Origin: a virus
Strand: one strand, 5' to 3'
Length of the DNA stretch: 29,827 bases
IMG/VR virus record: IMGVR_UViG_3300028837_000440
Coordinates: 1 to 29,827 of that record
In this document: positions 1-29,827 of the stretch, piece by piece
Layout: every line of letters begins with the position of its first letter
Position numbering within the stretch: the stretch's first letter is position 1
The notes under the pieces: generated by a model
Seen by the model: only the letters and a program-made list of their open reading frames with translations
The model's database searches: none
Told to the model about the DNA's origin: nothing
Program-made: the position numbers and the translations under genes

Positions 1-2
1 AT

Positions 3-290
3 ACTGGAAGTTCTATTATTGCCAATGGAGGCGATGGCGGAGATGCTGGAACTGCTTTTGCTGATGGGGTTGGCAATGATGGTGTTGGTGGTTCAGGCGG
101 AGGAGGTGGTGGTGGCGGAGGTCTTGTTTTACTTATTTATCATACCTTTACCGCAGGAACTGAGACCGCATCGGCTGGTGCTGCTGGGGCAAAAAGTGAT
201 TCGGCGGTCAATGGAACGGGTGTGGCGGCCAATGGTGTTGTAGGTAATGCTGGAGCAGCAGGCACGGTTATTAAGATTACTCACTCATAA
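3..290 (+). CDS. Gly/Ala-rich structural protein, C-terminal part (partial)
   Basis: The frame is open from the left edge to TAA at 288-290, so only the last 95 residues are present. The segment is almost wholly Gly, Ala, Asn, Asp and Thr, with a run of nine glycines, and ends in a short beta-like tail (TVIKITHS). Such compositions are usual in phage tail-fibre or other surface structural proteins with glycine-rich repeats. It lies immediately before the small membrane genes, the usual place for the last tail gene. Function is inferred from composition and position only; no catalytic motif is visible. Confidence 0.6.
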   Translation, partial: TGSSIIANGGDGGDAGTAFADGVGNDGVGGSGGGGGGGGGLVLLIYHTFTAGTETASAGAAGAKSDSAVNGTGVAANGVVGNAGAAGTVIKITHS

Positions 291-298
291 GGAGAAAT

Positions 299-553
299 AT
301 GAGAAGAATATGGATTATATCTAAAGACAAGAAAGTTACTCAAAAGGTCAGGACAGATGCTAAACTCAATAATTGCCCTGAAATAGCTATTGGCGTTCCC
401 CCAATTTTTGCGGGCAAGGTTGGTGCTTTACCTTATGCTTATGAAGAACCAGACCCACCCATAGGAAAACCCGCAAGGGATTTATATAAAGAGATTGACG
501 AGTTAGCATCAAAGGTTGAGGCATTAGAGGAGGTGAAGTTATCACCGATTTAA
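299..553 (+). CDS. Small phage protein, unknown function
   Basis: An 84-residue protein with an SD (AAGGAGA) five bases before ATG and eight bases after the previous stop. The N-terminal half is basic (KDKKVTQKVRTDAKLNN). The middle has a Pro/Gly loop (EEPDPPIGKP) and the C-terminus is a short amphipathic helix likely to form a coiled coil (YKEIDELASKVEALEEV). No transmembrane segment or metal motif is seen. Its position between a fibre-like gene and lysis-type membrane genes suggests a tail accessory or chaperone role, but I do not recognise the family. The last bases overlap the SD of the next gene. Confidence 0.6.
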   Translation: MRRIWIISKDKKVTQKVRTDAKLNNCPEIAIGVPPIFAGKVGALPYAYEEPDPPIGKPARDLYKEIDELASKVEALEEVKLSPI

Positions 554-573
554 TTATCTGGATTGCCTTAACA

Positions 574-744
574 ATGAGCATTGGGACTGCTGTTCTGGCA
601 GTGTGGGTTTTTAATCATCTAATTAGTGGTGGCATTATAATAGGTGATTCACTTAACACTATAGAGTTAATCGCCTCGATTTGCATCCTGTGCCTTCTCA
701 TGGTGGCTTGGTGCGGGTTCACGGTAAGGAAACTAAGACAATGA
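574..744 (+). CDS. Small two-helix membrane protein (holin-like)
   Basis: From ATG 574 this is 56 residues with two hydrophobic segments (about residues 2-23 and 28-48) and a basic C-terminal tail (TVRKLRQ). That is the plan of small class II holins. No good SD lies just before ATG 574. Instead a strong SD (AGGAGGTGA, 528-536) sits inside the previous gene, and the frame is open from 520 with only ATT or ATC as upstream candidates, ATC 541 being best spaced. The true start may therefore be non-canonical at 541. The stop overlaps the next start (ATGA). Confidence 0.55.
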   Translation: MSIGTAVLAVWVFNHLISGGIIIGDSLNTIELIASICILCLLMVAWCGFTVRKLRQ

Positions 745-962
745 AATATCGGAACGCGTTTCATTATGTAGCGGGAGGGATTGCAGCTTGGGCGGCTTTT
801 TATATCCCTATGTTATGCCTATCGCTATGCCTATCATTCTTAGCTTATGAAATCATGAATGACTGGAGAAAACAGGATAATTCCTATCACGATGTATTAG
901 AGTTTGTTATAGGTATATATGTAGTTGCTACCGGACTAATGATATGGGGGATTATAAGATGA
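741..962 (+). CDS. Small membrane protein (holin candidate)
   Basis: Seventy-three residues. The start chosen is ATG 741, which overlaps the previous stop as ATGA; an upstream in-frame ATG at 681 lies inside the previous gene. There are two hydrophobic stretches, about residues 7-33 and 52-71, separated by a charged, polar loop (MNDWRKQDNSYHD). The size, two membrane helices and position among other small membrane genes after a fibre-like gene fit a holin or antiholin, but no family signature is seen and no endolysin is present in this window. The next gene again overlaps by ATGA. Confidence 0.6.
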   Translation: MKYRNAFHYVAGGIAAWAAFYIPMLCLSLCLSFLAYEIMNDWRKQDNSYHDVLEFVIGIYVVATGLMIWGIIR

Positions 963-1159
963 AGCTTAAAGAACGGGATGAGTTATTAAGCAGATTGGAA
1001 GAACGGTCTCTGAACACTTGGCGTTCCATTGAGGATGTTAAGAATCTATTAGAAAAACAGAATGGGCGTATCCGTAGAAATAGTAGGTTTATCTATCTTA
1101 TAATAGGAGCATTGTCTGCCAGTAGTATAAGTTTTGGAGCAGTGAGCTGGTTCGGATGA
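959..1159 (+). CDS. Coiled-coil plus C-terminal membrane anchor, XhlA-like
   Basis: Sixty-six residues from ATG 959, which overlaps the preceding stop (ATGA) and follows a GGGGG SD at 946-950. An earlier in-frame ATG at 944 is less likely because it would place the SD inside the gene. Residues 1-44 form a charged amphipathic helix (ELLSRLEERSLNTW..., LLEKQNGRIRR). Residues about 46-66 form one membrane helix. This plan is that of the XhlA/haemolysin family that works with holins in Bacillus-type phages. Identification is by architecture and context, not by a diagnostic motif. Confidence 0.55.
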   Translation: MKLKERDELLSRLEERSLNTWRSIEDVKNLLEKQNGRIRRNSRFIYLIIGALSASSISFGAVSWFG

Positions 1160-1335
1160 ACGCTTCTTTAATTAGACTACTCAACAGATTTATAGAGAAA
1201 TTTCAAGGCGATGGATATGAGGTAGAGCAACGATACAGAATAGCACAAAAGAGATTGGTTATAACTATCGCATTAAGAGAAGGGGATATTGAACGAATAA
1301 AAGATGATGCTATTAGAAAAGTGAGTGGTGGCTAG
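1156..1335 (+). CDS. Small soluble protein, unknown
   Basis: Fifty-nine residues (MNASLIRLLNRFIEKFQGDG...), starting in an ATGA overlap with the previous gene. It is basic and mixed alpha/beta, with no membrane helix or Cys motif. It is the last gene of the lysis-type cluster and is followed 38 bases later by a terminator. Its tight coupling argues that it is translated. Function unknown. Confidence 0.5.
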   Translation: MNASLIRLLNRFIEKFQGDGYEVEQRYRIAQKRLVITIALREGDIERIKDDAIRKVSGG

Positions 1336-1373
1336 AAAACAAGAAAGGCTGAAAAGTAAAGAATAAGCGAGGT

Positions 1374-1407
1374 GAGGAGAGTTAGCAATAGCTCTCCTCC
1401 TTTTTAT
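1374..1407 (+). terminator. Rho-independent terminator closing the late/lysis cluster
   Basis: GAGGAGAG at 1374-1381 pairs perfectly with CTCTCCTC at 1392-1399. Three further pairs (one G-U) close a GCAA tetraloop at 1385-1388. The 11-bp stem is followed by CTTTTTATT. It lies after the last lysis-type gene and just before the strong early promoters, so it separates two transcription units. Confidence 0.85.
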
Positions 1408-1423
1408 TCCCTTGACAATCGGT

Positions 1424-1452
1424 TTGACATACTAGGGCAAACACTTTATCAT
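1424..1452 (+). promoter_or_regulatory. Upstream sigma-70 promoter of the early region
   Basis: TTGACA at 1424-1429 is followed by 17 bases and TATCAT at 1447-1452. It lies directly after the terminator and upstream of a second, better promoter. A third TTGACA at 1412-1417 has no clear partner. Confidence 0.5.
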
Positions 1453-1472
1453 ATCATTGTGTCAATAAAAAC

Positions 1473-1501
1473 TTGACAAGTAATCAATACTGTGGTAGTA
1501 T
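1473..1501 (+). promoter_or_regulatory. Leaderless-type sigma-70 promoter with operator-like sequence
   Basis: TTGACA at 1473-1478, 17 bases, TAGTAT at 1496-1501. The ATG of the next gene begins at 1508, six bases after the -10 box, where transcription would be expected to start, so the mRNA is probably leaderless. The -35 box is part of TTGACAAGTAAT, which recurs at 15264-15275 beside the other leaderless promoter and may be a shared operator. Confidence 0.7.
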
Positions 1502-1507
1502 TAAGAT

Positions 1508-2032
1508 ATGGATAAAAGAAAAGCACAAATGCAGGAACTTAAGGATACGGGCTATGCCTACAGTTCTATTGGAAAAATCTTTAATGTCTCTCGTCAACGA
1601 GTTCACCAGATATTGAGTGGCTATGCTAAGCCGAGGAAGGAACGGGTCAAGAAACTTTCAAAAGCATACATCAGAATTCGGCAACTCGTTTTAGCTAGAG
1701 ACAACTATACTTGCCAAGTTTGCGGTCAAGTCTCCACCAGGCTATATGTCCACCACAAAGACCACAACGGGTATGGAGCAACCAATAAGCCTGACAACTC
1801 TCTCTCCAATTTAATAACCGTTTGCCCTTCTTGCCACATAAAGCATCACCGCAATATATCAACCAGAAATAGAGATGTAGTGTCGCTAAGGGTAATGGGT
1901 ATCACTTATCAAGAGATAGGGGATATGTTTGGTTTATCACGCCAACGCATTCATCAGATATACTTAGTAACCACGAGAAGATTAGACGAGGCCGAATGGG
2001 ACAAATGTCTGTCAGTCGGCGAGGATACTTGA
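1508..2032 (+). CDS. HNH endonuclease flanked by two HTH motifs
   Basis: This 174-residue protein has three parts. Residues about 1-36 hold a helix-turn-helix ending in SRQRVHQIL. Residues about 65-120 hold an HNH domain with two zinc knuckles (CQVC and CPSC) and the histidine pair VHHKDH, then LSNLITVCPSCHIKHH. Residues about 125-158 hold a second HTH ending in SRQRIHQIY. The HTH core resembles sigma-70 region 4 type DNA-binding helices. As the first early gene, with a leaderless promoter, it could be a homing-type nuclease, a regulator, or both. The HTH core is repeated a third time in the next gene. Confidence 0.8.
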   Translation: MDKRKAQMQELKDTGYAYSSIGKIFNVSRQRVHQILSGYAKPRKERVKKLSKAYIRIRQLVLARDNYTCQVCGQVSTRLYVHHKDHNGYGATNKPDNSLSNLITVCPSCHIKHHRNISTRNRDVVSLRVMGITYQEIGDMFGLSRQRIHQIYLVTTRRLDEAEWDKCLSVGEDT

Positions 2033-2040
2033 CATTATAC

Positions 2041-2069
2041 TTGACAGGGAATAAATTAAATTGTATAAT
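2041..2069 (+). promoter_or_regulatory. Near-consensus sigma-70 promoter
   Basis: TTGACA at 2041-2046, exactly 17 bases, then perfect TATAAT at 2064-2069. Transcription would start near 2075, where a GTG opens an eight-codon frame (2075-2101). The first convincing gene start is about 105 bases further on, so the RNA carries an untranslated or leader-peptide region. Confidence 0.75.
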
Positions 2070-2074
2070 AGAAG

Positions 2075-2178
2075 GTGGAGGTGAAAAGGCTGGTGTCCTG
2101 AATATCGGTAGGCGCCACCCGCTCTTAATTGAGTGCGAACTGACAGGCAGTATAAACACCGAGCCAGCAAGTAAAGAA
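2075..2178 (+). promoter_or_regulatory. Possible structured 5' leader
   Basis: No gene is evident between the TATAAT promoter and the ATG at 2179. An eight-codon frame (GTG 2075 to TGA 2101, product VEVKRLVS) begins at the predicted transcript start. GCTGGT near 2089-2094 can pair with GCCAGC near 2162-2167. Between them CGCTC and GAGTG form a small hairpin (about 2119-2135), and GGTGTC can pair with GGCGCC using G-U pairs. This may be a regulatory leader; I do not recognise a known riboswitch class. Stem strength is modest. Confidence 0.35.
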
Positions 2179-2379
2179 ATGAAAGAGCTAAAAGAACGCA
2201 ATAAGTTAATAAGACAACTCTATAAGCCTGGTCTTGGTGGTACTCTTGGTAAGCAGTTTGGGGATATATCCAGGCAGCGCATTCACCAAATAGTCCATAA
2301 GAAACGCCAGAATATAGTTTGGCGATGGTTCAAGAGATATATTCAACTATATGTGGATTACTATTGGGGGAGAAGATGA
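2179..2379 (+). CDS. Small HTH protein (sigma region 4-like)
   Basis: From ATG 2179 the product is 66 residues. It carries the motif ISRQRIHQIV at residues 28-37, matching the two HTH motifs of the HNH protein upstream (SRQRVHQIL, SRQRIHQIY). The C-terminus is basic and aromatic (VWRWFKRYIQLYVDYYWGRR). The frame stays open upstream, but that stretch contains the promoter and lacks a better start. The SD before ATG 2179 is weak. It is probably a small DNA-binding regulator related by duplication to the HTH parts of its neighbour. The stop overlaps the next start (ATGA). Confidence 0.6.
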   Translation: MKELKERNKLIRQLYKPGLGGTLGKQFGDISRQRIHQIVHKKRQNIVWRWFKRYIQLYVDYYWGRR

Positions 2380-2501
2380 AACCAGCAGTTAAAATGAAGT
2401 GTGAAGATTGCGGCACGGAAATACTTGTAGGCAATCTAGTGGGAAAACGCAAACCGAGAAAGGTAGTTTGTTCTAAATGTGTTAAGGAGTATAAGAAATG
2501 A
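2376..2501 (+). CDS. Small zinc-ribbon protein
   Basis: Forty-one residues starting at ATG 2376 in an ATGA overlap, with SD GGGGGAGA just before. Four cysteines in two pairs (CEDC at 9-12, CSKC at 31-34) around a basic loop (GKRKPRKVV) form a typical zinc ribbon. Very short zinc-ribbon proteins are common in phage early regions; the partner is unknown. The stop overlaps the next start (ATGA at 2498). Confidence 0.65.
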   Translation: MKPAVKMKCEDCGTEILVGNLVGKRKPRKVVCSKCVKEYKK

Positions 2502-2788
2502 TAAATCATAAAGGAACTGAATGTCCGTATAAACCGATTTTATGCCAGGAGGGTTATTGTTCTGGATGCCAGATATACCTTGATTATCAAGGACATCAAA
2601 GAACTATAGGTAGAGACTCAGTGGTGGTAGGTAGGAAGGATGCTGACAACGATGTCTGTTTAAGATGTGGCGTTTCCAGGACTGCTTTAAGAGCAATGAT
2701 AACTGGCGGTGGTAAGGGTGATTTAACAGTGGTAAACCATATCCTGGAGAATTGCCCAGCATGTAAAAAGGCTCTAGGGGGTAAATGA
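2498..2788 (+). CDS. Cys-rich small protein, unknown
   Basis: Ninety-six residues, beginning in an ATGA overlap. Cysteines occur as C9, C16, C21, C24 (CQEGYCSGC), a CLRC pair at 55-58 and a CPAC pair near 86-89. This suggests two metal-binding modules. The segment CLRCGVSRTALRAMI followed by CPAC resembles small zinc-binding phage proteins of unknown role. It forms part of a run of four translationally coupled zinc proteins. Confidence 0.65.
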   Translation: MINHKGTECPYKPILCQEGYCSGCQIYLDYQGHQRTIGRDSVVVGRKDADNDVCLRCGVSRTALRAMITGGGKGDLTVVNHILENCPACKKALGGK

Positions 2789-2910
2789 TGAATAATGGAA
2801 TGGTTAGATGCCAAGAATGTGGCAGGTGGTATTTCAATAGGTGGAAACTCCACAATCACTTAATTAGAGAACACGACTATGAAGTAAAACTTGAGGATAA
2901 AAATGATTGA
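2785..2910 (+). CDS. Mini C2H2 zinc-finger protein
   Basis: Forty-one residues starting at ATG 2785, overlapping the previous stop. One C2H2-type finger is visible: C9-x2-C12, then H23, H25 and H30 (KLHNHLIREH). The C-terminal tail is acidic. Its stop lies beyond the start of the next gene (ATG 2903). Bacterial phage C2H2 fingers usually bind DNA or act as small adaptors. A second finger of this style is encoded on the other strand at 14928-15125. Confidence 0.6.
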   Translation: MMNNGMVRCQECGRWYFNRWKLHNHLIREHDYEVKLEDKND

Positions 2911-3328
2911 ACAATTAAAGGAACAAATTGAAATCGTGGCAGCAGCACGACAGGATGCTCAAGCATATAGTGAAGCTAAGTCCGTGGAACTTGAGAAGTG
3001 GGAAGAAAAGCATAAAGACCTTCTGGACAACGCTTTTAATGCCAATGAATTCGTAAGGGAAGAGGAAGCTAGGCTCCGTGAACTCACACTACAAGCCTAT
3101 GCTGAGACAGGGAATAAAACACCAGCGAAAGGGGTTGGTATCAGAGAGCGGACAATCCTAACCTATGAGAACAAGATTGCCTTTGATTGGGCTAAGGCAC
3201 ACAAAATGGCATTGAAGTTAGACGCTAGAGCCTTTGAGAAGATAGCGAAGGCTGATCCGCCTGATTTTGTCAAGATTACCACTGAGCCACAGGCTACAAT
3301 CGCAACTCAACTAGAAGTAATTGAATGA
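2903..3328 (+). CDS. Coiled-coil phage protein, unknown
   Basis: This protein has 141 residues from ATG 2903; a TTG at 2891 is possible but would shorten the distance to the SD. Residues about 1-65 are a long charged helix. Residues about 78-135 form a conserved-looking globular end (TILTYENKIAFDWAKAH..., then DARAFEKIAKADPPDFVKI and a TIATQL tail). I associate this end with a recurring uncharacterised phage early protein found near single-strand annealing or binding genes, but I cannot assign a name. It lies upstream of a possible OB-fold protein, so a role in replication or recombination is a reasonable guess. Confidence 0.6.
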   Translation: MIEQLKEQIEIVAAARQDAQAYSEAKSVELEKWEEKHKDLLDNAFNANEFVREEEARLRELTLQAYAETGNKTPAKGVGIRERTILTYENKIAFDWAKAHKMALKLDARAFEKIAKADPPDFVKITTEPQATIATQLEVIE

Positions 3329-3369
3329 ACCTTGATGAAATAAGATTAAGGGATAAGGAGAAGGAATGA
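3325..3369 (+). CDS. Coupling mini-ORF (14 codons)
   Basis: ATG 3325 overlaps the previous stop as ATGA, and its own TGA at 3367-3369 overlaps the next ATG at 3366. The peptide would be MNLDEIRLRDKEKE. It bridges exactly the gap between two genes and contains the SD (AAGGAGAAGGA) of the next. It may be a translated spacer that keeps ribosomes moving through the operon rather than a functional peptide. Confidence 0.35.
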   Translation: MNLDEIRLRDKEKE

Positions 3370-3587
3370 AAATAGAGCTTTGGTTTCAAAATAGTAGTCA
3401 ACCTGTAAAATTCAAGGATGCCTACGCAACTTATCAAAAGGGGGATTTGCTTTGTGTGGGGTATGTAGATGAATTTGGGCAACACGTTAAGAAGTACCCA
3501 GTTCAGCATTTATTCTGTGTTCACGAGGAGGAATTTCCAAGCAGTCAACCTAATCCACCAATCCCACAAGTGAAGGAGAAGAAATAA
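3366..3587 (+). CDS. Small phage protein, unknown
   Basis: Seventy-three residues with SD AAGGAGAAGGA. The N-terminal 55 residues look like a small beta-barrel (KIELWFQNSS..., GDLLCVGYVDEFGQHVKKYPVQHLFCVHEEE), followed by a Pro-rich tail (PSSQPNPPIPQVKEKK). It ends in a TAATG overlap with the next gene. No known motif is seen. Confidence 0.6.
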   Translation: MKIELWFQNSSQPVKFKDAYATYQKGDLLCVGYVDEFGQHVKKYPVQHLFCVHEEEFPSSQPNPPIPQVKEKK

Positions 3588-3769
3588 TGGAAGAGGAACG
3601 AGGTCTAAGGTATAGGGTGAATGTATCAACCAGTGTTAAGGGGATTAAAACGTGGGATTGTACGGTAGATGGAACGGGATATAACAAAGAGAGGATATTA
3701 GCAGAGAGCGACCTGTTGGTAGGGGAACTAGAGAAGCGGTATCCATTTCAAGTTGAGGAGAAGAAGTAA
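3587..3769 (+). CDS. Small phage protein, unknown
   Basis: Sixty residues, TAATG overlaps at both ends. An N-terminal beta-rich part (LRYRVNVSTSVKGIKTWDCTVDGTG) is followed by a helix (YNKERILAESDLLVGELEKRYP). That plan is common in small phage proteins that accompany single-strand DNA binding or annealing proteins, but there is no decisive motif. Confidence 0.55.
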   Translation: MEEERGLRYRVNVSTSVKGIKTWDCTVDGTGYNKERILAESDLLVGELEKRYPFQVEEKK

Positions 3770-4236
3770 TGGCAGACAAAGAAACGATAATTGTGGTCGG
3801 GGTAACAAGGGAAGACGAATATAATAATCTGTGGGTAACGCCTAAGGGTGGGGGAGATGAGGTAAAGATAGGGGAAAAGCGAAGTCAATTACACCCTTTA
3901 TTCCAACAAGGCAAGGCGGTGATGTTACACTGGGAAATCTACAAGGGTAAAACCTATGTAGCAGACGCCAAAGCGGTAGAGGGGGAATTGCCTGAACCCC
4001 AGAAATCCGATGACCCGCCACTACAACAAGATGAGCCAACCCCTGAACAGCTAAAGCCTTTTGACCCTACGAGGAAGAGCATAGAGAGGCAGAAGTCCCT
4101 GGATGTGGCTGAGCGATGGTGTTCTCTGAAGGTCCAAAGTGGCGAGGATATTAAAACCCTTGATGTGCTTGTAGTTGCCAAGGTCTTTGAGTCTTATCTT
4201 GATACAGGCATTGTGGTAGAAAAGAAGAAAAAGTAA
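3769..4236 (+). CDS. Possible OB-fold single-strand DNA-binding-type protein
   Basis: This protein has 155 residues. The first 67 are beta-rich (TIIVVGVTREDEYNNLWV, then GGDEVKIGEKR, AVMLHWEIYKGKTYVADA), consistent with an OB-fold. A Pro/Gln-rich acidic linker follows at about 68-105, then a helical C-terminal part (TRKSIERQKSLDVAERWCSL... VAKVFESYLDTG). The helical tail resembles tails seen on phage proteins near replication genes. DNA binding is inferred from fold-like pattern and place in the early operon. It is followed by 147 bases without a gene. Confidence 0.45.
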   Translation: MADKETIIVVGVTREDEYNNLWVTPKGGGDEVKIGEKRSQLHPLFQQGKAVMLHWEIYKGKTYVADAKAVEGELPEPQKSDDPPLQQDEPTPEQLKPFDPTRKSIERQKSLDVAERWCSLKVQSGEDIKTLDVLVVAKVFESYLDTGIVVEKKKK

Positions 4237-4383
4237 GTCCTTTTCAATGGTGGGGTTTGTGAGTCCTTGATTGGGTATTCACGAACCCCGCTAGGGAGTT
4301 AGTTGGGGTGAAAGCGAGTAAGCGTTAGACACTGCTATAAGTTGCGTGCGGTAGCCCCTTTAGGTCAAGGAGGAGAAAATCAA
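4237..4383 (+). promoter_or_regulatory. Noncoding, strongly structured spacer
   Basis: No gene is seen in these 147 bases. Bases 4248-4260 pair with 4281-4293 in a 13-bp stem containing three G-U pairs, with a 20-base loop. Downstream GGGG 4305-4308 can pair with CCCC 4355-4358 around a hairpin formed by ACTGC 4331-4335 and GCGGT 4348-4352. No U-run follows either stem, so these are not simple terminators. The second structure ends about ten bases before the SD (AGGAGG) of the next gene and may control it. Confidence 0.45.
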
Positions 4384-4932
4384 ATGGAATATGAAAAGAA
4401 AGGGCTAAAGGTTCTTGGAGATGATGGTGAATGGCACGAGGCTTCTGGTGAATTTAAGGAAACTGTAAGAAGTATAGATGAGGGAGTAAAGAAGCTGGAT
4501 AGACCTGACAGGGAGAAGATAGCTAGGATAATTTGTTGCTTCGCCAAAGACAATACTAGCTGTAGCGAATGTGAATATAATACTCCTACCACGCTATTCC
4601 CCGATTGTTTTTGCGATATAAGAGAAGAGACAGACAAGCTCCTAGCCCTCATTCCTGATACAGAAGCAGGAACAAATGAGGTAAACATTAGGGTAAATGA
4701 GATTCTTGGTAAGGTTTATCAGCAACACAAGGTTGATATAGAAGAAGCCAAGAAGCAGGAGAGGGAGATGATAATCTCTGAGTTGGAAAAGGACTTTTCT
4801 TTAGCTCCAAACGACGATAGCTATTTGAGGCTACTGGTTAGGGATAGTTTGGATTACTTGATAACTAGAAAGACTGCAAAAGAAAGAGCAGATGAAAAGT
4901 TCGGGCAGACCCTAAAGGATAAGGAGGAATAA
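4384..4932 (+). CDS. Phage protein of unknown function
   Basis: This protein has 182 residues from ATG 4384, chosen over upstream ATG 4342 because AAGGAGGAG lies eight bases before it. Residues about 48-85 contain a cysteine group (IICCFAKDN, CSECEYN, FPDCFCDI) that may bind metal. The rest is helical and charged, with repeated Lys/Glu stretches near the end. It sits between a structured spacer and another Cys-rich gene. I do not recognise the family. Confidence 0.65.
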   Translation: MEYEKKGLKVLGDDGEWHEASGEFKETVRSIDEGVKKLDRPDREKIARIICCFAKDNTSCSECEYNTPTTLFPDCFCDIREETDKLLALIPDTEAGTNEVNIRVNEILGKVYQQHKVDIEEAKKQEREMIISELEKDFSLAPNDDSYLRLLVRDSLDYLITRKTAKERADEKFGQTLKDKEE

Positions 4933-4938
4933 AGAGGG

Positions 4939-5235
4939 ATGAACAAAGTATCAGGTGCAATTTGCTTCGGTGTCCAGAGAGATTGTATTAACCCCGACTC
5001 TTATGGTGAGATTTGCGTAGGTTGTGGCTGTTGCTCAAAAGATAAAAACATACGCTACCCCGCTAGGTTGAAACTATATGAGGAAGATTTAGAGCGCCAA
5101 CTTAATTTCAACCACTGGATGAAAGGTGCTATTAGATTACAGAAATGCAATATCAAATTAAATATTACCTATGACAAACGCAGAATAGCTATCTATAAAA
5201 AATTGGTGGCAAGTTTAGCCCCTATTAGTAAGTAG
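4939..5235 (+). CDS. Cys-cluster small protein
   Basis: Ninety-eight residues with a weak SD (GAGGG). The N-terminal third carries six cysteines (C9, C16, then CVGCGCC at 27-33), followed by a helical basic region. The cluster could bind zinc or iron-sulphur. Small phage proteins with a CxxCxCC cluster and a C-terminal helix recur in early regions; the role is not known to me. Confidence 0.6.
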   Translation: MNKVSGAICFGVQRDCINPDSYGEICVGCGCCSKDKNIRYPARLKLYEEDLERQLNFNHWMKGAIRLQKCNIKLNITYDKRRIAIYKKLVASLAPISK

Positions 5236-5345
5236 GAGGAGTATGGATATGGAGGGGATGGTGTAAGATAGCACATTGCGATAGCATCAATAAGGTCTGG
5301 GTTGAAAAGCCCCAGTCCCCTTATGGAAAGGGAATAGGGAGAAGT
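5236..5345 (+). promoter_or_regulatory. Spacer with mini-ORF and two hairpins before methyltransferase
   Basis: A strong SD (AGGAGGAG, 5233-5240) precedes a seven-residue frame MDMEGMV (5243-5266). Then come a hairpin CTGGG 5297-5301 / CCCAG 5311-5315 capped by a GAAA loop, and a second stem 5316-5322 / 5327-5333. The second hairpin abuts the SD of the methyltransferase gene (AGGGAGAAG), so access to that site may be controlled. There is also a direct repeat GATAGCA at about 5267 and 5280. Confidence 0.35.
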
Positions 5346-5873
5346 ATGTATATTAAAAGGATTTGGGCGATGCCTAATAGCGAGACATTTAAGATAAAAC
5401 CAATAGCAGAATTACTAAAAGGGGAAATGGGAAAAGATGTGATGTGGCTTGACCCTTTTGCGGGATGGAATAGCCCAGCTTATTTAACCAATGACCTTAA
5501 TCCTAATGCCCCGACAGACCATCATTATGATGCCCTGGATTATCTTAAATTATTTGATAATGAAAGTGTTAGTGGAGTATTATTTGACCCGCCTTACAGT
5601 CCACGCCAAGTGGCTGAATGTTATAAATCTCTAGGGAAAACAGTCAATATGAAAACTACACAATCTAGCTATTGGGCTAATCTTAAAAGGGAAATTGCCC
5701 GTATCACAAAGATGGCTGGTAAGTGTATTTCATTTAGTTGGAATAGTGGAGGCATTGGAAAGAACTATGGCTTTAAAATAACTAGAATATTATTAGTGCC
5801 TCACGGTGGATGGCATAATGACACCATAGTTACTGTTGAAAGAAAAGTCGCAGATAGGTTTAATCTAGGTTAG
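5346..5873 (+). CDS. Orphan DNA methyltransferase (DPPY type)
   Basis: This 175-residue protein has S-adenosylmethionine motif I as WLDPFAG (residues 35-40), an acidic motif II at TNDLNPN (48-54) and catalytic motif IV as LFDPPYS (79-85). DPPY marks amino-methyltransferases that modify adenine N6 or cytosine N4. It is short for the class and has little room for a target-recognition domain. No restriction endonuclease partner is adjacent, so it probably protects phage DNA from host restriction or marks it for regulation. The SD is AGGGAGAAG, preceded by hairpins. Confidence 0.85.
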   Translation: MYIKRIWAMPNSETFKIKPIAELLKGEMGKDVMWLDPFAGWNSPAYLTNDLNPNAPTDHHYDALDYLKLFDNESVSGVLFDPPYSPRQVAECYKSLGKTVNMKTTQSSYWANLKREIARITKMAGKCISFSWNSGGIGKNYGFKITRILLVPHGGWHNDTIVTVERKVADRFNLG

Positions 5874-5888
5874 GAGGAGTAGAAGGAA

Positions 5889-6149
5889 ATGAGTAGATGG
5901 CAACCAGAAATAACAATGGAAACTTTTGAGTCTGTTTATCGCAGGGCTAGTCATATTGACCAAGATTATTATAATAGGTGGTTCATAACGCTACCCTGTA
6001 ATTGTGGTGAACAAGGTTGTAGGGGGTGGGCGGCCATTGGAAGAAATTGGGATGCCATACAACACCAACTGGGATTTTACTTACCTGATAAAGATGACTT
6101 AATACATTATTTTCCAGAAGTTAATCCACCCCATCTTGAAGGGGAATAA
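5889..6149 (+). CDS. Small Cys-motif phage protein
   Basis: Eighty-six residues with a strong SD region (AGGAGGAG). A central motif CNCGEQGCRGWAAIGRNW (about residues 37-54) holds three cysteines in a pattern suggesting a zinc site. The remainder is aromatic and acidic (FYLPDKDDLIHYFPE). Function unknown. It lies between the methyltransferase and a small helical protein in the same transcript. Confidence 0.6.
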   Translation: MSRWQPEITMETFESVYRRASHIDQDYYNRWFITLPCNCGEQGCRGWAAIGRNWDAIQHQLGFYLPDKDDLIHYFPEVNPPHLEGE

Positions 6150-6169
6150 CTATTAGAGGGGTTAGAAGG

Positions 6170-6466
6170 ATGGATATGTATAGTCCCTGGAAGTACCACA
6201 ATGAGGCATTGAAGAATCCCCACTACAGGATGGAAGGTCTAATGGATTGTTTGAGAGAAGAGATGATGATGAATATGCCTATCACTCCAAAGATTGAGTA
6301 TGTGTATCAAGAAAGTGAGCAGCCTTGGTCTAAGAGACAATGGGATACGGTTCAACAACTCAAGGCACAAGTTCTTTTTCTTTCTGATAAGGTAAATAAA
6401 ATGAGGGACAATGCCTCTAAACGAAAGACTAAATATAAAGAGTTCGGGATATTAGGGTATTCCTAA
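6170..6466 (+). CDS. Small helical phage protein
   Basis: Ninety-eight residues, SD GAAGG just upstream. It is Met-rich at the N-terminus (REEMMMNMPITP), with a predicted long helix from about 54 to 85 (KRQWDTVQQLKAQVLFLSDKV) and a basic tail. It could be a small adaptor of the ATPase gene that follows, but there is no recognisable domain. Confidence 0.55.
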   Translation: MDMYSPWKYHNEALKNPHYRMEGLMDCLREEMMMNMPITPKIEYVYQESEQPWSKRQWDTVQQLKAQVLFLSDKVNKMRDNASKRKTKYKEFGILGYS

Positions 6467-6510
6467 AGATTGAGCCTGGTAGTAAGGAAGACCAGAACCT
6501 GAGAACGCAG

Positions 6511-7404
6511 ATGTCTACTACGATGGTATCCCAAAGAGTAGTTAAGCCGTCTGGTCTTAATGATGCTAATTATAAGGTTCTCGTTCCCGTAGAACCTGTG
6601 GACTGGGATGATGGAGATGATGAAGAGCCATTAGGCTTCAGATTTCCAAGGGCTTATGCCCAAACAGGTGATGGTGATTTTTATACATCATCGGAATTTG
6701 GTATTGATGATATGGTTGAGGTCTTTGCTGGAGATTTGATATTGATAACAGGTGATACAAACTATGGGAAGACATCTATAGCGCTAAGTATAATGGGTGA
6801 AAATCTTGACTTGTTACCCACAATCCTTATGGGGAGTGAATATACAGCAGATAACAGGAAGGCAAGCCCGAAATTCAAGCGTAGGATGAGGCGTATGAAT
6901 TGGGTAAACTGGAAAAATGGCGATGGCAAGCGCAGGTTTGAGCTTCTTCCGGTTGGGGCGGACTACGAGGATTATATAGAAGCAGACCACCACAATGTTA
7001 TAGACTGGATTTCGTTGCCTGGGGAATACTACTTGATAGACCGAGTTATGAAGGCAATTAAGGATAGAACTGGGGTTGGCGTTGCTACCCTAGTGCTTCA
7101 AAAGAACAAAGGGCAGGAGTTTGCTGAGGGTGGGCAGAGGTCAGAGCGTTATGCCGATGTCGTGTTAAAGATAGACCCCTTTGGCGAGGGTGAAAGTTTG
7201 CTAACTGTTGGTAAGGTTAAAGCCCCTAAGGGTAGGGCTACTGGTAGAACATTCGCATTTAGCATTGTTGATTATGGGGCTAATCTACACAACATACGAG
7301 AGGTTGTTAAATGCCGCAAATGCTGGGGCAAGGGATATATCAGAAGTGGGCAGAATAACACTAGATGCCCTGAATGTGGTGGTAGGAAATATGTTGATAA
7401 GTAA
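6511..7404 (+). CDS. RecA/DnaB-like ATPase with C-terminal zinc finger
   Basis: This 297-residue protein has Walker A GDTNYGKTS at residues 81-89, preceded by a hydrophobic strand (DLILIT). Later come a strand LVLQKN and a DnaB-like stretch GQRSERYADVVLKI. The C-terminus is a four-Cys zinc finger (CRKC 268-271 and CPEC 286-289 with GKGYI and GGRKYV), like half a DnaJ zinc module. This is the best candidate for the replicative helicase or a RecA-fold recombinase of the phage. The first 60 residues are acidic and lack the DnaB N-terminal domain, so it is a short form. The SD before ATG 6511 is weak. Confidence 0.75.
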   Translation: MSTTMVSQRVVKPSGLNDANYKVLVPVEPVDWDDGDDEEPLGFRFPRAYAQTGDGDFYTSSEFGIDDMVEVFAGDLILITGDTNYGKTSIALSIMGENLDLLPTILMGSEYTADNRKASPKFKRRMRRMNWVNWKNGDGKRRFELLPVGADYEDYIEADHHNVIDWISLPGEYYLIDRVMKAIKDRTGVGVATLVLQKNKGQEFAEGGQRSERYADVVLKIDPFGEGESLLTVGKVKAPKGRATGRTFAFSIVDYGANLHNIREVVKCRKCWGKGYIRSGQNNTRCPECGGRKYVDK

Positions 7405-7433
7405 GAAAGCTGGATGGCATAAGGAGTTAAGAA

Positions 7434-7475
7434 ATGAAGTATCAGATAATATATGCTGAAAGGAGAAGGGGATGA
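7434..7475 (+). CDS. Mini-ORF carrying repeat A (IIYAERR)
   Basis: AAGGAG lies seven bases before ATG 7434. The 13-residue product MKYQIIYAERRRG ends in a TGA that overlaps the next ATG (7472). Bases 7446-7466 are identical to 10701-10721, inside another mini-ORF (MSKIIYAERRY). The repeat includes the SD of the following gene. It may be a translational coupler or a recombination boundary; whether the peptide matters is unknown. Confidence 0.4.
   Translation: MKYQIIYAERRRG
7446..7466 (+). repeat. Direct repeat A, copy 1 (21 bp)
   Basis: Identical over 21 bases to 10701-10721. It contains TATGCTGAAAGGAG, that is, the SD of the downstream gene. It marks the left side of a gene slot whose right side is repeat B (7901-7930). 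Confidence 0.8.
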
Positions 7476-7909
7476 AAAGATTTGATGATGAATTGAGACA
7501 ACTTGTTTTGTTCCACGCACCAGAGCCATTAGTTCACTGTGGGGAATTGGTTACTACTATGTGGGGTGACTGGAAGAGAGAACATAAGGTGATGGTCTAC
7601 CAAGTAGACGCTGTCCTTGTCTCTCTAAGGGGTAATCGAAGGGCGAGAAATGGTGATGAGAGCAATGAGGAGTATGAGAAATACCTGTATGAAAACAAAA
7701 TATCTCGTATGGGGGTAGAAATCCATTACTCTGCCTTGCGACTTGGTAAAAATGGCATCCCAAAAGAAAAATATGGCATATTCTTAGGTAATTTTAAGAC
7801 CGAAGATGGTTATGAATATCAACAAAAGCATGACCACTTTAACCATATTGGGTTGTCCTTCACAATAGATGAAATACCCGAAGAAGATAGATGCCCAATG
7901 GGGCAATGA
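7472..7909 (+). CDS. Phage protein of unknown function in repeat-bounded slot
   Basis: This 145-residue protein starts at ATG 7472 in an ATGA overlap with the mini-ORF; the SD AAAGGAGA lies inside repeat A. The sequence is mixed alpha/beta with conserved-looking aromatic pieces (VHCGELVTTMWGDWKREHKV, KYGIFLGNFKTEDGYEY). No catalytic motif is recognised. It lies between repeat A and repeat B, the same pair that flanks an unrelated gene at 10729-11334, which suggests it is an exchangeable accessory gene. Confidence 0.6.
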   Translation: MKRFDDELRQLVLFHAPEPLVHCGELVTTMWGDWKREHKVMVYQVDAVLVSLRGNRRARNGDESNEEYEKYLYENKISRMGVEIHYSALRLGKNGIPKEKYGIFLGNFKTEDGYEYQQKHDHFNHIGLSFTIDEIPEEDRCPMGQ

Positions 7910-7930
7910 AGTAGAGAGTTAGAGTTATGA
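7901..7930 (+). repeat. Direct repeat B, copy 1
   Basis: Bases 7901-7919 (GGGCAATGAAGTAGAGAGT) are identical to 11321-11339, and 7920-7930 (TAGAGTTATGA) to 11344-11354. The second copy has four extra bases between the two parts. The repeat spans the stop of one gene and the start codon of the following nuclease gene, in different reading frames at the two sites. Confidence 0.8.
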
Positions 7931-8331
7931 AGAAGATTAGTGATGCCGTTCTAGACGATTTAGTTAGAAAGTATGTACGCCTAATCTCTGGTGGTTACTG
8001 TAAGAGGTGTGGGGAGTATGTGGGCATAGAAAACATTGAAGTAGCCCACTTATACCGCAGGGGTAGAAAGACTGTCAGGTGGGATTTAAGAAATGTCTGG
8101 CCTCTGTGTAAGAATAATCTGGCTACGGGCAAGAAGGGGTGTCACCAGACCATAGATGATGACCACATAGAGAAGGTGTCCTTTCAATATGATGTGATGA
8201 CCAAGGATGAGGTTGCTGGGTTAGAGCGAATAGCGACTATGACAGTTAAACAATACCCTATAGACCGAGAAGCAATCAAGGCTAATCTAAAGGAAAAGAT
8301 TAGGTTAATGGAGGTAAATAATGGAAGCTAA
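7927..8331 (+). CDS. NinG-like HNH recombination protein
   Basis: This 134-residue protein has an N-terminal helix followed by a zinc-HNH core: YCKRCGEYV (about 24-32), EVAHLYRRGRKTVRWD with the first catalytic His, RNVWPLCKN and GCHQTIDDDH. This arrangement matches the NinG/Rap family, which act on branched or recombining DNA in lambda-type phages; bare HNH nucleases are an alternative. The start codon is within repeat B. The C-terminal end is helical and overlaps the next gene by 11 bases. Confidence 0.7.
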   Translation: MKKISDAVLDDLVRKYVRLISGGYCKRCGEYVGIENIEVAHLYRRGRKTVRWDLRNVWPLCKNNLATGKKGCHQTIDDDHIEKVSFQYDVMTKDEVAGLERIATMTVKQYPIDREAIKANLKEKIRLMEVNNGS

Positions 8332-8566
8332 AGAGTATATCAGGGAGAAGTGTTGGGGGGAATATGGATGTTCCCCAGATACTGACGGTGGCACTGGATT
8401 TTGTAAAGGGTATGAGGCAGGGATAAGAGAAGTGGTGGAGGATTTAGATAATTTCCTAATGCTACTATTTCTCATAAAGGCAAAAGATGGGAATGTTGAG
8501 GCAATGAGTGTTATTAATCATATAAAAGATAGGGAGCAAGCCAAACTAAAAGAATGGGAGGGATAA
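8321..8566 (+). CDS. Small phage protein, unknown
   Basis: Eighty-one residues, SD TGGAGG. The first 35 residues contain three cysteines (EKCWGEYGCSPDTDGGTGFC) and lead into a helix (KGYEAGIREVVEDLDNFLMLLFLI) and a charged tail. It overlaps the NinG-like gene by 11 bases and is followed directly by the phosphoesterase gene. Confidence 0.55.
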   Translation: MEAKEYIREKCWGEYGCSPDTDGGTGFCKGYEAGIREVVEDLDNFLMLLFLIKAKDGNVEAMSVINHIKDREQAKLKEWEG

Positions 8567-9622
8567 ATGTCACTACCTAAATTAAATTCAAAGGAATGGA
8601 CTGAGGAAGTTAAGTTCTTTGTAGACTCCAGTCAATCTGATAGAGTGAAGAGGGCAAAGAAATATGGTATGCTTGCGTCTTCTTATGAAAGGCGTATGAG
8701 AGAGAGGGGGATTCATTCAGGTGTAAAGGAGCACACAGTAGTTATTGAAAGCGAGGCGGAGCCTATAGTCAATTTACCTCCAGTTGAAATCAGGGAATAC
8801 AAAAAGAAAAAAGCAAGGCGAGGTGATGAGGAAGAGGCTGGGCTTCATATTGGGGATGGACACGCTTGTAAAATAACCCCTTCCTATGATGAGGGTGTCT
8901 ATAAACAGAGAATGGATAATGTGTTTGACTCCACAATGACAATAATAACACTTCATAGGAATATGTATCCAATTAATAGGATACGGGTATTTGATACTGG
9001 AGACAATACTCAAGGCGAGAATCAGTTTCAAGGTTCAGTGATTGGTTCGGTAAGTAGGGGGGCAAGGGACCAAACCACTAAAGTTGCCTTCCCCACCCTT
9101 GTTAAGTTAATTAGTTCATTGAAGCAGGAATTCGCAGAGGTTATCTTTGAGGCATTCCCTGGTAACCATGGTTATGATAGGGGAGCCCCAGAGACCTCAA
9201 GGGAAGACTTGCGATTATATGATTTGTTAAAGGCATACTTTGATGGCAAGAAGGGTATTACAATAAATGTCCACGAAAACTTTGCTGATATTGTTGAAGT
9301 CATGGGGTTTAGGTTTTTTTGTACTCATTTGGATGGCATACAAAGCTATAGTGGTATTCCTCTGTTTGCTATTAAGAGACGGTTGGATGCTTGGTACATT
9401 CAATTTGGTGGCTTTGACTACGCATTGGGCGGACACTTTCACTTCCGTGTTGGTGGTTATGAGATGTCTTCCAAGTATGAATTTTCAATGGTATCAACGC
9501 TGGTCTCGGATGATGAATGGGCATTGAAGAAGCTAGGTATATCATCCCATCCTTCCCAGAATATATTTGGAGTTCACAAAGAAAGGGGGATGACCTGGCG
9601 GTATCCGTTGGATGTGATGTAA
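8567..9622 (+). CDS. Calcineurin-like metallophosphoesterase
   Basis: This protein has 351 residues. After a helical, basic N-terminal 90 residues, the metal-site motifs appear in order: GDGH (96-99), DTGDN (143-147), GNHG (199-202), THLDG (253-257) and GGHFH (288-292). These supply the metal-binding Asp, Asn and His residues of calcineurin-type enzymes. Phage members often resemble DNA repair exonuclease subunits (SbcD/Mre11-like), but the substrate cannot be told from sequence. GNHG replaces the commoner GNHD/E, as often seen in phage versions. The stop overlaps the next start (TAATG). Confidence 0.85.
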   Translation: MSLPKLNSKEWTEEVKFFVDSSQSDRVKRAKKYGMLASSYERRMRERGIHSGVKEHTVVIESEAEPIVNLPPVEIREYKKKKARRGDEEEAGLHIGDGHACKITPSYDEGVYKQRMDNVFDSTMTIITLHRNMYPINRIRVFDTGDNTQGENQFQGSVIGSVSRGARDQTTKVAFPTLVKLISSLKQEFAEVIFEAFPGNHGYDRGAPETSREDLRLYDLLKAYFDGKKGITINVHENFADIVEVMGFRFFCTHLDGIQSYSGIPLFAIKRRLDAWYIQFGGFDYALGGHFHFRVGGYEMSSKYEFSMVSTLVSDDEWALKKLGISSHPSQNIFGVHKERGMTWRYPLDVM

Positions 9623-9786
9623 TGATATTAAGGATAACTTATTGTGAGAACTGCGATGTGGTCAAATATCCTAAAGAGTTTATCACGTGGAAGGGGGAAT
9701 GTGTGAGTTGTAAAAAGAACACATTAAGGATAGCCCTATTTGATACAGAGGGTGATGTTAAAGCATTGCTAAAGGAGGCAAAATGA
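9622..9786 (+). CDS. Small zinc-ribbon protein
   Basis: Fifty-four residues from ATG 9622, the start that gives a TAATG overlap with the phosphoesterase; an upstream in-frame ATG lies within that gene. Two cysteine pairs (CENC at 8-11 and CVSC at 27-30) form a zinc ribbon, with an acidic C-terminal helix (TEGDVKALLKEAK). It may be a partner of the phosphoesterase, judging only by coupling. It overlaps the next gene by ATGA. Confidence 0.65.
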   Translation: MILRITYCENCDVVKYPKEFITWKGECVSCKKNTLRIALFDTEGDVKALLKEAK

Positions 9787-10004
9787 AGTTTGATAAGAAG
9801 ACGCACAAAGTAGACGTAAAAACCCTGAATGACATTGAGACTGGGGTATATCTAAATTTTCTATTGACTGAAAGGATAAGGCATCAAACTACAGTTGAGA
9901 TGTGCGGGGCTTGGATTGAATTCTGGCACAGCGAATTTCAAAGGCAATTAGATGAGGTCTGGAAGATCAATGAGCGGATTAAGCAAGTGAAGGAGAGGAA
10001 ATGA
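9783..10004 (+). CDS. Small phage protein, unknown
   Basis: Seventy-three residues, SD AAAGGAGG, ATGA overlaps at both ends. It is mostly helical and charged (THKVDVKTLNDIETGVYLNF, EFQRQLDEVWKINERIKQVK). No motif is recognised. Confidence 0.55.
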   Translation: MKFDKKTHKVDVKTLNDIETGVYLNFLLTERIRHQTTVEMCGAWIEFWHSEFQRQLDEVWKINERIKQVKERK

Positions 10005-10240
10005 TTGGTTGGATAGGTGTTGCGTTTGGGTTATTGGTGGCACCGCCCCAATTATGGAAGATACTCAAGACGGGCAAGACATCGGGTATCTCCTTGTGTA
10101 CCTATACCTTCTTAGTAGGTGCCTTGATATGCTACTTAGTTCACGCTCTCTATATTAAGGATACAGTATTTATCACAGCACAATCTGTTAATTTAGTTAC
10201 AAACTCTATTATCTTATATTTATTGGTGAAGCGTAAATGA
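10001..10240 (+). CDS. PQ-loop / SemiSWEET-like membrane protein
   Basis: Seventy-nine residues making three membrane helices (about 2-17, 31-51 and 56-76), with the hallmark Pro-Gln pair at the end of helix 1 (VAPPQLWKILKTGKTSGIS) and an Asn in helix 3 (SVNLVTNSII). Length, helix number and the PQ followed by a basic KxxKT and Ser-Ile/Ser-Leu stretch fit a half-transporter of the SemiSWEET/MtN3 or PQ-loop family, which works as a dimer to move sugars or other small solutes. It lies in the early operon, coupled by ATGA to its neighbours. Transport substrate and role in infection are unknown. Confidence 0.7.
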   Translation: MIGWIGVAFGLLVAPPQLWKILKTGKTSGISLCTYTFLVGALICYLVHALYIKDTVFITAQSVNLVTNSIILYLLVKRK

Positions 10241-10317
10241 GTCTTAAGCTATGTAAGGCAGGCTTTATAAAAGGAGGGGGAAATGGACGCATTGGAAAAG
10301 GCAATAGTTCTTATTGA
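10237..10317 (+). CDS. Possible mini-ORF bridging a gap
   Basis: ATG 10237 overlaps the stop of the SemiSWEET-like gene (ATGA). The 26-residue frame (MSLKLCKAGFIKGGGNGRIG...) contains the SD (AAAGGAGGGGG) of the next gene and ends 35 bases inside it in another frame. It is probably a coupling device, or chance. Confidence 0.25.
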   Translation: MSLKLCKAGFIKGGGNGRIGKGNSSY

Positions 10318-10471
10318 TGCAACTAGAAATGAATTAGCTCTGGGAACCAAGCATTACAAGGATGGCAAGCTATTAACCACGCCCCTTGAGATACTTGGGG
10401 CGTTAAGGGATGGTGGGCTAATGATTGAGCCAACACCTAATAGGCAACATTTATTTGGGGTTAAACAATAA
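10283..10471 (+). CDS. Small phage protein, unknown
   Basis: Sixty-two residues with a very strong SD (AAAGGAGGGGG). An N-terminal helix (DALEKAIVLIDATRNELALG) is followed by a loop and a second helix (PLEILGALRDGGLMIEP). No motif is recognised. Confidence 0.55.
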   Translation: MDALEKAIVLIDATRNELALGTKHYKDGKLLTTPLEILGALRDGGLMIEPTPNRQHLFGVKQ

Positions 10472-10482
10472 GTAGTGCGACT

Positions 10483-10695
10483 ATGAGAACAAAGGGAAGT
10501 AAGAACAAGGTATCATTACCGGAAAGAGAACGCATCTTTTCCGATACGGGATGTGACTTATATCCGACTTGTTTAGGCAATGAGGAATATCCACAGTGTC
10601 CTTTTAGTGTATGTATTGAAGACCTTAATGACCCTGAAAGTGAAATGTATGATAAGGAAATAGCACGGGCTTTACTGAAATGGTTTAAGAGATGA
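10483..10695 (+). CDS. Small four-Cys protein
   Basis: Seventy residues. A basic N-terminus (MRTKGSKNKVSLPERER) precedes four cysteines (C24, C30, then CPFSVC at 39-44) and an acidic segment IEDLNDPESEMYD. The CPxxxC followed by a short Asp-containing stretch recurs in small phage and bacterial proteins that probably bind zinc. The SD is weak. The stop overlaps the mini-ORF start (ATGA at 10692). Confidence 0.55.
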   Translation: MRTKGSKNKVSLPERERIFSDTGCDLYPTCLGNEEYPQCPFSVCIEDLNDPESEMYDKEIARALLKWFKR

Positions 10696-10727
10696 GTAAA
10701 ATAATATATGCTGAAAGGAGATATTAA
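10692..10727 (+). CDS. Mini-ORF carrying repeat A (IIYAERR), second copy
   Basis: ATG 10692 overlaps the previous stop (ATGA). The 11-residue product MSKIIYAERRY shares IIYAERR with the mini-ORF at 7434-7475 because both contain repeat A. It ends one base before the next ATG (10729). Probably a coupler or part of a cassette boundary. Confidence 0.35.
   Translation: MSKIIYAERRY
10701..10721 (+). repeat. Direct repeat A, copy 2 (21 bp)
   Basis: Identical to 7446-7466. It includes the SD AAAGGAGA of the gene starting at 10729 and marks the left side of the second repeat-bounded slot. Confidence 0.8.
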
Positions 10728-10728
10728 A

Positions 10729-11334
10729 ATGGAAGAAGTTAAACTATCAGATGCGATGACATTGGTAACTCATGTATGGAGTCGTGGTAGAAAGGTAAAA
10801 CCATTCTCCGAAGCAAGATTTAGAGCTACATTGCACGATGCTTTAGAACTTGCCATTATAGGCGGGCTGAATTTTGATATTGATGATTGCTCTAAATTCC
10901 CTGATGCCTTTTCTTGGGGGGCTGGATATTATAAAGAGCAATTACTCTCTTTTGATGATTACTCCTACACACTAGCCATAGTCGCTAGTAATATATCCGC
11001 CTGCCATTCCTTTGAACACTACCACAACAGGAAACCGTTTATCATAAAACAAGTTGACCATAATTACCAGATGTTACGTAGCATGCCAGGGCGATGGGAT
11101 ATTACAAGACCCCGTGACAGGTTAGGGATAGGCTCAAAGTTCACATGGCAAGGCAATAAGGTAACTGTAACCAGTTTTGACGACAAGAACGGCAAGGTTA
11201 TTGCTTGCTCATATAAGCCAAGAGAACGTGAAGTGCCTTGCCCTTCCTGTGGTAGGGGCGGATGGGAAACGGGAACACTCAAGGTTGAACATATCTATAA
11301 ACTAACCAACCAAGATTTAAGGGCAATGAAGTAG
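10729..11334 (+). CDS. Phage protein of unknown function in repeat-bounded slot
   Basis: This protein has 201 residues from ATG 10729; upstream in-frame ATG 10708 precedes the SD and is rejected. The first 120 residues are helical with many aromatics (AFSWGAGYYKEQLLSFDDYS, ACHSFEHYHNRKPFI). Then comes a beta-rich part (GIGSKFTWQGNKVTVTSFDDKNG) and a single CPSCGRGGWETG knuckle near residues 171-182. No known family is recognised. It is unrelated in sequence to the gene at 7472-7909, though both lie between repeats A and B. Confidence 0.6.
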   Translation: MEEVKLSDAMTLVTHVWSRGRKVKPFSEARFRATLHDALELAIIGGLNFDIDDCSKFPDAFSWGAGYYKEQLLSFDDYSYTLAIVASNISACHSFEHYHNRKPFIIKQVDHNYQMLRSMPGRWDITRPRDRLGIGSKFTWQGNKVTVTSFDDKNGKVIACSYKPREREVPCPSCGRGGWETGTLKVEHIYKLTNQDLRAMK

Positions 11335-11354
11335 AGAGTGATATAGAGTTATGA
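11321..11354 (+). repeat. Direct repeat B, copy 2
   Basis: The first 19 bases match 7901-7919 exactly. After a four-base insertion (GATA, 11340-11343), 11344-11354 match 7920-7930. It again spans the end of the slot gene and the start codon of the following nuclease gene. Confidence 0.8.
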
Positions 11355-12001
11355 CTAAAATTGACTGGTTGCCTGAACAATTAAAGCGGTCAAATGATGG
11401 ACATATCTTGAGGCCATTGGTTTGCTCAGACTGTGGTGAAACCCATTGGGTAAGACCTAATAGTAGAAAAACCGATTTATGTTATCGGTGTAGTTCTGCC
11501 CTTAATGGGCGTAGATTTCACAAAACACATAGTGGCAAGTTAAGTCCTAGTTGGAATGGAGGCAAAGTAGCTAGAGTATGCAAACAATGTAAGCATATAT
11601 TTTATGTTTATCCTGCCCTTGTTAGGTATGGGTATGGTGGATTTTGTTCCCATTCTTGTAAAATGGATTACCAACACCGGCACGGGGGGTTTAATTACCG
11701 CAGTAGGCCGACTAAGCCTGAGCGTTTGGTTATGCGGTTGTTGGAGGAAGCTAAACTGCCATTCAAGTATGTTGGAGATGGGAAGGTTTGGCTCGGCAAA
11801 TGCAACCCAGATTTTATTAACTATAATGGCAAGAAACAGGTTATTGAAGTTTTCGGAGTTTATTGGCATCCGATATTTGATGTAGCCCAAAGGATGGAAG
11901 CATTCCGCCAATATGGGTTTAATACTTTAATTATATGGCAGGATGAGTTAGTAAATGAAAGACTTGTATTAAAAAAGCTTAAGAAATTTGCGAGGAGTTG
12001 A
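11351..12001 (+). CDS. Vsr-like homing-type endonuclease with zinc fingers
   Basis: This 216-residue protein has an N-terminal part with three zinc knuckle groups (CSDC and CYRC, CKQC, then CSHSC). The region between is basic and aromatic (HSGKLSPSWNGGKVARVC), as in DNA-binding modules of phage homing enzymes. Residues about 122-216 form a Vsr/PD-(D/E)xK-like domain: KPERLVMRLLEEAKLPF, NPDFINYNGKKQVIEVFGVYWH and the end LIIWQDELV. The Asp of NPDF, Glu of IEV and the His are the likely active-site residues. Such proteins are free-standing homing endonucleases related to very-short-patch repair enzymes. The start codon lies in repeat B. Confidence 0.75.
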   Translation: MTKIDWLPEQLKRSNDGHILRPLVCSDCGETHWVRPNSRKTDLCYRCSSALNGRRFHKTHSGKLSPSWNGGKVARVCKQCKHIFYVYPALVRYGYGGFCSHSCKMDYQHRHGGFNYRSRPTKPERLVMRLLEEAKLPFKYVGDGKVWLGKCNPDFINYNGKKQVIEVFGVYWHPIFDVAQRMEAFRQYGFNTLIIWQDELVNERLVLKKLKKFARS

Positions 12002-12220
12002 ATGACAAAGCCAATAGATTATTTACCTGAACAGCTTAAGACATCCAAGAATTTATGCGACATATCCCTTTTGCTTATAGAAACAGGAAACCGTCACCTC
12101 TTGGCAACGGTTTTAGAATTGTTATTTGAGCAAGTTACTCAGATTACAGAGGAAAATTGCGTGGTTAATCCTCTTTCGGGAACGCAGACCCGCATCTCCG
12201 GCACTGAAAATCGTGAGTAG
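12002..12220 (+). CDS. Small protein sharing N-terminal motif with upstream nuclease
   Basis: Seventy-two residues starting right after the nuclease stop. Its first 14 residues (MTKPIDYLPEQLKTSK) repeat the start of the nuclease (MTKIDWLPEQLKRS). The rest differs: a helical stretch DISLLLIETGNRHLLATVLELLFEQVTQI and a polar tail. It may be a degenerate duplicate whose nuclease part was lost, or a small protein using the same interaction motif. It is the last plus-strand gene before the convergent minus-strand cluster. Confidence 0.5.
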   Translation: MTKPIDYLPEQLKTSKNLCDISLLLIETGNRHLLATVLELLFEQVTQITEENCVVNPLSGTQTRISGTENRE

Positions 12221-12241
12221 TTATCCGATAATAGACATTGG

Positions 12242-12273
12242 AGCTGCCACATACAGGACAGGTGGGCTTTTTC
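12242..12273 (+). terminator. Possible terminator at convergent junction
   Basis: AGC 12242-12244 and CCAC 12247-12250 can pair with GTGG 12262-12265 and GCT 12266-12268 (two-base bulge), followed directly by a T-rich run (TTTTTCATTT). It sits between the last plus-strand gene and the end of the minus-strand cluster. The stem is short. Confidence 0.35.
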
Positions 12274-12466
12274 ATTTCAACCCTCCATTTAACCAAGGGT
12301 CTCCAATCGCTTTTAGTTTTCTGTAGTTTTCTCGGTTAAGTATCATCGTCTTGTATTGATTAAATCCACTGGGTAAAGACTTAAACTCCTGCTTAATAGA
12401 TAATCTTGTGTCGTCTGTAACTACCGTGATTGTCTCCGAGCTATCATTTGATATCACCTGTCTCAT
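12272..12466 (-). CDS. Small phage protein, unknown
   Basis: Sixty-four residues with a strong SD (AAGGAGGG) before the ATG at 12466. The first half is beta-like and polar (SNDSSETITVVTDDTRLSIK), the second basic and aromatic (NQYKTMILNRENYRKLKAIG). It is the last gene of the minus-strand cluster. The start overlaps the upstream membrane gene's stop (ATGA). Confidence 0.55.
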   Translation of the reverse strand: MRQVISNDSSETITVVTDDTRLSIKQEFKSLPSGFNQYKTMILNRENYRKLKAIGDPWLNGGLK

Positions 12467-12588
12467 TTATCCCTCCTTAATTTACTTCGTAGTTGAAGCT
12501 CATATTTAATAGTCCAGGATATAAGTGGCAAGACCAGGAATGTTATCGCCAATACAGCGATGGTGATGTCTGCTACTAATTGGGTCAT
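12463..12588 (-). CDS. Single-helix small membrane protein
   Basis: Forty-one residues from ATG at 12588 with SD AAGGAGATGAGG. One membrane helix covers about residues 4-27 (ADITIAVLAITFLVLPLISW), followed by a basic cytoplasmic tail (LQLRSKLRRDK). The SD of the next gene is encoded in the last codons and the stops overlap (ATGA). Function unknown. Confidence 0.55.
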   Translation of the reverse strand: MTQLVADITIAVLAITFLVLPLISWTIKYELQLRSKLRRDK

Positions 12589-12635
12589 TTCCTCATCTCC
12601 TTATTTAGACTTTGTATACATCTTTTGCCGAATGT

Positions 12636-12716
12636 TTACAAACTACGAACTTTGTTTCTTACTCTAACCTTTCTCATAAAGGCACGACTCCTTGTAAATC
12701 TCGTTGACTTAGCCAT
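12636..12716 (-). CDS. Very small basic protein
   Basis: Twenty-six residues from ATG at 12716, which overlaps the end of the upstream gene. Product MAKSTRFTRSRAFMRKVRVR and so on is strongly basic, with ten Arg/Lys. A second in-frame ATG (MRKVRVR) has its own AAGGAG. It could be a nucleic-acid-binding peptide or a chance frame. Confidence 0.35.
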   Translation of the reverse strand: MAKSTRFTRSRAFMRKVRVRNKVRSL

Positions 12717-12900
12717 TGGCTCCACTTACAATCTCCTTTATTGCGATTTCTACCACAGACCATCCACCCCTGAATTCTTTGGATTCCCTTGCTATCCATT
12801 TAATAGCATCATCCAGCTTTTGAAAATCACCATATGTTTTATCCTCCGAATATAGATTATCCCGCCACTTGCCACCCCGTATTATCGTTCCCCTAAACAT
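12709..12900 (-). CDS. Small phage protein, unknown
   Basis: Sixty-three residues with SD AAGGAGG. Basic start (MFRGTIIRGGKWRDNLYS), a helix (FQKLDDAIKWIARES) and a short C-terminal strand-helix (SVVEIAIKEIVSG). No known motif is seen. Confidence 0.55.
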   Translation of the reverse strand: MFRGTIIRGGKWRDNLYSEDKTYGDFQKLDDAIKWIARESKEFRGGWSVVEIAIKEIVSGANG

Positions 12901-12943
12901 TCTCTAATCCTCCTTATGAGTTGATATACTGCCATTACTTAAC

Positions 12944-13162
12944 CTATACAAATTGTGGTTTATAGGGCATTTCCCCACTTCTTATTAAATCAAGGTATTT
13001 GCGGGCACACTTGAAGCTACATACACCAATAAACTTAGCATTCTGAGGGCGATAACCTGCAAACTCGCCACAGATATTACAATAATAGGGAGCATAATCT
13101 ATTGCCCACATACTAGCAACAGAAGGCTCATCCCAATATTCTATCTTCTTATTTACTGCCAT
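12944..13162 (-). CDS. Small zinc-ribbon protein
   Basis: Seventy-two residues with SD AAAGGGGG. Cysteine pairs CNIC (28-31) and CSFKC (48-52) form a zinc ribbon of the type that ends in a helix (CARKYLDLIRSG). It probably binds DNA or a protein partner; the role is unknown. The spacer before it is an uninterrupted version of the one that carries the inserted RNA element upstream of the Toprim gene. Confidence 0.6.
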   Translation of the reverse strand: MAVNKKIEYWDEPSVASMWAIDYAPYYCNICGEFAGYRPQNAKFIGVCSFKCARKYLDLIRSGEMPYKPQFV

Positions 13163-13182
13163 TAGATACCCCCTTTATTTGA

Positions 13183-13205
13183 TACTCATATAATAGACTA
13201 GGATT
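13183..13205 (-). repeat. Spacer repeat C, copy 1
   Basis: Matches 14316-14338 at 22 of 23 positions. On the minus strand it runs from the last codons and stop of one gene into TATTATATGAGTA. It follows the stop of the Toprim gene here, and of the small gene at 14331-14489 in the other copy. Confidence 0.7.
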
Positions 13206-14088
13206 TAAGCCCTTTGATAAGCTCGTCAATTTGCTTGCGTTCGGCTTCCTGTTGATTGTAGGCTTCTTCCCACTTTTCTTCGTCTTTTTCAAGGTCTATC
13301 TCATCTCTAATAAGGTCAGAGATAAATCGTGGTTCCAGTGCGTCAAGTTCCCAAGACTCATCTCCATATTCTGACACATATTTGGCGTATCTTGAGTCGG
13401 TCATCTTGGCTGGGTTAGGCGGCGGGCTTTGTTCTTCTATCTGTTCCATTGTCAAGGCTATTCTGCGGACTTCTAGGTTTGTTTTATAGCCACTAAATAG
13501 GTTAAGCCTATCCTCAATATCTCTAGTCATATCAATGCCACTGGGGTCGTGGTCGCCCAAGTGGAGGATAATTGTATCTTGCCCACCTTTGTCATATTTT
13601 AGTATTCGGCGATAGGCTGTTGCCCACATTTCAGAGTCGGATACATAACCCCTACAAGAAAAGAAAGGTATATCATTCTCTTGGCAAATAGCCTCAATCA
13701 CACCGACAAGGGCATCCTTCTCAATCCAGACTTCAAGGCGTTTATTCTGATTAGCCCATAAATCCCGATGGTAACTATCCCTCGCCGTTTCCAGTATATC
13801 TTGGGGTTTGTCCCAGCTAGATAATTTACGCAGAAAGCGAGTCCTATCTTCAATGGCGTTCCAGTCTATTAACCCAGCCCGCCTAGCATCGCTTACGATA
13901 TTGCCTAGTTTGTTATAATTCTTGTCCGTGTTTGCTAGTAATCCCCTAGCCACGAACTGATAGTAAAGCTGGCGTAGGGTCAGGCTGAAACCTTGTTGCT
14001 GATAATCCCCTACAATCTTGATAGCATCTGTAATAATGGCAATAGTATCAACCCTGAAGTTCTTATGCTCATATTTTACTAGTGGCAT
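13198..14088 (-). CDS. Topo VI-A/Spo11-like Toprim protein (Mini-A type)
   Basis: This 296-residue protein has an N-terminal winged-helix-like region containing SLTLRQLYYQ (35-44), whose Tyr42/Tyr43 match the position of the DNA-cleaving tyrosine of Topo VI-A/Spo11. A Toprim domain follows with Glu123 (WIEKDA) and the DxD motif in LHLGDHDPSG (D179, D181), the metal-binding signature. The C-terminal third is charged and helical. No GHKL ATPase (Topo VI-B) gene lies nearby, so it matches the stand-alone Mini-A group. It could make double-strand breaks, or be a nuclease. SD AAGGGGG. The start is preceded by 242 noncoding bases. Confidence 0.75.
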   Translation of the reverse strand: MPLVKYEHKNFRVDTIAIITDAIKIVGDYQQQGFSLTLRQLYYQFVARGLLANTDKNYNKLGNIVSDARRAGLIDWNAIEDRTRFLRKLSSWDKPQDILETARDSYHRDLWANQNKRLEVWIEKDALVGVIEAICQENDIPFFSCRGYVSDSEMWATAYRRILKYDKGGQDTIILHLGDHDPSGIDMTRDIEDRLNLFSGYKTNLEVRRIALTMEQIEEQSPPPNPAKMTDSRYAKYVSEYGDESWELDALEPRFISDLIRDEIDLEKDEEKWEEAYNQQEAERKQIDELIKGLKS

Positions 14089-14093
14089 TTCTC

Positions 14094-14111
14094 TACCCCC
14101 TTATACTTGAT
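14094..14111 (-). repeat. SD-leader repeat D, copy 1
   Basis: Eighteen bases identical to 14494-14511. On the minus strand it reads ATCAAGTATAAGGGGGTA and supplies the SD for the Toprim gene. The other copy serves the gene at 14331-14489. Shorter relatives precede the genes starting at 13162 and 14897. Confidence 0.7.
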
Positions 14112-14112
14112 A

Positions 14113-14315
14113 TACTTTAGTCTATTTAGCTTGAATATAGTATTTCTTATTTTACTTTATTTAATACTCCTTAATCTCTCAATACTGGGCTAGTAGCCTG
14201 TCGCCACAATGAGTATACCTTTTCGGTTGGCTAATCAACTACTGTTGTCCCAGGTTATGTCTCACAGCCCCGATATTGCTATTTGAGGTAGCCCAGTATT
14301 CAACTATTAAGGTTC
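14113..14315 (-). ncRNA. Structured noncoding element inserted in a spacer
   Basis: No gene is seen in this 203-base stretch. AATACTGGGCTA at 14181-14192 pairs perfectly with TAGCCCAGTATT at 14289-14300, a 12-bp stem closing a 96-base internal region that holds smaller stems (GTTG/CAAC and ACC-GAAAA-GGT on the minus strand). The part at 14113-14180 is very A+T rich. The flanks (repeats C and D) form a continuous spacer elsewhere (13166-13205), and TACT occurs at both junctions (14113-14116, 14316-14319), as if the element had been inserted. It could be a regulatory leader of the Toprim gene or an independent RNA. Confidence 0.5.
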
Positions 14316-14338
14316 TACTCATATAATAAACTAGGATT
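14316..14338 (-). repeat. Spacer repeat C, copy 2
   Basis: Differs from 13183-13205 at one position of 23. It covers the stop of the gene at 14331-14489 and ends at the junction with the structured element. Confidence 0.7.
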
Positions 14339-14489
14339 CAGTTAGTAGCTCCATACATTTATGACATACATTACAAGCTGGTGGCTTGGTCAATTTGGGC
14401 TTTGTGGCATTGGGGTTATAATCGTATACCTCACCACATTTTGCCCATTTGTGAACTTCAAGATTCCTACAAACATATACTCTTATCAT
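14331..14489 (-). CDS. Small Cys-rich protein
   Basis: Fifty-two residues from ATG at 14489 with SD GGGGGTAGG. Cysteines at C7, C18 and the CNVCHKC group at 39-45 suggest a metal site. The N-terminal VCRNLEVHKWAKCGEVYDYN resembles rubredoxin-like or zinc-ribbon knuckles. Function unknown. Its leader is a copy of repeat D and its end lies in repeat C. Confidence 0.55.
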   Translation of the reverse strand: MIRVYVCRNLEVHKWAKCGEVYDYNPNATKPKLTKPPACNVCHKCMELLTES

Positions 14490-14493
14490 TTCC

Positions 14494-14511
14494 TACCCCC
14501 TTATACTTGAT
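14494..14511 (-). repeat. SD-leader repeat D, copy 2
   Basis: Eighteen bases identical to 14094-14111, exactly 400 bases away. It provides the SD of the gene at 14331-14489. Confidence 0.7.
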
Positions 14512-14520
14512 GGCTATAGC

Positions 14521-14730
14521 TTAATCAAATACCTTGGTTATAGCTTCGCTTATTGTTAAATAATGGTTTTCATCCATAAGTTTTACCGCTTCACTTGCGA
14601 CCCAGCGAGCTTCACCAACTGTATATTCCATATCTCGCAAGGTATCAAACACCTCAACATACCGAGGGTCTTTGCGACCACTTTTTGTGTTCAACCGACC
14701 ACGATTTGTGTTCATCTGATAGTGTCCCAT
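14521..14730 (-). CDS. Small phage protein, unknown
   Basis: Sixty-nine residues, ATG overlapping the upstream stop (TAATG). A basic start (MGHYQMNTNRGRLNTKSGRKD) is followed by helices (YVEVFDTLRDMEYTVGEARW, ASEAVKLMDENHYLTISEAI). The helical part could be a small HTH, but no clear match is seen. Confidence 0.5.
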   Translation of the reverse strand: MGHYQMNTNRGRLNTKSGRKDPRYVEVFDTLRDMEYTVGEARWVASEAVKLMDENHYLTISEAITKVFD

Positions 14731-14897
14731 TATTTTGCCACCTCACCGCATTTTATCGGTTTGATTAGATTACCCTCTGTATAAACTGCCATTAGGGAAT
14801 GATGATGCTTTTTATCGCAATCAAGGCAGAGATATAATCCGTGAAGATTGACCGCCCTATCACCTATATTTAATTGCTTACCACAACCCTGTTTCAT
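14730..14897 (-). CDS. Small Cys/His protein
   Basis: Fifty-five residues from ATG at 14897 with SD AAGGGGG. C5, the CLDC pair at 24-27 and the His cluster KKHHHS just after suggest zinc binding, with a further Cys near residue 50. It overlaps the next minus-strand gene by TAATG. Function unknown. Confidence 0.55.
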   Translation of the reverse strand: MKQGCGKQLNIGDRAVNLHGLYLCLDCDKKHHHSLMAVYTEGNLIKPIKCGEVAK

Positions 14898-14927
14898 CTC
14901 AATCCCCCTTATAACTTGTTGGGTTAT

Positions 14928-15125
14928 TTAATCCCACCCCAGCCGAGCATCTTGCCAACCGTGTGCTCGTCCACTCAGTTCATAAAGTTTGTCAGAGTGT
15001 TTTTCATCTATATGTCGCCATATTGCCCATTCCATTCTAGTATGATGTCCACACTCAAGGCATTTATAATGTATATTATCTTTGTCTAAATCATAGAGGG
15101 AGTTTATTGCTTCCCAGAATTTCAT
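14928..15125 (-). CDS. Small C2H2 zinc-finger protein
   Basis: Sixty-five residues from ATG at 15125, which follows AAGGGGGATAAA; the upstream in-frame ATG at 15140 precedes that SD. The finger is KCLECGHHTRMEWAIWRHID then EKH: C-x2-C and two or three His at the expected spacing. A C-terminal basic-aromatic tail follows (GRAHGWQDARLGWD). It is the first gene of the minus-strand operon, 30 bases from its promoter, so it may regulate it. Confidence 0.6.
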   Translation of the reverse strand: MKFWEAINSLYDLDKDNIHYKCLECGHHTRMEWAIWRHIDEKHSDKLYELSGRAHGWQDARLGWD

Positions 15126-15142
15126 TTTATCCCCCTTCATGT

Positions 15143-15250
15143 TTAATTAGCTACAGAATAGCATAGTATTGTGTGTGTGTCAATATAATCGTGGCGGAAT
15201 GTCGGCAGTTTAGGGTAATCGCCCATACCTACAAGCTCTCCCATACTCAT
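15143..15250 (-). CDS. Doubtful 35-residue ORF over promoter region
   Basis: An open frame on the minus strand (MSMGELVGMGDYPKLPTFRH and on) runs through the minus-strand promoter. It lacks a clear SD. It may be real, with its own start upstream, or chance. Confidence 0.2.
   Translation of the reverse strand: MSMGELVGMGDYPKLPTFRHDYIDTHTILCYSVAN
15155..15183 (-). promoter_or_regulatory. Promoter of the minus-strand cluster
   Basis: On the minus strand TTGACA (15178-15183) is followed by 17 bases and TATTCT (15155-15160). Transcription would begin near 15148, giving a short leader with the SD AAGGGGG before the zinc-finger gene at 15125. It is divergent from the promoter at 15287-15315. Confidence 0.65.
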
Positions 15251-15263
15251 TTATTCATACATA

Positions 15264-15286
15264 TTGACAAGTAATGCTATTACAAC
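15264..15286. promoter_or_regulatory. Operator-like sequence between divergent promoters
   Basis: TTGACAAGTAAT (15264-15275) is identical to 1473-1484 at the early promoter. It continues as GTAAT-GCT-ATTAC, a small palindrome, and then ACTTGACA of the next -35 box. Placement next to both leaderless promoters suggests a common regulator binding site. Confidence 0.4.
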
Positions 15287-15315
15287 TTGACAACTAAAGG
15301 ATTATCTTATATACT
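15287..15315 (+). promoter_or_regulatory. Leaderless-type sigma-70 promoter
   Basis: TTGACA at 15287-15292, 17 bases, TATACT at 15310-15315. The GTG start of the next gene is at 15322, six bases after the -10 box, the same spacing as at 1501/1508. No SD is present, so the start codon is probably the first base or so of the mRNA. Confidence 0.7.
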
Positions 15316-15321
15316 AATAGG

Positions 15322-15492
15322 GTGACTAAGCAAGAAGAAATACCCCAATTCAAAACATTAGAAGAAGAGAAGGCATATTGGGAGGCTAGGGGTCCCTTTG
15401 GAATTGAAGCCCAACAAGAAGAGATAAAGGAGGAAAACCCTTTAGTAACGCAATCAAAGAGTGGGTTTTCTGGCATTATGCAAGGTAAATAA
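15322..15492 (+). CDS. Antitoxin-like small protein, leaderless
   Basis: Fifty-six residues starting at GTG 15322, with no SD and the promoter six bases upstream. The N-terminal EIPQFKTLEEEKAYWEARGP resembles the opening of BrnA/CopG-type antitoxins (proline, Phe-Lys, acidic run, Trp). The usual ribbon-helix-helix is not evident, and the C-terminal half is polar (QQEEIKEENPLVTQSKSG). No toxin gene is adjacent; the next gene is an HNH protein. It may be an anti-toxin decoy, a regulator of the nearby operator, or unrelated. Confidence 0.5.
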   Translation: MTKQEEIPQFKTLEEEKAYWEARGPFGIEAQQEEIKEENPLVTQSKSGFSGIMQGK

Positions 15493-15514
15493 AACTATGG
15501 TGGCGGAATAAGTA

Positions 15515-15892
15515 ATGCCTTATACGGACATAGAAAAGCGTAGGGAGAACCAACGAGAATACTATCAACGACACCGCAGTGAGAGATTAGCTTATCGCAA
15601 GTCTCATCGTGCCATTGATAGGGAGACTTGGAGGCGTTGGGCTATAGCCAACCCCGAGCAGCGTATGGCTCACTTACGCAAATACAAAGCTGAGCACCCA
15701 GAATATACCAGGATATATCAAGGGACTAAATATAGAAGAACAGCCAAACGGGGGCTTCTTGAGATATGCAATTGTGGCGAGGTGGTAGGATTACACGTTC
15801 ACCACAAAGATGGCGATAACCATAATGGCGAATTAGCAAACTTGGAGTGGTTATGTCCTTCTTGTCATAGCAAGGTGCATGCAAATCCCTAG
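15515..15892 (+). CDS. HNH endonuclease
   Basis: This 125-residue protein has a very basic N-terminal 70 residues made of Arg/Tyr-rich helices (RRENQREYYQRHRSERLAYR), typical of phage HNH proteins. The HNH core is at about 85-123: CNCGE, VHHKDGDNHNGELANLEWLC, then CPSCHSKVH. It is likely a free-standing homing endonuclease or DNA-nicking enzyme. The SD is weak. It is followed by a 198-base region without a clear gene. Confidence 0.75.
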   Translation: MPYTDIEKRRENQREYYQRHRSERLAYRKSHRAIDRETWRRWAIANPEQRMAHLRKYKAEHPEYTRIYQGTKYRRTAKRGLLEICNCGEVVGLHVHHKDGDNHNGELANLEWLCPSCHSKVHANP

Positions 15893-16090
15893 CGTATTAT
15901 GAAGGGGGAGCATCTTATGGGTATAGAGTCCTGTAGGGTTCTTCCCCCCGGTAGAGTGGGAGAGATATGATGGTGGGGTGAGGCTATTAAGAAGCTCTAA
16001 TGGTGAGGTAATGTTTACAAGGCGAAGGAAATACAGTAGCACTAGGCTCACCAGCCCCATTGTATAAAACACACTAGGATAGAAACCTAG
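15893..16090 (+). promoter_or_regulatory. Noncoding region with long-range stem
   Basis: Only a doubtful 17-codon frame (15917-15970, MGIESCRVLPPGRVGEI, SD AAGGGGGAG) is present. GGTGAGGCTA at 15977-15986 pairs with TAGGCTCACC at 16043-16052 at nine of ten positions, enclosing small stems such as GTAA/TTAC. Just before the next gene CTAGG (about 16074-16078) and CCTAG (16086-16090) form a hairpin that ends at the start codon. The region may be a structured RNA downstream of the HNH gene. I see no group I intron core. Confidence 0.4.
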
Positions 16091-16258
16091 ATGAATAGAT
16101 TAGATATAATTTTAGAAAGTAGACCTGCCAATCAAGTAGAAATTGAAAAGAAGTTTATCCGTCTTTTACTTGAAAACTGGGATGGTACGGGTTCTTTTGT
16201 AGAGTATTTGATGATTACCCTACCTGTGATGTGGGATAGATATGTTAAGTTAAACTGA
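16091..16258 (+). CDS. Small phage protein, unknown
   Basis: Fifty-five residues (MNRLDIILESRPANQVEIEK and on). Helical, with a hydrophobic C-terminal segment (FVEYLMITLPVMWDRYVKLN). There is no good SD. The ATG directly follows a hairpin (CTAGG/CCTAG), which could limit translation. Composition and the overlap with the next frame support a real gene. Confidence 0.5.
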   Translation: MNRLDIILESRPANQVEIEKKFIRLLLENWDGTGSFVEYLMITLPVMWDRYVKLN

Positions 16259-16299
16259 TGATAAGGAAAGAAGGCGAGCCGTTAAGTCGGCGGGTATAA
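16258..16299 (+). CDS. Possible mini-ORF
   Basis: ATG 16258 overlaps the previous stop (TGATG). The 13-residue frame is MIRKEGEPLSRRV. It ends at the foot of a 7-bp stem (ATACAGC 16300-16306 / GCTGTAT 16326-16332) that lies directly before the SD of the next gene. Confidence 0.3.
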   Translation: MIRKEGEPLSRRV

Positions 16300-16342
16300 A
16301 TACAGCAGATAAAAGGTGGGTGATAGCTGTATAGGAGAAAAT

Positions 16343-16615
16343 ATGTTACTAACTGATGAAGAGATAATACAAGCAATGGATAAAGCTAACGGTGGAAGTG
16401 AATGGCGGGAAGATTGGGAAATAGAGGATGTACTTGAAGAGCAGGATAGGGGTATAGCCAAAGCCCAGTTAAAGAAAGTGGTGGAAGATATTGAGGCAAC
16501 GCAGGATGTAGCAAGAGCACCCGAGGGCGATGTTATTGAGGTTTGGATAGACGGCAAGTATTGGCAATCCCTATTAGAAGAGGTTAGGGGGATAAATGCG
16601 GTTAGAATATGCTAA
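16343..16615 (+). CDS. Small acidic phage protein
   Basis: Ninety residues from ATG 16343 (SD TAGGAGAAA); the upstream in-frame ATG 16316 precedes the SD. The N-terminal LLTDEEIIQAMDKANGG and later GIAKAQLKKVVEDIEA form the plan of a common small phage protein placed near lysis or packaging genes, with helices and an acidic surface. Function is not established to my knowledge. Confidence 0.6.
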   Translation: MLLTDEEIIQAMDKANGGSEWREDWEIEDVLEEQDRGIAKAQLKKVVEDIEATQDVARAPEGDVIEVWIDGKYWQSLLEEVRGINAVRIC

Positions 16616-16760
16616 CGGCGGGGAATGGATACAGCCTCTGCGCAAGGGATACAAACTATGTTGCTGTGATTGTGGGTTAGTGCATAAGTTTGATTTTCGT
16701 GTTTATAAGGGTGCATACAGTTTAGAGTATTTAGGGATAATCGTTCCACGGGACAAGTAA
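16596..16760 (+). CDS. Small Cys-rich phage protein
   Basis: Fifty-four residues from ATG 16596, overlapping the previous gene by 20 bases, SD AGGGGG. The motif GYKLCCCDCGLVHKFDFRVY (about 18-37) with clustered cysteines and a following His is seen in many small phage proteins, probably zinc-binding. Role unknown. Confidence 0.6.
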   Translation: MRLEYANGGEWIQPLRKGYKLCCCDCGLVHKFDFRVYKGAYSLEYLGIIVPRDK

Positions 16761-16782
16761 GACGACATATGGGAAAGGTTAA

Positions 16783-17274
16783 ATGAAACTAACACAAAAA
16801 CGAGTGAATAGTAAAAATTATATCTGGCACGCCTGTATAGACTGTGGAAGGGAAAGGTGGGTTGCTACCTATACTGATGGGACGACAAAGTGGTTTAGGT
16901 GTAAGAGTTGTGGCGGTAAGCAAGCGAGCATGAAGCGTGACATTAAGGGAGAGAATCACCCGGGATGGCAGGGTGGTGGCTATAGGCATAGTCAGGGCTA
17001 TATGATGGTTTACCTAGACCCTAGCGATTCTCTTTACCCTATGGCTAATGGGCTTCATTATGTTCTTGAGCATCGGTTAATGGTGGCAAGGTCGTTGGGT
17101 AGATGTCTTCAGCCTCAAGAAGTAGTCCATCATAAGAATGGTATTAGGGGTGATAATCGCTTAGAGAACCTAGAGTTATTTGACTCCCATAGGCAACATA
17201 TGAGAGAACATTCCCGGGGATACAAGGATGGTTATGAGCAGGGATTGATAGATGGAAGAAGAGCAGCGAAATAA
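16783..17274 (+). CDS. HNH endonuclease with N-terminal zinc finger
   Basis: This 163-residue protein has a zinc ribbon at residues 18-44 (CIDC, CKSC). A segment IKGENHPGWQGGGYRHSQGY then leads to an HNH domain: LHYVLEHRLMVARSLGR, QEVVHHKNGIRGDNRLENLE and the His-rich end SHRQHMREHS. This is the plan of phage HNH homing endonucleases. The C-terminal tail SRGYKDGYEQGLIDGRR shares a Tyr/Gly-repeat motif with the gene at 23108-23356. It lies directly upstream of the terminase genes, where HNH proteins often assist packaging. Confidence 0.8.
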   Translation: MKLTQKRVNSKNYIWHACIDCGRERWVATYTDGTTKWFRCKSCGGKQASMKRDIKGENHPGWQGGGYRHSQGYMMVYLDPSDSLYPMANGLHYVLEHRLMVARSLGRCLQPQEVVHHKNGIRGDNRLENLELFDSHRQHMREHSRGYKDGYEQGLIDGRRAAK

Positions 17275-17821
17275 AAGAAGGTTGACTCAAAAACAGGAAA
17301 CTTTTACACAAAATCTATTTAAGGGTATGACCCAGAGAGAGGCTTGGATTCAGGCTGGCTATTCATCCAATTATGCCCTTTCGCTTGTTGATTCTCATGC
17401 TTGTCGTTTAGCCAATAGAGATAAGATTAAGGCAAGATATGCAGAGCTAACCCAAAAGGCGGAAGACGAGTCCATTGCTACAGTCAAAGAACGTAAGCAG
17501 ATATTAACCGAGATAACCAGAGGCAATTTAACAGACTATCAAGAGACCGGTGCTGATGGCGCCTGGCTAAACATAGGAAAGGAATCACCACATACTAAAG
17601 CGATAGCAGAGATAACCTCAAGGACCAATGAGGATAACTCGGTCATTACTAAGGTCAAACTACACAACCCCATTCAAGCTATTACAGAGCTAAATAAGAT
17701 GGAGAAGGTATACGCTGAAGGTGTGGTTAATGTAGATAACAGGACAGTAAATATAAACGTTGGTTCCGACAAGGCAAAGGAATTAACTGAGAGACTCGTA
17801 GAAGGGGAAAGGACAGAATAG
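17252..17821 (+). CDS. terS: Terminase small subunit
   Basis: This 189-residue protein follows the Terminase_2 pattern. It begins LTQKQETFTQNLFKGMTQRE with AWIQAGYS, an N-terminal HTH used to recognise the packaging site. A helical oligomerisation region follows (KARYAELTQKAEDESIATVK), then ITRGNLTDY, and a beta-like tail near the end (VNVDNRTVNINVG). It would bind phage DNA and recruit the large subunit for packaging. It overlaps the HNH gene by 23 bases and lies about 300 bases before the large subunit gene, with two tiny genes in between. Confidence 0.85.
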   Translation: MEEEQRNKRRLTQKQETFTQNLFKGMTQREAWIQAGYSSNYALSLVDSHACRLANRDKIKARYAELTQKAEDESIATVKERKQILTEITRGNLTDYQETGADGAWLNIGKESPHTKAIAEITSRTNEDNSVITKVKLHNPIQAITELNKMEKVYAEGVVNVDNRTVNINVGSDKAKELTERLVEGERTE

Positions 17822-17823
17822 TA

Positions 17824-17866
17824 GCCACCTGTCAGCCGAAAGGCGGGATTTAGGTATCCTGCTGGC
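17824..17866 (+). promoter_or_regulatory. Small nested hairpin after the small terminase gene
   Basis: GCCA 17824-17827 / TGGC 17863-17866, then CCT / AGG, then GCC-GAAA-GGC (17835-17844) with a GNRA loop can form a nested structure in the spacer. No T-run follows. It could slow ribosomes or protect the mRNA. Confidence 0.3.
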
Positions 17867-17893
17867 AAATAAAGGGACTAAAGGGAGAAAGAA

Positions 17894-17986
17894 ATGACTA
17901 GGTATGTATTCAAGTGGTGGCAGTTGCTAATATGGCAGTTAATATGCGTGGCTGGTGGGATAGCAATAGGGGGAATGTTTCTTTAA
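17894..17986 (+). CDS. Tiny single-helix membrane protein
   Basis: Thirty residues (SD GGGAGAAAG), product MTRYVFKWWQLLIWQLICVA plus GGIAIGGMFL. One membrane helix with GxxxG-like spacing that could mediate helix packing. It precedes another tiny gene. Function unknown. Confidence 0.45.
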   Translation: MTRYVFKWWQLLIWQLICVAGGIAIGGMFL

Positions 17987-17997
17987 AGGAGGGAGCA

Positions 17998-18117
17998 ATG
18001 AGAATCAGGTTATACAGCAACTCGAAAGGAGCTGGATGGATGGGATGGATAGAGAACTGCAAGGGGCAGGTTGCTGGGTTTATTCGCCTTGATGGTTCTG
18101 TAAGCTGGGAATGGTAA
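17998..18117 (+). CDS. 39-residue conserved small protein, copy 1
   Basis: Product of 39 residues with strong SD (AAAGGAGGG): MRIRLYSN, then GAGWMGWIENCKGQVAGFIR and LDGSVSWEW. A closely similar 39-residue gene lies at 21142-21261 after the portal and its neighbours (shared GWMGWIENCK and GFIRLDGS...WEW). Retention of both copies with intact SDs and frames suggests selection. The sequence looks like a small beta-sheet protein; no function is known to me. Confidence 0.65.
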   Translation: MRIRLYSNSKGAGWMGWIENCKGQVAGFIRLDGSVSWEW

Positions 18118-18120
18118 TTA

Positions 18121-19368
18121 GTGGACATAACAACTACCAGAATATACGAAGAGAATGCCGAGTCTTGGCTATCGGGTAAGAGAAGGGCGTTAAACGAAGG
18201 GGGCACAGCCTCGAGTAAAACTTGGTCTATCCTTCAGCTTCTTATTTTAATCGCCCAGAATGCCAAATCACGGCTTCTCATATCGGTTGTAAGCGAGAGT
18301 CTCCCCCATCTTAAACGAGGAGCGATAAGGGACTTCTTTAACATATTAGATGAGAGTCCTGAGAACAATCCCCGGTACAATAAGACAGAGCAGTTTTATT
18401 CGTTTGGCAATGGGAGGATAGAGTTCTTTGGAGCTGATGAGGCTGACAAGGTAAGGGGGCCGAGAAGGGATATACTCTTTATCAATGAGGCAAACAACGT
18501 ACCATGGGATGCAGCTCGTGGTTTAGACATACGAACCAATAAGTTCACCTTCTGTGACTGGAATCCCGTTAGTGAATTTTGGGTACATCAATATGAGGAT
18601 TCAAGGGGGCAAGTAATACCCGGATGGTTAGCAGAGGGGAGTAGTGCTTACATACATTCAACCTATTTAGATGCTGTTGATGTCATACCTCAAGGGGTTG
18701 TAGACAACATAGAATCCAATAGGGATAAAGACCCGAACTGGTGGAACATCTATGGGTTGGGTCTGATAGGTAGAATAGAAGGACTTGTCTATCCGTTATT
18801 CAATCAGGTTGATAATTTACCCGCTCAAGGGAATCTAGTGTACGGGTTGGATTTCGGGTTCTCTGGTGACCCTGCTTCCTTAACAAGGCACAAGATATTT
18901 CCTGATGAGATACACAGTCAGGAGCTGATTTACGAAGCGGGGCTTACTAATCAGGACATTGCTACCAGAATGGAAGAACTCGGAGTAATCAAATCAGATG
19001 AGATATGGGCTGATTCTGCTGAACCTAAATCGATAGAAGAAATCTATCGGATGGGGTTTAACATCAAGGGGTGCCCGAAGGGACCAGGGAGTGTAGAATA
19101 CGGTCATCAGAAAGTAAGGCAGTATAAACAATACTGGACAAAGGATTCCTTAAACTGCATTAAGGAACAAAGGAACTTCAGGTACAAGTCTGATAAGAAT
19201 GGTAAACTCACTGAAAAGACAACGCATATCTGGAGTCATGGAATGGACTCAAGGAGATATGCGGTAATGGGCTTTTCTGAAGAAGCTGAACCTGAAGAAG
19301 CTGTTATAGTTTACGATTCAATGGAAGCAGTAAAGGAGTTGGAATTAAGCCCTTTAAGAAAGCAGTAA
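18121..19368 (+). CDS. terL: Terminase large subunit
   Basis: This 415-residue protein has a GTG start three bases after the previous stop. The ATPase part has a Walker A-like EGGTASSKTWS (residues 26-36) and Walker B DILFINEAN (117-125). The nuclease part begins at YGLDFGFSGDP (241-251), whose Asp244 is a likely metal ligand, with further acidic residues near IWADSAEP. It is the motor that pumps DNA into the prohead and cuts it. Its length is normal for short PBSX/Terminase_3-6 type large subunits. Confidence 0.92.
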   Translation: MDITTTRIYEENAESWLSGKRRALNEGGTASSKTWSILQLLILIAQNAKSRLLISVVSESLPHLKRGAIRDFFNILDESPENNPRYNKTEQFYSFGNGRIEFFGADEADKVRGPRRDILFINEANNVPWDAARGLDIRTNKFTFCDWNPVSEFWVHQYEDSRGQVIPGWLAEGSSAYIHSTYLDAVDVIPQGVVDNIESNRDKDPNWWNIYGLGLIGRIEGLVYPLFNQVDNLPAQGNLVYGLDFGFSGDPASLTRHKIFPDEIHSQELIYEAGLTNQDIATRMEELGVIKSDEIWADSAEPKSIEEIYRMGFNIKGCPKGPGSVEYGHQKVRQYKQYWTKDSLNCIKEQRNFRYKSDKNGKLTEKTTHIWSHGMDSRRYAVMGFSEEAEPEEAVIVYDSMEAVKELELSPLRKQ

Positions 19369-19384
19369 GAGATTTGGAGTTAGC

Positions 19385-20779
19385 GTGAAGAAACAAGAAG
19401 AGACTCGTTTAAGGGAACTAGCACCAAGGGATGAATTAGATTTAATAATCAGAGAAGCTACTGCCAGTGTTGAGGCCGACCTTGCCCTAGAAGATGCTGG
19501 GTGGGTAAATCTAAGTGCTCAAACAGGAGAGATAATATCGGGCGCTGAGAGAATAACTAATCTTAAATTATCCCGGTTGTATTCTGTTAAAGACCCTCTG
19601 GGAAAACAGGCTATTAGGTTATGGACTGATTACACATTCGGTCAGGGCATGACATCTCATTCAGACGAAGATAAGACAGAAGAAGTTAGGAAGGCATTTT
19701 GGGAATCTAAGGCTAATCAGAATATCCTATCGGCACGAGGGCAACGCAAATCTTCTGATAAACTCTTAATTGACGGCGAGGTATTTTTCGCAATCTTTTT
19801 AGGGGTCAAAGAAGCTAAGATACGGATGATTGATCCTCTTGAAATTACAGAGATAATTACTGATTCTGACGACAAAGAAGATGTGAGGTTTTATAAAAGA
19901 ACTTGGTCAGATGCACAGGGGGCTTCTCACGATGCATTTTATCCCTCAACCAATAATCCCAAAAACAAACCCGCCAAAGATGCCAGCAATAAGATAGTCA
20001 AAGCAGAGGGTGATGCACCCTTAGTTTATCATTTAACCTATAACACAATTGGGCAAAGAGGGAATCCGTTGCTCTTACCAGCTCTAATTTGGATAAAATA
20101 CTATACCAAGTTTATGGCTTCCAGAATAGCGGTTATGCTGGCGTTGGCTAAGTTTGCCTGGCATACGAAAGTTAAGGGTGGGCAAGCTGCTGTAAATGCC
20201 ATTAAAGCCAAGACTCATCAACAGCAGATAAATGCAGCCTCTAGTCTAATAGAGAATTTAGGCTCTGATACCACACCGATTAAAACAGATACGGGAGCAC
20301 AGCAGGCATATCAAGATGGGCGACAGATTAAGCTGATGATAGCTGCTGCCGTAGGTATTCCTGAGCAATATTTTGGAGATATATCTATTGGGAATTTAGC
20401 AACAGCCAAGACTGTAGAACTCCCAATGATGAAGATGTTTCAATCGTATCAGAAAGTGTGGGAGGATACTTATAAGGATATTAACGAAATAGTTTTTACA
20501 CATAATGGGATTAAAGAAGATAAGCAGTATGTTGATATGGACTTCCCTGCCATCGCACCAGAGGATGTGGCAGCGGCAGCGACAGCTATAGTCCAGATAT
20601 TACAGGTTTTACCAGCTCTTGGCGATTCTGATGATGTCAAGCAGATAGCCCTAATGACCTTAGGAGTGAATGACCCTGCTGAAGTATTGAATGAGTTGGC
20701 AAAAGAGGTTAAGAAAAATCCCGACATAGCATTATCTAGAGCTTTAAAACAATTCAGGGAAAGTCTTAAAAAGGAGTAA
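19385..20779 (+). CDS. Portal protein
   Basis: This 464-residue protein has a GTG start with SD GGAG. The gene order (large terminase then this gene then a minor head gene) and typical features fit a phage portal: an early Trp/aromatic region RLWTDYTFGQGM, KLLIDGEVFF, the RMIDPLEITEIITDSDD strand pair, LVYHLTYNTIGQRGNPLLLP, and helical crown-like C-terminus. It forms the dodecameric ring at one head vertex through which DNA enters. The C-terminal EVLNELAKEVKKNPDIALSR is helical. Confidence 0.85.
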   Translation: MKKQEETRLRELAPRDELDLIIREATASVEADLALEDAGWVNLSAQTGEIISGAERITNLKLSRLYSVKDPLGKQAIRLWTDYTFGQGMTSHSDEDKTEEVRKAFWESKANQNILSARGQRKSSDKLLIDGEVFFAIFLGVKEAKIRMIDPLEITEIITDSDDKEDVRFYKRTWSDAQGASHDAFYPSTNNPKNKPAKDASNKIVKAEGDAPLVYHLTYNTIGQRGNPLLLPALIWIKYYTKFMASRIAVMLALAKFAWHTKVKGGQAAVNAIKAKTHQQQINAASSLIENLGSDTTPIKTDTGAQQAYQDGRQIKLMIAAAVGIPEQYFGDISIGNLATAKTVELPMMKMFQSYQKVWEDTYKDINEIVFTHNGIKEDKQYVDMDFPAIAPEDVAAAATAIVQILQVLPALGDSDDVKQIALMTLGVNDPAEVLNELAKEVKKNPDIALSRALKQFRESLKKE

Positions 20780-20781
20780 AA

Positions 20782-21063
20782 GTGGTTATATGTGAAAAGT
20801 GCCAAGATAGGGGGTTTATAGAACACGAACACGGGTTGTTAGTTGAGATTTGCGATTGTGAAGCGGGCAAGACATACGAGGTAAAAAAAAGAGAACTACT
20901 AGGGTTCTTTGAAGAGAAAGATGACAATGGAGATGACCTTGAACACCCAAACGATAGCGGAACTGAACCAAGTAATACAGATATTGGAAAGCTCAATCCC
21001 AGCGAACCCGAACAGCCTAAAAAACCGAGAAAAAAGAAGAAGGCTAGAAAAAGAGTTAAATAA
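20782..21063 (+). CDS. Zinc-knuckle protein with basic tail
   Basis: Ninety-three residues, GTG start with SD AAGGAG. The N-terminus has CEKCQDRGFIEHEHGLLVEICDC, a four-Cys knuckle (CxxC and CxC). The second half is low complexity: acidic (DDNGDDLEHPNDSG), then Pro/Ser, then a Lys/Arg tail (KKPRKKKKARKRVK). The last 140 bases overlap another open frame (20921-21142). The basic tail may bind DNA in the head. Confidence 0.6.
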   Translation: MVICEKCQDRGFIEHEHGLLVEICDCEAGKTYEVKKRELLGFFEEKDDNGDDLEHPNDSGTEPSNTDIGKLNPSEPEQPKKPRKKKKARKRVK

Positions 21064-21142
21064 ATACTTCAATAAGCTGGAGAAGGCGTTTCCATACTCT
21101 AAGTTAAATTCATTATACAATAGGTATGTAAAGGAGGAGTGA
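20921..21142 (+). CDS. Coiled-coil small protein in overlapping frame
   Basis: Up to 73 residues from ATG 20921 (ATG 20927 or 20933 also possible), read +1 relative to the zinc-knuckle gene over about 140 bases. Residues look natural: TIAELNQVIQILESSIPANP, then RRRLEKELNKYFNKLEKAF and YSKLNSLYNRYVKEE, an amphipathic helix. It runs on 79 bases past the end of the other gene and contains the SD of the next. A true overlapping gene, or one beginning near 21009 with an internal start, are both possible. Confidence 0.45.
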   Translation: MTMEMTLNTQTIAELNQVIQILESSIPANPNSLKNREKRRRLEKELNKYFNKLEKAFPYSKLNSLYNRYVKEE

Positions 21143-21261
21143 TGAAGGTAAGGCTATATAGTAACCCAAAGGGAACAGGATGGATGGGCTGGATTGAGAA
21201 CTGCAAAGAGCAAGTTCTTGGTTTTATTCGCCTTGACGGTTCTCTAGTTTGGGAATGGTAG
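21142..21261 (+). CDS. 39-residue conserved small protein, copy 2
   Basis: Same length as 17998-18117 and closely similar: MKVRLYSNPKGTGWMGWIEN, then CKEQVLGFIRLDGSLVWEW. SD AAAGGAGGAG. The copies bracket the large terminase, portal and two small genes, so they may be remnants of a tandem or transposed duplication. Intact and probably functional. Confidence 0.65.
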   Translation: MKVRLYSNPKGTGWMGWIENCKEQVLGFIRLDGSLVWEW

Positions 21262-21262
21262 A

Positions 21263-21273
21263 TATGGTATAAT
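21263..21273 (+). promoter_or_regulatory. Extended -10 promoter
   Basis: TATAAT at 21268-21273 is preceded by TGG, giving an extended -10 element (TGnTATAAT). The -35 region (TAGTTT near 21245) is poor, as is common when TGn is present. Transcription would begin near 21280, the first base of the structured element. Confidence 0.6.
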
Positions 21274-21280
21274 AGAATCT

Positions 21281-21367
21281 GAGGCTAGGGCTGAAAGTAG
21301 TATATTGGGTTTATTACGGTTCGTAAGAACAGATGCAAGACTCCCCACCTTGCCCAACCCTAGCCTC
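21281..21367 (+). ncRNA. Branched structured leader RNA
   Basis: GAGGCTAGGG (21281-21290) pairs perfectly with CCCTAGCCTC (21358-21367). TTGGG (21305-21309) pairs with CCCAA (21353-21357), stacked directly on the first helix. Within it are TTACG/CGTAA (21314-21318/21322-21326) and CAAG/CTTG (21336-21339/21349-21352) with loop ACTCCCCAC. The RNA would begin at the predicted promoter start and ends 13 bases before the SD (AAGGAG) of the next gene. No T-run follows, so it is a leader rather than a terminated small RNA. No known family is recognised. Confidence 0.6.
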
Positions 21368-21389
21368 GATATACAAAAGGAGTAAACTT

Positions 21390-21896
21390 ATGGAAATGAC
21401 TCAAGATAAATTAGATAGCATGAATCAATTTTGGGAACGAGCATTACTTGTGGCAAGGGAAAATCTCAACTCAACCCAAAGAAATACAGAAACTACTGTA
21501 GGCAAACAAGAGAAATTTGAAGCAGATTTGAGATTAAAGGTTGCTATAGAAAATTATCACTATCATTTGCCCCTGAACACCGAAATCGTTAATTCATGGG
21601 ACTTATCCAATGATAAAATACTTAAATTCGGGAGAATCGCCGAGATGGGGGAAATGGAGGACTGGGAAGATGAGCCAGAATTTGATATTGTGGACGAATT
21701 ATTCCACCAATTCAATAGATACCAAGAGGTATTATTGGCTCTTGCAAAGAGTGTAATAAGAACATTGGCGAAAATGGAATCACAACCAAAGCTAGCTTGT
21801 GTGAATCTTTATTTTCACACAGACGATGATAACCCAAGATTCCAAGTCATACTGAAAGTTCCCAAAGAGGGTGATAAATTAAATGTTGGAACTTAA
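21390..21896 (+). CDS. Phage protein of unknown function
   Basis: This protein has 168 residues from ATG 21390 (SD AAGGAG); the upstream in-frame ATG 21333 lies inside the structured RNA. It is helical in the first two thirds (DSMNQFWERALLVARENLNS, IVDELFHQFNRYQEVLLALA), with an acidic patch EMGEMEDWEDEPEFD, and beta-like at the end (LACVNLYFHTDDDNPRFQVI). It is in the head gene cluster but the family is not recognised. It overlaps the next gene by 14 bases. Confidence 0.6.
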   Translation: MEMTQDKLDSMNQFWERALLVARENLNSTQRNTETTVGKQEKFEADLRLKVAIENYHYHLPLNTEIVNSWDLSNDKILKFGRIAEMGEMEDWEDEPEFDIVDELFHQFNRYQEVLLALAKSVIRTLAKMESQPKLACVNLYFHTDDDNPRFQVILKVPKEGDKLNVGT

Positions 21897-22146
21897 TAAA
21901 AGTGAATTACCTATAGGAACACTTCCTAGATGGGATGTTATTCTTGCTGATGATATTGATGCACTAGAAGGCATACCTCGAAATTCCGCAGAGAAAGAGA
22001 GGGTAAGGGATGTGTCTCTAAGTGAAGCATTTAGACTAGCTACAAAAAATAAGGGCTTCCTTCAATTTATACTTGCCTGTATTTGTGTGGCAATATGTTA
22101 TCCAATGGGGGCTATTATTAGGCTGGTAAGATATGCCACTAAGTAA
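21883..22146 (+). CDS. Small protein with C-terminal membrane helix
   Basis: Eighty-seven residues overlapping the previous gene by 14 bases. The first 57 residues are soluble and acidic (PRWDVILADDIDALEGIPRN). One membrane helix lies at about 60-79 (FLQFILACICVAICYPMGAI), then a basic end. It could sit in the host membrane during infection. Function unknown. Confidence 0.5.
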   Translation: MLELNKSELPIGTLPRWDVILADDIDALEGIPRNSAEKERVRDVSLSEAFRLATKNKGFLQFILACICVAICYPMGAIIRLVRYATK

Positions 22147-22169
22147 AGACATAGGAAAGGAGTAGTAGA

Positions 22170-22449
22170 ATGGAAATAGCAAAGGAAAACATCTGTAATC
22201 CCGATGCTTTATGGAAGTGGATAAAGAGGGAAGCCAAAGATGGTAACATACAAAACATTAAATGGGTTCCTCGTATCCTAGAAGAAACAGTTGATAATTC
22301 ACCATTTACCATGAAAGGTATATCTGGTGGTACTCTAACTATTGAGCTTAATTATTCTCAGCCTACTGGATACCTTTGGTAAAAAGGAGTACTTTACCGC
22401 ACAATCTGCCGAAGAGTTTATTAAGCAGGAGCTGGAGAAACCAAGTTGA
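22170..22449 (+). CDS. Small protein, probably frameshifted (70 or about 92 residues)
   Basis: SD AAAGGAG before ATG 22170. The zero frame gives 70 residues ending ...SQPTGYLW at TAA 22380-22382. The +1 frame continues as GKKEYFTAQSAEEFIKQELE then KPS and stops at TGA 22447-22449, which overlaps the next start (TTGA). Moving to +1 at CTT-T (22374-22377) would give a natural 92-residue protein. The sequence TAC-CTT-TGG resembles the +1 slip site of prfB (TAT-CTT-TGA). A one-base indel in the assembly or a true mutation are alternatives. The family is not recognised. Confidence 0.5.
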
Positions 22450-23111
22450 CAATGCCGAAGGGTCTATTTGATGATATTGGACCTATCATTGACCAAGTGC
22501 TTGCTCACTTTAGCACGAATATAGAGGCGGAAATAGAAGGACTATTAACGGAAACCTATATCTCAGGTCAAGCCGAGATGATAAGCTATGGTAAAACCAA
22601 GCTAGGCATCCCGATAGCTTACGAAGGCCCGCCTATTTCAAAAGCGATAGACTGGGCAAGAAGTCATGTATCAAAGGCTAAATTGGTTGATGGGCTTAAT
22701 GTAGAAACCAGAAAGCAAATATCCAATGTCATAGCCGATGGGATAAAAAATAAACGTGGGATACCTGGAATTAAAAGTGATATACGCCATAAGTTTAACT
22801 GGATGGCTAGGGGTGCTCCTTCAGACATTAAGGGATTAACATTAGCATCCAGAGCTGAACTTATTGCTCGTACTGAGACAGCCAATGCTCTATCAGCCGC
22901 CAGCCTTGACAGTATGGCTGATATGGGTATAGAGGGCAAGGAATGGATAACTGCTGGTGATGATAGGGTGAGTGAAGAGTGTGAGGGTAATGAGAACGAA
23001 GGCGTTATACCAGTAGGTCAGACTTTTAGTGGTGGGGTTATGGCCCCGCCTCAACACCCTGATTGTAGATGTGTAATAGCTCCAAGTCGTCTCATTAAGA
23101 GAGGGGATTGA
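22446..23111 (+). CDS. Mu F-like minor head protein
   Basis: This 221-residue protein has TTG start 22446 that overlaps the preceding +1-frame stop (TTGA), with GGAG eleven bases before; ATG 22452 is two codons later. The C-terminal half matches the Phage_Mu_F/SPP1 gp7 pattern: SRAELIARTETANALSAASL, then GIEGKEWITAGDDRVSEECE and PQHPDCRCVIAP. The family links portal and head assembly and may carry an ejected activity. The N-terminal part is helical. Length is shorter than many members. Confidence 0.85.
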   Translation: MTMPKGLFDDIGPIIDQVLAHFSTNIEAEIEGLLTETYISGQAEMISYGKTKLGIPIAYEGPPISKAIDWARSHVSKAKLVDGLNVETRKQISNVIADGIKNKRGIPGIKSDIRHKFNWMARGAPSDIKGLTLASRAELIARTETANALSAASLDSMADMGIEGKEWITAGDDRVSEECEGNENEGVIPVGQTFSGGVMAPPQHPDCRCVIAPSRLIKRGD

Positions 23112-23356
23112 AATGCCTAGAAAACAAGTCAGATAACCTTGAGGACAATCTCGAGCTTACAATAAGGGGTAGCCATAGCAGAGGACATAGCAAGGGTTAT
23201 CGGGATGGTTATGGTAAAGGTTTTATTGATGGCAAGGATAAGCAACTTCGAGAATTAAAGCGACAGAATGAGGAACTTTTGAAACAAATCAAACTAGTTC
23301 AATGGCAGAACAAGGAATTAGCTGAAAGCATAGCTCCTGCGAGATTAAAAAGATGA
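23108..23356 (+). CDS. Tyr/Gly-repeat coiled-coil protein
   Basis: Eighty-two residues with TTG start overlapping the previous stop (TTGA), SD GAGAGGGG. The middle has SKGYRDGYGKGFIDGKDK, matching the tail of the HNH protein at 16783-17274 (SRGYKDGYEQGLIDGRR). A long coiled coil follows (LRELKRQNEELLKQIKLVQW). The Gly/Tyr motif may be a helix-packing or binding motif. Function unknown. Confidence 0.55.
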   Translation: MKCLENKSDNLEDNLELTIRGSHSRGHSKGYRDGYGKGFIDGKDKQLRELKRQNEELLKQIKLVQWQNKELAESIAPARLKR

Positions 23357-23373
23357 GGAATTAAAGAGGGCAT

Positions 23374-23538
23374 TTGACAAGGAAAGGATTAAGCAGTATA
23401 ATATCACAAGATGCACAACTCAAGGAGATATTAGACAAGATAGACTGGAAGTGCTATATTGAATATGGGACTGTTCGCATTCAGATTAGAGCAGGGAAGA
23501 AAACCCTAGTTACTATTGAGCGAACATACCCTGATTAA
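23374..23538 (+). CDS. Small phage protein, TTG start
   Basis: Fifty-four residues from TTG 23374 with SD AAAGAGGG. Product MTRKGLSSIISQDAQLKEIL, then DKIDWKCYIEYGTVRIQIRA, ends TLVTIERTYPD. A helix followed by a small beta-sheet; no motif. It lies in the spacer between two other small genes with matching SD use. Confidence 0.5.
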   Translation: MTRKGLSSIISQDAQLKEILDKIDWKCYIEYGTVRIQIRAGKKTLVTIERTYPD

Positions 23539-23550
23539 AGGAGGAACCTT

Positions 23551-23763
23551 GTGAGTCAATACGAGACTGAGATTAGTATCCTTTCAGAAAGGCTGGCTGG
23601 GCGGCCATTAAAGAGAATCCAGTGGAAAGATACAGAGAGAGAAGGCATAGAATACACCTTGGTGAGTTTTGTGTTTGAGGGTAATAATGATACAGAGTGG
23701 TATGTACAGGTGTATGGTAGAGAGATAAGTCCATCGGCTGGCAAAAAACAATTGCCTAGCTAA
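23551..23763 (+). CDS. Small phage protein, unknown
   Basis: Seventy residues, GTG start with strong SD (AAAGGAGGAA). A helix (SQYETEISILSERLAGRPLK) and then beta strands (GIEYTLVSFVFEGNNDTEWY, VQVYGREISP). No motif recognised. It is the last gene before the hairpin terminator at 23858. Confidence 0.55.
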   Translation: MSQYETEISILSERLAGRPLKRIQWKDTEREGIEYTLVSFVFEGNNDTEWYVQVYGREISPSAGKKQLPS

Positions 23764-23857
23764 TTAGATTAACAATTAAATAGATTGCTGGGAGGCTTCC
23801 ACAGGTTGCCGCCTGACAAGATAGATAATTACTAACTGAATAGAAAGAGGCTGAATC

Positions 23858-23899
23858 GAGGAACGATAGGCAGAAATGTTTATCGTTCCTCTTTTTTAT
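23858..23899 (+). terminator. Rho-independent terminator inside the head operon
   Basis: GAGGAACGATA (23858-23868) pairs perfectly with TATCGTTCCTC (23881-23891) and is followed by TTTTTTATT. It lies 13 bases before the protease/scaffold gene start, with its SD just past the T-run. It may be an attenuator giving less RNA for downstream genes, or end one transcript before a promoter I cannot identify. The 94 bases before it (23764-23857) hold no convincing gene. Confidence 0.85.
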
Positions 23900-23909
23900 T
23901 TAGGAGGAA

Positions 23910-26039
23910 ATGATGCCATATGCGACAGTAGGTGAATTGCCTGATAATGTGAAATCCCTACCAGCCCATGCCAAAGAAATCTATATGAAGGCTTTTAATG
24001 CTGCGTGGGAACAATACAAGGATAGGGGGAAGGAACAAGAGGCTTTGGCTCACGCAACCGCTTGGGCTGAGATTGAGAAATCTTATAAAAAAGTAAAAGA
24101 CAAATGGGTGGCTAAAGAGGCTGTCCATCCACACGGAGAACATATCTGCGTATGCCCTGAATGCGACAAGGAAATAACTGTTGCTGAAGATATTAAATGT
24201 AACACTCAAAACTGCCCAGAATGTAAAACTAGAATGAGGGCAAAGGAAATTGGAGAACGGAGGGAATCTATGTTAAGTGACAAAAACAAGAGCAAGCTGC
24301 TTCAAACAGCTTTGATGTCGGAATACAAGATAGGGCAATCGGTACCCATACCCAAAAACCTGACTATTGATGAAGTCTTTGGGGATAAGGTTGTTTATGA
24401 TGTTGATGGGCAACTTTACGAATCCAGTTATGAATTGGATGATGATGGCAAACCTACTTTCGGCGAACCCAAGAAGGTATTAAGCACTAAAGTCTATAAA
24501 CCAATGGAATCCTTACAGACTACATACTCTGAGATTATACAGGAAGCAGGCAGGCGGAATGCCAATTTAGATTCGGCACGGATTAAGAAGATTGTGGCAC
24601 TATGCCAGGAGCTCTTATCATCCGAAGATGAGCCTGAAGAAAAGAAAGCAAAAGAAGCCTTGAAAGAGGCTAAGTCAACCTTAAAATGGATTCAAGAGCA
24701 AGCGGTGATGAAAACAGAAGATGGGATTAAGTTCCCTGCTGCTGCCTTTGCCTATGTTCCAGACGCTGAGAAATCAACAACCTGGAAGCTCCGACTTTGG
24801 GAAGACCCGACAAAAAAAGTTACCCGAGCGCAATTAGGCAGAGCAGCAGCAGCTCTTAGTCCTGGCGGATTCAGGGGTCAGAAAGTAGCAATACCCTCCG
24901 CAGACTTACCTGCTGTTAAAAGGAAGATAAGGGGTGAATATAGAAAATTAGATGTAGCAGACGAAGATATACCAAGGTGGGTTAAAGAGAGAGAAACCAG
25001 AGAACTAATAAAAGGCTATATGCCTTTAACCGAAGCCAAGTTTGACAAAGGACGTGCCACAGTAGTTGTTATCAAGGCTGGTTTCAATGCCACCGAGGAC
25101 AGATATTATCCTGCTGAAGTCTTAAAAAGAGATTATAAGATATTTGAAGGCATGAAAATGTATGCCGACCACCCGACAGACGAAGAAGACAAAGCTCGTC
25201 CTGAGCGGTCGATTAAGGACTGGGTTGCTACTTTAACTGAAGTTGCGTGTGATGAGAATGGAATTGTAACTGGCGTGGCTGAGATTGTCGAGCCATGGTT
25301 GATGCAGAAGTTAGCTTCACTGCGAGATAAAGAGATGCTATCTGAAATGGGCATTTCAATCAATGCGGTGGGAAGCGCCTCTAAATCTACTGTTGATGGC
25401 AAGGAAACGCTGGTGATAGAGAAACTCGTTGCATGTAGGTCAGTTGATTTCGTAACTGAGCCTGGTGCCGGTGGAGTTGTTACTCTATACGAATCAGACC
25501 GAAGATACGATATTGACTTGGTGGAACTATCTACACTAAAGGAGAAACGACCTGACTTGGTGAAAGAAATTGAAGCCAAGGTTAAGGCGGAAATAATCAA
25601 GGAGGCTAAGAAACATATGGAAGATGCGGAAAGGATTACAGAACTCGAAGGCCAGATTGAAACGCTGACCATCGAGAGGGACACGCTCAAGGAAACTGCT
25701 GAAAAGGCAGAGAAGGATAAGGCAAAAGCTGAAGCACAAGCCACTGTAAAAGAGGCTGTAGACAAGGCCGAGCTACCCGAAGCTGCTAAAGAGCGGATAC
25801 TTGATAGTTTCAAAGACGCTGAATCTGCTGATGGGATTGAGGAAGCGATTAAATCAGAAGTTGATTACATCGCCAAATTATCCGAAGCAGGTAAGGTAAA
25901 AGGACTCGGTCAAACTCAGGCTGATTCCGACAAGGACAAAGAGGCTCTAAAAGAGAGCTTCAAAAAGAGTTACATTGCTCAAGGTGAGTCAGAAGAGGAA
26001 GCTGAGAAATTGGCTGAAACTGCTGTCTCTGGGCACTAG
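23910..26039 (+). CDS. ChaB-zinc ribbon-prohead protease-scaffold fusion
   Basis: This 709-residue protein has SD AGGAGG. Residues about 5-67 match the ChaB domain (LPDNVKSLPAHAKEIYMKAF, ALAHATAWAEIEKSY). A six-Cys ribbon follows (C80, CPEC 82-85, C97, CPEC 102-105). After a charged region, about 372-540 look like a prohead protease: strand-rich, with MYADHP (His421), GISINAVG (Ser483) and the end SVDFVTEPGAGGVVTLYES. About 560-650 are coiled coil (ELEGQIETLTIERDTLKETA), as in scaffolds. The protein likely guides capsid assembly and is self-cut. Assignment of the protease is by motif only. Confidence 0.7.
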   Translation: MMPYATVGELPDNVKSLPAHAKEIYMKAFNAAWEQYKDRGKEQEALAHATAWAEIEKSYKKVKDKWVAKEAVHPHGEHICVCPECDKEITVAEDIKCNTQNCPECKTRMRAKEIGERRESMLSDKNKSKLLQTALMSEYKIGQSVPIPKNLTIDEVFGDKVVYDVDGQLYESSYELDDDGKPTFGEPKKVLSTKVYKPMESLQTTYSEIIQEAGRRNANLDSARIKKIVALCQELLSSEDEPEEKKAKEALKEAKSTLKWIQEQAVMKTEDGIKFPAAAFAYVPDAEKSTTWKLRLWEDPTKKVTRAQLGRAAAALSPGGFRGQKVAIPSADLPAVKRKIRGEYRKLDVADEDIPRWVKERETRELIKGYMPLTEAKFDKGRATVVVIKAGFNATEDRYYPAEVLKRDYKIFEGMKMYADHPTDEEDKARPERSIKDWVATLTEVACDENGIVTGVAEIVEPWLMQKLASLRDKEMLSEMGISINAVGSASKSTVDGKETLVIEKLVACRSVDFVTEPGAGGVVTLYESDRRYDIDLVELSTLKEKRPDLVKEIEAKVKAEIIKEAKKHMEDAERITELEGQIETLTIERDTLKETAEKAEKDKAKAEAQATVKEAVDKAELPEAAKERILDSFKDAESADGIEEAIKSEVDYIAKLSEAGKVKGLGQTQADSDKDKEALKESFKKSYIAQGESEEEAEKLAETAVSGH

Positions 26040-26120
26040 AAAGGGGATAAGGTCTCACGGTAAACGAGGCTGAATCTGTCATATTAGACAAATAAATCAA
26101 AATTATAGGAGGAAATACAA

Positions 26121-27104
26121 ATGCCTACAGAAGGAACTGGTGTATATGCCCTAGGAGCTGCTGCTGATGAGAATAATGAAATTAGCTCTACTTACGAGGG
26201 CAGACATCTTACTTTTCTTGAAAGTGACATAACCACGCTTGACCCAGCTCACGCTTTTCAACAGAAGGGTCATCCCTGTATGGTTGGTGACGATATTGTG
26301 GGGGTAGCCCTCACGACTTGCACCGCTGCCACTGATTATGTCGCTATTGATACCGAGGGAATCTTTTACCTGACAGTGGATGCCACGGTGGGGAATGGAG
26401 CCGTAACCGTTGGTGACCAACTATACATCAACAAAACCACAGCTGTAATCAGCAATGATGACAACAAAAATACTAATGCTCATTTCGGGTATGCTCTAGG
26501 TGGAGTTGCTGAAGCTGCGACTGCTGTAATCGCTGTCAAAGTCCATTGGGGTCCAGATGATGCGACAGAGCAGGTTGGTGCAAGTGGAGATGTGTATGTA
26601 AATGACCTCGCTGGCAAGAGATTTCGCGAATACCACTACGAGGCAACAGGCGGAGGCTATCCCAAAGGTGACTACCTAGCATTAACCATAAGCACGGCAT
26701 CTTGTAATTCAGCTCAAGCTCTGCGGCGAGTTCTTAAATGGACAGCCGATGATAATTGGGTTACTGGTTATGCTGCCGTTGGTGAATTTGACCTAGAAAT
26801 TGCATCTGGTGCTGGTGCAATGGATACTACTAGCATCATCCTCTTAACCAGCAATTGCACTTTTACTGGGACAGGACATAACAACTTTCCATTTTCTTGG
26901 ATACGAATTCAGGAATACAGCGCAATCGCAGGGGATAGAGTCAACAACATCTTTGAAATTCTTGACCAAGGTGGAACTTATCCCGTGGCCAATGATGCAG
27001 ACAACCTATTCACGGCATCTAGCGGGGATTTGGTAGTTACCCATACCCTGAAGTTCCTAGTTAATAATGTTAACTATTGGATACTTTGCAGAAACGCTAA
27101 CTAA
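26121..27104 (+). CDS. Capsid decoration-type protein (DUF2190-like) with extra domain
   Basis: This 327-residue protein has SD ATAGGAGGAAA. Residues about 40-145 fit the DUF2190 capsid cement pattern: VGDDIVGVALTTCTAATDYV, then VGDQLYINKTTAVIS and GGVAEAATAVIAVKVHW. Residues about 160-327 are a second beta-rich domain with many Thr/Ser/Asn, ending YWILCRNAN. It would stabilise the outer surface of the head. The extra domain is unusual and might be an attachment or Ig-like fold. Confidence 0.65.
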   Translation: MPTEGTGVYALGAAADENNEISSTYEGRHLTFLESDITTLDPAHAFQQKGHPCMVGDDIVGVALTTCTAATDYVAIDTEGIFYLTVDATVGNGAVTVGDQLYINKTTAVISNDDNKNTNAHFGYALGGVAEAATAVIAVKVHWGPDDATEQVGASGDVYVNDLAGKRFREYHYEATGGGYPKGDYLALTISTASCNSAQALRRVLKWTADDNWVTGYAAVGEFDLEIASGAGAMDTTSIILLTSNCTFTGTGHNNFPFSWIRIQEYSAIAGDRVNNIFEILDQGGTYPVANDADNLFTASSGDLVVTHTLKFLVNNVNYWILCRNAN

Positions 27105-27128
27105 GGCAATGAGAAAAGGAGTAAAACA

Positions 27129-27491
27129 GTGAAACTAACAAACGGAGAAATCTTTAACGCAAAAGAACCACTACAAAAGTTAATACAGGAGAAGCTACCC
27201 GTAAAGGCAAGCTATGGTTTGGCTAAACTTGCCGCTAAACTTGAGACCCAATTACAGGTCATTGAGAAAGTGCGGCAAGGACTAATCCAGACCTATGGCG
27301 AACAAGACCCTGATAATCCAACGCAAACTAGGGTTGACCCTCAAAGCGAGGGCTTCCCGAAATTTATGGAGGAATATGGGGAACTAATGGCTCAGGAAGT
27401 TGAAGTGGTTTTTAGTATAGTAACTCTACCTGATACGTTGGAGGTTGAACCAGCCGTCTTGATGGCTTTAGATAAGTTTATCAAGATATAA
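27129..27491 (+). CDS. Conserved small phage protein near major capsid
   Basis: This 120-residue protein has a GTG start with SD AAAAGGAG. It is a helical protein: GEIFNAKEPLQKLIQEKLPV, ASYGLAKLAAKLETQLQVIE, VRQGLIQTYGEQDPDNPTQT, with an FPKFMEEYGELMAQEVEVVF segment near the end. The order and composition resemble DUF1617-type phage proteins. Role not known. Confidence 0.55.
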   Translation: MKLTNGEIFNAKEPLQKLIQEKLPVKASYGLAKLAAKLETQLQVIEKVRQGLIQTYGEQDPDNPTQTRVDPQSEGFPKFMEEYGELMAQEVEVVFSIVTLPDTLEVEPAVLMALDKFIKI

Positions 27492-27506
27492 ATACAGGAG
27501 GAAAAT

Positions 27507-28274
27507 ATGCCTGACTTAATGAAACTAATGGAGGACTGGAAACGATACGCTCTATCAGTAGACAAATATGGTCGTCAGTTTGACATCTCTTGGGAGGCAC
27601 TAATCAATGATGACCTCGGTGCCCTCAAGGATACACCAGAGAGGTTTGCCAGAGCTGCGGTAAGGACTGAGCACGATGTAGTTACCTCTACATATGCTGG
27701 GAATGTGGGACTCTATACCCTTGCACAAGGCAATGTTGTGGCAACCGCTTTAACCATTGCCAGCCTTGAGGCAGGGGTACAGGCTATGTCTAGCGTGCTA
27801 GATGCTGCTGGCAACCCAATAATGAACAGGGCTAAATACCTTGTTGTACCCCCAGCCCTCGAAATGACTGCTCGCCAAATCCTGACTTCAGCCACTAAGC
27901 AGTGGCTATCCCCAGCTCCTGCGGCAAGAGCAGCTTGGCCAACAACCAATGTAATAGCTGGTTATGGTCTGACTTTAATTGTTGACCCGTATCTGGCAAT
28001 ATATGGTAGCGCCGCTGACCTTGCAACTCAATGGTATCTGTTCGCTGACCCGAAGGATATTGCGGCTTTGGAGTTTGCTCATCTTAAAGGACACGAACGA
28101 CCTGAAATCTGTATGAAGGCAAGCGACAAGGTAACTGTAGGCGGTGGGGCAATCGGCCCGATGAGTGGTGATTTTGCTACTGACGATGTGCTTTACAGAG
28201 TGCGTTTAGTCTTTGGTGGGACTACGCTTGATTGGAGAGCCACTTATCTAGGCGGAGACGACACAATAGCATAA
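27507..28274 (+). CDS. Major capsid protein, Mu gpT-like
   Basis: This 255-residue protein has SD AGGAGG. The N-terminus KYGRQFDISWEALINDDLGA, then RFARAAVRTEHDVV matches Mu-like major head subunits. The core has PIMNRAKYLVVPPALEMTAR and QILTSATKQW, and the C-terminal domain ends VLYRVRLVFGGTTLDWRATY. It would form the icosahedral shell. The usual long N-terminal arm is missing: the recognisable region begins within 20 residues of the start. Confidence 0.8.
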   Translation: MPDLMKLMEDWKRYALSVDKYGRQFDISWEALINDDLGALKDTPERFARAAVRTEHDVVTSTYAGNVGLYTLAQGNVVATALTIASLEAGVQAMSSVLDAAGNPIMNRAKYLVVPPALEMTARQILTSATKQWLSPAPAARAAWPTTNVIAGYGLTLIVDPYLAIYGSAADLATQWYLFADPKDIAALEFAHLKGHERPEICMKASDKVTVGGGAIGPMSGDFATDDVLYRVRLVFGGTTLDWRATYLGGDDTIA

Positions 28275-28300
28275 AAGGAGAATAGACAATACTAAACCTG

Positions 28301-28341
28301 CTAGTCGGGAGGGGTTTTGCTCCTTTACCTCTCTCGGCTAG
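28301..28341 (+). promoter_or_regulatory. Strong hairpin after major capsid gene
   Basis: CTAGTCGGGAGGGG (28301-28314) pairs with CCTCTCTCGGCTAG (28328-28341) over 14 bp including three G-U pairs, with a 13-base loop. There is no T-run, and the SD of the next gene (AGGAGG) follows within about ten bases. It may stabilise the capsid mRNA or limit readthrough, giving high capsid expression relative to later genes. Confidence 0.5.
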
Positions 28342-28359
28342 ATGTATAGGAGGTTTAAT

Positions 28360-28665
28360 ATGCCAAATCCAATAGCGGATTTTCCTTGGGAAAAAGCCTA
28401 TGTGACTGGAACTGGAACTGTAGTTAGTAGACCGTGTGTCTTACATACTATAGTATTAAACGGTATAACTACTGTCGGTGGTACTGTTGTTGTCTATGAT
28501 GCTCTCGATGCTTCTGACCCTCTGACGATAATTGCAACTTATGACATTCTTGGACTTAGTGTTTCTTATCAAGGCATCACATTCACATATGATTGTGAGA
28601 TGAAAACAGGTATCCACATGGTATTTACTACCGTTGTAGGTAATTTCACAGTAACTTATAAATAG
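28360..28665 (+). CDS. Small beta-rich structural protein
   Basis: This protein has 101 residues from ATG 28360 (SD AGGAGG), preferred to in-frame ATG 28342, which precedes the SD. Nearly all beta strands (KAYVTGTGTVVSRPCVLHTI, VGGTVVVYDALDASDPLTII). This plan, a small beta-sandwich after the major capsid gene, suggests a head or tail decoration protein. Family not recognised. Confidence 0.6.
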   Translation: MPNPIADFPWEKAYVTGTGTVVSRPCVLHTIVLNGITTVGGTVVVYDALDASDPLTIIATYDILGLSVSYQGITFTYDCEMKTGIHMVFTTVVGNFTVTYK

Positions 28666-28673
28666 GAGCAGAG

Positions 28674-28832
28674 ATGAGACCTTGTGAGAATGTTAATTTC
28701 TGCTTATTCTGTGAGTGTGCCTATCTTGAAAACGGAGAGGGATGGGAATGCTCTAGGGATAAGTGTATCTTAAATAAGGAAATATACATAAGGAGTAAAA
28801 ATGCCAGACCCCAGAATATTCCCTATAGATAG
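28674..28832 (+). CDS. Small Cys-rich protein overlapping next gene
   Basis: Fifty-two residues, SD AGGAGCAGAG. C4, then CLFCECAYLENGEGWECSRD (about 10-29) and C31 make six or seven cysteines, probably a metal-binding fold. The last 32 bases overlap the next gene in another frame. A Cys-rich gene among structural genes is unusual; function unknown. Confidence 0.5.
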   Translation: MRPCENVNFCLFCECAYLENGEGWECSRDKCILNKEIYIRSKNARPQNIPYR

Positions 28833-29112
28833 AGCAATCCCTACAGCTACTGTCGCACCCGCTGTTTCTGGTGTGATTTTAGCTGCCAATGAAAGAAGGG
28901 TAGATGCTGAGATAATCAATGTTAGCTCGAAACCCGTTGAGCCAATATCCCTTTCGAGGGGTGGTGTGGCCGTTCTAAATGCTGGCATAACCTTAACAAC
29001 TTATGGAAGCTCATATCGGATAGGAACGGCTAATCTCTTTTTAGGCGATATAAATGGAATAAGTGCTAGTGGTCTTGCAGCCCTATCTATCAGTGAAGGG
29101 ACTAGACCATGA
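28801..29112 (+). CDS. Small beta-rich structural protein
   Basis: This 103-residue protein has SD AAGGAG. Beta-rich with repeated Ser/Ala/Val: TATVAPAVSGVILAANERRV, DAEIINVSSKPVEPISLSRG, TANLFLGDINGISASGLAAL. It resembles small head-completion or decoration proteins in which a strand-rich domain covers a surface. The last bases overlap the next start (ATGA). Confidence 0.55.
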   Translation: MPDPRIFPIDRAIPTATVAPAVSGVILAANERRVDAEIINVSSKPVEPISLSRGGVAVLNAGITLTTYGSSYRIGTANLFLGDINGISASGLAALSISEGTRP

Positions 29113-29827
29113 GTGGTGGAGAGGGTGTAAGGAATCCAGCAGACCTAACTGCCGTCCTAAATTTACTGGATGGGATAGCTTTTTGGCAAGCTTTTTACTT
29201 CAATTGGATTCTTGATGACCTTGAAGGCATTGATAATGAACTTGATGACATAGATACTGCCATTGAGACCAACCGTCTCCTTTTACTAGTGGTTCAAGCT
29301 GGCGTAGCTACCATCATTGATAATATTGATACCCTTGAAGACCACATTCTTATTGCTCTTGGTGATGTAGCTGATACCATTGATACCCTTTCGCATGATA
29401 CCGCTGTCATAGCACATAAAGACGAAGCCCGAACCCGTGTCTATCCACAGGACACACGGGTGACACAAACCCTGATATGTGCTGGTGCGGCAGATACCTT
29501 TGGGGCTTGGGCAGAGGTAGTGCCAATAGACACTATCGGTTTTATTTACAAGGTAATAGGTTTGGTGGTAGAGGAAACAGATGCGATGTCTACCTTTCTT
29601 ATTCAGTTAGGTTATAGCACTGATGCTGGAACTGACCCAACCACAGCACAGATTATGGGGGAAAGACGGATTAAGCTTTTAGGAGCACCCATTAAACTGG
29701 AGAAGGAGATTCTTGAAATACTGGGCTGTCACGCTCCCGCAAACGCTAAATTGTGGGGTAGGATAAAATCAGCTTCAGGTGCCGCTGATGAGTTAGATAT
29801 TAGCGTAGTTGTAACTCGCCATATTGG
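29109..29827 (+). CDS. Coiled-coil plus beta-domain structural protein (partial)
   Basis: Starts at ATG 29109 in an ATGA overlap and runs off the right edge (239 residues present). Residues 1-30 are soluble. A heptad-like coiled coil with Ile/Leu and Asp/Glu follows at about 35-100 (GIDNELDDIDTAIETNRLLL, IIDNIDTLEDHILIALGDVA). The rest is a beta-rich domain (TRVTQTLICAGAADTFGAWA, IGFIYKVIGLVVEET). This trimer-like plan suggests a tail-spike, whisker or fibre protein. The end is not visible. Confidence 0.6.
   Translation, partial: MSGGEGVRNPADLTAVLNLLDGIAFWQAFYFNWILDDLEGIDNELDDIDTAIETNRLLLLVVQAGVATIIDNIDTLEDHILIALGDVADTIDTLSHDTAVIAHKDEARTRVYPQDTRVTQTLICAGAADTFGAWAEVVPIDTIGFIYKVIGLVVEETDAMSTFLIQLGYSTDAGTDPTTAQIMGERRIKLLGAPIKLEKEILEILGCHAPANAKLWGRIKSASGAADELDISVVVTRHI

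Follow-up and report, generated by a model that had tools for sequence, protein, structure and literature searches.

How do two unrelated genes of one phage come to lie in the same frame of short repeats? In the window, i.e., the whole 29,827-nt stretch of the virus record that was analyzed, a left repeat (L) precedes and a right repeat (R) follows each of two genes. The first-pass annotation had reported repeats around these genes, and this holds: two exact copies of L (ATAATATATGCTGAAAGGAGA) lie at 7446-7466 and 10701-10721, and two of the core of R (GGGCAATGAAGTAGAGAGT) at 7901-7919 and 11321-11339, with an expectation of 0 in shuffled sequences for either repeat. At the place of a gap of 4 nt in the first R, the second contains GATA and, as also noted before, the start ATG of the next gene lies within R in both slots (7927 and 11351). 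No further copy of L is present in the window at up to three mismatches. A weight-matrix scan of the window returned exactly two L and two R sites, while all remaining scores fall within the null. A free-standing repeat family in the window was rejected, since there are just these two L and two R sites. The two enclosed proteins, earlier described as unlike each other, indeed show no mutual match. They belong to no significant Pfam or PHROG family and have no relatives among viral contigs in a peptide-pattern search. The structure predicted for cargo gene 2, for which no relatives were at hand, is unusable (pLDDT 40); this gene also has an in-frame ATG inside L, at 10708.

Both repeats stem from one gene. 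Scanning the viral collection with L and R retrieved intact genes for MT-A70 (PF05063) DNA adenine methylases that read MKKYQIIYADPPW...GWDCWGNEVESDIEL-stop, in which L and R occupy the 5' and 3' end, respectively, of a single ORF. Such intact methylases (in L033, L034, L028, L011, L044, L048 and others; labels of this form denote other virus contigs compared with the window) begin with M-KKYQIIYADPPW and share the same C-terminus, and a protein-based search yielded more than 570 methylase relatives with the same end motifs. At the DNA level, ATGAAGAAGTATCAGATAATATATGCTGA (CCCACCTTGG) holds L up to GCTGA, and TGGGGCAATGAAGTAGAGAGTGATATAGAGTTATGA equals R. L consists of about nine first methylase codons fused to a Shine-Dalgarno sequence, and R of about eleven last codons together with the start of the next gene, which overlaps them. 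R carries this start codon because the gene 3' of an intact methylase often starts in an ATGA overlap of the methylase stop. L and R are the 5' and 3' ends of a single MT-A70 DNA adenine methylase gene, of which the window contains neither an intact copy nor an intact domain, just two pairs of ends, here called scars (Table 1). The earlier proposal of a plug-in cargo site was thus essentially right, but it had missed that the repeats are methylase gene ends rather than free-standing cassette ends.

Table 1. Features of the two slots in the window and their immediate neighbors.
Feature	Position	Strand	Basis
RecA/RadA/KaiC-fold ATPase directly 5' of slot 1	6511..7404	+	Model pLDDT 83; fold match RadA/RecA/KaiC
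L scar 1: MT-A70 ORF 5' end ATGAAGTATCAGATAATATATGCTGA (7434-7459) and Shine-Dalgarno AAGGAGA (7460-7466)	7434..7466	+	Same sequence opens intact MT-A70 genes; repeat test
Micro-ORF MKYQIIYAERRRG-stop, its TGA overlapping the cargo start ATG as ATGA	7434..7475	+	In-frame start retention across L scars
Cargo gene 1, 145 aa, orphan; starts directly after L, stop TGA from R	7472..7909	+	ORF; stop within R
R scar 1: MT-A70 ORF 3' end (GNEVES..EL, 4-nt deletion) and start codon of next gene	7901..7930	+	
NinG/Rap-like HNH nuclease gene directly 3' of R scar 1	7927..8331	+	phrog_5034 E 1.6e-9
L scar 2: ATGAGTAAAATAATATATGCTGA and AAGGAGA; micro-ORF MSKIIYAERRY-stop at 10692-10727	10692..10721	+	
Cargo gene 2, 201 aa, orphan; stop TAG from R (ends ..RAMK-stop)	10729..11334	+	ORF; stop within R
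R scar 2: full-length MT-A70 ORF 3' end (GNEVESDIEL-stop) and start codon of next gene	11321..11354	+	
Vsr/EDxHD homing-endonuclease-like gene directly 3' of R scar 2	11351..12001	+	Pfam Vsr E 0.007, under the curated cut-off; PDB 3r3p E 0.025

In 80 loci with intact MT-A70 genes picked by protein, no scars were found nearby beyond the ends of those genes themselves; the scars are therefore restricted to a limited phage group. In cultured phages, L or R gave matches just at E about 7, e.g., in T4 internal-protein genes. The search for a prophage or host match of L in GTDB genomes gave one hit, in Lachnospiraceae, which reads as chance, and the R matches in L030, L035, L015 and L021 lie by chance within unrelated genes. 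Taken by itself, the downstream half of L (GAAAGGAGAAGGGGATG) is non-specific, since it is often found as a strong ribosome-binding leader in prophages that are unrelated. In three such prophages (L207, L238 and L262), this leader occurs 3-4 times per contig before different genes, in the manner of start-associated sequences.

A survey of 42 records revealed L-type scars in 24 and R in 29 of them. About twenty L...R slots have non-MT-A70 content, mostly one gene on the same strand, and R lies on the same strand 60-1200 nt downstream of L in 20 of the 27 L scars, where 1.8 are expected. The first-pass annotation had anticipated that the same pair of repeats encloses many different genes in other virus contigs. 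This is borne out, as no two of the 21 cargo proteins compared are related, the set being made up of the L...R slots and three R-bounded genes with a variant L or none (the L012 chimera, L017 and L037). Assigned cargos are a DUF4326 protein (L007), an N6/N4 DNA methylase (L041), an HNH protein (L037) and, below the Pfam cut-off, an ASCH-like protein (L023); a radical-SAM-like (L038) and a methylase-like protein (L017) likewise score under the cut-off. The cargo families of L038 and L041 occur outside slots too. Both methylase ends are in frame with the L012 cargo and fused to it (MKKYQIYADLPW...GNEVESEL-stop). R is joined directly to L in L014 and L024, and successive genes each end in R in L012, L016 and L008. 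The window gene at 10283-10471 has a relative in L008 that ends in R. The ATPase family found upstream of slot 1 precedes slots with other cargos in L029, L032 and L042, i.e., four different cargos including that of the window. The window ATPase itself has a cysteine-rich C-terminal tail, and a tblastn comparison with cultured viruses gave relatives only in Methanosarcina virus MetMV and a Methanomicrobiales virus. Different genes of this phage group also have further short start tags in common, namely MEAKDTVM (about 25 nt) and DRPDREKIA (about 23 nt), with sites in L007 (2329 and 4028), L031, L042, L046 and others, as well as in the window (4500), L004, L022 and L041.

The frame supplies start and stop signals, as had been recognized from the window. 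Each of the three reading frames has a stop within R, where about two thirds of the non-methylase genes that end at this repeat terminate. Of all the roughly 33 non-methylase genes with their end at R, 12 use TAG in one frame (..GAMK-stop) and 8 use TGA in another (..Q-stop), a few read on in the frame of the methylase, and about ten end a little upstream. L provides a Shine-Dalgarno sequence and usually a micro-ORF (e.g., MKKYQIIYAERRRG-stop), which often overlaps the cargo start as ATGA, the form also present in slot 1 of the window. An in-frame start has been retained in 24 of 31 L scars (chance 41%, P 4e-5), and this start is ATG in 21 (chance 20%, P 1e-8); the natural reading is that translation of the micro-ORF is coupled to that of the cargo. 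With a ribosome-binding site and micro-ORF in L and three-frame stops in R, nearly any inserted ORF should therefore be readable.

Pairwise comparisons show where homology begins and ends. L009 and L044 have 64 nt in common at 97% identity, ending at GCTGA, after which L009 continues with an 85-aa gene and L044 with an intact methylase; the common stretch includes the tail of the preceding gene, the body of which differs between both contigs. Around 11252-11290 of L044, a gene tail (..ALIEKVRELFE-stop) is retained while its body has been replaced by another gene, and end remnants therefore go beyond the methylase. At the other side of the frame, R and the NinG gene are common to L008 and L041 (397 nt, 75%), with the common stretch starting at R and a different cargo before it. 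The 4-nt deletion in R, which breaks the methylase frame, recurs in three contexts (window slot 1, L014 and L025), and the joint GCTGA/AAGGAG is found at more than 20 L sites, TGAAAGGAG being rare elsewhere. The common deletion and common joint in unrelated contexts indicate that the scars themselves have spread and have been inherited as scars. The left joints of L028, L029, L038, L089 and L012 differ (e.g., GCTGACC/A.. or GCTGACCCA/..), which points to several independent original replacements rather than exchange at one common L. Near-identical genomes that differ in their cargo were not found, and strain pairs are identical at the slot. Identical contigs from independent samples have the same arrangement and the same cargo, which makes an assembly artefact unlikely. 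A codon-level test for methylase ends homogenized by recombination gave only a mild elevation for L, while R itself was ascertained by sequence. Annealing recombinases of the Rad52 or ERF type are encoded in only 4 of 36 records, which are fragmentary contigs, and in none of the cases by the window.

We propose, with a probability of roughly 0.7, that both slots are sites of gene replacement between the two ends that remain of a lost MT-A70 gene, that cargos are swapped via short-homology recombination, and that the scars spread and are reused as crossovers. The ends of the methylase gene would have served as the first crossover points. They would be conserved because they encode the start of the catalytic motif and an invariant C-terminal tail and because they overlap the neighboring genes. 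Swaps would take place in mixed infections, through phage-encoded recombination that tolerates 15-35 nt of homology, and the scars, once made, would have spread and acted as crossover points themselves. That the exchange proceeds by short-homology recombination is inferred. Relaxed homologous recombination by phage recombinases is established, with a minimum of about 30 nt for Red-beta (PMC3945230; PMC2327257), a requirement that would fit the tract lengths of L and R. A more far-reaching form of this proposal is a doubtful possibility: here the methylase ends would be a true reusable exchange site and the L...R frames general expression slots, between which phage or host recombination preferentially trades single ORFs, a recombinase-free analogue of the integron cassette.

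The slots may instead be passive relics, left when the methylase was repeatedly replaced by illegitimate recombination, in which case the scars would have no role in later exchange and the ends would persist solely through their overlap with neighbor genes and the translation signals of these. The varied left junctions speak for this account, as do the start and stop signals that the neighbors need and the lack of an observed strain-level swap. However, one and the same left joint at more than 20 sites and one deletion in three contexts argue for scars that were passed around, not made anew, and both flanks and cargo reassort about the scars; we therefore consider relics of this kind unlikely. 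Homing is a further candidate: nucleases encoded after R would cleave close to the ends of the methylase gene, and a slot-bearing phage would then serve as repair template, so that cargo takes the place of the methylase. Indeed, a nuclease gene directly follows both window slots, and the left break lies within the codons for the conserved DPPW motif, probably the kind of site that is typical of homing targets. The first-pass annotation had noted a nuclease gene after each of the two slots, yet in the wider set a recognizable nuclease gene comes directly after only 6 of the 35 distinct R sites, whereas homing would predict a regular link. The families differ as well, being NinG-like in window slot 1, L008, L032 and L041, VRR-NUC in L007 and Vsr-like in window slot 2; the labels given earlier to the two window genes are both fair, though the second, Vsr- or I-Bth0305I-like, is weak. 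The NinG of phage lambda, moreover, is a recombination junction nuclease and no homing enzyme. The replication region of these phages is rich in NinG, HNH and VRR-NUC genes, and since the R sites lie in the replication/recombination region, nucleases are to be expected in their proximity. Homing is a very improbable general origin of the slots, though it may account for single cases. Three more HNH endonuclease genes lie outside the slots (1508-2032, 15515-15892 and 16783-17274 of the window). The ORF after the Vsr-like gene (12002-12220) opens with MTKPIDYLPEQLK, which resembles the MTKIDWLPEQLK of the nuclease itself, and then diverges; its start is possibly another gene-start remnant or copy. 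Elsewhere in the window, a 78% direct repeat (17992-18116 and 21136-21260) with two paralogous 39-aa ORFs (MRIRLYSNSKGAGWMGW.. and MKVRLYSNPKGTGWMGW..) flanks the terminase and portal genes.

A dedicated site-specific cassette system resembling integrons, with R or the R-L junction as recombination site, would account for the attC-like overlap of R with every cargo stop, for the repetition of R after successive genes, and for its direct junction to L. Tyrosine recombinases, however, are encoded in only 2 of 36 records, which are incomplete contigs, and neither R nor L has an evident palindromic core, both being plain methylase coding sequence; we regard such a system as extremely unlikely. Even harder to uphold is the notion that the repeats are translation signals of the Start-Associated-Sequence kind, retained for expression and not for exchange. 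L does lie directly before start codons, with a strong Shine-Dalgarno sequence and a putatively coupled micro-ORF, but this leaves unexplained R, the pairing of L with R and their common origin in one gene, and the conservation of L reaches upstream of the ribosome-binding site.

Replacement between the methylase ends provides, for a group of uncultured phages, a concrete case of how phages may swap single genes. It also offers a means of finding accessory genes, as a position between methylase ends marks any content as a candidate swapped gene. The methylase itself may point to restriction evasion as a common theme; 2 of the 21 cargos are other methylase-like proteins.

Several known systems share part of this architecture. 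In integron gene cassettes, a single ORF with no promoter lies between short recombination sites, which overlap its stop codon. The slots are alike in enclosing single ORFs between short sites overlapping the stop, but no integrase is common to the records and no folded attC-like site is evident. The Start-Associated Sequences of cluster K mycobacteriophages (PMC3203893) are short repeats directly before the start codons of different gene families, a description that L fits; no paired right-hand repeat figures in it, whereas L and R are paired and derive from one gene. In T-even phages (reviewed in PMC3012670, citing Repoila 1994 and Tetart 1998), the internal-protein genes encode highly diverse proteins with nothing but a conserved N-terminal stretch in common, and tail-fiber swaps use conserved motifs as crossover points. 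The conserved N-terminus of the internal proteins is a functional packaging signal, while the ends described here are remnants of an unrelated enzyme gene, mostly outside the cargo frame. A further parallel is the mosaic joint with short boundary sequences (De Paepe 2014, PMC3945230; PMC3029335), where short homology lies at both module edges, consistent with relaxed phage recombination that needs about 30 nt; the idea of such boundaries is already known. Here, too, the same boundary flanks different modules across genomes, and it is at the boundary that homology sets in or breaks off (at L in L009/L044, at R in L008/L041). It has long been asked whether mosaic joints arise by short-homology recombination at boundaries or by random illegitimate joining followed by selection, and part of the difficulty is that most joints have no boundary sequences that can be identified (PMC3029335). 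With both boundaries identified, a one-gene origin and about twenty contents, the two models predict different testable outcomes. What sets the present case apart from the joints described before is that its two boundaries are opposite ends of one displaced gene, with many unrelated single genes between them; to judge from the literature searched, such a pair of gene ends around about twenty unrelated genes is a new finding.
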